From contig NZ_CP029773.1 of NCBI RefSeq assembly GCF_003205835.1, positions 528,501-592,500 of the forward strand: a stretch of DNA of 64,000 nt, written 5' to 3'. The DNA comes from Stenotrophomonas maltophilia (GTDB lineage: Bacteria > Pseudomonadota > Gammaproteobacteria > Xanthomonadales > Xanthomonadaceae). A model generated the notes under the pieces. It did not search any database, had not been told where the DNA came from, and worked only from the letters and a program-made list of their open reading frames with translations. Shown here piece after piece: positions 1-64,000 of this stretch (positions within the stretch are counted from its first letter, which is position 1; each line of letters opens with the position of its first letter). The position numbers and the translations under genes were made by a program.

Positions 1-1133
1 ATGCCGGGACCGTCGTCCTCCACCTGCAGGCACAGCCAGCCGTCGTTGACCGTGCTGGCGATGCGGATCTGCCGCCGCGCATAACGAAGGGCATTGCCGA
101 GCAGGTTGCGCAGCGCCAGTTCCAGCATGTGCCGATTGACGTTGACCAGGCCTACCGGTGACAGCGCCTGCTGCACCGGCATTGGCAGCGGTGCGAACTG
201 GGCCACCACGCCACGTACCAGCGCCGCCAGCTGCAGGCGCTGGCGGGTCAGCTGATGGCAGCGACCGAGTGCGGCGTACTCGACGCCGGCATCGGTGAGG
301 TGCTGCAAGCGATCGACGTCGGTGCGCAGCCCGCCCAGTGCATCGCGCTGCACATCATCGAGCGCGGTGTCCTCCAGGTCGGCCAGGCCGAAACGCATCC
401 GCGCCAACGGCGTGCGTACTTCGTGCGCCACCGCCTGCGCCAGCACGCGCTGGCTTTCCAGCAGCTGCTGCAGCTGCTCGGCCATGTGGTTGAAGGCATT
501 CGCCAACGGCCGTACCAGGGCAGTACCGGCACGCGGTGCACGCGTGTCCAGCTGGCCGTCGCGCATCTGCCGCGCCGCCTGGGCCAACTGAGAGACGTCG
601 CGCCACAGCCGGTAGACCATCACGTACATCGGCAGTGCCACCGCCACCATCAGGATCAGCAGCAGGATCGCCACACCGGATACTTCGCTGTCCTGCCAGC
701 CTTCATCCGGCAGCGCTTCGTCCAGCGGCCCCAGCATCACCGCATAGTCGCTGTCGCCGATCCGCTGCAGGCTGCGCATGTGCTCCAGGTCGATCTGCAC
801 GCGGCCGTTGTTGAACGGCGGGCGTTGGCTGGCCGGCAGCTCCTTTACTGCCTCGGCCAGCGGCACCATGCGCAGCGCGTAGGCGAAATCGGCGTCGAGT
901 TCGCGCGCCAGCGCCGGCCACTGCTCGCGTGGTGTCTCGGCGAAGCGATGCTGCAGCAGCGCATGTGTGCCGCGCATCTCGGCCTGCAGTCCGGCTTCAG
1001 TGCGGTCTTCCAGCAGGGCATCCCAGGCCCACAGGCCCAGCACGATCAGCAACAGGTGGGCAACCAGGAAGCCGATGCCGTAGCGCAGGAAGTGGAAGGC
1101 GTGGCCGCGCATCGCCGAGGGTGTGCGTTTCAT
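1..1133 (-). CDS. rstB: RstB-like sensor histidine kinase, C-terminus cut by window edge
   Basis: Membrane sensor kinase that would phosphorylate the response regulator encoded just upstream. The visible 377 codons show a transmembrane helix at about residues 18-40, a periplasmic sensor region to about 150, a second helix at about 152-174, a HAMP linker, and a HisKA box AVAHEVRTPLARMRF with the phospho-accepting His near residue 237. The ATPase domain follows with an N box (NLLGNALRYA) and the start of the G1 box (VEDDGPG), where the window ends. The ATG overlaps the regulator's TGA in an ATGA junction, so translation is probably coupled. The RstB assignment rests mainly on the RstA-like partner; the sensor domain itself says little about the signal. 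Confidence 0.85.
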   Translation of the reverse strand, partial: MKRTPSAMRGHAFHFLRYGIGFLVAHLLLIVLGLWAWDALLEDRTEAGLQAEMRGTHALLQHRFAETPREQWPALARELDADFAYALRMVPLAEAVKELPASQRPPFNNGRVQIDLEHMRSLQRIGDSDYAVMLGPLDEALPDEGWQDSEVSGVAILLLILMVAVALPMYVMVYRLWRDVSQLAQAARQMRDGQLDTRAPRAGTALVRPLANAFNHMAEQLQQLLESQRVLAQAVAHEVRTPLARMRFGLADLEDTALDDVQRDALGGLRTDVDRLQHLTDAGVEYAALGRCHQLTRQRLQLAALVRGVVAQFAPLPMPVQQALSPVGLVNVNRHMLELALRNLLGNALRYARRQIRIASTVNDGWLCLQVEDDGPG

Positions 1134-1819
1134 CCCCATGCCGAGCGGCTGAACAGGTAGCCGCGGCCACGGACGGTCTTGATCCGTTCCGGCTGCTCGG
1201 GGTTGTCGCCCAGCTTGCGGCGCAGGCGCGAGATGCGGGCATCGATCGAACGATCCAGGCCATCGAAGGCGATGCCACGCAGGCCGCGCAGCAGCGCGTC
1301 GCGGTCCAGGATCTGGCCGGCATTGCTGGCCAGCAGGAACAACAGGTCGAACTCGGCGGTGGTGAGCTCCAGCAGGGCGCCCTGCAGGTGCACATTACGG
1401 GTGGACGGGTCGATGTTCAGCTCGCCGAAGCGCAGGCTGCCATCCCGCGGTTCGACCCGGCGGTGGCGGCGCAGGTGGGCGCGCAGGCGGGCCAGCAGTA
1501 CCCGCGGCTCGATCGGCTTGCCGATGTAGTCGTCGGCGCCCAGCTCCAGCCCCAGCACCTGGTCGATGTTGTCGGTACGGGCCGTCAGCACGCAGATGAT
1601 GCCATCGTAGTGGGGTCGGATCTGCCGACACACTTCGAAACCATCCTGGTCCGGCAGGCCGACATCGAGCAGGACCAGGGCCGGCTTCTCGGCCAGGATC
1701 CGGGTCACCGCACGCTCGCCGCTGCGTTCGTGGGCGACCTGGTAACCATGCCGCTGCAGATAGTCACTGACCATCGTACCCAGGCGGGCATCGTCTTCGA
1801 CCAGTACGATATCCAGCAT
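1130..1819 (-). CDS. rstA: RstA-like OmpR-family response regulator
   Basis: DNA-binding response regulator of 229 residues. The receiver domain has the acidic pair Asp9-Asp10, phospho-acceptor Asp52 (LLDVGLP), Thr79 and Lys101. The C-terminal half is an OmpR winged helix. Segments such as DRDALLRGLRG, FDGLDRSIDARISRLR and RIKTVRGRGYLF resemble Escherichia coli RstA more than PhoP or OmpR. I start at the ATG at 1817-1819, where the receiver domain begins; upstream in-frame codons give low-complexity sequence. It is followed by the kinase gene with an ATGA overlap. A candidate RstA box lies about 175 bp upstream, between this gene and the divergent asparagine-synthetase-like gene, suggesting autoregulation. 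Confidence 0.88.
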   Translation of the reverse strand: MLDIVLVEDDARLGTMVSDYLQRHGYQVAHERSGERAVTRILAEKPALVLLDVGLPDQDGFEVCRQIRPHYDGIICVLTARTDNIDQVLGLELGADDYIGKPIEPRVLLARLRAHLRRHRRVEPRDGSLRFGELNIDPSTRNVHLQGALLELTTAEFDLLFLLASNAGQILDRDALLRGLRGIAFDGLDRSIDARISRLRRKLGDNPEQPERIKTVRGRGYLFSRSAWG

Positions 1820-1993
1820 TTTCAAGGCCTCCGTGGGCGCAAACGTACCGCCACGGCACGAGCGCGGCGATGCTATCCCAGCCGTCGGGCCACCCGGGTC
1901 CAGGGGGCGGGCGCCATTCAGCCGGGGTTGCTGGCGCACGGGCCGGGTCTCAGCCCCGGCAACAACTTGGCGCCCAGCATAGCCGGTTGCCGT

Positions 1994-2007
1994 TACAAAA
2001 CGTTACC
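1994..2007. promoter_or_regulatory. candidate RstA box in a divergent promoter region
   Basis: The sequence TACAAAACGTTACC fits the E. coli RstA-box consensus TACATNTNGTTACA (recalled) at most fixed positions. With flanks it is a perfect direct repeat, CGTTAC-AAAA-CGTTAC, with a 10-bp period as expected for two OmpR-family subunits bound head to tail. It lies in the 350-bp gap between rstA and the asnB-like gene. The rest of that gap shows no gene. Confidence 0.55.
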
Positions 2008-2169
2008 TTCGTGATACGTCCGGTGACCATCGCTGACAGCAAAGCGACTGACGCCGGGTGGGGGACGGGCCGAGCATGGAGTCTCCTCCGTTCCGCGTGC
2101 CGTCCCCATGTCGCCCGCCGCCCTCTGCCTGCTGAACCCGTCCCGCCGTTGCCGCTGCGGAGGTGCCCG

Positions 2170-4071
2170 ATGAGCGGCGTGGTCGGGGCCTGGCTGCCGC
2201 CGGCCGAGGACGAGCACCTGCTGCAGCAGCTGGCGCCGATGCTGCGCGCCCTGCAGCAACGCGGCCGCGGCCGGATCGGCTACTGGACCGACGCCGAGGC
2301 CGGCCTCGCATTGGGCCACTGCCGGGCGCCGACCGACACCCCGCTGCAGCCGCTGAGCTCGGACTGCGGCCGTTACGTGCTGTGCCTGGATGGGCGCCTG
2401 TACAACCGCGTTGATCTGCAGTCGCAGCTGCGTGATCTGCCGCGCAGCTGCAGCGATGCCCGCGTGCTGCTGCAGGCGATCGTCGAGTGGGGCGTGGAGC
2501 GGGCGCTGTCGCGCATCGAGGGCGCCTTCGGTTTCAGTGTGTGGGACCGCGAATCGCGTGAGTTGTGGCTGGCCCGTGACCCGGTGGGCGAGCGGCCGCT
2601 GTATTACGGCTGGTACCAGGGACAGTTCCTGTTTGCCTCCGAGCTGAAGGCGCTGCAGGCGTTCGCCGGCTTTGCCCCAAGCATTGATCAGGACGCACTG
2701 AGCCTGCTGCTGCGCCATGACTATGTGCCGGCGCCGCACACCATCTACCGCGGCATCCACAAGCTGGTGGCGGGCGCGATGCTGCGCATCGATCTCAGCG
2801 ACCATGCCGCGGGTTACTCCAGCCAGGCCGCGCAGGGGGGCGCGCGCTACTGGTGCGCACGCGATGCGATGCAGAGCGCACTGCAGGAACCGCTGCAGCC
2901 GGCGCCGAGCCTGGAGCAGGCGACCGACCAGCTGGAAGCTGTGCTGCAGAAGGCCATCGCCGCACGCATGCATTCGCCGCTGGCCTGCGGTGCGTTCCTG
3001 TCCGGCGGCACCGATTCCTCGCTGGTGACGGCGATGATGCAGGCGCAGTCGACGCTTCCGATCGAAGCGTGGACGGTCGGCTTCGATGATCCCGGCCATG
3101 ATGAGAGCGACTGGGCCTCGCAGGTCGCGCGCCATCTGGGTGTGCAGCACCACCTGCACCGGATGGACGCGCGGCAGGGCCTGGATCTGCTGCAGCGGCT
3201 GCCGCAGGTCTGGTGCGAGCCGTTCGCTGATGCGTCGCAGCTGCCGACGCTGCTGGCCAGTGAACTGTTGGGCGCGCGCAAGCCGGTGGCGCTGACCGGC
3301 GATGGCGGTGATGAACTGTTCTTCGGTCATCCCAGCTATGGCCGCGCACTGCGCAATGCACGCCTGTGCGGTGGCTTGCCGGACTGGGTGCGTGACCTGG
3401 CGCGGCGCAGTGGCAACCGCATGAACGTGGAGCGTGGCCGCCTGGGCGGCTGGCGTGCGCTGGTGGCCGAGGTTGCCGCCAACGATGTGGAAGGGCATTA
3501 CCTGCAGCGAGTGACGCGCTGGCGGCAGCCGGCGCAGGTGGTGCTGGGCGCACGTGAGCCGATGACGATCTTCCAGCAGCAGGACACTGCGCTGCCGGCC
3601 GAGGCGCGCATCCAGCTGTTGGATTTCCGCATGGATCTGGCCGAGGGCATCCTGGCCAAGGTCGATCGCGCGGGCATGGCGGCGGGCGTGGAGACGCGTG
3701 CGCCGCTGCTGGACATGGAGGTGGTGCGCCTGGCCTGGCGCCTGCCGCAGCACCTGAAGTACCACGATGGCGAGCACAAGCGGATTCTGAAGCACCTGCT
3801 GGCGCGCTACCTGCCGGAACCGCTGGTGTACCGCCCCAAGCGCGGTTTCGGTCCGCCGATGGCGCGCTGGTTGGCCGGCCCGCTGCGCGATTGGGCGGAG
3901 GCGCTGCTGGATCCGCAGCTGCTGCGCAACCAGGGGTGTTTCGATGTTGCGCGCGTGCGCGGTATCTGGGAGGCGTTCCTGCGTGGTGAGCGCAAGTGGC
4001 ACACGCACCTGTGGAACGTGCTGATGTTCCAGGCGTGGCATCAGCACTGGCACGGTGGTCGCGGGCGCTGA
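2170..4071 (+). CDS. asparagine synthetase B-like protein with degenerate glutaminase site
   Basis: A 633-residue AsnB-family protein. The C-terminal synthetase domain looks functional: the ATP-pyrophosphatase loop SGGTDSS is at residues 278-284 and GDGGDE starts at 378. The N-terminal Ntn-glutaminase domain is present but altered. The protein begins MSGVVG instead of MCGI, so Ser replaces the catalytic Cys; the usual NGEIYN motif reads DGRLYN, losing the conserved Asn and Glu. It may use free ammonia or act on another substrate. The ATG at 2170 is supported by GGAGG 7 nt upstream; longer in-frame extensions are low complexity and do not supply a plausible Cys start. It is divergent from rstAB and may share the RstA box. 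Confidence 0.8.
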   Translation: MSGVVGAWLPPAEDEHLLQQLAPMLRALQQRGRGRIGYWTDAEAGLALGHCRAPTDTPLQPLSSDCGRYVLCLDGRLYNRVDLQSQLRDLPRSCSDARVLLQAIVEWGVERALSRIEGAFGFSVWDRESRELWLARDPVGERPLYYGWYQGQFLFASELKALQAFAGFAPSIDQDALSLLLRHDYVPAPHTIYRGIHKLVAGAMLRIDLSDHAAGYSSQAAQGGARYWCARDAMQSALQEPLQPAPSLEQATDQLEAVLQKAIAARMHSPLACGAFLSGGTDSSLVTAMMQAQSTLPIEAWTVGFDDPGHDESDWASQVARHLGVQHHLHRMDARQGLDLLQRLPQVWCEPFADASQLPTLLASELLGARKPVALTGDGGDELFFGHPSYGRALRNARLCGGLPDWVRDLARRSGNRMNVERGRLGGWRALVAEVAANDVEGHYLQRVTRWRQPAQVVLGAREPMTIFQQQDTALPAEARIQLLDFRMDLAEGILAKVDRAGMAAGVETRAPLLDMEVVRLAWRLPQHLKYHDGEHKRILKHLLARYLPEPLVYRPKRGFGPPMARWLAGPLRDWAEALLDPQLLRNQGCFDVARVRGIWEAFLRGERKWHTHLWNVLMFQAWHQHWHGGRGR

Positions 4072-4098
4072 GGTTCCTTCGCGGTGTGTTCTGCGTGG

Positions 4099-4194
4099 CG
4101 CAGGGCGGAGGCCCTTGCGTACGAATGTCCTCCGGCGCCGGCCGTTGGCCGTCACCTCCCCCTTTACTTCGTACGCAAGGGCCTCCGCCCTGCG
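4099..4194. repeat. 27-bp perfect inverted repeat after the asnB-like gene
   Basis: Arms 4099-4125 and 4168-4194 are perfect reverse complements (left arm begins CGCAGGGCGGAGGCCC) separated by 42 nt. The loop, 4127-4167, is itself copied in inverted orientation downstream at 4294-4334. The gap 4072-4506 holds no gene that I can support; it is filled by these repeats and a terminator. Confidence 0.85.
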
Positions 4195-4261
4195 TTCGGA
4201 GTTCGTCGGCGCCTCGTTGAAAGTCGCCCGCGCGCGTTGCGCTCTCCTCACCGCACGCCGA

Positions 4262-4367
4262 GCCTCGTCGGGGTGGGCAGGGGTGTGGGCAAAGTAAAGG
4301 AGGAGGTGACGGCCAACGGCCGGCGCCGGGGGACATTTGCCCAGGCCCCTGCCCACCCCGACGAGGC
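4262..4367. repeat. second nested inverted repeat
   Basis: Arms 4262-4293 and 4336-4367 (32 nt, two mismatches, containing CTCGTCGGGGTGGGCAGGGG) enclose 4294-4334. That interior is an inverted copy, with two mismatches in 41 nt, of the loop of the preceding repeat at 4127-4167. A transcript could therefore fold as two separate hairpins or as one long-range duplex. Confidence 0.8.
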
Positions 4368-4423
4368 CCATCAGTTCGCGGCGATTCCGGACGAAGACGC
4401 GCTTCGCGATCCGAACGCCAGGC

Positions 4424-4460
4424 AAAAAAAGACCCGGCAGAGGGAGGGATCTGCCGGGTC
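4424..4460 (-). terminator. intrinsic terminator of the phasin gene
   Basis: Read on the minus strand, a 10-bp stem GACCCGGCAG/CTGCCGGGTC with a 10-nt loop is followed by seven T. A second hairpin (4464-4491, ATTGCGTGGG/CCCACGCAAT) stands between it and the gene end. Confidence 0.85.
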
Positions 4461-4506
4461 CGGATTGCGTGGGGGGAGGGACCCACGCAATGAGCGTTGC
4501 GTCGCG

Positions 4507-4854
4507 TCAGTGGTTGCTCGCGTCCGCCGTTGATTCGTTGTAGCCCTGCACCAGTTCGGACCAGGCCTTGCCGGCCTGCAGGCCGAGGCCGACCACGTCC
4601 TGCTGGGCCTGGCCCAGCCGCTGCAGGTTGTCCTGCCACAGCTGCGCCCCCTTGTTGAGCATCCCGGCCGCATCCTCGCTGCGGGCCAGTTCGCCCAGCC
4701 AGCCGCTGGTCGCGGTCAGGTTGCGCTCCATCACCTTCAGCTGCACGCCGAACATGCTTTCCGCGTTCTCCAACGCCAACCGGTTCGCACGCGTTGCCGC
4801 GGCGGCGAGCTGGCGGGTGGCATCACTGAAGCGATCGCTGAAGGCGGCGGCCAT
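4507..4854 (-). CDS. phasin family protein
   Basis: A 115-residue, almost entirely helical protein of the phasin_2 type, with heptad-like alanine-rich helices (FSDRFSDATRQLAAAATRA) and LALENAESMFGVQLKVMERN. Family members coat polyhydroxyalkanoate granules or act as general surface proteins; no PHA synthase gene is in this window, so the role is open. I begin at the ATG at 4854, where family similarity starts. An in-frame ATG at 4890 would add 12 residues, and neither start has a strong ribosome-binding site. The gene is monocistronic, with a terminator directly downstream. Confidence 0.75.
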   Translation of the reverse strand: MAAAFSDRFSDATRQLAAAATRANRLALENAESMFGVQLKVMERNLTATSGWLGELARSEDAAGMLNKGAQLWQDNLQRLGQAQQDVVGLGLQAGKAWSELVQGYNESTADASNH

Positions 4855-4971
4855 GGGGGCATCAGGGAGTGGCTTGATGCAATGCAGCATACGCCGTTGA
4901 TGCGGCAATGCAACAAAAATAACAAAGGCGCCCAAGGCGCCTTTGAAACACCTTTCAGATCAATGGGTTGA

Positions 4972-5334
4972 TCAGGCAGTGGGGCCGCGGTAACGGCACC
5001 CCGACGTGCAGGTTTCGTGCACGGTGATCTCGCTCAGCGCCGGCAGGCTCGGCTTGAGTTCGTTCCAGATCCACACCGCCAGGTTCTCGCTGGTCGGATT
5101 CTCCAGGCCGGGGATGTCATTGAGGTAGTGATGGTCCAGGCGGTCATAGATCGGCTGGAAGGCCGCCTTGACGTCGCCGAAGTCCATGATCCAGCCGGTC
5201 TGCGCACCCGGCTCGCCCTCGACCTTCAGTTCCACCCGGAACGAGTGGCCGTGCAGGCGCGCGCACTTGTGCCCCGGCGGCACGTTGGGGAGGCGGTGCG
5301 CCGCCTCGAGCATGAAGACTTTGAAGATTTCCAT
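4972..5334 (-). CDS. queD: 6-carboxy-5,6,7,8-tetrahydropterin synthase QueD
   Basis: A 120-residue enzyme of the 6-pyruvoyl-tetrahydropterin synthase fold. QueD converts dihydroneopterin triphosphate to 6-carboxytetrahydropterin, an early step toward queuosine. Visible motifs are the zinc-ligand histidines in EAAHRLP and LHGHSF, the preceding Cys in HKCARL, and [17 protein letters not shown] near the end is also typical. Length fits bacterial QueD. The product acts in the cytosol. It is divergent from the TonB-dependent receptor gene. Confidence 0.9.
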
Positions 5335-5405
5335 GGCGCGATTGTACGCCGCAGGTGGCCGGGCAGCCTGAGCGGATGTTGGGTCTTCGTGAAGAATTTC
5401 TTTCC

Positions 5406-5453
5406 ATCCGGATGAAGAGATGATAGTTTCTCTTATATCCGTATGAAGAGATG
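5406..5453. promoter_or_regulatory. 17-bp direct repeat upstream of the TonB-dependent receptor
   Basis: ATCCGGATGAAGAGATG at 5406-5422 recurs as ATCCGTATGAAGAGATG at 5437-5453, with one mismatch and start points 31 bp (about three helical turns) apart. Overlapping them is an inverted repeat AAGAGA-n8-TCTCTT. The arrangement resembles paired operator sites, but the regulator is unknown. Confidence 0.45.
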
Positions 5454-5526
5454 TTATTGGCCGGACCCCGGCCAGGCATGGACTACTGCGGAACTTCGTC
5501 GTCCTTTTCACCTCCCCCACATCGTC

Positions 5527-8166
5527 ATGCCCAAGCACACCCTGCTCGTGGCGGCCCTGGCCGTCGCTCTGGCCGCGCCTTTGTCCGCCGCCGCCGAAAC
5601 CTCCGCCGACGCCAGTGGCGAAGCCAGCACCCTGGCCGCCGTGCGCGTCACCGGTTCCAACATCAAGCGCACCGATACCGAAGCCTCCAACCCGGTGCAG
5701 GTGATTGGCCGCCAGCAGCTGGAACAGACCGGCAAGGCCACCGTGGCCGACGTGCTGCGTTCGATCTCGGCCAACACAGGCAACGCCAGCAACGAAACCA
5801 CCAACAACGGCTGGGCCTCCGGCTCGGCCGGCATCGGCCTGCGTGGCCTGTCGCAGAAGAACACGCTGGTGCTGCTCAATGGCCGCCGCCTGGCCAACTA
5901 CGGCTTCCCGGCCGGTGGCCTGTCCGACACCTTCGTCGATCTCAACGCGCTGCCGCTGGTCGCGGTCGAACGCATCGAAGTGCTCAAGGACGGCGCCTCG
6001 GCGGTGTACGGCTCCGACGCCGTGGCCGGCGTGGTCAACATCATCACCCGGCAGAACTTCGAAGGCGCCGAGATCGGCGGCAGCTTCGGCGGTGCCGACC
6101 AGGGTGGCCTGCACGAGCAGAACCTGAAGTTCGTCGGCGGCCTCGGTGATCTCGACACCGATGGCTACAACATCCTCTTCAGCCTGCAGGGTTACAACCG
6201 CGAGCGCCTGGACCAGGACGAGCGCAACCTGACCAGGAGCGGCATCTATACCGACAAGCCCGGTGGCCGCTGGAACGGCTGGTCGGCCAAGGGCGCGCGC
6301 TATCTGGTCAACGGCGTGTCGGTGCCGATGCTCGACGCCAACGGCAACTGCCCGACCGGTACCACCCGCGTCGCCAGCGCGCCGATCGACGGCCTGGCCG
6401 GCGACACCTGCGGTTTCAACCAGGCACCGTTCACCACGCTGATCCCCTCGACCAAGCGCTACCAGGCCTATGCCAACGGCACCTTCCGCCTGAACGACAA
6501 TGTCGAAGCCTTCGGCGAAGTGCTGTACAGCCAGATCAAGAGTGCCGCGTGGTTCGGCAGCAGCCCGTTCTTCACCCTGGAAAGTGGCCGCTTCGCCTTG
6601 AACGCAGACAGCGGCCTGGCCGAGCCGGTGTCATCGCTGCTGCCGGCCAACAATCCGTACAACCCGTACGGTCGCGCGATCCCGATCGAATACACCTTCT
6701 TCGACCTCGGCGGCACGATCAAGACCAACCGCTCCACCGCCTATCGCGGCGTGTTCGGCCTGCGCGGCACCACTGCCAACTGGGACTGGGAAGTGGCTGC
6801 ATTCGGTGCGCGCAGCAGCGAGCGCGAGAGTGTGTCCGGCGGCTTCGCCAACCGCTGGGCGCTGGCCAACGCACTGGCCACCGGCAGCTACAACCTGCTG
6901 AACCCGGCGGCCACGCCGCAGTCGGTACGTGATTCGATCAACATCGCCACGCTGCGCCCGGCCGAGTCCAAGCTGCAGGGCGTCGACGCGAAGATTTCCG
7001 GAAGCCTGGGCCACACCTGGGCCGGCGAAATTGGTTTCGCCGCTGGTGCCGAGTGGCGCCGCGAGAAGCTCGATTCCAACAACCCGTGGCAGATCGATGC
7101 CGGCCTGCAGGTACGCCCGGCCATCGCCGAAGTACATGGCCAGCGCCAGGTCAGCGCCGCCTACGCCGAAGTGAACGTGCCGCTGGCATCGACGCTGGAG
7201 CTGTCCGCTGCCGCGCGCGCCGATCACTACGATGATTTCGGCGACGCGTTCTCGCCGAAGATCGGCCTGCGTTGGCAGCCGCTCGACTTCCTGCTGGTGC
7301 GTGCCTCCGCCTCGAAGGGCTTCCGTGCACCGTCGCTGTCGGAAAACTCCAACAGCACCAGCATCGCCTACGGCAGCGTGGTCGATCCGCGGGACCCGGA
7401 CGTGCCGGGCTCGCGCCAGAACCCCACCTTCTTCACCGTCGGCAACAACGAACTGAAGCCCGAACGCACCAAGAGCGTGAACTTCGGCGTGGTGCTGTCG
7501 CCGTGGGCCAACACCAACCTGAGCGTGGACTACTACCGTATCCAGCTGGACAACCTGGTCGGCACCAACAACACCCAGACCCTGGTCAACGACAATGTCG
7601 CCGGTGCCGTGCAGCGCGATGAGCGTGGCAAGCTGCAGGCGGTCTACAACCGCTACCAGAACCTGAGCGAGTTGAAGACCTCGGGCATCGACGTCGAGCT
7701 GCGCCAGCGCATCCCGACCGCTGCGCTCGGCGACTTCACCGTGTCCTCGGCCTACACCCACGTGCGCGACTACCGTCGCCCGACCGTGGTCGGCGGCCCA
7801 CTGGTGGACTACGCCGGCAGCAACCTGGGTGCAACACTGCCCAAGGACAAGGCCACCACCACGCTGGACTGGACGTACGGCGACTTCAACGCAGCCGTGA
7901 CCTGGTACTACACCAGCAGCTACCGCCAGGAAGCCAGTACCGCCGCCACGGCCGTGCAGCAGCGTGTCGGCAGCTACAGCCAGTACGACCTGTACCTGGC
8001 CTACACCGGCATCGACAAGCTGACCGTGTACGCCAAGGTGCAGAACCTGGCCGACAAGACGCCGCCGTACGACGCCTCGTTCCCGGGCATCCGCGCGCCG
8101 TACGACTTCAGCCAGTACGACCTGCGTGGCCGCTACTTCACGCTGGGCTTCGATTACCGCTTCTGA
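5527..8166 (+). CDS. TonB-dependent outer-membrane receptor
   Basis: An 879-residue outer-membrane transporter. A signal peptide begins [17 protein letters not shown] and ends near AAAE. A short TonB-box-like stretch ([11 protein letters not shown]) follows. The plug domain contains [19 protein letters not shown] and [20 protein letters not shown], and a 22-strand-type barrel ends in the aromatic residue of TLGFDYRF, a beta-barrel targeting signal. The start at 5527 is chosen because the signal peptide begins there; an upstream in-frame ATG would put 28 hydrophilic residues in front of it. The ligand cannot be read from sequence. Downstream, a secreted peptidase is encoded after a hairpin, suggesting peptide or protein breakdown coupled to uptake. 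Confidence 0.9.
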
Positions 8167-8175
8167 TCCATCCGC

Positions 8176-8206
8176 CGCGGCCGGTCACCTGAAGGGACCG
8201 GCCGCG
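8176..8206. terminator. hairpin between the TonB receptor and peptidase genes
   Basis: Perfect 11-bp stem CGCGGCCGGTC/GACCGGCCGCG with a 9-nt loop and no T tract. It could be an attenuating or mRNA-stabilising element within a two-gene operon rather than a full terminator. Confidence 0.4.
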
Positions 8207-8240
8207 CGACTGTCTGCCGTTGTGTTCCAGGGGAGTCATC

Positions 8241-10835
8241 GTGTCCTTGCATCGTCGTGCCGTTCTTCCGTTGCTGCTTGCCGCCGCCACCGCACTGTCC
8301 CCGCCGCAGCCGGTGCAGGCACAGAGCGCGTATTTCTTCCCGCAGGTCACCGACGCAGCGGCGTTCGATGCAGCGGTGCCCACGCCGGAGCAGTTCCTCG
8401 GCTACCCGATCGGCAGCCGTTACACCCGGCACGACCAGCTGGTGGCGTACTTCCAGGAACTTGCGAAACGCTCGGACAGGATCAGCGTGCGCGAGATCGG
8501 CCGCAGCTATGAAGGTCGCCCGCTGCTGATCGCCACCGTCACTGCTGCAGGCAACCACGCGCGGCTGGAACAGATCCGCCAGCAGCACGCGACCCTGGCC
8601 GATCCGGCGCAGCCGCGCAGCGCCGCCGGTGACAGCCCGGTGGTGGTGTGGCTGGGCTACAGCGTGCATGGCAACGAGACCTCCAGTGCCGAGGCGGCGA
8701 TGCTGACGGCCTACTACCTGGTGGCCAACCGCAGCGCCGAAACCCAGCAGTGGCTGCAGCAGGCGGTGGTGCTGTTCGACCCGGCGCAGAACCCGGATGG
8801 CCGTGATCGTGCCGCCAACTGGCACAACGCCTGGGCCTCCGATCCGGCCTCGGCCGACCCGGCCGACAAGGAACACGTCGAGCCGTTCCCGCAGGGCCGC
8901 ACCAACCACTACTTCACCGATCTCAACCGCGACTGGCTGGCCCTGACCCAGCAGGACTCACGGCCGAAGGTGGAGGTGTTCCACCAGTGGTACCCGAACG
9001 TGCAGATCGACTTCCACGAGATGGGCAAGGACAGCACCTACTACTTCGAGCCGTCGCCGAAGAGCATGCACAGCCCGCTGATTCCGGCGGCGTCGTATGA
9101 ATTCAACAAGACCCTGGCCAAGTACCACGCGCAGGCGCTGGATGCGCTGGGCTCGCTGTACTACACCGGCGAGAACTTCGACAACTTCTCGCCGGTCTAC
9201 GGCTCCACCTACCCGGACTTCCATGGCGCTGTCGGCGTTACCGTCGAGCAGGCCAGCTCGCGCGGTCGCGTGCAGGAGTCGGTGAACGGCCTGCTGACCT
9301 TCCCGTTCACCATCCGCAACCAGGTCGCTACCGGGCTGGGCACGGTGCGGGGTGCAGTGACCGAGCGCAGCGGCCTGTTCGACCTGCAGAAGCAGTTCTT
9401 CCAGAGCGCGCTGAAGCAGGCCGCACAGCAGCCGGTGAAGAGCTTTGTGTTCGGCGATGCGCATGATCCGGCACTGACCCGGCGCCTGCTGGAACTGTTG
9501 CTGCTGCATCGCATCGAGGTGCGCGCGCTGGATCGTGACGTCAGTGTCGATGGCCAGCGCTTCGATGCCGGCAGCGCCTACGTGGTGCCGGTGCAGCAGG
9601 CGCAGTTCCGCCTGGTGCATTCGATCTTTGCCGAGACGCCGCCGATCAAGGGCGATGTGTTCTACGGCAGCACCAGCTACGCGATCGCACCGGCCTACGG
9701 CGTGGCCTTCGCCGGTAGCCGCAGCCGTATCGATGGTGGCCCACGCGTGACCGCGCTGCCGGCCGAGCCGGGCGTGGTGCTGGGCGGCCAGGCTGGATTC
9801 GCCTACGCGATTGACTGGCGCGACTACAACGCGGGGCGCGCGCTGGCCGCGCTGCAGGGCAAGGGCGTGAATGCACGCGCGGCATTCCAGCCGTTCACCA
9901 CCGCGACCGCGCAGGGCGAGGTCAGCTTCGCCGCCGGCAGCCTGGTCATTCCGGTCACTGGGCAGTCGCTGCAGGGTGCGGCGCTGCTTGAGGCAGTAAC
10001 GTCCGCCGCACGCGAGGCAGGTGTGCAGGTGCACGCGCTGTCCAGTGGCCGCAGCCGCGAAGGCATCGACCTCGGCAGTGACGGCGTCAAAGCGCTGCGC
10101 AAGCCTGCGGTGGCACTGGTGATGGGCGAGGGCGTGGCCGCCACCGAAATCGGATCGGCGTGGTTCCTGTTGGACCAGCAGCTGCGGTTGCCGGCCAGCA
10201 AGCTGGATCCGCAACAGTTGGGCAAAGTGCCGCTGGACCGCTACACCACCATCGTGTTGTCCGGCGGCACCTATACCGGCGTCGATGCCACGGCGGTGGC
10301 TGCACTGAAGCGCTGGGTACAGGCCGGTGGCTCGCTGGTGACGTACGGCAGTGCCTCGAAGTGGGCGATCGAACAGAAGCTGGCCGACGGCGAGAAGCTT
10401 GGCAAGGAAGAAGAAACCGCTGACGAGAGCCGCCGTGCGTTCGGCGACCAGCGTGACATCGCCGCGATCGAGCGGGTCAGCGGCAACATCCTCAGTGCCG
10501 ACGTGGATACCAGCCATCCGCTGGCGTTCGGGGTGCCGCGGCGGCAGCTGGCGATCAACAAGGAAAACACGGTGACGCTGCAGCCAAGCGCGAACCCGTT
10601 CTCGACGGTGGTGCGCATCGACACGCCGCCGCGGGTGAATGGCTATCTGTCCGAGCGCAACCGCGCGCGGGTGGCAGGCAGCGCGTGGCTGCTGGTGTCG
10701 GCGCAGGGGCAGGGCAACGTGGTGCTGTTTGCCGATGATCCGGCGCATCGCAAGTACTGGCACGGGACGGATCGACTGCTGATCAACGCGGTCTTCTTCG
10801 GGAATCTGGTGAATCCGAGTAAAGCGCGGGGTTGA
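8241..10835 (+). CDS. secreted M14-type zinc carboxypeptidase-like protein
   Basis: An 864-residue predicted periplasmic or secreted metallopeptidase. The GTG at 8241 is preceded at good spacing by AGGGGAG and is followed by a signal peptide (RRAVLPLLLAAATAL, cleavage near VQAQS). The M14 domain occupies roughly residues 45-370: zinc ligands His143 and Glu146 in VHGNETSS, a candidate third ligand His259 in IDFHEMGK, and a candidate catalytic Glu336 in GVTVEQAS. The remaining 500 residues resemble the glutamine-amidotransferase/ThuA-like tail seen in this peptidase group (LSGGTYTGVD, AGSLVTYGSAS). It follows the TonB receptor gene by 74 nt. Confidence 0.85.
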   Translation: MSLHRRAVLPLLLAAATALSPPQPVQAQSAYFFPQVTDAAAFDAAVPTPEQFLGYPIGSRYTRHDQLVAYFQELAKRSDRISVREIGRSYEGRPLLIATVTAAGNHARLEQIRQQHATLADPAQPRSAAGDSPVVVWLGYSVHGNETSSAEAAMLTAYYLVANRSAETQQWLQQAVVLFDPAQNPDGRDRAANWHNAWASDPASADPADKEHVEPFPQGRTNHYFTDLNRDWLALTQQDSRPKVEVFHQWYPNVQIDFHEMGKDSTYYFEPSPKSMHSPLIPAASYEFNKTLAKYHAQALDALGSLYYTGENFDNFSPVYGSTYPDFHGAVGVTVEQASSRGRVQESVNGLLTFPFTIRNQVATGLGTVRGAVTERSGLFDLQKQFFQSALKQAAQQPVKSFVFGDAHDPALTRRLLELLLLHRIEVRALDRDVSVDGQRFDAGSAYVVPVQQAQFRLVHSIFAETPPIKGDVFYGSTSYAIAPAYGVAFAGSRSRIDGGPRVTALPAEPGVVLGGQAGFAYAIDWRDYNAGRALAALQGKGVNARAAFQPFTTATAQGEVSFAAGSLVIPVTGQSLQGAALLEAVTSAAREAGVQVHALSSGRSREGIDLGSDGVKALRKPAVALVMGEGVAATEIGSAWFLLDQQLRLPASKLDPQQLGKVPLDRYTTIVLSGGTYTGVDATAVAALKRWVQAGGSLVTYGSASKWAIEQKLADGEKLGKEEETADESRRAFGDQRDIAAIERVSGNILSADVDTSHPLAFGVPRRQLAINKENTVTLQPSANPFSTVVRIDTPPRVNGYLSERNRARVAGSAWLLVSAQGQGNVVLFADDPAHRKYWHGTDRLLINAVFFGNLVNPSKARG

Positions 10836-10866
10836 GGCGTTTGGCGCCTTGATTTTTACCTGGCTG

Positions 10867-10972
10867 GGGGAGGCCCGGAGGCCCAGTCAGGACACGCCGT
10901 AAACCCATCCATGGGGGCTCGATGGCGCCATCCATGGCGCCAACGGTCCTGCCTGGGCCTCCGGGCCTCCCC
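10867..10972 (+). repeat. structured intergenic module E (plus orientation)
   Basis: Closing stem of 20 perfect pairs: 10867-10886 with 10953-10972 (left arm GGGGAGGCCCGGAGGCCCAG). An additional stem CAGGAC/GTCCTG lies inside it. The conserved core strand is at 10896-10921 (starts GCCGTAAACCCATCC, ends GGGGGCTCG). The inner hairpin TGGCGCCAT-CC-ATGGCGCCA is at 10923-10942. It is one of six related modules and faces module F. The 522-bp gap 10836-11357 otherwise holds only the rhlE terminator. Confidence 0.8.
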
Positions 10973-11127
10973 TCGACAATTTCCTGCGGGCGCGGATGCA
11001 TCGAACCCCAAGGCGGGAGCATGGGCAAAAGCAAAAGCATCGGCACTTGCTCTTGAATTTGAACTTGAATTTGATCTTTCTTCTCCCGGCTACCCGGCGG
11101 GACAAGAAGGCGCAGGCAATGCTTGAA

Positions 11128-11235
11128 GCGGATGGGCGTGGGGCCAGCGCAAAACCGTGAGGCGCATGGATGCGCCGACCGAGCCCCCATGGATGGGTTT
11201 ACGGCGTGTTTTGCGCTGGCCCCACGCCCATCCGC
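11128..11235 (-). repeat. structured intergenic module F (minus orientation)
   Basis: Closing stem of 28 perfect pairs: 11128-11155 with 11208-11235 (left arm begins GCGGATGGGCGTGGGGCC). The core lies on the minus strand at 11180-11205. The inner hairpin GGCGCAT-GG-ATGCGCC is at 11161-11176. It is inverted relative to module E 156 bp away. The stem sequence is unrelated to that of E although the core is nearly the same. Confidence 0.8.
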
Positions 11236-11281
11236 CCTCAGCGCAACGCACCGCCGGCTTCTACTCACGGTAGCCAGCAAC

Positions 11282-11311
11282 AAAAAAGGACGGCGCGTCA
11301 GCGCCGTCCCT
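11282..11311 (-). terminator. intrinsic terminator of rhlE
   Basis: On the minus strand, GGACGGCGC-TGAC-GCGCCGTCC is followed by six T, 47 bp past the rhlE stop codon. Confidence 0.85.
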
Positions 11312-11357
11312 CGATAGCCTCCCGCGCAGCGGGAAGCACAACAGCTGTCAGCTGTGA

Positions 11358-12773
11358 TCAGCCGGCGCGACCGCCGCCGTTGCCACCCTGGCCGCGGCCA
11401 CGGCCGCCACCATTGCCGCCACCGCCACGACGCTGGCCCTGACCGGCGCCTGCACGCTGCTGGCCATTGCCACCGCCCTCGCGACGGCCACCACCGGCCT
11501 TCTTCGGGCCCGCATGTGCATGGCGCGGCGCATCGCCGTGCGGACGGCGCGCGTGGCTCTTGCGCGGTGCGCGCTCGCCGGTATCGTGCTCGGCCTTGCC
11601 CGGCGCACTGTTGCCCCAGCGGATCGGCGTCTGCAGCTCGAAGCCCGGCACATCGCGGATGTCCATGTCACGGCCCAGCAGGCGCACGATCGCGCGCAGC
11701 AGCTTCACTTCATCCTGCGCCACCAGCGAGATCGCCTGGCCGGTCGCGCCGTTGCGGCCGGTGCGGCCGATGCGGTGCACGTAATCTTCGGCCACCATCG
11801 GCAGGTCGAAGTTGATCACCTTCGGCAGCTCGTTGATGTCGATGCCGCGCGCGGCGATGTCGGTGGCCACCAGCACGGTCACGCGGCCGGCCTTGAAGTC
11901 GCCCAGCGCACGCAGGCGCTGGCCCTGGCTCTTGTTGCCATGGATCGCCGCGGTCTTGATGCCCGACTTTTCCAGGAACGTGGCCAGCTTGTCGCTGCCG
12001 TGCTTGGTGCGGGCGAACACCAGGGTCTGCTCGCGGCTGTCCTGCGCCAGCAGGTGCAGCAGCAGGTCACGCTTGCGACCGGCATCGACCGGGTGCACGC
12101 GGTGGGTGATGGTTTCGGCCACGGTGTTCTTCGGCGTCACCTGGATCTGTTCCGGGTTGCGCATGAACTCCAGCGCCAGCTGGCGGATGTTGTCCTCGAA
12201 GGTGGCCGAGAACAGCAGGGTCTGGCGGTTCTGCTTCGGCAGCTTGGCCAGGATGCGCTTGATCGACGGCAGGAAGCCCATGTCGAGCATGCGGTCGGCT
12301 TCGTCCAGCACCAGCAGTTCAATGCCGGACAGGTCGATGCTGCGACGCTCCAGGTGGTCGATCAGGCGGCCCGGGCAGGCCACCAGCAGGTCCACGCCAC
12401 GGCGCAGGATGTCCAGCTGGTTGCCCATGCCGACGCCACCGTAGATGCAGGCGCTGGGGATGCGCAGGTACTTGCTGTAGCCGCGCAGGCTGTCATGCAC
12501 CTGGGTGGCCAGCTCGCGGGTCGGGGCCAGGATCAGCGCGCGCGGCTTGCGCGGGCCACTGCGCACTTCCTGCGAGGCGGTGCCCAGGTGCTGCAGCAGC
12601 GGCAGGCCAAAGGCAGCGGTCTTGCCGGTACCGGTCTGTGCACCGGCCAGCAGGTCGCGACCGGCCAGCGCCAGCGGGATCGCCTGCTGCTGGATCGGGG
12701 TCGGGTTTTCGTAGCCCTGCTCGGCAAGCGCACGCAGCAGGAAGGGCGCCAGGCCCAGCGATTCAAAAGACAT
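11358..12773 (-). CDS. rhlE: ATP-dependent RNA helicase RhlE (DEAD-box)
   Basis: A 471-residue DEAD-box helicase for remodelling RNA during ribosome assembly or RNA turnover. Motifs in order: Q motif (NPTPIQQQAIP), Walker A AQTGTGKT, Ia PTRELA, DEAD in VLDEADRML, SAT in FSATFED, motif IV-V region with ATDIAARGID, and motif VI HRIGRTGRNG. The last 90 residues are a basic Gly/Arg/His-rich tail (GGGGNGGGRGRGQGG), typical of RhlE paralogues and likely to bind RNA. The start is the ATG at 12773. A long 5' region leads into the composite repeat at 13131-13562, so the upstream spacer is unusually large. Confidence 0.92.
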   Translation of the reverse strand: MSFESLGLAPFLLRALAEQGYENPTPIQQQAIPLALAGRDLLAGAQTGTGKTAAFGLPLLQHLGTASQEVRSGPRKPRALILAPTRELATQVHDSLRGYSKYLRIPSACIYGGVGMGNQLDILRRGVDLLVACPGRLIDHLERRSIDLSGIELLVLDEADRMLDMGFLPSIKRILAKLPKQNRQTLLFSATFEDNIRQLALEFMRNPEQIQVTPKNTVAETITHRVHPVDAGRKRDLLLHLLAQDSREQTLVFARTKHGSDKLATFLEKSGIKTAAIHGNKSQGQRLRALGDFKAGRVTVLVATDIAARGIDINELPKVINFDLPMVAEDYVHRIGRTGRNGATGQAISLVAQDEVKLLRAIVRLLGRDMDIRDVPGFELQTPIRWGNSAPGKAEHDTGERAPRKSHARRPHGDAPRHAHAGPKKAGGGRREGGGNGQQRAGAGQGQRRGGGGNGGGRGRGQGGNGGGRAG

Positions 12774-13130
12774 TGAGTTTGCTCCAAGTACAAGAAACGC
12801 CTGTCCGACTGGACAGACGGGGGCAGATCAAACTGATCGGCTGACTCGGAGCGTTCCCGTGAACCGCGCTGCGAGAATTGGGTGCAGCCGGCACGAAGCG
12901 CAGGCTGGAATGCGTGACGAACGGCGTCGGAGTGGGGGCGGGCGAAGAGGGCGGACCCAGGTCGCCGGCGGTCCCGGAGGGAAACGGACGGCCGCTGCAG
13001 ACCCTGCAAGTCTAAACGATGTTTGAGACTTCACGCAAAAAGGCCTGTTCAGGTAGGGGGTCTCTCTGCAGGGCTGCGCTCTGCACCTGCAGAGGCTGAA
13101 GCAACGTCAAAGGCCGGGTTCCTGTGGGTA

Positions 13131-13232
13131 GGCGGGGTGGGTCCGGTGGCAGGGGACGCTGCAAGTACGTCCATGTAAGCTCGGTCGCCGCATCCATGCG
13201 GCTCACGCCCCTGCCACCGGACCCATCCCGCC
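13131..13232 (+). repeat. structured intergenic module A (plus orientation)
   Basis: Closing stem 13131-13155 with 13208-13232 (25 nt, one mismatch). A diverged core strand follows at 13156-13187 (GACGCTGCAAGTACGTCC, then GCTCGGTCG). The inner hairpin CCGCAT-CC-ATGCGG is at 13188-13201, with the opposite internal-loop strand CTCACG after it. It is the first unit of the composite spanning 13131-13562. The gap 12774-13748 contains this composite and no gene I can support. Confidence 0.75.
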
Positions 13233-13266
13233 TTCGACAGTTTTCCGCGATCTGTCGGAACGGCTT

Positions 13267-13307
13267 GGGGTCAGATCCGTTTTCCTCCGGAAAACGGATC
13301 TGACCCC
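13267..13307. repeat. 41-nt palindrome, copy 1
   Basis: Perfect 19-nt arms GGGGTCAGATCCGTTTTCC and its reverse complement around a 3-nt loop (TCC). The same palindrome, differing only in the loop, is at 56276-56316 in the same relative position within a second composite. Confidence 0.9.
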
Positions 13308-13335
13308 GGAATTCCATTCGATATCTGACAGATTT

Positions 13336-13359
13336 CATCCACGCATGGCGTGGATCTAC
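13336..13359 (-). repeat. SMAG-type GTAG palindrome
   Basis: On the minus strand it reads GTAG followed by ATCCACGCCATGCGTGGAT. A GTAG head plus hairpin is the layout of the abundant S. maltophilia SMAG repeats. An identical copy lies at 56344-56367. Confidence 0.75.
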
Positions 13360-13381
13360 TGGCCACCGGCCCACTGTCGAA

Positions 13382-13562
13382 GGCGGGGTACTGTGGGTTT
13401 GCGGGGTGTGAGCGGCATGGGCCCGAGGCATGTCTCGGGCGGGTTGGGCCGGACGCCCAACCCCGGTCTTGCCGTGTGCGCAGGACAGCGCACACGAGCA
13501 AGCCGCGACCAAGCCCCCATGGACGGGTTTACGGCGTCCCCGCAAACCCACAGTGCCCCGCC
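13382..13562 (-). repeat. structured intergenic module B, long three-hairpin form (minus orientation)
   Basis: Closing stem 13382-13406 with 13538-13562 (25 nt, one mismatch). Inside are three hairpins: 13421-13440 (GCCCGAG/CTCGGGC), 13443-13461 (GTTGGGC/GCCCAAC) and 13468-13502 (CGTGTGCGC/GCGCACACG). The conserved core is on the minus strand at 13510-13535. The interior matches that of module C (56092-56220) but is inverted, while the closing stems of B and C are unrelated. Confidence 0.8.
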
Positions 13563-13748
13563 ATCCCACGGAATGCCCGCTGTTGCTGTTGCGTCGGCTG
13601 TTGCCTTGGCTTGAAGCAGGGGCAGGGCTGCAAGCCCTGCCAACCCCCCCACTACGGTAGGGTGGGCCGATGCCGCGCTGCAGCTTGGCGCCGCCGCAGA
13701 TTTGATTACACTTGAAACTTGTTTGCCCACGACTCCGGACACCCACCC

Positions 13749-14738
13749 ATGAAGCTTGGTTCTTTGAAGGAAGGCGGCCGCGACGGCACCCTGATCGTCG
13801 TCTCGCGTGACCTGCGCCACGGCGTGCGCGCCACCGGCATTGCCGCCACCCTGCAGCAGGCCCTGGAGGACTGGAGCCACATCGCGCCGCGCCTGAACGC
13901 CCTGTACGAATCGCTCAACGCGGGCGACGCCGATGGCGTGTTCGACCTGGATCCGCAGGCGCTGGCCGCGCCGATGCCGCGCGCCTATGAGTTCGTCGAT
14001 GGCAGCGCCTACCTGCCGCATGTCGAGCGCGTGCGGCGCGCCCGTGGTGCCGAGGTGCCGGAGAGCTTCTACACCGACCCGCTGATGTACCAGGCGACCA
14101 GTGCCGGCTTCTACGGCCCGCGCGACGCGGTGAAGGTGGTCAGCGAGGACTACGGCATCGACCTGGAAGCGGAGATCGTGGTGATCACCGACGACGTGCC
14201 GATGGCCGCTACTCCGGAACAGGCCGTCGGCCACATCCAGCTGGTTGGCCTGGTCAACGATGTCTCGCTGCGCAACCTGATTCCGGGCGAACTGGCCAAG
14301 GGCTTCGGCTTCCTGCAGTCCAAACCGCGCTCGGCGCTGTCGCCGGTGTTCGTCACCCCCGACGAGCTGGGCGCCGCATGGCAGGACAGCAAGGTGCACC
14401 TGCCGCTGCTGACCCACATCAACGGCCAGTGGTTCGGTGCACCGGAAGCGGGCGTGGACATGCAGTTCAATTTCGCCCAGCTGGTCGCGCATGCGGCCAA
14501 GACCCGTCCGCTGGGCGCCGGCACCATCGTCGGCTCGGGCACCATCGCCAACGAAGACACCAGCAAGGGCGCATCGTGCTTCGCCGAGCAGCGTGTGGTC
14601 GAAACCCTGCGTGACGGCAAGCCGAGTACGCCGTTCATGTCGTTCGGGGACGTGGTCCGCATCGAGATGCTCGATGCCGCCGGCAACAGCATCTTCGGTG
14701 CGATCGAGCAGCGCATCGAACAGGCGACCAGGCCCTGA
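13749..14738 (+). CDS. fumarylacetoacetate hydrolase family protein
   Basis: A 329-residue FAH-family hydrolase, probably the fumarylacetoacetase of tyrosine/homogentisate breakdown because the isomerase maiA follows 14 nt later. The C-terminal FAH fold shows conserved stretches around YGIDLEAEIVVITDDVP, GLVNDVSLRN, GFLQSKPRSALSPVF and GSGTIANED, including acidic metal-ligand positions. The start MKLGSLKEGGRDG is chosen because similarity begins there; 10 upstream in-frame residues are not family-like. No hmgA or hpd is in this window. Family members cleave various acylpyruvates, so the substrate is inferred from maiA. Confidence 0.85.
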   Translation: MKLGSLKEGGRDGTLIVVSRDLRHGVRATGIAATLQQALEDWSHIAPRLNALYESLNAGDADGVFDLDPQALAAPMPRAYEFVDGSAYLPHVERVRRARGAEVPESFYTDPLMYQATSAGFYGPRDAVKVVSEDYGIDLEAEIVVITDDVPMAATPEQAVGHIQLVGLVNDVSLRNLIPGELAKGFGFLQSKPRSALSPVFVTPDELGAAWQDSKVHLPLLTHINGQWFGAPEAGVDMQFNFAQLVAHAAKTRPLGAGTIVGSGTIANEDTSKGASCFAEQRVVETLRDGKPSTPFMSFGDVVRIEMLDAAGNSIFGAIEQRIEQATRP

Positions 14739-14752
14739 GCAGGGAGGCGGCG

Positions 14753-15421
14753 ATGGAGATCCCGGTCGACGACGGCATCGTGCTGTACACCTACTGGCGA
14801 TCCAGCGCCGCCTACCGCGTGCGCATCGGCCTGGAGCTGAAGGGCCTGGCCTGGGAAGCCCGGCCGGTGCACCTGGTGCGCGACGGTGGCGAGCAGCACC
14901 TGGACGCCTATCGCGCGCTCAATCCGCAGCAGCTGGTGCCAACCCTGCTGCATGACGGGCATGCACTGACCCAGTCGCTGGCGATCCTTGAATACCTGGA
15001 AGAACGCTTCCCGCAGGTGCCGCTGCTGCCGGCCGATGCCGCCGGCCGTGCGCGGGTGCGTGCGCTGGCCCAGCTGGTGGCCTGCGATATCCACCCGATC
15101 AACAACCTGCGGGTGATGCAGTACCTGGAGCGCACCCTGCAGCTGCCGGCCGACGCCCGCACGCAGTGGACCCTGCACTGGATCGCCGAGGGTTTCACTG
15201 CGATGGAAGCGATGCTGGCCAACAGCAGCGCGACGGGCACCTTCTGCCACGGTGACCGTCCCGGCCTGGCCGATATCTGCCTGCTGCCGCAGCTGTACAA
15301 CGCGCATCGCTTCGGCCTGGACCTGACGCCGTACCCGACCCTGCGCCGCATCGAAGCGGCGTGCCAGGCAGTGGACGCCTTCGACCACGCGCGCCCGGAA
15401 AACCAGCCCGACGCCGCCTGA
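14753..15421 (+). CDS. maiA: maleylacetoacetate isomerase
   Basis: A 222-residue zeta-class glutathione transferase that isomerises maleylacetoacetate to fumarylacetoacetate. The thioredoxin-like N-terminal domain has the zeta signature YWRSSAAYRVRIGL (glutathione-activating Ser region), then NPQQLVPTL and TQSLAILEYLEE, the glutathione-binding Ser motif. The helical C-terminal domain contains HGDRPGLADICLLPQ. A GGGAGG ribosome-binding site precedes the ATG, and the gene is co-transcribed with the FAH gene. A long hairpin lies between its stop codon and the convergent pilU. Confidence 0.92.
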   Translation: MEIPVDDGIVLYTYWRSSAAYRVRIGLELKGLAWEARPVHLVRDGGEQHLDAYRALNPQQLVPTLLHDGHALTQSLAILEYLEERFPQVPLLPADAAGRARVRALAQLVACDIHPINNLRVMQYLERTLQLPADARTQWTLHWIAEGFTAMEAMLANSSATGTFCHGDRPGLADICLLPQLYNAHRFGLDLTPYPTLRRIEAACQAVDAFDHARPENQPDAA

Positions 15422-15425
15422 AAGA

Positions 15426-15491
15426 AAAAAGGGGACGGAGGGGATTAAGTCGTATGTGCACTTACGACTTAATCCCCTCCGTCCCCTTTTT
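15426..15491. terminator. 29-bp perfect hairpin between convergent maiA and pilU
   Basis: Arms 15426-15454 and 15463-15491 are perfect complements with an 8-nt loop: an A-rich run, GGGGACGGAGGGGATTAAG and its mirror, ending in five T. It can act as a bidirectional terminator. The stem is far longer than needed and resembles a dispersed repetitive palindrome. Confidence 0.75.
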
Positions 15492-15498
15492 CGTGCGG

Positions 15499-16626
15499 TC
15501 AGAACCCGTGAGTGATGCTTGGCTGCCCGGCCGAGAAATCGGCGTATGGGTCGTGCTCGCCGCTGCTGCCTTCGGACAGGCGGAACTTCAGGGCCAGGCC
15601 ATCGCGCGAGTCGGCCGCGCGCAGCGCTTCCTCCTGCTCGATGATGCCCGCCTTGGCCAGCCGGAACAGGCACTGGTCGAAGCTCTCCATGCCTTCCTCC
15701 AGCGAGCCTTCCATCGCGGCCTTGATCTCGTGCACCTGGCCGCGGCGCAGCAGGTCGCGGATCATCGGCGTGTTGATCAGCACCTCGGTGGCCGGCAGGC
15801 GACGGCCCTCCTTGTTCTTCACCAGGCGCTGGCTGATCACCGCACGCAGGTTCAGCGCCAGGTTCATCAGCACGTTCTTGTGCGCGCTTTCCGGGAAGAA
15901 GTTGAGGATGCGCTCGATGGTCTGGTCGGCGTTGTTGGAGTGCAGGGTGGCCAGGCACAGGTGGCCGGTTTCGGCGAAGGCGATCGCCGCCTCCATCGTC
16001 TCCGCATCCAGGATCTCGCCGATCAGGATCACGTCCGGCGCTTCACGCATCGCGTTCTTCAGCGCGTTATGGAAGGCATGGGTGTCCAGCCCGACCTCGC
16101 GCTGGTTGACGATCGACATCTTGTGCTTGTGCAGGTACTCGATCGGGTCCTCGATGGTGAGGATGTGACCGGTGGTGGTGCTGTTGCGGTGGTCGATCAT
16201 CGACGCCAGCGAGGTGGACTTGCCGGAACCGGTGGACCCCACCACCAGCACCAGCCCGCGCGGGGTCATGATGACGTCCTTCAGCACCTGCGGCAGGTTC
16301 AGCTCCTCGATGCTCGGGATGCGGCTGCGGATGGCGCGGATGACCATGCCCACTTCGCCGCGCTGCTTGAACACGTTGACGCGGAAGCGCCCGGCATCGG
16401 GCAGGGCGATGGCCATGTTGAGCTCCAGCTCGCGCTCGAACTGCGGCACCTGGCCTTCGTCCATCAGCGAGTAGGCGATCTTCTTGACCATGCCCGGCGG
16501 CAGGCCGGTGTTGCCCAGCGGATAGAGCTTCCCCTCGATCTTGATGTAGACCGGTGCCCCGGTGGTCAGAAACATGTCCGAAGCGTTCTTTTCGGTCATC
16601 AGCTTCAGGAAGTAGCCGATATCCAT
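15499..16626 (-). CDS. pilU: type IV pilus retraction ATPase PilU
   Basis: A 375-residue hexameric ATPase of the PilT/PilU family that helps retract type IV pili from the inner-membrane base. An N-terminal PAS-like region precedes the RecA-like domain with Walker A GSTGSGKST, an Asp box around TIEDPIEYLH, a Walker B region LIGEILDAETM and a His box ATLHSNN. PilT-type proteins usually read GE(I/M)RD in Walker B; here Leu replaces the Arg. Length and C-terminal tail (ESFDQCLFRLAKAG) fit PilU rather than the shorter PilT. pilT is not in this window. Transcribed away from the DUF4398/OmpA pair. Confidence 0.9.
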   Translation of the reverse strand: MDIGYFLKLMTEKNASDMFLTTGAPVYIKIEGKLYPLGNTGLPPGMVKKIAYSLMDEGQVPQFERELELNMAIALPDAGRFRVNVFKQRGEVGMVIRAIRSRIPSIEELNLPQVLKDVIMTPRGLVLVVGSTGSGKSTSLASMIDHRNSTTTGHILTIEDPIEYLHKHKMSIVNQREVGLDTHAFHNALKNAMREAPDVILIGEILDAETMEAAIAFAETGHLCLATLHSNNADQTIERILNFFPESAHKNVLMNLALNLRAVISQRLVKNKEGRRLPATEVLINTPMIRDLLRRGQVHEIKAAMEGSLEEGMESFDQCLFRLAKAGIIEQEEALRAADSRDGLALKFRLSEGSSGEHDPYADFSAGQPSITHGF

Positions 16627-16723
16627 TGCGAATTTTCCCCAACGAAACGGCCGACGCCCGTTGCCAGCACGGTGTCGGCTTGACGACAATGGCCGTGAAC
16701 CGACAACCGGTACGGCCTCCCCA

Positions 16724-17113
16724 ATGAAACGACTTAGCTTCGCACGAATGCGCCATGGCCTGTATGTGATGGCGTTTGCATTCGCACTGTCTGCTCCCGC
16801 CTGGGCGCAGGACGCCGCGCTGGAACTGGCGCAGGCCCGGCAGGCGGTCGACAAGGCCACCCAGGCCGATGCCGACCAGTACGCCCCGGACCTGATCGGG
16901 CTGGCCCGGCAGGGGCTGGAGCAGGCCCAGCGCGCCGCCGGCGATCGCCGCGAGCGCAAGAACGCCCCGGCGATGGCCCTGCGTGCCGCCGCCGATGCCG
17001 ACCTGGCCCGCGTCCGCAGCGAGGAAGCCACCGTCACCGCGCAGCTGCAGCTGCGCCGCAACGAGGTCAACCAGCTGCAACGCCAGCTGTCGACCGGGGA
17101 GGACCGCCGGTGA
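16724..17113 (+). CDS. DUF4398 domain protein
   Basis: A 129-residue exported protein. A signal peptide (GLYVMAFAFALSAPAWAQ) precedes an alanine-rich helical DUF4398 region (QARQAVDKATQADADQYAP, then LARQGLEQAQRAA) that resembles a coiled coil. The function of DUF4398 is unknown; such proteins are commonly encoded directly before OmpA-like proteins. The start at 16724 puts the signal peptide at the N-terminus. It overlaps the next gene by GTGA, so the two are probably translated together. Confidence 0.75.
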   Translation: MKRLSFARMRHGLYVMAFAFALSAPAWAQDAALELAQARQAVDKATQADADQYAPDLIGLARQGLEQAQRAAGDRRERKNAPAMALRAAADADLARVRSEEATVTAQLQLRRNEVNQLQRQLSTGEDRR

Positions 17114-17994
17114 AGCCGATGACCGCCGCAACCCTGGCTGCGCTGCTGGCGCTGCCGACCCTGGCCATGGCCGCCGACAACCCGATGGTGGCGCAGCTGA
17201 GCCAGCGTCTGATGGCCATCCAGGCCAATCCCGACACGGCTGAGCTGGGCGCCTTCGAGCGCATGCAGGCCCAGCAGGCGATCGCCACCCTGGACAAGGC
17301 CAAGCGCCGCGACCAGGAGCTGGCCACCTACCTGGCCGAGCGCCGGGTGGAGATCGCCGAGACTGCCGTGCGCACCGCGATGGCCGCGCGCGAGGTCGAC
17401 CGCCTGGAGCGCACCCGCAGCGACCTGCTGATCGAGGCCAGCCGCCGCGACGCCGCCCGTGCCCGCCAGGAAGCCGAGCAGCTGCGCATGCAGGCGCAGA
17501 TGCAGGCCGAGGAGGCTGAGCGCCTGCGCCAGGCCGCCGAGGCCGAGACCCTGGCCCGCCAGGACGCCGAGAACGCGCTGACCAGCGTGGCCGGCAAGCA
17601 GCAGCAGCGCCTCAGCGCCGCCCAGCAGAATGCCGCCAAGCTGGCCCGCGAGGAAGCCGAGCTGGTGTCCGGGCAGAAGCTGCCGGGCTCGAAGTTCGAT
17701 GGCCGTGGCGAGGTCTTCACCTTCAGTGGTGACGCATTCGCCGCCGGCGCCTCCAGCCTGTCCGGTGGCGCCCGCAACCAGGCCAAGGCACTGGCCGAGT
17801 ACCTGAACATCGGCAAGAAGGGCCGCCTGCGCATCGAGGCCTACGACAGTGCCAACGGCGTCGGCCAGAAACGCGCCGAAGCGCTGCGCGACGCCCTGGT
17901 CGCGGCCGGTGTCGCCAGCAACCGGATCCAGCTCAGCGGCAAGAAGGCGGCGTCCACCCGGGCACGCTCGGCCGAGGTCATCATCGCCCCGTAA
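17110..17994 (+). CDS. OmpA-family envelope protein with DUF4398-like coiled coil
   Basis: A 294-residue periplasmic or outer-membrane-associated protein. After a signal peptide (AATLAALLALPTLAMAA), residues about 45-195 form a long charged coiled coil (EAEQLRMQAQMQAEEAERL). The C-terminal 90 residues are a peptidoglycan-binding OmpA domain (LRIEAYDSANGVGQKRAEALRDAL). It lacks the usual eight-strand barrel, so it probably tethers peptidoglycan to a partner. GTG at 17110 overlaps the preceding stop; an internal ATG at 17119 is an alternative start. Confidence 0.8.
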   Translation: MKPMTAATLAALLALPTLAMAADNPMVAQLSQRLMAIQANPDTAELGAFERMQAQQAIATLDKAKRRDQELATYLAERRVEIAETAVRTAMAAREVDRLERTRSDLLIEASRRDAARARQEAEQLRMQAQMQAEEAERLRQAAEAETLARQDAENALTSVAGKQQQRLSAAQQNAAKLAREEAELVSGQKLPGSKFDGRGEVFTFSGDAFAAGASSLSGGARNQAKALAEYLNIGKKGRLRIEAYDSANGVGQKRAEALRDALVAAGVASNRIQLSGKKAASTRARSAEVIIAP

Positions 17995-18039
17995 TTGCTT
18001 GATATTGTTTGTTTTTCGTTGCGATGAGCATTCAGCCTG

Positions 18040-18070
18040 AACCCCGCCCCGGCGGGGTTCGGTCTTTTTG
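18040..18070 (+). terminator. intrinsic terminator of the DUF4398/OmpA operon
   Basis: AACCCCGCC-CC-GGCGGGGTT stem followed by CGGTCTTTTT, 46 bp after the OmpA-like gene. The gap 17995-18318 also holds a possible short gene at 18162. Confidence 0.85.
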
Positions 18071-18161
18071 CCGCAGGGGTCTTGTACCCCGCCTTGAGCA
18101 GGCGTAGGGTCAATCGTCCGGGACGCAATGCCGCGGACCGGACGATGGGAGGGCCGGGCCG

Positions 18162-18326
18162 ATGCAAACAGGGCGCGAACCGCAGCAGATCGACGTGCGC
18201 AGGCCAGTGCCGCAGGTCGTTGCAGGCGTCCAGGTGGGCATCGACCGGCGCTCCTCCATGAACAACGCCCCGTGCCTTGCGGCCGGGGCGTTCGTGTATC
18301 TGTCGAAGGAGGTCCATCATGTTTGA
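18162..18326 (+). CDS. possible 54-residue leader or small protein before ydcH
   Basis: A short frame starting ATGCAAACAGGG, preceded by GGGAGGG at 8 nt. It ends TTTGA inside the first codons of the ydcH-like gene, an 8-nt overlap typical of translational coupling. Third codon positions are mostly G or C, as in neighbouring genes. The peptide (MQTGREPQQIDVRRPVP...) shows no domain or membrane segment that I recognise. A hairpin (AACGCCCC/GGGGCGTT, 18264-18292) lies within it. It could be a real small protein, a leader peptide, or chance. Confidence 0.35.
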   Translation: MQTGREPQQIDVRRPVPQVVAGVQVGIDRRSSMNNAPCLAAGAFVYLSKEVHHV

Positions 18327-18555
18327 AGATCAGCCCCAGAGCGAGATCGACGCCCGTCGCGCGCGTGATCCGGAGTTCAGGGCACTCCATGACCAGCACC
18401 GCAAGTTGAACAAGAAGTGCATGGACGCGGAGTTGGGTGTACTCCCGATCGATGATGTCACCCTGGGTCGCATGAAGCGCGAGAAGCTGCTGGCCAAGCA
18501 ACGACTTCTGCGAATGTACGAAACACCGCTCCCAACGACGTCCCCCACGCTTTGA
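18319..18555 (+). CDS. YdcH-like DUF465 protein
   Basis: A 78-residue charged helical protein of the DUF465/YdcH family: ARDPEFRALHDQHRKLNKK followed by TLGRMKREKLLAKQRLLRMY, two helices that form a hairpin coiled coil in the family. The biochemical role of YdcH is not established. The ATG at 18319 has an excellent site, AAGGAGG, 6 nt upstream. The last ten residues (TPLPTTSPTL) are unstructured. Confidence 0.8.
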   Translation: MFEDQPQSEIDARRARDPEFRALHDQHRKLNKKCMDAELGVLPIDDVTLGRMKREKLLAKQRLLRMYETPLPTTSPTL

Positions 18556-18653
18556 CGCACCCCGTCGCGCCCGGAACGGCGTGACCCGGCCATCGATGGC
18601 CCCGCCGGGCGCTCCTGCCCCGGCATCGCGGCACCGCCGATGAGGCGGCCGCG

Positions 18654-18684
18654 CCAAGGCACCACAAGCGGTGGTGCCTTGGCC
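18654..18684 (+). terminator. hairpin downstream of the ydcH-like gene
   Basis: Perfect 13-bp stem GCCAAGGCACCAC/GTGGTGCCTTGGC with a 5-nt loop and no T tract. It lies 99 bp after the stop and 100 bp before the cystathionine beta-synthase promoter. Otherwise the 300-bp gap 18556-18855 has only that promoter. Confidence 0.5.
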
Positions 18685-18784
18685 TGCAGGCACAGCTCAC
18701 CGATGCGGGCGGTACCGGTCTCCTCGTCGATCCGGGGCCGTCCGCATCTCTTTTTTACGGTGGATGGGCTGCGGCCCTGCCGAC

Positions 18785-18813
18785 CTGACTTTCATCGCCA
18801 TCCGTCGGATAAT
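18785..18813 (+). promoter_or_regulatory. sigma-70-type promoter of the cystathionine beta-synthase gene
   Basis: -35 CTGACT and -10 GATAAT separated by exactly 17 bp, ending 42 bp before the start codon. This is a good match in otherwise GC-rich sequence. Confidence 0.55.
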
Positions 18814-18855
18814 CATCGGTCCGGCCCTGTGTGGCGCGAACCGAAAGTCCTCCGA

Positions 18856-20226
18856 ATGCCCATCCATTCTTCCGTCCTCGAACTCATCGGCCAGACCCCG
18901 ATCGTCAAGGCCCAGCGCCTGGACACCGGCGTCTGCGAGCTCTACCTGAAGCTGGAGAGCGCCAACCCGGGCGGATCGATCAAGGATCGCATCGGCCTGT
19001 CGATGATCGAGGCGGCGGAGCAGCGCGGCGACCTGAAGCCGGGCGCCACCCTGGTTGAAGGTACCGCCGGCAACACCGGTCTGGGCCTCGCCCTGGTAGC
19101 CCAGCAGAAGGGCTACAAGCTGATCCTGGTCGTTCCCGACAAGATGAGCCGCGAGAAGATCTTCAACCTGAAGGCGATGGGCGCCGAAGTGCGCCTGACC
19201 CGCTCGGACGTGGCCAAGGGCCATCCGGAGTACTACCAGGACCTGGCCAAGACCATCGCCGAGCAGACCCCGGGCGCCTACTTCATCAACCAGTTCGGCA
19301 ACCCGGACAACCCGGCCGCGCATGAATTCGGTACCGGCCCGGAAATCCTCGAACAGATGGGCGGTGACCTCGACGCCATCGTGTTCGGCTGTGGCAGTTC
19401 CGGCACCATGACCGGCCTGTCGCGTGCCTTCGCCAAGCTGTCGCCGAAGACCGAACTGGTGCTGGCCGATCCGGTCGGTTCGATCCTGGCCGAGTACATC
19501 AACGACGGCAATCTCAACGACAAGTCGGGCAGCTGGCTGGTGGAAGGCATCGGCGAGGACTTCCTGCCGTCGATTTCCGATTTCAGCCGCGTCAAGAAGG
19601 CTTATGCCATCAGCGACGCCGAGAGCTTCCACACCGCACGCGAACTGCTGGGCAAGGAAGGCATCCTGGGTGGCTCGTCCACCGGCACCCTGCTGGCCGC
19701 CGGCCTGAAGTACTGCAGGGAGCAGACCACGCCGAAGAAGGTGCTGGTGCTGGTGCCGGACACCGGCAACAAGTACCTGTCGAAGATGTACAACGACTAC
19801 TGGATGCTGGACAACGGCTTCCTGCAGCGCCCGCAGCACGGCGACCTGCGCGACCTGATCCTGCGTCCGTACGGCCAGCGCGACACCGTGGTGATCGGTC
19901 CGAACGACCTGCTGACCACCGCCTACCAGCGCATGAAGCTGTACGACGTGTCGCAGCTGCCGGTGATGGACGGCGAGCAGCTCGTCGGCATCGTCGACGA
20001 GAGCGACGTGCTGCTGCACGTCTATGGTGATGAGGCACGCTTCCGCGACACCGTCGCCACCGCGATGGTCAGCAAGCTGGACCGGCTGGACGTGAAGTCG
20101 CCGATCGAGGCGCTGCTGCCGGTGTTCGACCGCGGCCAGGTGGCGATCGTGATGGACGGCGACACTTTCCTGGGCCTGATCACCCGTATCGACCTGCTGA
20201 ACTATCTGCGCCGTCGCGTGCAGTAA
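18856..20226 (+). CDS. cystathionine beta-synthase (PLP enzyme with two CBS domains)
   Basis: A 456-residue PLP-dependent enzyme that would condense serine or O-acetylserine with homocysteine or sulfide. The catalytic region (about 1-330) has the PLP lysine in NPGGSIKDRIG, the phosphate-binding loop in EGTAGNTGLGLA and GCGSSGTMTGLS, and GGSSTGTLLAA. Two C-terminal CBS domains (about 345-456: TTAYQRMKLYDVSQLPVM, then PIEALLPVFDRGQVAIVM) separate it from plain cysteine synthases. With the gamma-lyase-like gene at 28162-29325 it could form a reverse transsulfuration route. Whether it uses cystathionine or only sulfide chemistry cannot be told from sequence. Confidence 0.85.
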   Translation: MPIHSSVLELIGQTPIVKAQRLDTGVCELYLKLESANPGGSIKDRIGLSMIEAAEQRGDLKPGATLVEGTAGNTGLGLALVAQQKGYKLILVVPDKMSREKIFNLKAMGAEVRLTRSDVAKGHPEYYQDLAKTIAEQTPGAYFINQFGNPDNPAAHEFGTGPEILEQMGGDLDAIVFGCGSSGTMTGLSRAFAKLSPKTELVLADPVGSILAEYINDGNLNDKSGSWLVEGIGEDFLPSISDFSRVKKAYAISDAESFHTARELLGKEGILGGSSTGTLLAAGLKYCREQTTPKKVLVLVPDTGNKYLSKMYNDYWMLDNGFLQRPQHGDLRDLILRPYGQRDTVVIGPNDLLTTAYQRMKLYDVSQLPVMDGEQLVGIVDESDVLLHVYGDEARFRDTVATAMVSKLDRLDVKSPIEALLPVFDRGQVAIVMDGDTFLGLITRIDLLNYLRRRVQ

Positions 20227-20341
20227 GCGTCCTGCGCAGGGGGCGGATCGGCCCCCTGCACACTCTGGACAGGTCGTAGATGTCACAATCGGCTTGTTTT
20301 GTTACCCGCCGGGTCAGCCCGGAGAACCTCAGAGAGTGCGC

Positions 20342-21325
20342 ATGCCTGTCCAGATCGCCGTTGTGATTCCGTCCTACAAGGTCACCAACCACATCCTTGG
20401 CGTCATTGATGGAATGGGGAATGACATCCATCGGATCTACGTGGTGGACGATTGTTGCCCGATGAACAGTGGCGACTTCGTTGAAGCGAACTGCACCGAT
20501 CCGCGTGTTGTCGTTCTGCGCCATGGCGAGAACCAGGGCGTAGGTGGTGCGGTCATGACAGGGTATCGCGCGGCGATCGAAGACGGCATCGACATCATTG
20601 TCAAGGTGGACGGTGACGGCCAGATGGACCCGGCGCTGATCCCAAGCTTCGTCAGCCCGATCATCGCCGGTGAAGCCGACTACACCAAGGGCAACCGCTT
20701 CTTCGATCTCGAGCGCATTGCGCAGATGCCGAAGCTGCGGTTGTTCGGCAATGCAGGGCTGTCCTTCCTGACCAAGCTCTCTTCCGGCTATTGGGACCTG
20801 TTCGATCCCACCAATGGGTTCACCGCCATCCACCGTGATGTGGCGCGCCACCTGCCGATGGGGCGGATCAGCAAGCGCTATTTCTTCGAGACCGACATGC
20901 TTTTCCGGCTCAGCACGCTGCGCGCGGTGGTGCTCGATGTGCCGATGCACGCCAAGTATGGCGATGAAGTCAGCAATCTGAAGATCTCGCAGGTGTTGTC
21001 GGAGTTCCTGTTCAAGAACCTGCGCAACTTCGGCAAGCGCGTTTTCTACAACTATTATCTGCGTAATCTGTCACTGGCGTCGTTCGAACTGCCGGCCGGC
21101 GTGGCGCTGTTGCTGTTCGGCATGATCTATGGCCTGCAGCATTGGCTGACCAGCATCGGTACCGGGCAGGTTGCCAGCAGCGGTACGGTGATGCTGGCCG
21201 CGATGCCGATATTGCTGGGTGTGCAGCTGTTGCTTGCCTTCTTCGGTCAGGACATTGCATCAACCCCACGCCATGCTGTCCATCCACGGCTTCGCTGGTC
21301 GGCGCTTGAAGTGGGGAAGGCCTGA
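20342..21325 (+). CDS. GtrB-like family 2 glycosyltransferase
   Basis: A 327-residue membrane-associated glycosyltransferase of the dolichyl/undecaprenyl-phosphate sugar synthase type. The GT2 domain has VVIPSYKV, VVDDCCP, NQGVGGAVMTGYRAA, the metal-binding VDGDGQMDP (DxD) and a PTNGFTAIHR acceptor region. Two hydrophobic segments near residues 250-310 match the C-terminal helices of GtrB. Such enzymes load a sugar onto a polyprenyl carrier on the cytoplasmic face. Its stop overlaps the next gene's ATG (TGATG), and gtrA lies further along the locus. The start at 20342 is where GT2 similarity begins. Confidence 0.82.
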   Translation: MPVQIAVVIPSYKVTNHILGVIDGMGNDIHRIYVVDDCCPMNSGDFVEANCTDPRVVVLRHGENQGVGGAVMTGYRAAIEDGIDIIVKVDGDGQMDPALIPSFVSPIIAGEADYTKGNRFFDLERIAQMPKLRLFGNAGLSFLTKLSSGYWDLFDPTNGFTAIHRDVARHLPMGRISKRYFFETDMLFRLSTLRAVVLDVPMHAKYGDEVSNLKISQVLSEFLFKNLRNFGKRVFYNYYLRNLSLASFELPAGVALLLFGMIYGLQHWLTSIGTGQVASSGTVMLAAMPILLGVQLLLAFFGQDIASTPRHAVHPRLRWSALEVGKA

Positions 21326-22710
21326 TGCGCGTGTCAGCCCAGGCAGAGCGTGCGGCGCCTCTGGTCTGGCCGCTGTACCTGCTCGCCACCCTGCTGGTCA
21401 GCCTGGTCCTGTCTGCGATCACGCCGCCGTTCCAGGCGCCTGACGAGTACGACCATGTCAAGCGTGCCTACATGATGGGGCAGGGGCAGATCCTGTTGAA
21501 GTCGGTGGATGGGTCCCCTTCGGGAGGCTACCTTGACAGTGGTCTGGTGCAGTACATGTCGTACTTCGAACCACTGAAGGGGGCGTCACAGCGCAAAGTC
21601 TCGGCTGACGAACTGCAGGCGGCAGGCAGCGTGAAGTGGAGCGACCAGCCGCAGTTCCAGACGGCAGTGGGGACCGCTTACTACTTCCCGCTGATGTACG
21701 CGCCACAAGCCGTAGGGCTGGGCATGGGCAAAGCGCTTGGCATGAGCGTGGGCAAATCCTATCGGCTGGCCCGCCTGCTGGAATGGATGACCTGCGGGGT
21801 TCTGTTGCTGCTGGCCTTCAGGCTCCATCGGCCTTCGGCGGTGATTCTGGCGTTGCTCGCATTGCCGATGAACCTGTTTCTGTTTGGCGCGGCGGTGCTT
21901 GATCCCATGGCCACGACCGTGGCACTGCTTGGCCTTTCGGCTTTCATGCGGATCGCCACCGATGGCCGCGCCTCGCCACCAACGGCGGTAGCTGCACTCC
22001 ACATAAGTGTCCTGCTGGTCTGTGCCTGTCGCGCGAACATGCTGCCGATGCTGCTGTTGCCCCTTGTCGCGGCATGGCTGATGCGGGAGCGTCGACAGGC
22101 GTACATTGCGATCGCCATCAGTGTGTTCGTGCTGGCGTGGACTCTGTTCACGGTGAAGACGACGGTCTATCCCCCCAGCAGCCATCGGATCGATCATGCC
22201 GCTCGCCTGTTGCACCTTCTCACGCATCCCGGTGAACTGACCTCCATACTGTTCGCGACCTGGACCAATGTGGCGCGGATGTCCTTCTACGTCGTGTCGT
22301 TCATTGGCGTGCTGGGCTGGCTGGACGCGTCCTTCTCACCTTCCTTCTACCACATGACCGGGCTGACGCTGGTGGCGTTGATGCTGCTGTCGCTCGACCT
22401 GGAAGGGTGGCGAACCCAGAGCTTGGCGCGCTGGACGCTGGTCGTGGTCTGCCTGGCGTCGGTCTTGATGACCTTCCTTGCCCTGCTTGTGCAGTGGACC
22501 GATCCCGCTTCAACGACCGTTGACGGCGTCCAGGGACGCTATCTGCTGATTCCGGGTCTATGCCTGGTGATGGCGCTGACGGCCAACGCAGTACCCCGCG
22601 ATGGCCTGCTGTTCCGGGCCGGGCACGGGCTGGCAATGCTGTTCCTGGCCTGGATGGCGTACGCGAGCTGTTCGCTCCTGGTCGAGCGCTACCATACCGG
22701 CGCGACGTAG
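21325..22710 (+). CDS. DUF2142 membrane protein, ends at an in-frame amber codon
   Basis: A 461-residue protein with about 11-12 predicted transmembrane segments. The first periplasmic loop carries PPFQAPDEYDHVKRAY, the signature of DUF2142 proteins, which resemble GT-C lipid-linked sugar transferases. After the last membrane helix, TAG at 22708-22710 ends the frame. The same frame continues without another stop to 23118 and encodes a hydrophilic beta-rich domain. Probably the acceptor-transferring partner of the GtrB-like enzyme. Either the tail was lost by a nonsense mutation (one C-to-T change from CAG would explain it) or the annotated stop is natural. Confidence 0.75.
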   Translation: MRVSAQAERAAPLVWPLYLLATLLVSLVLSAITPPFQAPDEYDHVKRAYMMGQGQILLKSVDGSPSGGYLDSGLVQYMSYFEPLKGASQRKVSADELQAAGSVKWSDQPQFQTAVGTAYYFPLMYAPQAVGLGMGKALGMSVGKSYRLARLLEWMTCGVLLLLAFRLHRPSAVILALLALPMNLFLFGAAVLDPMATTVALLGLSAFMRIATDGRASPPTAVAALHISVLLVCACRANMLPMLLLPLVAAWLMRERRQAYIAIAISVFVLAWTLFTVKTTVYPPSSHRIDHAARLLHLLTHPGELTSILFATWTNVARMSFYVVSFIGVLGWLDASFSPSFYHMTGLTLVALMLLSLDLEGWRTQSLARWTLVVVCLASVLMTFLALLVQWTDPASTTVDGVQGRYLLIPGLCLVMALTANAVPRDGLLFRAGHGLAMLFLAWMAYASCSLLVERYHTGAT

Positions 22711-23118
22711 TCCGCAATCGCCGCGCCTGAGTTGAAGCCCTCGCCACCGTTGACATCTGACAACACCGTGCCGCTGCACTTCCTGCCCGCACAGAGCGAG
22801 GATCCTGCTGGCCTGAAGCGTATCTCGGTCCGGTTTGGTACCTATATGACCACGCACGCTGGGCAGGCCGAACTGCGGCTGTGGACCCAGGGAGGAGAGC
22901 GGCTTGTGCTGCCCTTCGAGCTGTCAGAGCTCACCGACAATGGCTACGCCGAGTTCAAGCTGGATGGCAAAGCCTATGTGGGCGGGGAAGTCGCGCCGCG
23001 CGATGGCAGCGGCGTAAGTGTGTGGGAAAGCCACAGCCAGGAGCGCGTGGACAGTTGCGTATTCCTGGAAACAGAAAACCAGGACGACCTACTCCCGCGC
23101 GGTTGCCCTGAGCCCTGA
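22711..23118 (+). pseudogene. detached C-terminal beta-rich domain of the DUF2142 gene
   Basis: In the same frame as the DUF2142 gene and directly after its TAG. About 135 residues: a proline-rich linker, then alternating short strands (ISVRFGTYMTT, AELRLWTQGGERLVL, YAEFKLDGKAYVGG) resembling a carbohydrate-binding sandwich, with two late Cys residues. No good independent start exists: the only early candidate is TTG at 22732 with no ribosome-binding site, and there is no signal peptide although the domain looks extracytoplasmic. That supports its being a severed tail. A terminator follows immediately. Confidence 0.6.
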
Positions 23119-23126
23119 TGAAGAAT

Positions 23127-23158
23127 AAAGCCGCTGATCTCACGATCAGCGGCTTTTT
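23127..23158. terminator. bidirectional intrinsic terminator
   Basis: AAAGCCGCTGAT-CTCACG-ATCAGCGGCTTT with A and T tails on both sides. It sits between the DUF2142 transcription unit (plus) and the end of the minus-strand export operon. Confidence 0.9.
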
Positions 23159-23207
23159 CGTTGAGTGCGTGGAAACCCGGCTGGCTTCATGCCAGCGGCA
23201 TCTTCGT

Positions 23208-26200
23208 TCAGATCAGTTCGTCCGGGTCGCGCCAGTTCACCGGCTGGCGCTCGATCACTTCCAGCATGTAGTCGGTCAGTTCCGTAGCCTGCTCATCGAA
23301 CAGGCGCACCATTGCGGCGTGCGGATTACGGTAACCGTCAAGCTGGCCCGGCGCATCCAGAAGGCGCTTGATGGCGGCCTGTAGTGCGCTGCCATCATCA
23401 TCCAGCGGGACGATGTCGCCATTTTCGCCGTCGACGATATCTTCGACGACACCGCCTGCGTCGGTGGCGATCACCCAGACATCGCGGATCAATGCCTCGC
23501 GGACCGACAGGCCGAAGCTCTCCTTCCACTGGGTCGGGAACAGCAGCACATCGATGCTGCCGAAGAACGAATCGATGGTCTCCTGGCTGTAAGCGGGGAC
23601 TGCCTTGAAGGTGCCTGGAACCTTCCAGTTGGATTCGAAGATCGAACGACGCCCGAGGTTGAGCTCGTTGTCGACGACATGCAGTTCGTAATTGGTATGC
23701 GGCAGGCCTGCGAAAGCCTTCTTGATCAGGGCGCTTCCCTTGATCGGGCCCTCGCCGCCGACGAAACCGAACCGCAGCGGACGGGTGCTGGGTGGCTCTC
23801 GGTGAATGGCCGAGGCAGGTTTGACGATGCCGTTCTTGTTGACCCGCAGCCGCTCGGGATCAAACCCGTTGTCGGCGTAGACACCCGCGAAGAACTTGCT
23901 GGGTGACAGCATCAAAGCTGCGCCGGTCAGCACTTCGTGCAGGCGGTACTGGCGATAGGGGTTCATTGCGGGCTGCGGTACGCAGCGCGAGCACACATCA
24001 AGGTCGATCTTGCGCTGGTAGCAGTAGCGGCCCTTGTCGTTGACCATGAACTGGCGCGCACAGATCCACCACGCATCGTGCAGCGTGACCACGAACGGGA
24101 CACCTTCGGCCTGGCAGACTTCCGCGATCTGGATGCCGATGCCCTGGATGGAATGGATATGAACCACGTCCGGTCGCCAGGCGCGAAGAATTTCCCGGAA
24201 CCCATGCGTGGGATATGGATTGTCGAAGTGCAGTGCCTGATCGTGCTCATGTGGCAGGCCCATGGCGAACACTTCGCCCGCGCTCGATTCGTAGCGGGTC
24301 ACCTTGTAGGCATGTACATCTGTGGCTGGCAGAGTGGTGAATGTCGCGTATTCCGCTCGGCCATCGGCATTGATGATACGTGCCATCTGCTCGGCTACAA
24401 TCGTCGCGCCGCCGAAGCTGCGTGGTTCGAAGAAAATATTGACGCCCAGAATACGTGGCCGGCGCTCGACGGACGGTTCCAACGACTCCAGCCATGGCAG
24501 CAGCCTGTGCTTGGCTACGGCTTCAGGGGTGTAGTCATCTTCTACGTGGCAGCGCGAGTTCTCGCCGATCTGGCGACGAAGCCCGGGGCTCTCAATCAAT
24601 GCCAGCAGCTGTTCTTCCCAGTCCTGTTCGGTGCTGGCCAGAAGGCCGGTGGTGCCGTGCTGGATGGTTTGCTGGTACTCGGTACTGGAGGAGCAGACGC
24701 TGGGAATACCCAGGATCGCTGCTTCCAGGTACTTGATGTTGGACTTCGCGTCATTGAAGACCGTGCGCTCCAGCGGTGCGATGTTGATCTGGCACCTGGC
24801 GAGCCTGCGCATGTAGGTCGGATAGTCGGAGGGCGGCAGGCGCTCTACCTGAGCATCGACCTCGTTGAACGCTTCGGGAAGGTTGAGATGACCGATGATG
24901 GTAAGGCGAACGTCATAGCGCTTCTTCAGAATGCGGAGCAACGCTGGAGCGGCGATACGGAAATCGGAATCGTGGGCCTTGGAACCGGAGCCATAGACGA
25001 TGCGCAGCAATCCATCACCGCGCGGCGGTGCGGCGGCGATCTCCTCTGCCGCGCGCAGTGTCTCCACGTCCAGCGCATTTTCGACGACCCAGACCTCCGA
25101 GGCGCCGGTTGCCCGCATGGCGTCGGCCATGGCGGTGGTCGATGCGATGCAGGCATCGCAAGCCAGCAGCGCCTCCCGGAACAGCGGTACGCCCTCGAGG
25201 ATGGCCTTGCGCAAGGCTGGGTTGAGGTCGTTGACGTTGCTGTTGTTCCGGTAGTGCTCGATGTCAAAGATGAGATCGTCGACTTCCCAGAACGTACGCA
25301 CGCCAGCCGCACGAGCGAGGGCGATGGTCTCCAGTTGGTCCGGATAGCCGGGTACGCGGTAGAACACGGCAACGCTGTGTGTGGAGAGCAGATCGCGGGT
25401 AGAGACGACGTCAGTCCAGTTGACGACGGTGCAGTCGTAGCCAAGGCTTTCGATCATCAGCTGCTTCTGCAGCACACGATACTTCAGGCATTGTCCGATG
25501 CCCATTTCCGCCACCAGCAGAACGCGCAGCTGCTGCGAACTGCTCGCGGGCCTTGCCGGGGGAAGCGTATGGACCGGCCTCAGTTTCCAGCTTCCGGCAC
25601 CTAAGCCCTGGCGGAACAATGCAGCGGGCTGCCGCAGCTGGCTGGTGATCCGGCGTCCGGCCTCGCGGATGCCGTTCTGGCGGGCGACGCGAATCGTGGC
25701 TGTGGACAAATGCAGAAGCTGCTTGAGCAGTGAACGCACGCGCCAGACGGCAACGTGTGCCATGCGCAGCGGGGCGGTCACGCGCCAGGAGCGCGAATTC
25801 AGCAGCTCTCCGACCTGATTCTGGGCTCGGTGCAGATGATCAAGCGTCGCTTGGGAAGTGGTCCCGGATGTTTCCAGTGCGCGGCGCAGCGACGCCACGC
25901 GACGTTCTGCACGCAGCAGATTCTGTTCTACCTCGGCGAGGCTGCTTTCCTGCAGTACGACCTGGCTGCGCAGTTGCTCCATGTGCTGGCGTTGCTCCAG
26001 CAGCACGGCTTGTGCCGTTTCCAGGGAGGCGAGCTCTTCGATCGGTGGCTGATCGCTGGATCCTGGTGGTGTCGCCCCGATGCTCCATTCCGGATCGGCC
26101 ACGAACAGCCAGTGCTGGCCGTCTGCAAGGGCGTGGCCGGTGATCGCGCTCTCACGCGGCGGAGGGCCCAGCAGCAGGATCCCGCCATGGGTGTCGAGGC

Positions 26201-26549
26201 GCCGCATCCAGTCCATGAGCTGCCAGCCATCGCTGATCTGGTCCGGCGCCAGCATCACCAATGCGTTGAGCTTGGTGCTGCCCAATGCGTCCGGTGCTTC
26301 CAACGGGTGCACCGGCAGCCCTTGCGAAGCGGCCAGATCGACCAGCGCTGCAAACAGGGACGAGCCTTCTCCAGCCGCATCGATCACCTGCTGTGGTCGA
26401 AGGTTCTCCATCAGCCAGCACGCAATCATCTTCGGTGAAGAAGACTGCGACGATGAGTGGCTGACATTGGAGGCTGGCTGGATGGGGTGCGTCATCAGGG
26501 GTACCGGAGGATGGGACGGGGACTCAATGTCCGTTGACGAACTGCTCAT
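23208..26549 (-). CDS. tandem two-domain GT4 glycosyltransferase with coiled coil
   Basis: A 1113-residue cytoplasmic protein. An N-terminal region of about 180 residues without clear assignment is followed by a coiled coil (about 185-240: [20 protein letters not shown]). Then come two consecutive GT-B glycosyltransferase halves: the first about 340-690 ([30 protein letters not shown]), the second about 695-1095 ([52 protein letters not shown]). It may add two sugars in sequence to a polysaccharide chain exported by the Wzm/Wzt pair encoded just upstream in the same operon. The ATG at 26549 overlaps wzt by 26 nt; ATG at 26495 is a plausible alternative. Confidence 0.8.
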
Positions 26550-27279
26550 AGGCGGACACGACCGACTCGGTGTCGCCGTACATCCGGATTGAACCGTTGT
26601 CCATCCAGATCACCTTGTTGCAGACACGGCGGATCTCTTCGTTGGAGTGCATGGCCAGCACGACGATGTCCGAACGGCCGTGAAGATCCGCCAGGCGCTG
26701 CTTGGCCTTGTGCATGAAGCCGGCATCGCCCACGCCCATCACCTCGTCCAGGAGCAGGATCTGCGCATCAACTGCCGTGGAAATGGCAAATGCCAAGCGT
26801 ACGCGCATGCCACTGGAGTAAGTCCGGATGGGCAGGTCCAGATAATCGCCGAGTTCACTGAATTCAGCGATTCCCTCCTGCTTTTCGATGATCTCGTTCT
26901 TGGTCATACCCAGCAGCAGGCCGCGCAATCGAATGTTCTGCCAGCCGGTGGAGTTGTCATCCATGCCGAGGCTGATGTCCAGCAGCGGAACCACTTTGCC
27001 ATCGCGTCGGATGATGCCTCCGGTGGGGGCATAGATGCCGGCGAGGACGCGCAGGAGGGTCGATTTGCCGGCGCCGTTGTGGCCGATCAGACCGACGCGG
27101 TCACCAGTTTCCAAGCGAACACTGACGTCCTGCAGGGCGCGGACGATGATGACGCCGTCGTTGCTGTCGGCAACGGCATTGGAGCGTCCCAGGCGCATCA
27201 CCTGACGCTTGAGCGAGCGGCCGTGTACCTCGTAGATCGGAAGATCGAGGCTGACGTGTTCCAGTTCAATGAAAGCCAT
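26524..27279 (-). CDS. wzt: Wzt-type polysaccharide ABC transporter ATPase, short form
   Basis: A 251-residue ABC ATPase that would power polysaccharide export with Wzm. It shows Walker [10 protein letters not shown], a Q loop, signature [13 protein letters not shown], Walker [13 protein letters not shown] and the switch His in LAMHSNEEI. It stops shortly after the nucleotide-binding domain and lacks the roughly 200-residue O-antigen-recognition tail of long Wzt proteins. It therefore resembles KpsT or teichoic-acid-type exporters, with recognition supplied elsewhere or not needed. Nine bp downstream of wzm and overlapping the glycosyltransferase start. Confidence 0.88.
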
Positions 27280-27288
27280 GTGGAATCC

Positions 27289-28071
27289 TTACACCCAGTA
27301 CGCGATGCGCTTGTGATAACGGTGGACCATCACCAGGGCGACGATCCAGCCGACAACGGCCATGGCAATGGCCACTCCCCAGGTCCGCACGGACGGAAGC
27401 TCACCCAGTACAGGCTGGCGCACGACGTTGAGCAGATAGGCAAGAGGATTGAGGTTGACGATGAACGAGTACTTGGTCAGCGCTTCCGGCTTGTACATGA
27501 TGGGCGTGATGTAGAAGGCCACCTGCATGACCGCTGCGACGATCTGCGGGAAGTCACGGAATCGTGCTGACAGCAATCCGGACAGGGTCGCCATCCAGGT
27601 CGCATTGAGCAAGACCAGGACCAGACCAGGAATGACCAGCGGCAGGGTGTCCCAGCGCTTTACGCCGAAGATGGCGAGCAGCGCTACCACGATTACGATG
27701 TTGTGGCACAGGATCAGCAAGTTGCGCCAAGGCACTTGCAGGATGTAGATGAACTTGGGCGTTGAGACCTGGCGGATGTAGGCGGCATTGGAAATGAATG
27801 CATTGCTGCCTTCCTGGACGGTGCTGGTGAACATCCCCCACATGACCAGGCTGGTCGCCAGGTAAGGCAGATACTCGCTGAGCTTCTGCCCGAACAGGGT
27901 GCCGTAGACCATGCCGATGGATGCGATGATCACGCCCATGCTGATCGTCAGCCAGAACGGACCGACACGGGAGCGGGCGTAGCGCTGGCGGATTTCCAGC
28001 CAGCCCAGCAATGTCCACAGGCGCCAGGAGCGCAGGCTGCGTCCCAGGTCGGAGAGTGCTTCATTCATCAA
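27289..28071 (-). CDS. wzm: Wzm-type polysaccharide ABC transporter permease
   Basis: A 260-residue ABC-2 permease with six predicted membrane helices. The N-terminal cytoplasmic motif LLGWLEIRQRYARSRVGPFW is typical of Wzm/KpsM proteins, and FYITPIMYKPEAL occurs in the last third. It forms the inner-membrane channel for a lipid-linked polysaccharide with the Wzt ATPase next in the operon. The start may be the first or second Met (28071 or 28068). This is the first gene of the minus-strand export operon. Confidence 0.88.
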   Translation of the reverse strand: MMNEALSDLGRSLRSWRLWTLLGWLEIRQRYARSRVGPFWLTISMGVIIASIGMVYGTLFGQKLSEYLPYLATSLVMWGMFTSTVQEGSNAFISNAAYIRQVSTPKFIYILQVPWRNLLILCHNIVIVVALLAIFGVKRWDTLPLVIPGLVLVLLNATWMATLSGLLSARFRDFPQIVAAVMQVAFYITPIMYKPEALTKYSFIVNLNPLAYLLNVVRQPVLGELPSVRTWGVAIAMAVVGWIVALVMVHRYHKRIAYWV

Positions 28072-28161
28072 GGAATTCTCGCGGGTTCAATACGGTCACC
28101 GCGTGCAGGACGCGGCTTCAAGCCGCCGCTGGCGCGACGGCGTGGAATCAATGAAGCTGGC

Positions 28162-29325
28162 TCAACGTCCCAGGGCGGCGTCCAGTTCGTGGCGGAGATC
28201 GGCCAGATCTTCCGTGCCCACCGACAGACGTATCAGGTTGTCGGTGATGCCCAGTCGCTTGCGCTGGGCCGGCGGAATCGATGCGTGGGTCATCACCGCC
28301 GGCAGCTCGATAAGGCTTTCCACCCCACCCAGCGATTCGGCCAGTGCGAACAGTTCGCAACGTTCCAGCATGCGGCGGGCCTTGGTCTTGCCGCCCTTCA
28401 CGCGCACCGAGATGATCCCGCCGAAACCATCCATCTGGCGTTTGGCCAGGGCGTGCTGCGGGTGGCTCTTCAGGCCAGGATAGATCACAGCTTCGATACG
28501 GCTGTCGCGTTCGAGCCAGCGGGCCAGTTCCAACGCGCTTTCATTGTGGGCACGCATGCGCAAGTGCAGCGTCTTCAGGCCACGCAGGGCGAGGAAGGAA
28601 TCAAAGGGGCCGGCCACGGCTCCGATCGAGTTCTGCAGGAAGGCCATCTGTTCGGCCAGGGCATCACTGCCGGCCACCACGATGCCACCCACGATGTCCG
28701 AATGGCCGTTGAGGTACTTGGTTGCGGAATGCAGGACCAGATCGGCGCCATGCTCCAACGGGCGCTGCACCATCGGCGAGCAGAAAGTGTTATCCACGAC
28801 CAGCAGCAGGCCCTGCTTGCGGGCGAAGGCGCCCAGCTTGGCCAGGTCCACAACCTTGAGCATGGGGTTGGTGGGGGTTTCTGCCCAGATCATGCGAGTA
28901 TTGGGCCGCATCGCGGCACGTACCGCATCGAGGTCGTTCAGGTCGACATAGGTGAATTCCAGCCCCGCCGAACGCTGGCGGACGCGCTCGAACAGGCGGT
29001 AGGTGCCGCCGTACAAGTCGTCCATCGCAATGACGTGGTCGCCGCTGTCCAGCAGTTCCAGTGTCGTAGACGCCGCCGCAAGCCCGGAGGCGAACGCGAA
29101 ACCGGCCGAACCACCTTCAAGACTGGCAACGCAGGCCTCGTAGGCGTTGCGCGTCGGGTTCTGGGTACGGGAATACTCATAGCCCTTGTGCTTGCCGGGG
29201 CTTTCCTGGACGTAGGTCGAAGTGGCGTAGATCGGCGTCATGATGGCGCCGGTGCTCGGGTCGGGCTGCTGTCCTGCATGGATGGCACGGGTGCCGAGGC
29301 CGAGCGAGTTCGGGGTCTTTGCCAT
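28162..29325 (-). CDS. metB: cystathionine gamma-lyase/gamma-synthase (PLP)
   Basis: A 387-residue Cys/Met-metabolism PLP enzyme. It has YEYSRTQNPTRNAYE, the cofactor-stacking region DDLYGGTYR, AETPTNPMLKVVD, the PLP lysine in LHSATKYLNGHSD, and GGIISVRVKGG near the C-terminus. In xanthomonads this locus is called metB and is a classical boundary of the lipopolysaccharide cluster together with etfA. S. maltophilia homologues have been studied as cystathionine gamma-lyases that release sulfide, so lyase activity is as likely as synthase activity. The beta-synthase gene lies 8 kb away on the other strand. Confidence 0.87.
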   Translation of the reverse strand: MAKTPNSLGLGTRAIHAGQQPDPSTGAIMTPIYATSTYVQESPGKHKGYEYSRTQNPTRNAYEACVASLEGGSAGFAFASGLAAASTTLELLDSGDHVIAMDDLYGGTYRLFERVRQRSAGLEFTYVDLNDLDAVRAAMRPNTRMIWAETPTNPMLKVVDLAKLGAFARKQGLLLVVDNTFCSPMVQRPLEHGADLVLHSATKYLNGHSDIVGGIVVAGSDALAEQMAFLQNSIGAVAGPFDSFLALRGLKTLHLRMRAHNESALELARWLERDSRIEAVIYPGLKSHPQHALAKRQMDGFGGIISVRVKGGKTKARRMLERCELFALAESLGGVESLIELPAVMTHASIPPAQRKRLGITDNLIRLSVGTEDLADLRHELDAALGR

Positions 29326-29433
29326 TCGAAGTAACCTGGAGGTACGAAGGTTTGGGGGGCCTATTCTAGGGCAAGCCGTGAGAGGGCCCCGACAAGGTGT
29401 TCAGGAAGGTGGATGGCGCCAAGGCCTGCAGGA

Positions 29434-29820
29434 TCAGGCCGTCGGGCGCTGCCGGAAGACCAGTCGGGAGAAAATGACGTAGTTCCAGGATGCCACCATG
29501 ACCATCACGATCAGTTTCGCCAGCAGGGGCGGAACGCCGAGAGGACCTGCCAGCAGACTGATCGCAACATTGCCCAGAACCAGATTGATCGCAGCCAGGA
29601 GCCCGTACCGGGCCAGCTCCCCGCCCCAGGCGCCCTCACTACGGAACACCCAGTGGCGGTTGAGCATGAAGCTCACGATAAAGCCACCTGTGAAACTGAC
29701 CGATTGGTTCAGAAGCAGCCAGTTCGCGCCCAGTTGGGTCTGCAGCAGCAGGAAGATCGCATATTCGACGGCGGCGGCGGAGCCACCGGAAAGCAGGAAA
29801 CGGAACAGGCGCGGCATCAT
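29434..29820 (-). CDS. gtrA: GtrA family membrane protein
   Basis: A 128-residue membrane protein with four predicted helices, beginning [19 protein letters not shown] and including [15 protein letters not shown] between helices two and three, the classic GtrA signature. GtrA proteins are thought to flip polyprenyl-phosphate sugars made by GtrB across the inner membrane. The GtrB-like gene at 20342-21325 is the natural partner, although they are separated by the export operon and metB. Confidence 0.85.
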
Positions 29821-29844
29821 TGATACGACAGGAGTCCAGAAGGA

Positions 29845-29868
29845 GAGGGCGCCCTTGGCGGCGCCCTC
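29845..29868 (-). terminator. hairpin after etfBA
   Basis: Nine-bp stem GAGGGCGCC/GGCGCCCTC located just past the etfA stop. On the minus strand it is followed by a pyrimidine-rich stretch rather than a clean T run, so the terminator call is moderate. Confidence 0.45.
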
Positions 29869-29892
29869 CGAACAGGGATCATGCGAAGCCGC

Positions 29893-30831
29893 TCAGAGCG
29901 CCTTTTCCAGCTCCGGCAGGATCGCAAACAGATCCCCCACCAGGCCGATATCGGCAATCTCGAAGATCGGCGCGTCGCCGTCCTTGTTGATCGCGACAAT
30001 CGTGCCAGCGTCCTTGATGCCGGTCAGGTGCTGGATGGCACCGCTGATGCCGACGGCCACGTACAGTTCCGGCGCGATGATCTTGCCGGTCTGGCCGACC
30101 TGCAGGTCGCTGGGCACGTAGCCGGCGTCAACGGCGGCACGAGAGGCGCCGACGGCGGCACCGAGCTTGTCGGCCAGCTGGAAGATGACCTTGAAGTTCT
30201 CTTCCGAACCAACACCACGGCCACCCGACACCACACGCTTGGCGCTCTGCAGGTCCGGACGGTCGCTGGCACCGGCGGCCAGGCCGACGAAGCGGGTGTG
30301 GGTCGGCAGGGCAGCGTCGACGCTTGCTGCTTCAACGGCGGCATTGCCACCCTGGGCCGCTTCCGGCCACGAGGCGGCACGCACGGTGGCGACCACGATC
30401 TGGTCGGCCGGGGCTTCCACGGTGATGATTGCGTTGCCGGCGTAGATCGGGCGCTTGAAGCTGTGGCTGCCTTCAACGCTCATCAGATCGGAGACCTGGT
30501 TGACGCCGAGCAGGGCGGCCACGCACGGCATCAGGTCCTTGCCGAAGGTGGTCGACGGGCCGAATACATGGGTGTAACCCTTGGCCAGCTGCGCGATCTG
30601 CGGCGCCAGCACCTGGGCGATGGCCTGTGCGTTGGCGGCATTGGCCACGGTCAGGACCTTGGCGACGCCGGCGATCTTCGCGGCTTCAGCGGCAACCGCG
30701 CCCGGGTCGGCAGCCAGCACCAGCACGTCGATGCTGGCACCGCTGATGGCGGCGGCGGCGCTGACGGTCTTGGCGGTGGCGGCATTGAGCTTGCCGTCGT
30801 GGTGCTCGGCGATGACGAGAATCCTGCTCAT
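29893..30831 (-). CDS. etfA: electron transfer flavoprotein alpha subunit
   Basis: A 312-residue FAD-binding subunit of ETF, which carries electrons from acyl-CoA and other dehydrogenases to ETF:quinone oxidoreductase. The C-terminal FAD domain is clear: [36 protein letters not shown] and the signature [18 protein letters not shown], followed by [17 protein letters not shown]. It overlaps the etfB stop by one base. Together with metB it marks the usual boundary of the xanthomonad LPS region. Confidence 0.95.
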
Positions 30832-31577
30832 TACAGCAACCCCTTCTGCTTGAGTGCGGCAACCAGTTCGGCCGCGTCCTTGACCATCACACCCTTGCTG
30901 CGCTTGGACGGCGCGGCGTACTGGGTGGTCTTGAAGGTGTCGGCGGCTTCAACGCCGAGGTCGGCCAGCTGCAGGGTCTCCAGCGGCTTGGCCTTGGCCT
31001 TCATGATGTCCGGCAGCTTGATGAAGCGCGGTTCGTTCAGGCGCAGATCGGTGGTGACCACGGCCGGCAGATCCACTTCCAGCGTTTCCAGGCCGGCATC
31101 GACTTCACGGGTCACCGTGGCTTTGCCATCGGCAATTTCGAGCTTGCTGGCGAAGGTCGCCTGCGGGCGGCCCCACAGCGTGGCCAGCATCTGGCCAGTC
31201 TGGTTGGCGTCGTCGTCGATGGCCTGCTTGCCGAGGATCACCAGATCCGGCTGTTCCTTTTCGATCAGCTTGAGCAGGGTGCGCGACGCGGTCAGCGGCT
31301 GGATGGCCTGGTCGGTGACGACGTGGATGGCACGGTTGGCGCCCATGGCCAAGCCGTTGCGCAGGTGCGCCTGGGCGTCGGCCGGGGCGATGGTGGCAAC
31401 CACGACTTCGCTGGCGATGCCCTTGTCGCGCAGGCGCAGGGCTTCTTCCAGGGCGATTTCATCGAAGGGGTTGGGGGACAGCTTGACGCCGTCGGTGACC
31501 ACGCCGGAACCGTCCGGCTTGACCTGAATGCGGACGTTGTAGTCCACCACGCGCTTGTACGCGACGAGGATTTTCAT
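30831..31577 (-). CDS. etfB: electron transfer flavoprotein beta subunit
   Basis: A 248-residue AMP-binding ETF subunit. It begins MKILVAYKRVVDYNVRI and contains PFDEIALEEALRLRD and the beta-subunit region LVILGKQAIDDDANQTGQMLA. It forms the heterodimer with EtfA encoded next in the operon. The first gene of etfBA; its promoter must lie in the roughly 270-bp spacer shared with the divergent methyltransferase gene. Confidence 0.95.
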   Translation of the reverse strand: MKILVAYKRVVDYNVRIQVKPDGSGVVTDGVKLSPNPFDEIALEEALRLRDKGIASEVVVATIAPADAQAHLRNGLAMGANRAIHVVTDQAIQPLTASRTLLKLIEKEQPDLVILGKQAIDDDANQTGQMLATLWGRPQATFASKLEIADGKATVTREVDAGLETLEVDLPAVVTTDLRLNEPRFIKLPDIMKAKAKPLETLQLADLGVEAADTFKTTQYAAPSKRSKGVMVKDAAELVAALKQKGLL

Positions 31578-31846
31578 CTGGTACGGGGTCCTTCAATAAC
31601 GGGGAGAACGTCCGGTCCTGGAGCAGCAACCGGTTCGGGGGTGGGACCCCGATTCTAGCTGGCTTGGGGTGACCATGCGAATGCGTATGGTTCGGTGGAG
31701 CCGTCACGGCGTCCCCGCGTTGGCGTGCTGCGTGTGCAACATGGTGGTGCGGGTGGGGGCGCTATGCTCCGGTGGTCACTGAAGTCGCCACGATGTTTCC
31801 CGGGCCCGGGGAGAGCGGGTCATGCGTGTGTCAGAACCTGGAGACG

Positions 31847-32123
31847 ATGTTGATGGGATTCGATCAATGCCCTGCCTGCGAGGGGAAGCTCAAGGCTGGG
31901 CTGCAGCCTTGGCATCTGCAATGCAGCCGGTGCAGTTACGAGGGAAGCTCGCTTCGCGTGGATATCGACGTGCAGGGGGATCGCGAGGTGCTGGACGAGG
32001 TGCTTCGCGAAGAGGGGCTGAGTGACCTTCGGCAACGCAACTTCGCCGTGCTGGCCGAGGATCTGGCAGCGCGGTTTCCGCAGCGGGCGGAGAGGCGCCC
32101 GCGGCTGTTGGATGTCGGTTGTG
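31847..32123 (+). pseudogene. SAM-dependent methyltransferase, 5' part interrupted by an IS21-family element
   Basis: N-terminal 92 codons of a class I methyltransferase. A four-cysteine zinc-ribbon-like motif (CPACEG and CSRC) precedes a linker that reaches motif I, RLLDVGC, where the insertion occurs. Removing the element and one copy of the 7-bp target duplication restores one 903-nt frame of 300 residues (LLDVGC followed by AHGWFLQATEGH). GGAG lies just upstream of the ATG at 31847; ATG at 31853 is also possible. Divergent from etfB. Before the insertion it probably led the rfbBACD operon. Confidence 0.85.
32117..32123. repeat. 7-bp target-site duplication, left copy
   Basis: GGTTGTG here and at 34599-34605 directly flank the element. 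A single copy encodes the Gly-Cys of the methyltransferase SAM-binding motif. Confidence 0.9.
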
Positions 32124-32197
32124 TGTTGGCGCGCACTTAAAACTGACCCAGGCTGCGCGTTGAACTTTGACCCACCCGGTGTACGGGGCTGAGGGTA

Positions 32198-32989
32198 TCA
32201 GTTGGTGGTCTGGGTGGTGGCCTCCTTTGCCCTGATTCTGGCTTTGGTCTTGTTGGCGGCGGTGCTGTTGCGCAGCCGCCAGGAGTCGTTGCCGGTCTCC
32301 AGGATGTGGCAGTGGTGGGTGATGCGATCCAGCAGCGCGGTGGTCATCTTGGCGTCGCCGAACACCTGACCCCATTCGGAGAAGGCCAAGTTGGTGGTGA
32401 TGGCGAGGCTGGTGCGCTCGTAGAGCTTGCTGATCAGGTGGAACAGCAGCGCGCCGCCTGAGGGGGTGAACGGCAGGTAGCCCAGTTCATCGAGGATGAC
32501 CAGGTCGGCATAGGTCAGGCGCAGGGCGATCTGCCCGGCCTTGCCCTGGGCCTGTTCCTTCTCCAGCGCATTGACCAGTTCGATGGTGGAGAAGAAGCGC
32601 ACGCGCAGGCGATGCTGGCGCACGGCCTGGATGCCGATGGCGGTGGCCAGGTGGGTCTTGCCGGTGCCCGGTCCACCGACAAGGACGACGTTCTCGGGGG
32701 TGTGGATGAAGTCACCCTGGTGGAGTCGTTCGACCAGTGCGCGATCAACGGGACTGGCCGCGAAGTCGAACCCGAGCAGGTCACGATGGACGGGGAAACG
32801 TGCGGCCTTCATCTGGTTGGCCTGGGCACGAACCTGCCGTTCGGCGGACTCGGCCTGCAGCAGTTCGGCCATCCAGTGTTCGGGCTCCATGGTGTGCAGG
32901 CGCATCTTGGCCAGCAGTTCGGGCCACTGGCTGGCCATGCCGTGCAGCTTGAGCTGCTGCATGCGCAGCGGCAGGTCAGGCGTCGACAT
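32198..32989 (-). CDS. istB: IS21-family transposition helper ATPase IstB
   Basis: A 263-residue AAA+ ATPase that assembles on target DNA and recruits the IstA transposase. Motifs: Walker [12 protein letters not shown], Walker [13 protein letters not shown], sensor-1 region [14 protein letters not shown] and an arginine-finger region [12 protein letters not shown]. The frame is uninterrupted and full length. It overlaps the end of istA by 14 nt, as is usual in this family. Confidence 0.95.
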
Positions 32990-34491
32990 GATCTGCCTCC
33001 CGCAGGGCGTCGTAGCGGGCCGGATCGGACACCGGCGGATGACGCAGCGTCACTCGCGAGGCGACCGTCTCGATCGTGCGGTCCGGATGCTGCAATCGCC
33101 CCAGCACGTTGAGCACGTGGTCGGCGCGCACCAGGCCGGACTCGAGTGCCAGTTCCACCGCCACCAGTACCGCTTCGAGCCCGTGCACGGGTACGGCGGC
33201 CAGCACCTGGGCCATGGCGCGGTCGCCGTGAGGCTGGCGCAGCAACACCTGCTGCAGCTTGCGCAGCGGATCGGGCATGGACAGGAACGGCGCGCCGTCA
33301 CGCAGTGCCCCCGGCTTGCGCTGGACCAGGGCGATGTAGTGCTGCCAGTCGTAGTGGACCCGATCACGCTCGAAGCTGCGCCGGTGGCGGGCGACCTCGG
33401 CCTCGCGACCACCACGGCCAGTTCGAAGGGATACACGCGCAGGCTGGCGACGGCGTGGGCGTGTTCGCACGGCACGCTGTAGCGGTTGCGCTGGAAGCTG
33501 ACCAGCGCGGTCGAACTGACCCGCACCGGCCGCTCGATGTAGCCGTCGAAGGGCGCGGGCATCGGCATCAGGTGGGGCTGTTCGTTCCTCCAGAGCTTCG
33601 GCCACGGTGATGTCGGAGGCATCCGGATGCGCCTGCATCGGCCAAGCGGCGCGGCACTCGCTGGCGAGCCAGGCATTGAGGGTGTCCAGATCTGGCCAGT
33701 GGCGGGCCCCGGCCTCGATCCAGATCTGTCGGCGCCCGGTCCTGCACGTTCTTCTCGACCCGCCCCTTCTCCCAACCCGCGGCGCGGTTGCAGAACTCCG
33801 CGCGGAACAGGTAGTGGCTGGTCATGGCGGTGGAAGCGGGCGTTGACCCGCCGTTCCCCGGTGCTGGCCGATCCCGTCCACCGCCGTCTTCATGTTGTCG
33901 TAGATGGCCGCGGCGCGGCACGCCACCGAAGGCGGTAAACGCCTGGGTATGAGCATCGAACAGCATCTCGTGGCTCTGGGTGGGATAGGGCCACCAACCA
34001 GAAGGGCGCGCTGCAGGGCCAGCTTCACGTGGGCGAGATCCAGCGGCATCTTGGCGTGGCTGCCGACGAAGGCGTACTCGCGGCTCCAGTCGAACTGGAA
34101 GGCTTCACCCGGAGGAAAGTGCAACGGCACGAAGGCCGGGCGGCGGCTGGCGCCGCCGGCCGCCTTCCACTGGCGGATGAAGGGCCGTCACCCGGGTGTA
34201 GGTGCCCGGATAGCCGATCGCCTGCAACTGCGAGAACAGCACCTTGGCGGTGCGTTGTTCCCGCCGGGGACGATGGCTGTCGGCACGCAGCCACGTCTCC
34301 AACTGGGACCGGTAGGGATCGAGCCGGGAGGGCGAGGCTCGCCTGGGATAGACCGGCTCGGACTGGCCGCTGCGCAGCCATCGCCGGATGGTATTGCGGG
34401 ATAGGCCCGTGCGCTTGGCGATCTCGCGCAGCGGCAGGCCATCGCGGAAATGCATCCGCCGGATCTTGGCCAACATGACCATGGTGATCAC
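32976..34491 (-). pseudogene. istA: IS21-family transposase IstA with at least seven frameshifts
   Basis: Recognisable IstA segments occur in order but in changing frames: the N-terminal helix-turn-helix (LREIAKRTGLSRNTIRRWL), DDE-domain pieces (AFQFDWSREYAFVG, MLFDAHTQAFTAFGGVP, IYDNMKTAVDG, NRAAGWEKG), then the C-terminal part (HYDWQHYIALV, GLEAVLVAVELALESG). Frame changes fall near 34185, 33985, 33910, 33850, 33740, 33575 and 33405, often next to runs of G or C. As written, no active transposase can be made. Either decay of a copy mobilised in trans or homopolymer sequencing errors could explain it. Confidence 0.85.
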
Positions 34492-34598
34492 TCCTGAAAT
34501 CCCCCGAGCAAAAGATGCTCAGGATGTGGGCTTCAGGTGGGTCAGTTTTACCCGCGCATCACCGCCGAAAGTGGGTCAGTTCTGGATGCGCGCCAACA

Positions 34599-34605
34599 GG
34601 TTGTG
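34599..34605. repeat. 7-bp target-site duplication, right copy
   Basis: GGTTGTG, identical to 32117-32123. Confidence 0.9.
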
Positions 34606-35231
34606 CCCATGGTTGGTTCCTGCAGGCCACCGAGGGCCATTTCGAGGTCGTGGGCATCGAGCCCGATGCCCGCGTAGCCGATTCGGCCAGCGCGCGCGGC
34701 TTGCCCGTCCGCCGGGGGTTCTTCCCGGACGTGCTGCAGGCGGGTGAGAAATTTGACGTGATCGTCTTCAATGACGTCATGGAGCACATCCCCGACATCC
34801 TTTCTGCGATGCGGGCCTGCACGGCCGTTCTTCGCCCCGGGGGCGTGGTGGTGATCAATGCACCGGCACGCACGGGCGTGCTCTACCGGGTTGCGCGGGT
34901 GATGGCCCGGATGGGGGCACCTGCCAGCTTCGAGCGGTTGTGGCAGAAGGGGTTCCCGTCGCCACACGTGCATTACCTGGACGACGGCAGCATGCGCGCG
35001 ATTGGTACCCGCACCGGTTTGAGCCTGCAGCACGCCCGTACGCTGCCTTCGCTGAGCGTGAAGGGTCTGTACGCGCGCATCCGCTATGACCGGTCGGTGT
35101 CGGCTGCCAAGGCCATGGCGCTCACGGCTGCGTTGAGCGTGCTTGCGCCGGTGATGCGGCTGCTGCCTGCTGACATCAAGGTCTGGATGCTGCAGGCCGA
35201 GTCCGGCCCTGCTGGCGGGATGGCCGGCTAG
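34606..35231 (+). pseudogene. SAM-dependent methyltransferase, 3' part after the IS21-family element
   Basis: Continues the interrupted methyltransferase from AHGWFLQATEGHFEVVGIEP (acidic end of motif II) through the motif IV-type stretch DVIVFNDVMEHIPD and the motif V-type LRPGGVVVINAP, to a tail ending AGGMAG. It resembles class I sugar or small-molecule methyltransferases of polysaccharide loci; the acceptor is unknown. Without its first 93 residues this part cannot bind SAM. Downstream rfbB begins 117 nt later, so the insertion may also affect rhamnose gene expression. Confidence 0.85.
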
Positions 35232-35348
35232 CGCCTGTTCATTCAGGTGTGGGGGGGGCGAGCGGCTGGGCATGTATCCTTGGCGGTCAACGTGTGGCGG
35301 GTTGCAAACGCAGCCCGCAGATCTGCCCACTTCAAGGAGATGCCTTTC

Positions 35349-36404
35349 GTGCCCACATGGCTTGTCACCGGCGGCGCCGGATTCATTGGCGGTAACTTCG
35401 TTCTCGAGGCCGTCGCGCGCGGCGTCAAGGTCATCAACCTCGATGTGCTGACCTACGCCGGCAATCTGAAGACCCTGTCCAGCCTTGATGGCAATCCGGA
35501 CCACCTGTTCGTCCAAGGAGACATCGGCGACCGCGAACTGGTCGCCCGCCTGCTGGCCGAGCATCAGCCGGACGCGGTGGTGAACTTCGCCGCTGAAAGC
35601 CACGTTGACCGCTCCATCGATGGTCCCGGCGCCTTCATCCAGACCAATGTGGTGGGCACCCTGGGCTTGCTGGAAGCGGCCCGTGACTACTGGAAGGCGC
35701 TGCCGGCCGAACTGGGCGCGGTGTTCCGCTTCCTGCACGTGTCCACCGACGAGGTGTACGGCACCCTGGGCGAGACCGGCAAGTTCAGCGAAACCACCCC
35801 GTACGCCCCGAATTCACCCTATTCGGCGTCGAAGGCGGCTTCGGACCATCTGGTGCGTGCGTTCCACCACACCTACGGGTTGCCGGTGCTGACCACCAAC
35901 TGCTCCAACAACTACGGCCCGTACCACTTCCCCGAGAAGCTGATCCCGCTGGTGATCGCCAAGGCGCTGGCCGGCGAGCCGCTGCCGGTGTACGGCGACG
36001 GCAAGCAGGTGCGTGACTGGCTGTTCGTGTCCGATCACTGCGAGGCGATCCGTACCGTGCTGGCCAAGGGCCAGGTCGGCGAGACTTACAACGTTGGCGG
36101 TAACTCGGAAAAGCAGAACATTGAAGTGGTGCAGGCCATCTGCGAACTGCTGGACCAGCGCCGCCCGCGTGCGGATGGCCAGCCGCGCAGCAGCCAGATC
36201 ACCTACGTCACCGACCGCCCCGGCCATGACCGCCGCTATGCGATCGATGCCTCCAAGCTGAAGAACGACCTGGGCTGGGAGCCGGCCTACACCTTCGAGC
36301 AGGGCATCGCCTTCACCGTCGACTGGTATCTGGACAACCAGAACTGGGTCAACGGCGTGCTCGACGGCAGCTACCGCCTGCAGCGCATCGGCACTGCCGC
36401 CTGA
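35349..36404 (+). CDS. rfbB: dTDP-glucose 4,6-dehydratase
   Basis: A 351-residue extended short-chain dehydrogenase that converts dTDP-glucose to dTDP-4-keto-6-deoxyglucose, the second step to dTDP-L-rhamnose. It has the NAD-binding [10 protein letters not shown], the active-site triad in STDEVYG and YSASKAASD, and [15 protein letters not shown] prefer GTG at 35349: AAGGAG ends 9 nt before it but directly abuts the ATG at 35340, which leaves no spacing. First gene of rfbBACD, read away from the IS insertion. Confidence 0.95.
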
Positions 36405-36418
36405 GGCCGGGAGAGAAC

Positions 36419-37306
36419 ATGACGCAACGTAAGGGCATCATCCTGGCCGGCGGTTCCGGCACCCGGCTGTATCCGATCACCAAGGGCGTCAGCAAGCAGC
36501 TGCTGCCGGTGTACGACAAGCCGATGATCTATTACCCGCTCAGCGTGTTGATGCTGGCGGGCATCCGCGAAGTGTTGATCATCAATACCCCTCACGAACA
36601 GGCGCTGTTCCAGCAGTTGCTGGGCGACGGTTCGCAGTGGGGCATGGACATCCAGTACGCGGTGCAGCCGAGCCCCGATGGCCTGGCCCAGGCCTACCTG
36701 ATCGGCCGCGACTTCGTGGCCGGCAAGCCGAGCTGCCTGGTGCTGGGCGACAACATCTTCCACGGCCACGGCCTGCGCGAGGTGCTCAAGCGCGCTGACG
36801 AGCGCGTGGATGGCTCGACCGTGTTCGGCTACTGGGTCAATGATCCGGAACGTTACGGCGTGGCCGAGTTCGACACCAGCGGCAAGGTCATCGACCTGGT
36901 GGAGAAGCCGGAGAACCCGCGCTCGAACTATGCGGTGACCGGCCTGTATTTCTACGACGGCAAGGCCAGCGATTACGCGGCCGAACTGAAGCCGTCGCCG
37001 CGTGGCGAACTGGAGATCACCGATCTCAACAAACGCTACCTGGCCCAGGGCAACCTGCACCTGGAAGCGCTCGGCCGTGGCTATGCCTGGCTGGATACCG
37101 GCACCCACCAGTCGCTGCTGGAAGCCTCCAACTTCATCGAGACCATCCAGACCCGCCAGGGCCTGCAGGTGTGCTGCCCGGAAGAAATCGCCTTCGGCAA
37201 GGGCTGGATCAACGCCGAACAGCTGGAAGCGCTGGCTGCACCGCTGATCAAGAATGGCTACGGCCAGTACCTGCACAAGCTCGCCCTGCGTGGAGTCGTT
37301 CCGTGA
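36419..37306 (+). CDS. rfbA: glucose-1-phosphate thymidylyltransferase
   Basis: A 295-residue nucleotidyltransferase that makes dTDP-glucose from dTTP and glucose-1-phosphate. It shows the signature [22 protein letters not shown] with the product-binding region [32 protein letters not shown] and [10 protein letters not shown]. The stop overlaps the rfbC start by GTGA. Cytosolic; it commits glucose-1-phosphate, supplied by XanA, to rhamnose. Confidence 0.95.
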
Positions 37307-37860
37307 AAGTGATTGAAACCAAGTTGCCCGGCTGCGTGGTGATCGAGCCGGCCGTGTTCGGCGATGCCCGCGGTTACTTCTTCGAAACCTGGAACGCCGA
37401 GCGCTTTGCTGCGCTGGGCCTGCCGGACCGTTTCGTGCAGAGCAATGTCTCCACCTCCGCGCAGGGCGTGCTGCGCGGCCTGCATTACCAGTGGCCGCGG
37501 CCGCAGGGCAAGCTGGTCAGCGTGCTGGAAGGCGAAGTCTATGACGTGGCCGTTGACATCCGTCGCGGCTCGCCGACCTTCGGCCAGTGGGAAGCGGTGG
37601 TGCTGAGCGCGGAGAACAAGAAGCAGTTCTGGATTCCAGAGGGCTTCGCCCATGGTTTCGCCGTGCTGTCCGAGCGTGCGGTGTTCAGCTACTTGTGCAC
37701 CGAGGTCTACCTGAAGGACTTTGATGCCGGCGTGCGCTGGAATGACGCGGACATCGCCGTGGACTGGCCAGTCAGCGCACCGACCCTGTCGACCAAGGAC
37801 GAGAACGCTCCGTTCCTGAAGGACATTGCCGAAGACCGCCTGCCGGTCTACATCCCGTGA
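37303..37860 (+). CDS. rfbC: dTDP-4-dehydrorhamnose 3,5-epimerase
   Basis: A 185-residue cupin epimerase, third enzyme of dTDP-rhamnose synthesis. Motifs: [28 protein letters not shown] (catalytic His), [16 protein letters not shown] and [13 protein letters not shown]. The start is GTG at 37303, overlapping the rfbA stop; an upstream reading would duplicate the end of rfbA. The stop overlaps rfbD by GTGA. Confidence 0.95.
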
Positions 37861-38750
37861 CGGTGCTGGTGTTCGGCGGCAATGGCCAGGTCGGCCAGGA
37901 GCTGCTGCGCGCGCTGGCGCCGCTGGGCAAGGTGGTCGCAACGACCCGCAGCGGGCAACTGCCCGACGGAAGTGCCTGCGAAACCGCCGATTTCGGCCAG
38001 CCCGACAGCCTGCCGGCATTGCTGGATCGCCTGCAGCCATCGATGGTGGTCAACGCGGCCGCCTACACGGCGGTTGATCGTGCCGAGCAGGATGCCGAGG
38101 CCGCCTTCGTCGCCAATGCGCAGGCGCCGGGCATGATCGCGCGCTGGTGTGCGGCGCACGGCGTGCCGTTCGTGCATTACTCCACCGACTACGTGTTCGA
38201 TGGACAGGGCAGCGCGCCCTACCTCGAAGACGAGCCGACCGCGCCATTGGGCGTGTACGGCACCAGCAAGCGCGATGGCGAGGATGCGGTTCGCGCGGCC
38301 GGCGGTCGTCATCTGATCTTCCGCACGGCGTGGGTGTATGCCTCGCATGGCGCCAATTTCCTGCGCACGATGCTGCGGGTGGGCGCCGAGCGCGACCAGT
38401 TGCGAGTGGTAGCCGATCAGATCGGCACGCCGACACCGGCCGCGTTGATTGCCGATGTCACCGTGCAGGCGCTGCAGCATCCGGGCGCGCTGTCGGGAAC
38501 GTGGCACCTGACGGCGTCGGGGCAGACCAGCTGGCATGGCTTTGCCGAAGCGATTTTCGCTGAAGCGCTGGCGACGGGCGTGCTGGCCAAGGTGCCGTCG
38601 GTTGAAGCCATCCCCAGTTCCGAATACCCGACCCCGGCCAAGCGCCCGGCCTGGTCGGTGCTGGACAACCGCAAGCTGCAGCAGGATTTCGGCATCGTGC
38701 TGCCTGCATGGCAGGACGGCCTGAAGCGGGTGATGGCGGAGATTGCCTGA
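37857..38750 (+). CDS. rfbD: dTDP-4-dehydrorhamnose reductase
   Basis: A 297-residue NAD(P)H-dependent reductase that completes dTDP-L-rhamnose. It has the Rossmann motif VFGGNGQVGQELLRAL, NAAAYTAVDRAE, the active-site Tyr-Lys in GVYGTSKRDGE, and STDYVFDG. The GTG start overlaps the rfbC stop. Last gene of rfbBACD; a long hairpin separates it from the convergent xanB. Confidence 0.95.
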   Translation: MTVLVFGGNGQVGQELLRALAPLGKVVATTRSGQLPDGSACETADFGQPDSLPALLDRLQPSMVVNAAAYTAVDRAEQDAEAAFVANAQAPGMIARWCAAHGVPFVHYSTDYVFDGQGSAPYLEDEPTAPLGVYGTSKRDGEDAVRAAGGRHLIFRTAWVYASHGANFLRTMLRVGAERDQLRVVADQIGTPTPAALIADVTVQALQHPGALSGTWHLTASGQTSWHGFAEAIFAEALATGVLAKVPSVEAIPSSEYPTPAKRPAWSVLDNRKLQQDFGIVLPAWQDGLKRVMAEIA

Positions 38751-38805
38751 CCCGGCAGGCGACGTGCCGACCAACGGTCGGCACCCACCGCAGGGCGCCG
38801 GGTCA
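38748..38805. terminator. hairpin between convergent rfbD and xanB
   Basis: An inner palindrome GTGCCGACC-AAC-GGTCGGCAC (38764-38784) is enclosed by TGACCCGGC/GCCGGGTCA, whose outer bases form the two convergent stop codons. There is no T tract. The inner part resembles the stem of a SMAG repeat without its GTAG head. Confidence 0.5.
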
Positions 38806-40206
38806 GCTGCGCCCGTAGGTATCCTCGAAACGCACGATGTCGTCTTCACCGAGGTAACTGCCGGACTGTACCTCGATCAGTTCCAGCGGCAGCTTGCCCG
38901 GATTGCGCAGGCGATGGGTCACGCCCAGCGGGATGTACGTGCTCTGGTTTTCGCTGAGCAGGATCACCTCGTCGCCGCGGGTCACCTCAGCGGTGCCGCT
39001 GACCACGATCCAGTGCTCGGCACGGTGGTGATGCATCTGCAGGCTGAGCGTACCGCCGGGCTTGACGGTGATGCGCTTGACCTGGAAACGCTCGCCGTTG
39101 TCGATCGAATCGTAGGCCCCCCAGGGGCGGTAGACCTTGCGATGCCAGGTGGCTTCGCTGCGGCCTTCCGCCTTCAGCTGAGCGACCACGGTCTTGACCT
39201 CCTGCATGCGGTCAGCCCTGCCGACCAGCACCGCGTCGTCGGTCTCGACCACGATCACGTCATCCAGGCCGACCAGTGCCACCAGGCGCTGTGCATAGGC
39301 ATAGGTGTTGCGGCAGTCGATGGCGATCACGTCGCCCTGGTGCGCATTGCCATCGCCATCCTGATGCGAGACATCGCGCAGTGCGGTCCACGAACCGACG
39401 TCGTTCCAGCCGGCGTCCAACGGAATCACCACGGCGTCTTCGGTTTTTTCCATCACCGCATAGTCGATCGAGTCGGATGCAACGGCGGTGAAGGTAGCCT
39501 TGTCCAGACGGGTGAAGTCGGCATCGCGGCGCGCCTGCTGCCAGGCCTGGCGGCTGCCGGCCAGCATCGCCGGCTGGAAGCGCTCCAGCTCCTGCAGGTA
39601 ACGCGAGGCCTTGAACAGGAACATGCCACTGTTCCAGTAGTACTGGCCGCTGCTGACGTAGCCGGTGGCGGTGTCCAGGTCGGGCTTCTCGACGAAACGC
39701 TCGACCGCGCGCAGGCCCTGGCCGTCGGCAGCCTTGATATAGCCGTAGCCGGTTTCCGGACCGGCCGGCACGATGCCGAAGGTGACCAGCTTGCCGGCTT
39801 CGGCGGCACTGGCTGCAGCCTTCACGGCTGCATGGAACGCGGCTTCATTGGCAATCACATGATCCGAGGGCAGCACCAGCAGCAGCGCGTCGGCGCCGTC
39901 TCGGGTAGCTTCCAGCGCGGCCACGGCGATGGCCGGGGCGGTATTGCGGCCGACCGGCTCAAGGATGATCGCAGCCGGCTCGGCGCCGACCTGCTGCAGC
40001 TGTTCAGCAGCGACGAAGCGGTGCTCCTCGTTGGCGATCACCAGCGGACCGTGCGCGGCGATGGGAGCGACGCGCTGCCAGGTGGCCTGCAGCATCGTCA
40101 GTTCTCCCGCCAATGGCAGGAACTGCTTCGGATACGCCTCGCGCGACAGTGGCCACAGGCGGGTACCGGAACCACCGGAGAGGATGACGGGCTGGATGTT
40201 GCTCAT
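38803..40206 (-). CDS. xanB: mannose-1-phosphate guanylyltransferase / mannose-6-phosphate isomerase
   Basis: A 467-residue bifunctional enzyme for GDP-mannose. The N-terminal nucleotidyltransferase has [21 protein letters not shown] and [13 protein letters not shown]. The C-terminal isomerase cupin (about 355-467) has [31 protein letters not shown] and [14 protein letters not shown]. Called xanB in Xanthomonas and S. maltophilia, where it supports LPS and exopolysaccharide. Twelve bp downstream of xanA in the same operon. Confidence 0.95.
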
Positions 40207-40218
40207 GGTCTTCCTTGG

Positions 40219-41565
40219 TTACTGCTGGAGGAGATGGGAAATTTCGTCGGTACGCGCCTGCATCAGCGCTGCATCACCGCGGGCTTCGACGTTCAGTCGC
40301 AGCAGCGGCTCGGTGTTGGAGCTGCGCAGGTTGAAGCGCCAGTCGCCGAAGTCGGCGCTGATGCCATCGGTATGGTCCAGCGCCGGCGACTGCGCGGCGA
40401 AGTGCTCCATCACGCGTGCCACCGCGGCCTTGGCATCGGCCACCTTGAAGTTGATTTCTCCGCTGCAGGGATACGCCGCCATGCGGTCTTCGACCCAGTC
40501 GGCCAGCGAGCGGCCGCTCTCGGAAACCAGTTGCGCGATCAGCAGCCACGGGATCATGCCGGAGTCGGCATAGGCGAATTCGCGGAAGTAGTGGTGAGCG
40601 CTCATCTCGCCGCCGTACACCGCATCTTCGGCACGCATCTTTTCCTTGATGAAGGCGTGGCCGCTCTTGCACAGCACCGGCACGCCGCCTGCCTGTTCAA
40701 CCATTTCCACGGTGTTCCAGACCAGCCGCGGGTCATGCACGATCTTGCCACCGGGATTGCGTGCCAGGATGGCTTTGGCCAGCAGGCCGACCAGGTAGTA
40801 GCCCTCGATGAAGCGGCCGGTATGGTCGAAGAAGAAGCAGCGGTCGAAGTCACCGTCCCAGGCAATGCCGAAGTCGGCGCTGTGTTCGCGCACTGCATCG
40901 GCGGTGGCGGCGCGGTTTTCCGGCAGCAGCGGGTTGGGAATACCGTTGGGGAAGCTGCCATCGGGTTCATGGCAGATGCGGATGAACTCGAACGGCAGGT
41001 GCGGTGCCAGCAGGTCGACGATGGCACCGGCACCACCGTTGCCGGCATTCACCACCAGCTTCAGCGGCTTGAGCTTGGCGGCGTCGACGTAGCTCAGCAG
41101 ATGCTGGATATAGGCGCTCTTGTCATGCTGGGCGGTCTGCCCGGCGCTCGGCGGCTGGGCCTCGGACGCATCGGCGGCGACCGCATCGGAGATCGCGAAC
41201 AGGCCGGTATCGGAGCTGATCGGACGGGCGTTCTCCTTGACCAGCTTCATCCCGTTGTAGTCCATCGGGTTGTGGCTGGCCGTCACCATCACGCCGCCGG
41301 CTGCGCCGAGGTGATCGGTCTGGAAGTAGACCTCTTCGGTACCGCACAGGCCGATGTCGATCACCTCACGACCGGTACCACGCAGGCCTGCGGCCAGTGC
41401 ATCCTGCAGCGCCGGGCTGGTCAGGCGCACATCGTGGCCGAGGACCACCGGGCCGGGAGCGAGCTGCGCGGCCAGGGCGACGCCGATGCGGCGGGCCAGG
41501 TCTTCGTTCAGTTCTTCCGGCACGCGGCCGCGGATATCGTAGGCCTTGAAGGCGGGCAGGGGCAT
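40219..41565 (-). CDS. xanA: phosphoglucomutase/phosphomannomutase XanA (SpgM, AlgC-like)
   Basis: A 448-residue dual-specificity phosphohexomutase. Motifs: [15 protein letters not shown], catalytic phospho-serine in [14 protein letters not shown], the metal-binding loop [12 protein letters not shown], sugar-binding [14 protein letters not shown] and the phosphate-binding region [12 protein letters not shown]. It supplies glucose-1-phosphate for rfbA and mannose-1-phosphate for xanB. S. maltophilia homologues are known as spgM and affect LPS chain length. Confidence 0.95.
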
Positions 41566-41661
41566 CGATCAGATCCTTTGTGAGCTCAGCCCTCAATTGT
41601 AGTCCCAGTCCCGTATGGGAATCGTTTCCATCGGAGAACGCCACCTGACTGGCGCCCCGGA

Positions 41662-44286
41662 TCAGGCCTGCGGTGGTCGCCGGCCTGGCCGGCGGGTGCG
41701 CTTGGCCGGCAGGCCCGGCAACGGCGCCAGCAGCGCCTGGACGTCCTCCTCGCTGAAACGTGGCCCCGTGCTGCCGCCGCCTTCCAGAATCGAGTCGGCC
41801 AGCAGGGCCTTGCGTTCCTGCAGTTCGGCAATCCGTTCTTCGATGCTGCCTGCGGCGATCAGCCGGTAGACGAACACCGGCTGCTGCTGGCCGATCCGAT
41901 GGGCGCGGTCACTGGCCTGGTTTTCGGCGGCCGGGTTCCACCAGGGATCGAAGTGGATGACGGTGTCTGCAGCAGTCAGGTTCAACCCGACGCCACCCGC
42001 CTTCAGGCTGATCAGGAACACGGGTACCTCGCCCTGCATGAAGCGCTGCACCGGCGTGGCCCGGTCCTGGGTATCGCCGGTCAAGGTCACATAGGCCAGT
42101 CCCAGATCGTCCAGCGCCTGCGCGATCAGCGAAAGCATGCCGGTGAACTGCGAAAACACCAGGATGCGCCGGCCTTCCTCGACCATCGACGGCAGCATCT
42201 CTCGCAGCAGCTCCAGCTTGGCCGAGCCGGCATTGCGTGCCGGGGCGTCGCCCGGCAGCAGGCGCGGATCACAGCAGACCTGACGCAGCTTCAGCAGCGC
42301 ATCCAGCACCCTGATGTGGTTACGCGCCAGTCCGCTGTCGCTGATCGCCTCGCGGACCTGCTTTTCCATCGCGGCACGCACGGTCTCATAGAGATCACGC
42401 TGCCCGCCCTCCATCGCTACCGCGCGGGTGATGAGGGTCTTCGGTGGCAGTTCGGCGGCGACCTGGTCCTTGCGCCGGCGCAGGATGAAGGGGCGCAGCC
42501 GCTGCGCCAGCAGCTGGGCTCGGCGGTGATCGCTGCCGCGCTCGATCGGGTGGCGCCAATGCTGGTTGAACTGTTTTTCGTTGCCGAGCAGGCCGGGCAG
42601 CAGGAAGTCGAACTGCGTCCACAGTTCGCCGAGGTGGTTTTCCAGCGGCGTGCCGGTCAGGCACAGCCGGTGACGCGCCTGCAGCGTGCGCAGGGTGATT
42701 GCGGCGCGCGACTTTGGATTCTTCACCTGCTGCGCTTCGTCGAGGATCAGCAGGTGGTAGGCATGGGCCTTCAAGGCCTCTTCATCACGCCAGAGCAACG
42801 GATAGGTGGTGATCACCAGGTCATGCTCGGGGATGGACGCGAACGAAGCTTCACGCCCGGGCCCATGCAGGGCCAGCACGCGCAGGCCCGGTGTGAAGCG
42901 CGTCGCCTCGCTCTGCCAGTTGTGCAGCAGTGAGGTCGGCACCACCAGCAGCGCCGGCCGGTCCAGGCGGCCACCTTCCTTCTCGACCAGCAGGTGGGCC
43001 AGGGTCTGCAGGGTCTTGCCCAGCCCCATGTCATCGGCCAGTACGCCGCCCAGGCGCTGCTGCCGCAGGTACTGCAGCCACGACAGGCCTTCGCGCTGAT
43101 AGCCACGCAGCGTCGCCAGCAATCCGGCCGGTGGTGCCACGTCTTCCGGCGCAGGCGCCTGCAGCAGGCGCTGTACGAGTGCCTGGGTGTCCCCGTGGCC
43201 CCGGAGCCGCAGGTGTGCGTCGTCCTGCAGCGCCTGCAGGCGACCGCGGTCCTGCGTCGACAGCCGTAGCGGCGCGCCGCGCTGGGTAAACAGATCGGCG
43301 AGCAGGGCAATGACTGGCTTCAATCGCGATGCCCGCAGTGCCAGGCGCGTGTTGCCGCCGGCAGTCAGCAGGATGTTCTCGTCATCGCCAATCGCGTCCA
43401 GCTGCGCGCGCGACCAGCGTGGGTCGGCGTGCAGCACCTGCTGGAGCAGCGGAACCATGGGCACGTTGTGGCCGTCCACCTCGATCTCGAGGCCCAGATT
43501 GAACCAGCCCCCGTCCGTCGGGTCCGCCTGGATGTCCAGGTCGATCTCATCCACCCGGGTGATGCGATGGCGGAAATCGTCGTCCGTCTCTACCTTCCAG
43601 CCCAGGGCCTCCAGCCGCGGTACGTCGTCCAGCAGGAAGCGGGTCCAGTCGAAACTGCGCAGTTCGAACAATGGGCCGGCGCCGTCCAGGACGATGCGTG
43701 GCTGTCGCTCACGGTGCAGATGCACGCCGCGCAGTTCATCTTCGCGTCGTGCCTCCTCGTGAAGGTCACGCGGCAGCAGGTAGAGCTGGCCCTGCGGGCC
43801 ATGCACAAACAACGACGGGTCGTCGAGAAAGCGCACGTGCTCGTCGTACTCGAACGCGATGGTGGCGACGTCCAGCCACTGCGAAGGATCACGCTCGGTG
43901 AGCCAGTCGGGACGGTACTCCAGGCTGTGCAGATGGAGGATCGGCGTCATCGCCTGGATCGGCAGGGTTGGCAGCGTCGGATGCGCAGCGGGACGTAGCG
44001 GGCCCGAGTCGCCCTCCAGTGACGTGTCCAGTGCAGCCAGCAGGACGGAAGCGACGTGCTCGCAGTGGCCCCCCACCGGGCAGGTGCAGCGACTCTGAAG
44101 AGGGCTGTAGGGTGCGCGGGCGCTGGCGTCCAGGTCGATGGCCACCTGCCAGGTTTCCACCTGCGCGGTCAGCAGCGGTGCCCGGTAGTGCAGTTCGTGC
44201 ACGGTACCTGCGCGTTGCCTGCCTCTTTCCAGTGTCCCGGCATCCAGCCAGCGGGACAGTTCCCCTCCGGTGAATACTACGGCCAT
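41662..44286 (-). CDS. SWIM-domain SNF2/RapA-type helicase
   Basis: An 874-residue DNA translocase. An N-terminal SWIM zinc finger ([17 protein letters not shown], about residues 60-80) precedes a long insert and a C-terminal SNF2 motor: [88 protein letters not shown]. Such proteins probably remodel DNA- or RNA polymerase-bound complexes. The start at 44286 follows AGGAC and lies just before the SWIM region; upstream residues look random. Confidence 0.88.
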
Positions 44287-44459
44287 GCGTCGTCCTGTCC
44301 TCTCCATCTGCGGCACGCGTTGCCAGGGGCACCGCAAGCGGGGAAGGGGACATTCTACGGAAAGGCGGCCGCGCATACCGGTTCATGCTGCGGCGCACCC
44401 CAGCCGGCAACGGGTGTGCCGCTAGAATGGCAGCATTCTCACCGGGTAGGGCAGTAGAG

Positions 44460-45191
44460 ATGCAGCAATCGACTTCCACCGGCAAGCGCGGCAAGCGCTT
44501 CGCCAGTGCGGCGGAGGCCCTGCAAGGGGTGGTCGCCGATGGCCAGACGCTGGCCGTGGGCGGCTTCGGCCTGTGTGGCATTCCCGAGGCGCTGATCGCC
44601 GCGCTGCGCGACAGTGGTGCCAAGGGCCTGACCGTGATCTCCAATAACGCCGGCGTCGATGGCTTCGGCCTGGGCCAGCTGCTGGAAACCCGGCAGATCA
44701 AGAAGATGATTTCGTCCTACGTGGGCGAGAACAAGGAATTCGAGCGCCAGTTCCTGGCCGGCGAGCTGGAGCTGGAATTCAACCCGCAGGGCACCCTGGC
44801 CGAGCGCCTGCGTGCCGGCGGCGCGGGCATCCCGGCGTTCTTCACTGCCACTGGCTACGGCACGGTGGTGGCCGAGGGCAAGGAAACCCGCGAGTTCGAC
44901 GGCAAGCACTACGTGATGGAGACGGCGCTGCGTGCCGATGTCGCGCTGGTCAAGGCGTGGAAGGCCGACGAAGCGGGCAACCTGGTGTTCCGCAAGACTG
45001 CGCGCAACTTCAATCCGGCCTGCGCGATGGCCGGCAAGGTCTGCATCGTGGAAGTGGAGGAGGTGGTGCCGGTCGGCGCCATCGATCCGGACCAGGTGCA
45101 CCTGCCGGGCATCTACGTGCATCGCATCGTGCACAACCCGCATCCAGAAAAGCGTATCGAACAGCGCACCATCCGCGCGGAGGGCAACTGA
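44460..45191 (+). CDS. scoA: succinyl-CoA:3-oxoacid CoA-transferase subunit A
   Basis: A 243-residue alpha subunit of a family I CoA-transferase that moves CoA from succinyl-CoA to acetoacetate. Motifs: [17 protein letters not shown] (CoA-loop glycine motif), [13 protein letters not shown] and [13 protein letters not shown]-like [15 protein letters not shown]. Xanthomonas homologues near LPS genes are called lpsI. Its start at 44460 has a purine-rich leader; the subunit B gene follows directly. Confidence 0.92.
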
Positions 45192-45192
45192 C

Positions 45193-45825
45193 ATGGCGTG
45201 GACCCGCGATGAGATGGCGGCACGTGCCGCACGCGAACTGACCGATGGTGCCTACGTGAACCTGGGCATCGGCCTGCCGACCCTGGTTGCCAACCACATC
45301 CCCGAAGGCGTGGACGTGTGGCTGCAGTCGGAAAACGGCCTGCTCGGTATCGGCCCGTTCCCGACCGACGCCGAAGTGGACGCCGACCTGATCAACGCCG
45401 GCAAGCAGACCGTTACCGCACGCGCCGGTGCCAGCTACTTCGGCAGCCACGACAGCTTCGCGATGATCCGCGGCGGCCACGTCAACCTGGCCATCCTCGG
45501 CGCCATGCAGGTCACCCACAAGGGCGACCTGGCCAACTGGATGGTGCCTGGCAAGATGGTCAAGGGCATGGGCGGCGCGATGGACCTGGTGGCCGGCGTG
45601 CAGCGCGTGGTGGTGCTGATGGAGCACACCGCCAAAAACGGCGAACACAAGATCCTGGCCGAATGCACGCTGCCGCTGACCGGCGTGGGCGTGGTCGATC
45701 GCATCATCACCGACCTGGCCGTGTTCGATGTCACCGACAACGGCCTGCTGCTGGTGGAAGCCGCACCGGGCGTCAGCGATGACGAATTGAAGGAAAAGAC
45801 TGGCGTGGCGTTCCAGCGCGATTGA
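45193..45825 (+). CDS. scoB: succinyl-CoA:3-oxoacid CoA-transferase subunit B
   Basis: A 210-residue beta subunit. It carries the catalytic glutamate in [11 protein letters not shown], together with [31 protein letters not shown] and [18 protein letters not shown]. It starts at 45193, immediately after the scoA stop (TGACATG). An upstream reading in this frame overlaps scoA and is not family-like. The alpha-beta pair allows growth on, or salvage of, ketone bodies. Confidence 0.93.
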
Positions 45826-45863
45826 CCGATGGATGGAAGGGGCACGGTGTGCCCCCTCCGCCC

Positions 45864-47918
45864 TCAACTGCGTCGGGCGTAGGCGTACTCGTTGCTGCCG
45901 GCTTCCGGGGCAGCCTCACCGAGGCACGCTGCGGCTGTCGTGACGCGCAGTCCGGCGTGTTCGCAGCAGGCGCCCAGTACACGTTCAATGGCATGGGCCA
46001 GCGTTCCATCGATCTGGCCCTGCTCGTCCTCGAACGCGCTGCGATGCATATGCGCGTCCAGCAACGGGCGCAGGGCCTGCAGCCGCCACCAACCCATGCT
46101 GCCTGCACCAAAACGGCCGGCGCCTACAGGCGTTTCCAGTCCCAGCCGGGCCTGCAGTCGCGCCAATGTGGGACCATTGCCGCCGACAAAATCGTCGACT
46201 GGCAGCAGGTGCCCTTCGGCCACCACCATGCCCAACCCTGGATCGGCCTGGAACGCGGCATGGATACGCGCGGCACGTCCGCCCTGCACCAGCCGTTGCA
46301 GTAGTTCCTGTCGCCACTGGTCGCCATCGGCGCGATGGGTGGAGCGTTTCGTGTGCAGCTTCAGCACTACATCGTGACCGGTCTGCAGCAGCCCTTCGGC
46401 GACCTCCAGGAACGGAAGAATGTCACGCCCATGGTTGTCCACGGCGACGACTTCACCCTCGAGTCCATGCGCCACCAAGGCCTGCCGCACCGGCTCCGCC
46501 TGGTGTGCCGGGGTGGTCACCACGATTGTCCAGTCCAGTGCCGCCTCGCGCAGCGCGGTCAGGACGTCCGGCAGCGTTTCCAGATACCACGCATGGAGAT
46601 GCACTGCCGGTTTCTGAAGCAGTGCCGACGCAGGAAACAGCGCATCGCGGGTGGCCTGCAGCCAGGCATGCCCAAGCCGTGCATCCGGTTCCAGCACGGC
46701 GCCTTCTGCCCATTCGTTCCAGGCGTTGATGAACACCATCCGCTGGGTCGCCGGCGCCGGGGCCAGGCGTTCATGGATCGTGGTATGCAGCCAGTCGCGG
46801 TAGCCACGTGGTGAAGCGTGCAGGTAAACGCGGCCGCGACCGGAACGACGTGCTTCGTTGTCCCAACCGGGGTTTACGCCTGGGTACAGCGGATAGTCCG
46901 GCAGCGAGCGTGCTGCGATTTCTGCAGCCAGTTCGCGCCAGTCGCGCACATCGCCATTGAAGGCCGGATTGAGCAGCCATTGTTGCGCCGACAGCGAACG
47001 CGGATTACTCATGTTCGGCGGGAACTCTACTGCTGCATCGAACCCGATGTCGCGTGGATCCGGGCGCTCGAAGCCCTGCACGTACGCCAGGTGGATCTCG
47101 CCGACACCGTTGTCGCGACACCAGCGACGCCAGCGTTCGGCGGTCGCACGGGCGTCGGGTAGCAGGTGCGGGCGATAGACCAGCAGCATCGGCCGGCCCT
47201 CGACCTTCAATGCGCGGTGGTCGCGCAGGTAGGGCCCGATATGTGCGATGAAGGCCAGATCGTCCTCGGCGCTGTGCTGCTGGCCTATCAGGATGTCCTC
47301 GTCGCGGCCGTCCCAGCGTCGTGCCCAGTTCTCGTTGGCCCAGCACAGGCAGAACGGCAGTTCGATGCTGTCGTCTGCCAGCCATTGGCGCAGCGGATCC
47401 TCCATCAGGGTGCGGCCGCTGAACCAGTAGTAGTAGAAGCAGAACGCGCCGATGCCGTACTCAGCTGCGAGGCGTGCCTGGTCCCGCATCACCTGAGGGT
47501 TGCGCAGGTCGTAGAAGCCCAGGTCTGCAGGCAGGCGCGGCTGGATGTGGCCCTCGAACTGCGGCAGGGCGCGGGTCACGTTGCGCCACTCGGTAAAGCC
47601 CTTGCCCCACCAGGCGTCGTTCTCTGGGAAGGTGTGGAACTGCGGCAGGTAGAAAGCGACCAGCGTCGCCGGCATGGGCGACGGCAATGCTCCCTCGCGC
47701 CAGGGCACGTGGCCGATCGCCGGCTCGTCGGCACGCCAGCGCAGTTGGGCGCTGGCGCGCGTGCCCCCCTCATCCTGCTGTCCCTTGGGCGGCGGCGGCA
47801 CCCAGTCGCCATGCCGTGCCAACAGCCGGGTGCGCAATCGGTCGCGCTGCGCCTGCGGCAATGGCAGGGCCCGGAACAGGGCGCGCAGCCACGGGAACAG
47901 CGACTGGCGCAGGCTCAT
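45864..47918 (-). CDS. WbsX/GH99-like protein fused to a rhamnan-synthesis-F domain
   Basis: A 684-residue cytoplasmic-looking protein. The N-terminal half (about 80-440) is a WbsX/glycosyltransferase-associated GH99-like domain: LVAFYLPQFHTFPENDAWWG, FCFYYYWFSGR, CWANENWARRWDG and FINAWNEWAEGAVLEPD. The C-terminal part (about 460-670) matches rhamnan synthesis protein F: HDVVLKLHTKRST and MVVAEGHLLPVDD. Both domains are found in proteins encoded at O-antigen or rhamnan loci. It probably works on the rhamnose-containing polysaccharide, although the gene is 4 kb beyond xanA. Confidence 0.82.
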   Translation of the reverse strand: MSLRQSLFPWLRALFRALPLPQAQRDRLRTRLLARHGDWVPPPPKGQQDEGGTRASAQLRWRADEPAIGHVPWREGALPSPMPATLVAFYLPQFHTFPENDAWWGKGFTEWRNVTRALPQFEGHIQPRLPADLGFYDLRNPQVMRDQARLAAEYGIGAFCFYYYWFSGRTLMEDPLRQWLADDSIELPFCLCWANENWARRWDGRDEDILIGQQHSAEDDLAFIAHIGPYLRDHRALKVEGRPMLLVYRPHLLPDARATAERWRRWCRDNGVGEIHLAYVQGFERPDPRDIGFDAAVEFPPNMSNPRSLSAQQWLLNPAFNGDVRDWRELAAEIAARSLPDYPLYPGVNPGWDNEARRSGRGRVYLHASPRGYRDWLHTTIHERLAPAPATQRMVFINAWNEWAEGAVLEPDARLGHAWLQATRDALFPASALLQKPAVHLHAWYLETLPDVLTALREAALDWTIVVTTPAHQAEPVRQALVAHGLEGEVVAVDNHGRDILPFLEVAEGLLQTGHDVVLKLHTKRSTHRADGDQWRQELLQRLVQGGRAARIHAAFQADPGLGMVVAEGHLLPVDDFVGGNGPTLARLQARLGLETPVGAGRFGAGSMGWWRLQALRPLLDAHMHRSAFEDEQGQIDGTLAHAIERVLGACCEHAGLRVTTAAACLGEAAPEAGSNEYAYARRS

Positions 47919-48036
47919 CGGGCGGGGCCTCGCGACAGGGGGCGGTAGGACGGGATCAGCATCTGGGCAACAGTCATGGCGCCATTTTCGGTGCTGGCGA
48001 CCATGACGGCAAACACTGGCGTGCTAGCGTGTGGCC

Positions 48037-48624
48037 ATGCTGTTCCCCCACGACCTGCCCGATGCCGATGTCCAGCACCTGCCGGGCTGGCTGGCCGCGA
48101 CCGATGCCGACCGGCTCCTGTCCGCGCTGCAGGCCGAAGTCCCCTGGGAAGTCCATCGCATCCGCATGTTCGGCAACTGGGTGGATTCGCCGCGGCTGAG
48201 CTGCTGGATCGGCGATCCGCAGGCGCGCTACCGCTATTCCGGTGCTGAATTCGTGCCGCACCCCTGGCTGCCTTCCCTGCAGAGCGTGCGCGAGCGGCTG
48301 GAAACCGAGGGCCTGGGCCGCTTCAACAGCGTACTGCTGAACCGCTATCGCGGCGGCGGTGACTACATGGGCTGGCACAGTGATGACGAACCCGAACTGG
48401 GTTCCATGCCAGTGATTGCCTCGCTGAGCCTGGGCGCGGCACGCCGTTTCCTGCTGCGCCGGCACGATGACCCGGCGCGGAAGGCCGAGTATCTGCTCGG
48501 CCATGGCGATCTGCTGGTGATGGCCGGTCAGACCCAGCAGTTCTATCAGCACGCGCTGCCGAAGATGGCGCGGGTGCAGGGCGAGCGGATCAACCTGACG
48601 TTCCGCTGGATCACGCCGCGCTGA
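48037..48624 (+). CDS. AlkB-family alpha-ketoglutarate-dependent dioxygenase
   Basis: A 195-residue Fe(II)/2-oxoglutarate dioxygenase of the AlkB family, which removes methyl adducts from nucleic acid. It has NRYRGGGDYMGWHSDDEPEL (Fe ligands His and Asp), a distal His in FYQHALPK, and RINLTFR, whose arginines bind 2-oxoglutarate. It is closer to the short AlkB (ALKBH2/3-like) group than to E. coli AlkB. GTG at 48031 is an alternative start. Divergent from the GH99-like gene. Confidence 0.88.
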   Translation: MLFPHDLPDADVQHLPGWLAATDADRLLSALQAEVPWEVHRIRMFGNWVDSPRLSCWIGDPQARYRYSGAEFVPHPWLPSLQSVRERLETEGLGRFNSVLLNRYRGGGDYMGWHSDDEPELGSMPVIASLSLGAARRFLLRRHDDPARKAEYLLGHGDLLVMAGQTQQFYQHALPKMARVQGERINLTFRWITPR

Positions 48625-48628
48625 TCGA

Positions 48629-49270
48629 TCAGCGTGCGACGGTCGGCTGGTCGGCCTGCCCGCTGGTCAGCGTCCAGCCCACCACGTCCTGCGCCAGCTG
48701 CTGCAGGCCACGTTCGAAGGCGGCGGTGACGGCAGGAACATCGGTGCTGCCGACCGGCTGCGCCTGACGGAAGGTGCGGTCGGCGACCACGCGCTGGTCG
48801 GCGACGTGAATCAGCTTGGCGTTGACCTCGATCACCACCGTCGGCGTGGCCTGTCCCTGGTAATCCGATTCGAAGCGGCGCACGTCGGTGGACAGCTTGT
48901 AGTCGGCACGGATGCCGGCGGTGCTGCGGGCGACGCCGCGGATGCGGCCGGAATCCTCGAAGCCGCGCAGCAGCGTGTCCTCGATCATGTCGGTAGCCGG
49001 CTGGACCCAGCTGGCGCCCTTGTAGATCTCCATCTGCGACGGCGTCGGCCGCACGTTGATGCGCGGGCTGTCAACCATGCGCGCGGCGCTGGGCTTGGCC
49101 AGTACCAGCTGCCAGCTGGCCTGCGGCCATGCCGGGTCCGTCTTCACCTGCACCGAGGGCGAGTACAGCGTCACCGCGGTTTTCTCGCTGCTGCCAAGGA
49201 TGGAGCAGCCGCCCAGCAGGGGGACCATCGAAGCGGCCAGCAGCAGGCGCGGAAGGGTGGTCGGGCTCAT
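48629..49270 (-). CDS. ABC-type transport auxiliary lipoprotein (PqiC-like)
   Basis: A 213-residue outer-membrane lipoprotein. The lipobox LLGGCS puts the lipidated Cys near residue 22, after a short signal peptide. The body matches the PqiC/auxiliary lipoprotein family (VTLYSPSV, then SPRINVRPTPSQMEIYKGASW). It is the last gene of a four-gene Mla/Pqi-like operon and overlaps the MCE gene by 4 nt. It probably receives or passes phospholipid at the outer membrane. Confidence 0.85.
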   Translation of the reverse strand: MSPTTLPRLLLAASMVPLLGGCSILGSSEKTAVTLYSPSVQVKTDPAWPQASWQLVLAKPSAARMVDSPRINVRPTPSQMEIYKGASWVQPATDMIEDTLLRGFEDSGRIRGVARSTAGIRADYKLSTDVRRFESDYQGQATPTVVIEVNAKLIHVADQRVVADRTFRQAQPVGSTDVPAVTAAFERGLQQLAQDVVGWTLTSGQADQPTVAR

Positions 49271-50193
49271 TTGGGTTCGAACTCCTTCGGTGCGTCGCGG
49301 CCCAGCAGGTAGCGCGCGGGGTTGTTCTCGAGGCGGTCGCTGACCCGGCGCAGGTCGCGGATCAGGCCGCGCAGTTCGGTCAGCGTCGGGCCGAGCTGGC
49401 CAAGGCCATCGTTGGCGAAGCTGTTGATCGCGGCGCGGTTCTCGCCAAGGATCGAATCGGCGTTGCCGGCGGCCGAATCAAGCTTGGCCAGGGTGCCGTC
49501 GAGCTTGTCGATGATGCCGGGCAGCTGCTGCACCAGGTTCTTGTCGAGGCGCTCGATGGTGCCGTTGGTGGTCTTCAGCGTGGTGTCCAGGCTGCGCGCG
49601 GCATCGCGCGCGCTGAGCAGCAGCGCCTGGGTGCCCTGGTCACGGTCGGCCAGGCCACCGCTGATGGTTTCCAGGTTGGCCAGCGTCGCGTTGATCGAGG
49701 CGACGTTGCGGTCGCTGAGAATCTGGTCCATGCGCTCGACGATGCGGTTGGCGACGTCGGTGATGTTCTGCAGCGCGGAGGGCGTGGTCGGAATGATCGG
49801 TGCCGGGTCCTTGTTGACCGTGGTCAGTGCCGGCGACTGCGGTGTACCCCCGCTGAGCTGGATGATCGACGGGCCGGTCAGGCTGGTGATCGCCAGCTTG
49901 GCGCGGGTATCGGTCTTGACCGGTGTGTTGGAGTTCAGGCGGATGCGCGCGACGACCTGGCGCGGGTCGTCCGGTACCAGGTTCAGTTCGGTGATCGAGC
50001 CCACGGCGATGCCGTTGTACTGCACCGGGCTGCCCACCGACAGGCCGGTCACCGCTTCGCGGAACACCACGCGGTATTCCTGCCAGGTGCGGTCGGAGGA
50101 GTACTTGGCGGCCCACAGGCCGAAGGCCAGCAGGGCCAGGCCGGTGATCAGGGTGAACGCGCCGATCAGCACGTAGTTGGCTTTGGTTTCCAT
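49267..50193 (-). CDS. MCE-domain (MlaD-like) lipid-transport protein
   Basis: A 308-residue substrate-binding component anchored by one N-terminal helix (NYVLIGAFTLITGLALLAFG). One MCE domain (about 35-120) contains VTGLSVGSPVQYNGIAVG and TSLTGPSIIQLSGG. The C-terminal 170 residues are helical (RIVERMDQILSD, RLDKNLVQQLPGII) and could form a periplasmic tube or needle; E. coli MlaD lacks such a long tail. Encoded between the ATPase and lipoprotein genes. Confidence 0.88.
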   Translation of the reverse strand: METKANYVLIGAFTLITGLALLAFGLWAAKYSSDRTWQEYRVVFREAVTGLSVGSPVQYNGIAVGSITELNLVPDDPRQVVARIRLNSNTPVKTDTRAKLAITSLTGPSIIQLSGGTPQSPALTTVNKDPAPIIPTTPSALQNITDVANRIVERMDQILSDRNVASINATLANLETISGGLADRDQGTQALLLSARDAARSLDTTLKTTNGTIERLDKNLVQQLPGIIDKLDGTLAKLDSAAGNADSILGENRAAINSFANDGLGQLGPTLTELRGLIRDLRRVSDRLENNPARYLLGRDAPKEFEPK

Positions 50194-50196
50194 GGC

Positions 50197-51024
50197 TCAG
50201 GCACTCTCGATCTGTTCGCCACGCGCGGCGCGCGCGCGGGGTCCGTGGAAGTATTCCTGGATCCACGGATGATCCAGTTTCTCGATCTCCGGCAGGGGCG
50301 CGTTGGCCACCACCCTGCGGTCTGCCAGCACGGCGACGCGGTCGCAGATGGCGTACAGGGTGTCCAGGTCGTGGGTGATCAGGAACACGGTCAGCCCCAG
50401 TGCTTCCTGCAGGGTCTTGATCAGGCGGTCGAAGGCGGCCGCACCGATCGGGTCGAGGCCGGCGGTGGGCTCGTCCAGGAACAGCAGCGGCGGATCCAGC
50501 GCCAGCGCCCGGGCCAGGCCGGCGCGCTTGCGCATGCCACCGGACAGCTGCGAGGGCAGCTTGTTGATTGCATCGGCGGGCAGGCCAGCCAGCTTCACCT
50601 TCAGCAGCGCCAGCTCGTAATGCCAGCGCTCGGGCAGCTCGCGATGGTGCTCCTTCAGTGGCACCTGAACGTTCTCGCCCACGGTCAGCGAGGAGAACAG
50701 GGCGCCGTCCTGGAACAGCACGCCGGTGTTGCGCTCGATGTGCAGGCGGCTCTCGGCATCGTCGGCACGCGCGTCGCGGCCGAGCACTTCGATCTGCCCG
50801 GCATCGGGCACGCGCAGGCCGAGGATCGAACGCATCAGCACCGATTTGCCGGTACCCGACCCCCCCACCACGCCCAGGATCTCGCCGCGGCGCACATCAA
50901 GGTCGAGATCCTCGTGCACGGTCTGGCTGCCGAACCGATTGACCAGGCCACGCACGCGGATGGCCAGCTCGTGGCCCTGGTCGTCGTGCATGTCGATGGG
51001 GTCCGGGAGGGCTGATGTGCTCAT
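50197..51024 (-). CDS. MlaF-like lipid ABC transporter ATPase
   Basis: A 275-residue ABC ATPase: Walker A GGSGTGKSVLMRSILGL, signature LSGGMRKRAGLARALA, Walker B LLFLDEPTAGLDPIG and the switch-His stretch FLITHDLDTL. The signature and the GLDPIG segment are characteristic of MlaF. It energises the permease encoded upstream with one base between the genes; the MCE gene follows 3 bp later. Confidence 0.9.
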   Translation of the reverse strand: MSTSALPDPIDMHDDQGHELAIRVRGLVNRFGSQTVHEDLDLDVRRGEILGVVGGSGTGKSVLMRSILGLRVPDAGQIEVLGRDARADDAESRLHIERNTGVLFQDGALFSSLTVGENVQVPLKEHHRELPERWHYELALLKVKLAGLPADAINKLPSQLSGGMRKRAGLARALALDPPLLFLDEPTAGLDPIGAAAFDRLIKTLQEALGLTVFLITHDLDTLYAICDRVAVLADRRVVANAPLPEIEKLDHPWIQEYFHGPRARAARGEQIESA

Positions 51025-51025
51025 G

Positions 51026-52147
51026 TCACCAGTCCATGTGCATGAACCACAACGCCGCGAAGGCGTCGATGATGATCACCAGCGAGATCGTCTGCACCAC
51101 GCTGGACGTGGTGCGTTCGCCCACCGACTGCGCCGTGCCTTCGACCTTCAGGCCTTCCAGGCAGCCGATCAGGCCGATCACCAGCGCGAACACCGGCGCC
51201 TTGGACAGACCGACCAGCATGTGCCGCACTTCCATCGTGTCGTGCATGCGCGCGATGTACATTTGCGGAGGAATATCCAGGTCGAACGCACCCACGGTGA
51301 TGCCGCCGGCCAGGCCGGCGACCATTGCGATGAAGGTCAGCAGGGGCAGGGTGACCAGTAACGCCAGCAGTCGTGGCAGTACCAGCAGGTCGATCGGATC
51401 CAGGCCCAGGGTGCGCATCGCATCGATTTCCTCGCGCGCCTTCATCGCACCGATCTGCGCGGTGAACGCACTGGCAGTGCGGCCGGCCAGCACGATCGCG
51501 GTCAGCAGCACGGCGAACTCGCGCAGGAAGGCGATGTTGACCAGTTCGACCACGTAAATCTCGGCGCCGAAATCGCGCAGGATGGTCGAACCGAGGAAGG
51601 CGATCACCGCGCCGACCAGATAGGACAGCAGCGCCACCAGCGGTACCGCGTCCAGCCCGACCTGTTCCATCTGGTGCACGGTGGCCGTCATCCGGAAGCG
51701 GCGGGGTTCCTTGACCAAGCGCGCGGCCTTGACCAGGTTCTCGCCGAGGAAGCTGCACAGCGCCTTGATGTTGTGGCCGGTGGCATGGACGCTGACACCC
51801 AGCCGCTCCAGCGCGGCCAGCACACCGAAGTCGCGCTTGGGCCTGGGCCGGTCGTCGGCCACTTCCTCGATGGTGCACACCAGCGCCTGGTGATCCGGGC
51901 GGAACTTCAGAGCGTCTTCGCCAAGGTCGGCACGGTGGGCCACGCGCAGCACCTGCAGCACGCCGGCCGAATCCATCTTCTCTATGGCGGTGGCATCGAT
52001 GCCGGTCAGCGTATCGGGAACGCCGCGCAGGACTTCGGCCGCGGCCAGCGCGGTCTTCAGGGTCCAGGTGCCGGACAGGCGGATCACGCCCGGGTCATGG
52101 GCATCCTGTTCGAGCTGGGGGGCGAGGTTCGGGGTCACTTGGGCCAT
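51026..52147 (-). CDS. MlaE-family permease with N-terminal STAS-like domain
   Basis: A 373-residue inner-membrane permease. Residues about 1-110 form a soluble STAS-like domain (VIRLSGTWTL, GIDATAIEKMDSAGVLQVLR), equivalent to MlaB fused to the permease. The C-terminal MlaE part has FVLAGRTASAF-type VLAGRTASAFTAQIGAMK and EIDAMRTLGLDP, both conserved in MlaE/TGD1. First gene of the operon. The start at 52147 matches the domain start; longer frames add unrelated residues antisense to the neighbouring gene. No mlaC is present. Confidence 0.87.
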   Translation of the reverse strand: MAQVTPNLAPQLEQDAHDPGVIRLSGTWTLKTALAAAEVLRGVPDTLTGIDATAIEKMDSAGVLQVLRVAHRADLGEDALKFRPDHQALVCTIEEVADDRPRPKRDFGVLAALERLGVSVHATGHNIKALCSFLGENLVKAARLVKEPRRFRMTATVHQMEQVGLDAVPLVALLSYLVGAVIAFLGSTILRDFGAEIYVVELVNIAFLREFAVLLTAIVLAGRTASAFTAQIGAMKAREEIDAMRTLGLDPIDLLVLPRLLALLVTLPLLTFIAMVAGLAGGITVGAFDLDIPPQMYIARMHDTMEVRHMLVGLSKAPVFALVIGLIGCLEGLKVEGTAQSVGERTTSSVVQTISLVIIIDAFAALWFMHMDW

Positions 52148-52239
52148 TCGGGTCGCAGCATAACCGTTCTGTCTTGGGCATCGCGTCGAACTCGGATGAA
52201 TTTCTCCGGTAAGGCCCAGCCTAGGTAATACTACGGCGC

Positions 52240-53499
52240 ATGTCCGCAGACGCTCACACGATCCCCACGCCCCAGGCCACCTACGCGCAGCGCGTGGCCT
52301 TTGTTTCCGAGATCGCCGGACGCCTGCACAGCTATGGCACCACGGCCCAGCGCCTGGAAACGGCGGTGGTGGCACTGGCCCGCCAGCTCGACCTGGATTG
52401 TGAACCGTGGTCGAATCCCACCGGTATCATCCTCAGCTTCAGCGACCCGGCGCAGGCAATCGGCTCCAGTGACATCACCCGCGTGATCCGCCTGGCGCCC
52501 GGTGAGAACGACCTGCACAAACTCAGCGTCGCCGACCATATCGCCGAGGAAGTGGCCAACGGGCGGATGAGCATCGCCCAGGGCCACACGGCGCTGCGCC
52601 AGCTGGACAAGGATCCGGGCCGGCGCGGCAAGCTGCGCACCATCCTCTCGTTCACCCTTGGCGCAGCCGGTGTGGCCGGCATGTGGAAGCTGCCATGGCT
52701 GGACATCGCCACCGCCGGCGTCATCGGCCTGATGATCGGCCTGCTTGGCATGGTCACCGACCGTCGCCCGGCCACCCGCGAAGCCGCCGAGGCGCTGGCC
52801 GCGCTGCTGGCCGGCATGGTCGCCACCCTGGTGGCGTCCTTCATCGGCGCGCTCAACCTCAACACGGTGATCATCGCCTCGCTGGTGGTGCTGCTGCCCG
52901 GCATGTCGCTGACCAATGCGGTCAATGAGCTGGCCAGCCAGCACTGGGTGTCGGGTACCGCGCGCTTTGCCGGTGCGCTGACCACCATCATGAAGCTCAG
53001 CGTCGGCGCGATGATCGCGGTGACCCTGGCCGATGTGCTCGGCCTCGATCCGGTGATCCGCGCCACGCGGCCGCAGGGGCCGTGGGTGGAGTGGGGCTCG
53101 CTGCTGACCGCGGCGTTTGCCTTCGCGATGCTGTTCAAGGCCAACCGCCGCGATTATCCGTGGGTGATCGCGGCCTCGGTGGCCGGCTATGCGATCTCCA
53201 AGTTCGGTGGCCACGCATGGGGCGCACCGGCCGGCATCTTCCTGTCGGCAATGCTGCTGACCGCCGGTGGCAATCTGTTCGGGCGCCTTGTTGGGCGCCC
53301 GGGCGCGATCATCCGCCTGCCGGGCATCATCATGATGGTGCCCGGCAGTACCAGCCTGCGCGGCGTGCTGACCCTGGTCCAGCAGCAGGACGTGGGCGCT
53401 GGCCAGAGCGTGTTCCTCACCGTGCTCAATGTGGTGATGGCGCTGGTGGCTGGCCTGCTGTTCGGCAACCTGCTGATGCCGGCCCGCAAAACCCTGTAA
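52240..53499 (+). CDS. ThrE-like threonine/serine exporter family protein
   Basis: A 419-residue inner-membrane protein combining the ThrE N-terminal (DUF1212) and C-terminal parts in one chain. It begins with a soluble region (RLETAVVALARQLDLD) and has about ten predicted helices, with LPGMSLTNAVNELAS and IMMVPGSTSLRGVL, both typical of the family. ThrE exports threonine and serine in Corynebacterium; the substrate here is not proved. Divergent from the Mla-like operon with only 92 bp between starts. Confidence 0.82.
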   Translation: MSADAHTIPTPQATYAQRVAFVSEIAGRLHSYGTTAQRLETAVVALARQLDLDCEPWSNPTGIILSFSDPAQAIGSSDITRVIRLAPGENDLHKLSVADHIAEEVANGRMSIAQGHTALRQLDKDPGRRGKLRTILSFTLGAAGVAGMWKLPWLDIATAGVIGLMIGLLGMVTDRRPATREAAEALAALLAGMVATLVASFIGALNLNTVIIASLVVLLPGMSLTNAVNELASQHWVSGTARFAGALTTIMKLSVGAMIAVTLADVLGLDPVIRATRPQGPWVEWGSLLTAAFAFAMLFKANRRDYPWVIAASVAGYAISKFGGHAWGAPAGIFLSAMLLTAGGNLFGRLVGRPGAIIRLPGIIMMVPGSTSLRGVLTLVQQQDVGAGQSVFLTVLNVVMALVAGLLFGNLLMPARKTL

Positions 53500-53524
53500 T
53501 CGCCCTCTGGGCTGCTTCCTGTGG

Positions 53525-53545
53525 GTGTGGACCGTTGGTCCACAC
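53525..53545. repeat. short palindrome after the ThrE-like gene
   Basis: GTGTGGACC-GTT-GGTCCACAC. It has the stem layout of SMAG repeats but no GTAG head. Confidence 0.5.
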
Positions 53546-53566
53546 ACCTTTCCTTTCCGGGGAATG

Positions 53567-53595
53567 AAAAAACGCCGGCTTTCGCCGGCGTTTTT
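53567..53595. terminator. bidirectional terminator between the ThrE-like and H-NS genes
   Basis: AACGCCGGC-TTTC-GCCGGCGTT stem flanked by A and T runs, serving convergent transcription from both sides. Confidence 0.88.
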
Positions 53596-53615
53596 CATTG
53601 CATCCCGATTCGGCC

Positions 53616-53999
53616 TCAGGCCTTCTTGATCAGGAAATCTTCCGGCTTCTTGTTGCCCTTGGCGGTCAACTCGGCCATCCAGCGCGGCTGCTTGCCACGA
53701 CCGGTCCAGGTTTCCTTCGGGTTGGCCGGGTTACGGTACTTCGGGGCAACCTTGCCCAGCTTGCGGCCGGCGGTCTTCGACGGTGCCTTGGTTGCCGTGG
53801 GGACCTTGCGGGTGCGCGGGGCGGGGGCGCCGCCGAACAGTTCCTCGATGGTGTAACCCTCGGTCTTGGCCAGCTTGGTCAGCTGGGCCCGGACCTTGGT
53901 GATCGGCCGGCGCTTGGCGACGATGGTCTGCTGTTTCTTGGCGGTGCGGATCAGGGCGCCCAGCTCGCGTGCCGACAGGCCGGTCAGGTCAATGCTCAT
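53616..53999 (-). CDS. H-NS family histone-like DNA-binding protein (XrvA type)
   Basis: A 127-residue nucleoid protein. The N-terminal half is a charged helical oligomerisation region (KKQQTIVAKRRPITKVRAQL). After a basic, proline-rich linker (TATKAPSKTAGRK), the C-terminal DNA-binding motif reads YRNPANPKETWTGRGKQPRWM, the form seen in xanthomonad XrvA and Burkholderia BpH3-type H-NS. These proteins silence AT-rich DNA. A strong promoter inside an AT-rich patch precedes the gene, which suggests autoregulation. Confidence 0.88.
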   Translation of the reverse strand: MSIDLTGLSARELGALIRTAKKQQTIVAKRRPITKVRAQLTKLAKTEGYTIEELFGGAPAPRTRKVPTATKAPSKTAGRKLGKVAPKYRNPANPKETWTGRGKQPRWMAELTAKGNKKPEDFLIKKA

Positions 54000-54060
54000 T
54001 TACGGTTACTCCGGAAACTAATGTGTGGACGGGACGAGCCAGTCCATGGCGTCGGCGGAC

Positions 54061-54089
54061 AGAATAAAGATGAATTAATCAGAGTACAA
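54061..54089 (-). promoter_or_regulatory. sigma-70 promoter of the H-NS gene
   Basis: On the minus strand: -35 TTGTAC, 17-bp spacer, -10 TATTCT, about 60 bp upstream of the start codon. The spacer is strikingly AT-rich (TCTGATTAATTCATCTT) for this genome, as expected of an H-NS-bound region. Confidence 0.65.
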
Positions 54090-54188
54090 ATGCAGGCAGG
54101 ACAAGGCTTGGCGACATGCCGGCCGCATTGCGTCGATTTTGACCGGATTATGTCCGCTGCAATATCGGTTGGTTGGACACAATGCAAA

Positions 54189-54214
54189 AAAAGACCGGGG
54201 CATGCCCCGGTCTT
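54189..54214 (-). terminator. intrinsic terminator of proS
   Basis: AAAGACCGGGG-CATG-CCCCGGTCTTT; on the minus strand it ends in a run of T, just past the proS stop codon. Confidence 0.88.
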
Positions 54215-54221
54215 TCTCTGA

Positions 54222-55925
54222 TCACCCCTGCAGGCGCTGCAGCAGGGTGGCCTTGTCCAGGCTCTCGGCTTCACTGGCACGACGCGAGCGGTATTCGTAG
54301 GTGCCGGCGGCCAGGCCGCGCTCGCTCACCACCACGCGGTGCGGGATGCCGATCAGTTCCATGTCGGCGAACATCGCGCCCGGGCGCAGGCCACGGTCGT
54401 CGAGTGCCGCGTCCAGGCCGGCATCGCGCAGCTCCTGCAGCAGGCTGGCAGCAGCATCGGCCACGGCGGCGTCGCCCTTCGGGTTGATCACGCACACCAC
54501 CACCTGCCAGGGTGCCATCGCGTCCGGCCAGATGATGCCGGCATCGTCATGGTTCTGTTCGATCGCGGCAGCCACCACGCGCGAAATGCCGATGCCGTAG
54601 CAGCCCATCGCCATCACCGCCGCCTTGCCGTTCTCGTCCAGCACGGTGGCATCCAGCGCTTCGGCATACTTGCGGCCGAGCTGGAACACGTGGCCGACTT
54701 CGATGCCACGGGCGATCTTGAGTTCGCCACCGTCCAGCGCGCGGTCACCGGCACGCACGTTGCGGATGTCGGCCACTTCCGGTTCCGGCAGGTCGCGACC
54801 CCAGTTGACGCCAGCCAGGTGGAAACCGGCTTCGTTGGCGCCGACGACGAAATCGGACATTGCCGCCACTTCGCGATCGGCCACCACGCGGATGGCCTTG
54901 GCCGGGGCGACCGGGCCGAGGAAGCCCGGCACGCTGCCCAGATGTTCGGCGATTTCCGCCTCGCTGGCGAAGCGCTGTTCGTCCAGGCCGGAAACCTTGG
55001 CCAGCTTGATCTCGTTGACTTCATGGTCGCCGCGCACCAGCACCAGCACGAACTGCTGTGCCTCGCCTTCGCCCGCGATCAGCGCCACCGACTTCACCGT
55101 GCGCTGCAGCTCGATGCCGAGCAGGGCCGCGACGTCCTCGCAGGTCTTCTGGGTAGGCGTGTCGACCTTGCGCATCGCTTCACCGGCTGCTGCACGCGGT
55201 GCCGGATCGGCGGCAATCGCCGCTTCCATGTTGGCCGCGTAGTCCGAACCGGTGGAGAACACCAGCGCGTCTTCGCCGGAATCGGCGATCACGTGGAATT
55301 CCTGCGAGGCATCACCGCCGATCGCGCCGGAGTCGGCCTGCACCATGCGGAAGTCCAGGCCGAGGCGGGTGAAGATACGGCTGTAGGCCGACTTCATGTT
55401 CTCGTACTCGCGCACCAGGCACTCATCGTGCAGGTGGAACGAATAGGCGTCCTTCATCAGGAACTCGCGCGAACGCATCACGCCGAAGCGCGGACGGATC
55501 TCGTCGCGGAACTTGGTCTGCACCTGGTAGAAGTTGACCGGCAGCTGCTTGTAGCTGGACAGCTCGCTGCGCGCGAAGTCGCAGGCGGCTTCTTCGGCGG
55601 TCGGGCTGTAGCAGAACACCTGGTCCTTGCGGTCCTTGATCTTCAGCAGCTGCGGGCCGAACTTCTGCCAGCGGCCGGTCTGCTCCCACAGTTCCTTCGG
55701 CTGGATGGTCGGGATCTGGAATTCCACGGCACCCGCACGGTCCATTTCCTCGCGCACGATGCGTTCAACCTTGCGCAGCACGCGCAGGCCCAGCGGCGAC
55801 CAGGTGTACAGGCCCGATGCCAGCTTGCGGATCATGCCCGCGCGCAGCATCAGCCGGTGGCTGGTCAGCTCGGCGTCGCTGGGGGTTTCCTTGGTGGTGT
55901 GCAGGTGGAACTGGGAGAGGCGCAT
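54222..55925 (-). CDS. proS: prolyl-tRNA synthetase, bacterial class II with editing domain
   Basis: A 567-residue synthetase that charges tRNA-Pro. Class II motif 1 is in [19 protein letters not shown], motif 2 in [21 protein letters not shown] and motif 3 near [10 protein letters not shown]. Between motifs 2 and 3 is the roughly 180-residue INS editing insertion that hydrolyses Ala-tRNA-Pro. The C-terminal anticodon-binding domain ends [10 protein letters not shown]. It starts [13 protein letters not shown] at 55925, where similarity begins. Confidence 0.96.
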
Positions 55926-56064
55926 CGTCGGCTTCGGATAACGGCAGAGACGCCTATTCTGCCAGCCCAGCCGGGGGGAGGGGTATCGGCAGGGCTGCGC
56001 CCTGCACCCGCCTCAAGCAACGTCAACTGCAACAGCAACAGCAAGAATGGGTTTCCTGGGAGAT

Positions 56065-56245
56065 GGCGGGGTGGGTCCGGCGGCAGGGGACGCCGTAAAC
56101 CCATCCTTGGGGGCTTGGTCGCGGCTTGCTCGTGTGCGCTGTCCTGCGCACACGGCAAGACCAGGGTTGGGCTTCCTGCCCAACCCGCCCGAGGCATGCC
56201 TCGGGCCCATGCCGCTCACACCCCTGCCGCCGGACCCACCCCGCC
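56065..56245 (+). repeat. structured intergenic module C, long three-hairpin form (plus orientation)
   Basis: Closing stem of 25 perfect pairs: 56065-56089 with 56221-56245. The core strand is at 56092-56117 (GCCGTAAACCCATCC, then GGGGGCTTGG). Three hairpins follow: 56125-56159 (CGTGTGCGC/GCGCACACG), 56166-56184 (GTTGGGC/GCCCAAC) and 56187-56206 (GCCCGAGGC/GCCTCGGGC). Then comes CTCAC, the opposite loop strand. The gap 55926-56572 contains this composite and no gene I can support. Confidence 0.85.
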
Positions 56246-56275
56246 TTCGACAGATTTCCGCGATGGACGATTTAT

Positions 56276-56316
56276 GGGGTCAGATCCGTTTTCCTGCGGA
56301 AAACGGATCTGACCCC
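56276..56316. repeat. 41-nt palindrome, copy 2
   Basis: Arms of 19 nt identical to those at 13267-13307; only the loop differs (TGC instead of TCC). Confidence 0.9.
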
Positions 56317-56343
56317 GGATTCAATTCGAGATCTGACAGATTT

Positions 56344-56367
56344 CATCCACGCATGGCGTGGATCTAC
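56344..56367 (-). repeat. SMAG-type GTAG palindrome, second copy
   Basis: Identical over 24 nt to 13336-13359 and in the same place between the 41-nt palindrome and the minus-orientation module. Confidence 0.75.
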
Positions 56368-56391
56368 CACCGTCACCGGGAAACTGTCGAA

Positions 56392-56493
56392 GGCGGGGCG
56401 GTGTCGGATTGCGGGGTGTCCGCGGCATGGATGCCGCGGCCAAGCCCCCAGGGACGGGTTTACGGCGTCCCCGCAATCCGACACCGCCCCGCC
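56392..56493 (-). repeat. structured intergenic module D (minus orientation)
   Basis: Closing stem of 25 perfect pairs: 56392-56416 with 56469-56493. The inner hairpin CCGCGGCAT-GG-ATGCCGCGG is at 56420-56439 and the core is on the minus strand at 56441-56466. Its stem differs from module B at several positions, with matching changes on both arms. Confidence 0.85.
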
Positions 56494-56572
56494 AAACCCA
56501 CAGAAAGCCCAGAGCCGGTTGTTGCCCTTGCTTTTGCCTCTGCGGGTGCAGGGCGCAGCCCTGCCGATACCC

Positions 56573-56947
56573 TCACTCCGCCGGGCAGTAGGCCTTGATG
56601 GTGGCTTCAGCCAATCCCTTCTGTGCGCTGCGCTGCTCCGGGGTCAACGCGGTGTCAGGCTTGCCGTCGCCGTCGGTGTCCTGCATCACCTGGCCGGTGC
56701 CCTCCAGCAGCGTCAGGTTGGCGCGGGCCGTGCGGCACTGCTCGGGGACCGGTGCGGCCGGGGTCTCGGTGCTGGCGGCCGGCTGTGGGCTGCGGGCCTG
56801 CTCGCGGGTTTCATACTTCCTGCCCGCTGGAGGGGTCTCCGAGTACTGGGTCACGCCATTGGCGTCCTTCCATTTATAGACCGGGCCAGCCACGGCGTTG
56901 GCACTGGCCAACAGCAGCAGGCATCCAAGGCAGGACAGGGCACGCAT
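56573..56947 (-). CDS. DUF4124 domain-containing exported protein
   Basis: A 124-residue protein. A signal peptide (RALSCLGCLLLLASANAVA) is followed by the DUF4124 motif YKWKDANGVTQYSETPP, an acidic calcium-binding-like loop DTDGDGKPD and a C-terminal Cys. The role of DUF4124 is unknown. I start at 56947, where GGAG precedes the ATG and the signal peptide begins; a Met 14 codons upstream would add polar residues before it. Divergent from pssA. Confidence 0.75.
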   Translation of the reverse strand: MRALSCLGCLLLLASANAVAGPVYKWKDANGVTQYSETPPAGRKYETREQARSPQPAASTETPAAPVPEQCRTARANLTLLEGTGQVMQDTDGDGKPDTALTPEQRSAQKGLAEATIKAYCPAE

Positions 56948-57027
56948 GGCGGACTCCACGGAATGGGCGTAGAACGTCGATTGCAGCATTGGCGCCGAGT
57001 ACTGGCAAGTCGATTAAACTGGATTCC

Positions 57028-57804
57028 ATGGACCCGATCACACCGCCGCCGCGCTCGCGCACGATTTACCTGCTGCCCAACCTGTTCACCACCGCCGGCC
57101 TGTTCGCAGGCTTCTACGCGATCATCGCCGCAGCCAACGGGGATTTCGTCAATGCCAGCATCGCCGTGTTCGTGGCGGCGGTGATGGATGGCCTGGACGG
57201 GCGCGTGGCGCGCCTGACCGGCACCAGCAGTGAATTCGGCGTGCAGTACGACTCGCTGGCCGACCTGGTCAGCTTCGGCATGGCCCCGGCGCTGGTGATG
57301 TACCACTGGTCGCTGTCGTGGCTGAAGTTCGATGACCCGCTGCTCGGCCGCGTCGGCTGGGCCGTCGCTTTCCTATATGCCGCCTGCGCGGCGCTGCGCC
57401 TGGCCCGCTTCAATACCCAGGTCGCCGTGGTCGACAAGCGCTGGTTCGTCGGCCTGGCCAGCCCGGCTGCGGCTGGCCTGATGATGTCCTTCGTCTGGGC
57501 CTTTGCCGATGGCAACCTGGGCTGGGACGGCAACCAGCTGCGCTACGTGGCCTTGGCAGTGACGATCGTCGCGGCGCTGCTGATGGTCAGCCGCATCCGC
57601 TTCTGGAGCTTCAAGGGCGGTGCCGCCAAGGGCACCCGCTCCGATCGCGTGCCGTTCCTGGTGCTGGCGCTGGTGCCGGTGGCGATCGCGATTGCGGTGA
57701 TCGACCTGCCGCGCGTGCTGTTTGCGGTCGGCATCCTGTACGCCTTGTCCGGCCCGGTGATGTGGGCCGTGCAGCGCCTGCGCAAGAAGCCCGAGGCCGC
57801 GTGA
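57028..57804 (+). CDS. pssA: CDP-diacylglycerol-serine O-phosphatidyltransferase
   Basis: A 258-residue integral membrane CDP-alcohol phosphotransferase that makes phosphatidylserine. The signature runs from MDGLDGRVARLTGT through SSEFGVQYDSLADLVSFG, containing the conserved aspartates. Around eight hydrophobic helices are visible. The length and the multi-helix form fit type II PssA rather than the soluble E. coli enzyme or the shorter PgsA. Its stop overlaps the next gene (GTGA), which heads a three-gene operon ending in rimI. Confidence 0.88.
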   Translation: MDPITPPPRSRTIYLLPNLFTTAGLFAGFYAIIAAANGDFVNASIAVFVAAVMDGLDGRVARLTGTSSEFGVQYDSLADLVSFGMAPALVMYHWSLSWLKFDDPLLGRVGWAVAFLYAACAALRLARFNTQVAVVDKRWFVGLASPAAAGLMMSFVWAFADGNLGWDGNQLRYVALAVTIVAALLMVSRIRFWSFKGGAAKGTRSDRVPFLVLALVPVAIAIAVIDLPRVLFAVGILYALSGPVMWAVQRLRKKPEAA

Positions 57805-58310
57805 GCCAGGACCTGCCCGTGCTGTGGTCGCCGGCCCAGCAGGCCTGGCTGCAGGCCATGGGCTACACCGTCTACCACGACGGCCAGCTGGCCGCCGAAC
57901 TGGATGCCGCGCTGCAGCTGAGCGTGGCCGAAGCCGAGGCGGCTGCCGCGCCGCCAGCGGAACCGGCACGGGCAGGCACGGCACCTTCTTCGCGGGAGCC
58001 CCGCGCCGAATCGGCTCCGGCAGCGCGCCAGGAACGCCCGGCGCCGCGCCGCGAGACGCCGGTCAGCGCACCGGATACCGCGCCGGCCGCCAGCCGTCCA
58101 CTGCCGGGCGGCAATGCCCGGCAGCCGGTGGTGCGCCTGCCGGATCGCCTGCAGATCGCCTTGCTGCGCGCATCCGGTTGCAACCCCAATGATCCGGCCA
58201 CGCAGTCACTGATGGACAGCTGGCCGCTGGACCAGCTGCGCCACGACCCGGCGGCCAAGCGCGCGCTGTGGCCGCAGCTGCGCGCCCTGCGCAAGCGGGG
58301 CGCGCCATGA
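57801..58310 (+). CDS. holD: probable DNA polymerase III psi subunit (HolD)
   Basis: A 169-residue protein that looks hypothetical at first sight. The N-terminus, LWSPAQQAWLQAMGYTVY, aligns with the clamp-loader-binding start of E. coli psi (RDWQLQQLGITQW), and the C-terminus, LDQLRHDPAAKRALWPQL, aligns with LTDLRANPTARAALWQQI (both E. coli segments recalled). LLRASGCNPNDP fits the psi segment between them. An Ala/Pro-rich linker of about 65 residues replaces part of the middle. The gene overlaps rimI (ATGA), as holD precedes rimI in E. coli. Psi bridges chi (holC, 5 kb away) to the clamp loader. The start is GTG at 57801, overlapping the pssA stop. Confidence 0.72.
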   Translation: MSQDLPVLWSPAQQAWLQAMGYTVYHDGQLAAELDAALQLSVAEAEAAAAPPAEPARAGTAPSSREPRAESAPAARQERPAPRRETPVSAPDTAPAASRPLPGGNARQPVVRLPDRLQIALLRASGCNPNDPATQSLMDSWPLDQLRHDPAAKRALWPQLRALRKRGAP

Positions 58311-58804
58311 GTGCGGTCAGCCTGCCCGGGCCGGTCAGCCTGCGCGCACTGCGCGAGAGCGACCTCAACGCGGTGATGGCGATCGAAGTGCGCGGCTATC
58401 CGTTTCCGTGGACCCGCGGCATCTTCGTCGACTGCCTGCGCGCGGGTTATCCGGGCCTGGCCATGGAACGCGATGGCCAGCTGATCGGCTATGGCGTGCT
58501 CAGCATCGCGGCCGACGAGGCGCATGTGCTGAACATCTGCATCGACCCGCTGACGCAGTCGCGGGGGCTGGGGCGCCAGCTGCTGCGCGCGCTGGTGCAG
58601 CTGGCCGGCGACCGTGGTGCGCAGCGAGTGTTCCTGGAAGTGCGGCCCTCCAACACGCCGGCGCTGGCGCTGTACCACAGCGAAGGCTTCAACGAGATTG
58701 GCCGCCGCCCGCGTTACTACCCGGCCGCGCAGGGCCGCGAGGACGCAGTGGTGATGGCGATCGAACTGGTCGATGGCGACCTGCAGGCGATGCCGCCGCT
58801 GTAA
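58307..58804 (+). CDS. rimI: ribosomal protein S18 alanine N-acetyltransferase RimI
   Basis: A 165-residue GNAT acetyltransferase that acetylates the N-terminal Ala of ribosomal protein S18. It has the RimI substrate motif YPFPWTRGIF, the acetyl-CoA loop QSRGLGRQLLRAL, the stretch RVFLEVRPSNTPALALYHSEGF and the tail RPRYYPAAQGREDAVVM. The ATG overlaps the stop of the holD-like gene, which matches gene order in other gammaproteobacteria. Confidence 0.9.
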   Translation: MSAVSLPGPVSLRALRESDLNAVMAIEVRGYPFPWTRGIFVDCLRAGYPGLAMERDGQLIGYGVLSIAADEAHVLNICIDPLTQSRGLGRQLLRALVQLAGDRGAQRVFLEVRPSNTPALALYHSEGFNEIGRRPRYYPAAQGREDAVVMAIELVDGDLQAMPPL

Positions 58805-58812
58805 CGGAGAAG

Positions 58813-58939
58813 GGTTGCCGGCCAGCGGCCAGCACTACCGGTAGCCGGCAACCGGGGGTGGCAGGAATGCGCCGACCAAGGTCGGCTGCTACCAAGGCGT
58901 GCAATGGCTTGTCCGGTAGGTGCCAACCTTGGTTGGCAC
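58813..58939. repeat. cluster of three SMAG-type palindromes
   Basis: Three GTAG-headed hairpins: 58813-58839 (minus, GTAGTGCTGGCC), 58870-58893 (minus, GTAGCAGCCGACC) and 58915-58939 (plus, GTAGGTGCCAACC). They fill the space between convergent rimI and the EamA transporter gene. A near-identical copy of the third unit lies at 59861-59885. Confidence 0.75.
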
Positions 58940-58946
58940 GCTTTCC

Positions 58947-59768
58947 TCACGCCAGCCGCAGTGCCAACACACCGCCGACGACCAACGCCGCCGCCAGCCA
59001 GCGTGCACGCGGAATCCGCTCGCGCAGCAGGAACACCGAGATCAGCAACGCGAACAGGATCGACGATTCGCGCAGCGCCGAGACCATGGCCACCGGCGCC
59101 TGGGTCATCGACCACAAGGCCATCGCGTAGGACGCCGTGGTGCCGACGCCACCGGCCAGCCCCAGCGGCCAATGCTGGCGTGCATAGGCCAGCACCGCGC
59201 CACCGCGGGTGTACAACGCCCACAGCGGCAGCGGAATGCCCGACAGCAGGAACAGCCACAGGATGTAGCTGAGCGCGCTGCCGGACTGGCGCGCGCCCTG
59301 CGCATCGACCAGGGTGTAGGTGGCGATCATTGCCGCAGTCAGCAGCGGCAGCCGCAGCTGGCCGCCACGCGCACCCAGTGCCATGCACAGGATGCCGGTG
59401 CTGACCAGCACCACGCCCAACCACGCCGCCGGTGGCAGCTGCTCGCCCAGCAGGGTGCCCGCCAACGCGACCAGGATCGGCGCGCTGCCGCGCATCAGCG
59501 GATACGCCAGGCTCATGTCGACCTGCTGGTAGCAGCGGGCGACCAGGCCGTAGTACGTCACCTGCAGCAGCACCGATGCGCCCAGCCACGGCCAGCTGTG
59601 CGCGGCCGGGAACGGCAGGAAGGGCAGGGCAGCCGCCGACAGCAGCGCGGCGCTGCCGGTGACCAGCACGGTGCCGAGGAACTTGTCCGGCCCGCGTTTG
59701 ACGATCGCGTTCCAGCTGGCGTGCAGTGCCGCGGCAGCGAGGACGAGCAGGAAAATGGAAAGCGGCAT
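58947..59768 (-). CDS. EamA/DMT-superfamily transporter
   Basis: A 273-residue inner-membrane protein with ten predicted helices in two EamA repeats, beginning PLSIFLLVLAAAALHASWNA. The second repeat includes MALWSMTQAPVAMVSALRESS and VFLLRERIPRARWLAAALVVGG, which are typical drug/metabolite-transporter features. The substrate is not predictable. The start at 59768 is the first Met of the first helix; upstream in-frame residues come from the repeat-rich spacer. Confidence 0.8.
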   Translation of the reverse strand: MPLSIFLLVLAAAALHASWNAIVKRGPDKFLGTVLVTGSAALLSAAALPFLPFPAAHSWPWLGASVLLQVTYYGLVARCYQQVDMSLAYPLMRGSAPILVALAGTLLGEQLPPAAWLGVVLVSTGILCMALGARGGQLRLPLLTAAMIATYTLVDAQGARQSGSALSYILWLFLLSGIPLPLWALYTRGGAVLAYARQHWPLGLAGGVGTTASYAMALWSMTQAPVAMVSALRESSILFALLISVFLLRERIPRARWLAAALVVGGVLALRLA

Positions 59769-59795
59769 CCGGTGATGATGCCATGCGGGGCAAAT

Positions 59796-59824
59796 GGAAA
59801 CGCCGGGCATCGCCCGGCGTTTCC
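59796..59824 (-). terminator. hairpin downstream of valS
   Basis: Perfect 13-bp stem GGAAACGCCGGGC/GCCCGGCGTTTCC with a 3-nt loop, about 80 bp past the valS stop and just upstream of the EamA gene. The T-rich tail is weak. Confidence 0.55.
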
Positions 59825-59860
59825 GATTCCGCTTCGGTGGGTGCCAACCTCTCCCGCCGT

Positions 59861-59885
59861 GGTAGGTGCCAACCTTGGTTGGCAC
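59861..59885 (+). repeat. SMAG-type GTAG palindrome
   Basis: GTAG followed by GTGCCAACC-TT-GGTTGGCAC; same unit as 58915-58939. Confidence 0.75.
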
Positions 59886-59901
59886 GCACCAGAGCGCGGC
59901 G

Positions 59902-62730
<2,829 letters not shown>

Positions 62731-62763
62731 GCGGGGGAACCGGTAATCAAGGCGGAAGGGAGA

Positions 62764-62958
62764 TCAGCGCGGCCCGAGGGCGCGCCGGATCTTCTGGTCG
62801 GTGTGGTACTGGCTGACCGCGTAGGCGGCCCAGATGGCGGCGGGCAGCCAGCCGATCAGGGTGATCTGCAGGATCAGGCAGACGATGCCGGCAAACGGCC
62901 GGCCGATGGTGAAGAAGGACAGCCAGGGAAGAATCAGGGCGATCAGCAGGCGCATCAA
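62764..62958 (-). CDS. YqaE/Pmp3-like small membrane protein
   Basis: A 64-residue protein with two hydrophobic helices: LLIALILPWLSFFTIGRPF and IVCLILQITLIGWLPAAIW, then a polar tail AYAVSQYHTDQKIRRALG. This matches the Pmp3/YqaE family linked to membrane potential and stress in other organisms. Its second Met (62955) is an alternative start. It lies between holC and valS on the same strand. Confidence 0.75.
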   Translation of the reverse strand: MMRLLIALILPWLSFFTIGRPFAGIVCLILQITLIGWLPAAIWAAYAVSQYHTDQKIRRALGPR

Positions 62959-62974
62959 GGGGTCCTCGCTGGAC

Positions 62975-63400
62975 TTACATGTCGTGCTTGTTCAGGTCGT
63001 AACCGGCGGCCTTGTACTGGCGCCAGCGTTCGCGCAGCGGTTCGCGCGCTTCCGGGTCGGCCGGAACCACTTCCAGCACGCGCTCGCACTCGCCCAGCCA
63101 GGGTTCATCGCGCAGGTTGATCACCAGCGGGCGCGCCGGTGCCTCGGTGCCGGGCACGGCGATCAGCACCAGGGCTTCTTCCTCATCCATGTCCTCGCCG
63201 GCGATCTGGTGCGGGATGTAGGCATCGTTGTCGAACGCCCACAGCAGTTCGTCCAGCTCCTCGGCCTGGGCCTGGTCGCGGGCCAGCACCAGGGTGAACA
63301 GCCCGGCGTCGTTGGCCTTGCGTGCCAGCTCGCAGACCAGGCGCAACGGCTCGGTCAGGAAGCGGGGCTTGGCGATCAGGTAGAAGTCGGCGCGGGGCAT
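62975..63400 (-). CDS. holC: DNA polymerase III chi subunit
   Basis: A 141-residue chi protein: RADFYLIAKPRFLTEPLRLVCELARKA, DELLWAFDNDAYIPHQIAGE and PLVINLRDEP follow the family pattern. Chi binds single-strand-binding protein and joins the clamp loader through psi. pepA directly upstream is the usual neighbour of holC, and valS downstream completes the conserved pepA-holC-valS order. Confidence 0.92.
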   Translation of the reverse strand: MPRADFYLIAKPRFLTEPLRLVCELARKANDAGLFTLVLARDQAQAEELDELLWAFDNDAYIPHQIAGEDMDEEEALVLIAVPGTEAPARPLVINLRDEPWLGECERVLEVVPADPEAREPLRERWRQYKAAGYDLNKHDM

Positions 63401-63482
63401 GGCAGGGTCCGGGTCAGGCAGGGTTCCGGCGGTGCCGGGCGAGGCCCCGGCCGGCGGAGGCCGGCCAGGGTCGGGTACGGCA

Positions 63483-64000
<518 letters not shown>

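Follow-up and report, generated by a model that had tools for sequence, protein, structure and literature searches.

Does the likeness of two composite repeats in the chromosome of Stenotrophomonas maltophilia record the copying of one site into another, or do both repeats belong to a larger set, and what would such elements do? We address these questions for a 64,000-nucleotide stretch of contig NZ_CP029773.1 (positions 528,501 to 592,500, hereafter "the window"), in which a sequence-only reading had placed the copies at 13131-13562 and 56065-56493. Part order and coordinates were right for both, and the two hold one layout: a left hairpin module, TTCGACAG, a 41-nt palindrome, CTGACAGATTTCATCC with a REP, CTGTCGAA and a right module. 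Specifically, composite 1 consists of a left module (13131-13232; GGA strand minus) with a 25-bp P1 stem (13131-13155/13208-13232), the tail octamer TTCGACAG (13233-13240, plus), the palindrome GGGGTCAGATCC... (13267-13307), an SM4-class REP (13337-13359, reading GTAGATCCACGCCATGCGTGGAT on the minus strand), the inverted tail octamer CTGTCGAA (13374-13381, minus) and a right module with a 79-nt loop cassette (13382-13562; GGA strand plus). Composite 2 repeats the series as a left module with a loop cassette (56065-56245, minus), tail octamer (56246-56253, plus), 41-nt palindrome (56276-56316), SM4-class REP (56345-56367, minus), inverted octamer (56384-56391, minus) and right module (56392-56493, plus). 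The left module of composite 1 and the right module of composite 2 coincide with matches (G000 541636-541726:- and G000 584898-584988:+) to R1, a covariance model built on a cross-genus alignment of 53 sequences, a few of them from Stenotrophomonas. Both composites fold far beyond chance (z-scores -14.9 and -19.5; 100 shuffles each), with 24-25 of 25 bp paired in the module stems, and no transposase gene was present among the neighbouring genes examined, as the earlier reading had it.

Both composites also reach further out, to palindromes of the GCAGGGC..GCCCTGC type on each side. Composite 1 extends over about 13068-13641, between GCAGGGCTGCGCTCTGCACC (13068-13087; similar blocks stand outside many class I modules, by eye) and its right counterpart (13622-13641), and composite 2 over about 55988-56566 (outer palindromes at 55988-56008 and 56542-56566). 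A third composite that had gone unreported lies in the same window at 10874-11227, with other arm sequences and modules at 10874-10964 (minus) and 11137-11227 (plus; R1 matches G000 539374-539464:- and 539637-539727:+); at the equivalent position, the loci of 10 further close genomes also have a match for its right module (L074, L075, L078, L080, L081, L083, L084, L085, L088, L089).

Compared part by part, composites 1 and 2 are less alike than they first appeared. The 41-nt palindrome had been called identical in both; its 19-nt arms are, but one loop base differs. The supposed SMAG unit is indeed identical in the two copies, but its class is that of the SM4 REP (GTRGATCCACGCCATGCGTGGAT), SMAG proper being SM8 (available extract of Table 2 in PMC3686654). 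SMAG, known from the same genus and likewise of the REP kind (Roscetto 2008; PMC2613905, available passages), therefore differs from the REP of the window composites, and it is present in some outer flanks of modules. Over the composites as a whole, 301 of 346 aligned bases are identical, the arms of the right modules are of different families, and copy 1 carries the 79-nt cassette in its right module, whereas copy 2 carries it in its left. When copy 1 was used as a query, its unbroken full-length matches were other loci (85% and 83% identity), whereas its match to copy 2 was split by the cassettes. Simple duplication of one composite does not describe such a pair.

The orthologous sites in related genomes bear on the same point. 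For each site we fetched and compared the best 30 of 41 genomes, taking as close those with a flank identity of 94% or more (own genome included) and as distant those with 89% or less. The genes flanking site 1 are those for a DEAD-box helicase (minus) and a fumarylacetoacetate hydrolase (plus); site 2 is flanked by proS and a DUF4124 gene, both on the minus strand. At site 1, 14 of the 18 close loci were spanned, with 12 intact pairs and two deletion forms (L081, L082); the four unspanned ones comprise L084 (pair cut by a contig end), L085 (left module), L078 (ends before the site) and L089 (genome G021), in which an IS110-type transposase ORF (PF01548, PF02371) interrupts the left module inside its core. 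Eleven of the 12 distant loci were spanned there and held no pair, with one single module (L094), and in the unspanned L091 the site shows a 47.7-bit module whose partner falls out of view. At site 2, the 15 spanned loci among 19 of the close group comprise 12 intact elements and three deletion forms (L110, L112, L117), and the four unspanned ones (L106, L109, L116, L119) have module matches, some cut by contig ends; all 11 distant loci were spanned, none with a module. Summed over both sites, the element is present in 29/29 spanned close cases (24 intact, 5 deletion forms) and the pair in 0/22 distant ones. For the close relatives, this is the result that the earlier reading had named as speaking for old vertical inheritance and against movement. 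Because close genomes hold the element at both sites, we infer that both were probably filled before the close group split and not recently; the modules of two distant species at site 1 (L094, L091) make the age of the pair less certain.

These comparisons leave little of the proposal of a copying event, self-driven or not, from one window site to the other. That proposal would account for the shared order and orientation, the near-identical centre palindrome and the identical REP; we nevertheless hold it to be extremely improbable, since every spanned close genome has the element at both sites, intact or in deletion form, since the arms and cassette placement differ, and since both copies belong to a family of 47 pairs (below). 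A recent duplication between the sites, considered separately, is contradicted by the orthologous sites together with the differing arms and cassettes.

What changes at these sites is their content. Orthologues differ in arms, loops, cassettes and centres, and the right module of site 2 switches among three arm families (CACTGTGGGTTTGC, CGGTGTCGGATTGC and CGGTGTGGG..GGCAGGA) that also occur in paralogues of the own genome. Differing arm positions are mirrored in the opposite arm in 140/222, 113/189 and 227/302 cases in three module sets, and in 106/231 in a fourth (site 2 left) that includes a degenerate arm, all four counts being pairwise and thus not independent. By eye, L110 and L081 appear to have lost sequence between short direct repeats within the element; L117, where only the outer palindrome is left, looks like a deletion at a short repeat. 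Also by eye, a tandem duplication in the composite centre of L108 (G008, site 2) takes in the left half of the 41-nt palindrome. The pattern fits inherited positions whose contents may be exchanged among paralogues and which may be lost by deletion, and gene conversion from dozens of paralogues would then be the main source of new sequence.

The paralogues are numerous. A composite used as query gave 133 matches at E<=0.001 across the genome (4.89-Mb chromosome), and R1 gave at least 129 at E<=0.01 (best 150 of 3197 candidates scored). With 11 further modules found by arm complementarity, and neighbours less than 450 bp apart joined, the genome holds 140 modules in 93 loci, i.e., 47 pairs and 46 singles, some of which may have a decayed partner. 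All 47 pairs are tail-to-tail, with tails inward and GGA strands outward (0 tandem, 0 reversed), and the gaps between paired modules span 137-367 bp (median 186). This single order in 47/47 own pairs, together with 22/33 neighbouring pairs in loci mostly of other genera, bears out the view that the composite is one entity and not a coincidence of repeats. The centres are more varied: by exact match, a REP with core GTGTCGACCTTGGTCGACAC occurs in 23/47, the 19-nt arm of the 41-mer in 13/47 and SM4 in 12/47. The GTGTCGACCTTGGTCGACAC core is the commonest centre unit among those searched, and none of the four Y1_Tnp genes of the genome could be assigned to it as its RAYT.

The module itself has a regular anatomy. 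Read on the GGA strand, it runs P1, P2 with loop CATGGATG, a linker, AGC, P3 with loop CANGGAYG, CRGCG and P1', so that the P1 stem (25 bp in the window composites), variable in sequence with complementarity kept, encloses two small hairpins with loops of the A-N-GGA-Y type. Among 117 own modules of exactly 91 nt (out of the 129 R1 matches), the P3 loop always has its A and its GGA (117/117) while the N is free (64 T, 36 G, 15 A, 2 C); GGA is followed by C or T in 113, and the first loop reads ATGGAT with a single departure, at one position. In the plain sequence alignment (A1), by comparison, the invariant loop bases are partly imposed by the search pattern. Module ends are tails of the TTCGACAG/TCTGACAG type, and two kinds of optional loop cassette occur (about 79-80 nt). 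By eye, among the matches listed, class I elements carry outside P1 CAACAG/CAACGT-type repeats and a palindrome of the outer type described above, often shortly past a stop codon, and class II elements have a different outer block.

Pairing is maintained through sequence change. Compensatory changes occur at 26 of 34 pairs in the 53 cross-genus sequences. Across 131 matches (130 distinct), 94.5% of cells are paired vs. 62.2% when shuffled and 35.7-38.7% when slid, in an alignment that was fitted to the model. In the own genome, 57 of 110 stems are perfectly Watson-Crick over 22 bp, and where near-identical stems differ, 999 of the 1183 changes have a mirror change in the opposite arm (pairs not independent). 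By eye, the first and last bases of a four-base bulge, YUYR (columns 74-77 of the model-fitted alignment, A2), co-vary as C..G / T..A, and on the TCC strand the bulge reads as part of a GNRA-type tetranucleotide.

Neither the module nor its paired arrangement is confined to Stenotrophomonas. A core-pattern scan of named genomes matched at least 118 stretches, and the 80 matches listed include Xanthomonas, Marinobacter, Halopseudomonas, Methylotuvimicrobium, Idiomarina, Haliea, Oceanisphaera and others. In a class-wide sample of Gammaproteobacteria, R1 had one or more matches at E<=1e-4 in at least 51/276 genomes and 46/215 genera (best 15 candidates per genome scored). The 131 modules fall in 85 loci, mostly not from Stenotrophomonas, in which modules 450 bp or less apart are ordered -+ in 22 cases, +- in 5 and in tandem in 6; 22/33 compares with an expectation of one quarter (nominal p=5.5e-7, several loci sharing a genome). 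When a module from Samsonia was run by blastn against E. coli, 5 of 5426 genomes matched, with four of the five places on plasmids. The module found there is 91% identical to that of Samsonia erythrinae and occurs on four E. coli plasmids and one chromosome (e.g., NZ_CP058751.1), all from waste water or treatment plants. The module also presumably resembles ERIC primer sequences.

Is the module, then, an RNA that has already been catalogued? At gathering thresholds an Rfam search of the window returned no match; most low-threshold matches were to microRNA models and look like stem artefacts, and no relevant family came up at E<=0.01 when seven other loci were run through cmscan. Two families match one module on opposite strands at L046 1301-1426, and both recur in the own genome. 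TwoAYGGAY (RF01731) has 18 matches at E<=10, 18/18 on the GGA strand of modules, with a best score (41.3) that does not reach its gathering score of 43. Ysr224 (RF02770, Yersinia sRNA 224) has 87 matches at E<=0.01, 87/87 on modules and on the TCC strand, with a best score (46.6) that does not reach its gathering score of 70; 86 of the 87 span model positions 1-107, and one module aligns full-length. Ysr224 also matches one Marinobacter and one Xanthomonas module, weakly (25.3 and 18.6 bits) and once more on the TCC strand, and TwoAYGGAY had no match in these two at E<=10.

As in TwoAYGGAY, two hairpins with AYGGAY-type loops, a linker and a closing segment align over the full model; however, the second base of the module's P3 loop may be any base and not only Y, and the module is here a high-copy paired repeat, which the available passages of PMC2864571 (Weinberg 2010) do not describe. 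The loops of TwoAYGGAY match a CsrA-binding motif (PMC4333381, available extract). The core of Ysr224 is closely similar to that of the module, whereas its Rfam model leaves the module's long P1 stem unpaired (one alignment). In the extracts available, Ysr224 is described as multi-copy, with expression that depends on the copy, in Yersinia ruckeri, as responding to temperature in Y. pseudotuberculosis and as one of the top 20 most prevalent annotated sRNAs. The module is a known kind of element, of which the multi-copy state and prevalence of Ysr224 are already published. As judged from the matches in this genome, the RF01731 and RF02770 models cover the two strands of a single element type, which suggests one family catalogued twice. 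For the composite family itself (the paired architecture in 47/47, the opposite-strand Rfam pair, the cross-genus repeat nature and the strand asymmetry), we found no description in the open-access literature.

That strand asymmetry speaks to the molecule on which selection may act. Under selection for a DNA cruciform, a G-T read on one strand appears as an A-C on its complement, and no preference for either strand would arise. We counted G-U pairs and A-C mismatches in P1 on the GGA strand, with the register set by Watson-Crick pairs only. The ratio was 115:15 for 85 of the 123 modules whose flanks were long enough, 42:5 for the 49 stems left after deduplication by similarity (p=2.5e-8) and 35:11 for 110 own modules (p=5e-4). 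Modules chosen by loop pattern alone, before any model, gave 60:12 (55 modules), or 23:6 in 32 stems once deduplicated (p=0.0023), and the plain alignment A1 gave 58:34. Column composition alone predicts 3.27:2.90 per module, about 1.1:1. The count on A2 (131:29) was set aside, as that alignment favours G-U. The inner stem P2 has no G-U excess in own modules (1:3) or in A2 (7:8), and A1 gives 11:2. Since G-U outnumbers A-C in P1 on the GGA strand, the element appears to be selected as RNA: the excess points to a single-stranded GGA-strand nucleic acid, with RNA the simplest reading. Single-stranded DNA of one strand is a possible, less simple source, and strand-biased mutation through transcription is another candidate that would also require transcription in that direction.

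Single-stranded DNA is what a transposition mechanism would supply, and the family could be a REPIN-like non-autonomous transposon, spread by a Y1/HUH transposase through single-stranded DNA hairpins with the tail octamer in the role of the REP head. Like the BIMEs and REPINs with RAYTs described for Stenotrophomonas (PMC2817692 and PMC3686654, in the parts available), the composites are mosaic intergenic repeats built from inverted palindromes with complementary changes preserved, and SM4 and other REPs sit within them. An inverted hairpin pair that has a conserved tail on one side, dispersal in 47 copies, REPs inside many centres and the G-T over A-C excess, which strand-specific single-stranded DNA could also yield, are what such a transposon might be expected to show, and the search for RAYT genes elsewhere that the earlier reading had proposed did find four Y1_Tnp (RAYT-type) genes in the genome. 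However, three of these are flanked by the REPs SM8, SM11 and SM2 and the fourth by none of the REP classes searched, and no R1 module match lies within 6 kb of any of them, bar a weak 18.3-bit one over a REP pair; carriage of the modules by a RAYT was accordingly rejected for want of a strong match by any Y1_Tnp gene. An SM4 REP lies near the SM11-flanked gene (L013). Unlike REPs and REPINs, the modules are about 100 nt long with a conserved core and lack the GTRG head, only the central unit being a REP (SM4). Positions common to close species and the lack of a definable target duplication also count against transposition, which we consider improbable. A comparison with MITEs found the outer palindromes inverted and no clean empty site in a close genome. 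An autonomous form, in which a gene would separate distant - and + modules, was also sought and rejected: the three candidate loci contain ORFs of ordinary appearance or a fragment of IS110 type. Such a fragment (PF01548) lies between two own-genome modules at L295 1962-2369.

Gene 3' ends adjoin the loci more often than 5' ends do. By gene calls from a simple codon-usage script trained on 13 window ORFs, both neighbours were called at 87 of the 93 loci, which are convergent in 32 cases, co-directional in 46 and divergent in 9 (convergent vs. divergent, p=4e-4; the divergent exceptions include site 1). Of 180 neighbours, 113 have their 3' end towards the element (p=8e-4), at a median gap of 89 bp as compared with 157 bp for 5' ends. 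Together with the strong stems, this bias and the excess of convergent over divergent sites is what would be expected if the element were only a bidirectional 3'-end device, with hairpins that stop exonucleases and dampen read-through, no specific RNA-binding partner and GGA loops kept for the fold. Such a device is possible, but we think it unlikely to be the whole account, as a plain structural cap does not need the invariant A-N-GGA with its free N in the second loop, and as the 9/87 divergent sites lack an adjoining gene 3' end.

We lean, with modest confidence and from sequence comparison, towards reading the composite as an intergenic mosaic in which two widespread gammaproteobacterial RNA hairpins stand tail-to-tail round REP or other palindromes, and which would be read through into RNA at gene 3' ends and possibly bound by RsmA/CsrA. 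The selected molecule would be RNA read through from a neighbouring gene, and given the opposed directions of the two modules, transcripts entering from the left or the right would each carry exactly one GGA-oriented hairpin. That hairpin may cap and stabilise the RNA 3' end, and its two A-N-GGA loops could dock RsmA/CsrA, which prefers a C-ANGGAN-G hexaloop. Presence of CsrA in 50/51 model-positive vs. 191/225 model-negative genomes (Fisher p=0.009; lists compared by eye) is a weak association, confounded by genome reduction. The annotation of Ysr224 on the TCC strand is in tension with the GGA strand as the selected one, and in composites the module closest to the stop codon of the upstream gene is encountered in the TCC sense, which counts against the GGA-strand reading. 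More speculative, and in our judgement rather unlikely as a whole, is an extension in which the paired hairpins form a dispersed RsmA/CsrA sponge or docking array (more than 100 hairpins here), with one GGA hairpin per read-through direction, uniformity kept by gene conversion that replaces both arms, and RF01731 and RF02770 as its two strands.

Under the mosaic reading, two separately catalogued RNA families would be linked as opposite strands of one interspersed repeat, whose paired architecture is fixed here and often kept in other genera, and whose strand asymmetry argues for selection as RNA. The functions of TwoAYGGAY and Ysr224 would become testable (e.g., RsmA binding, 3'-end protection), and the family would offer a case of concerted evolution at fixed intergenic positions.
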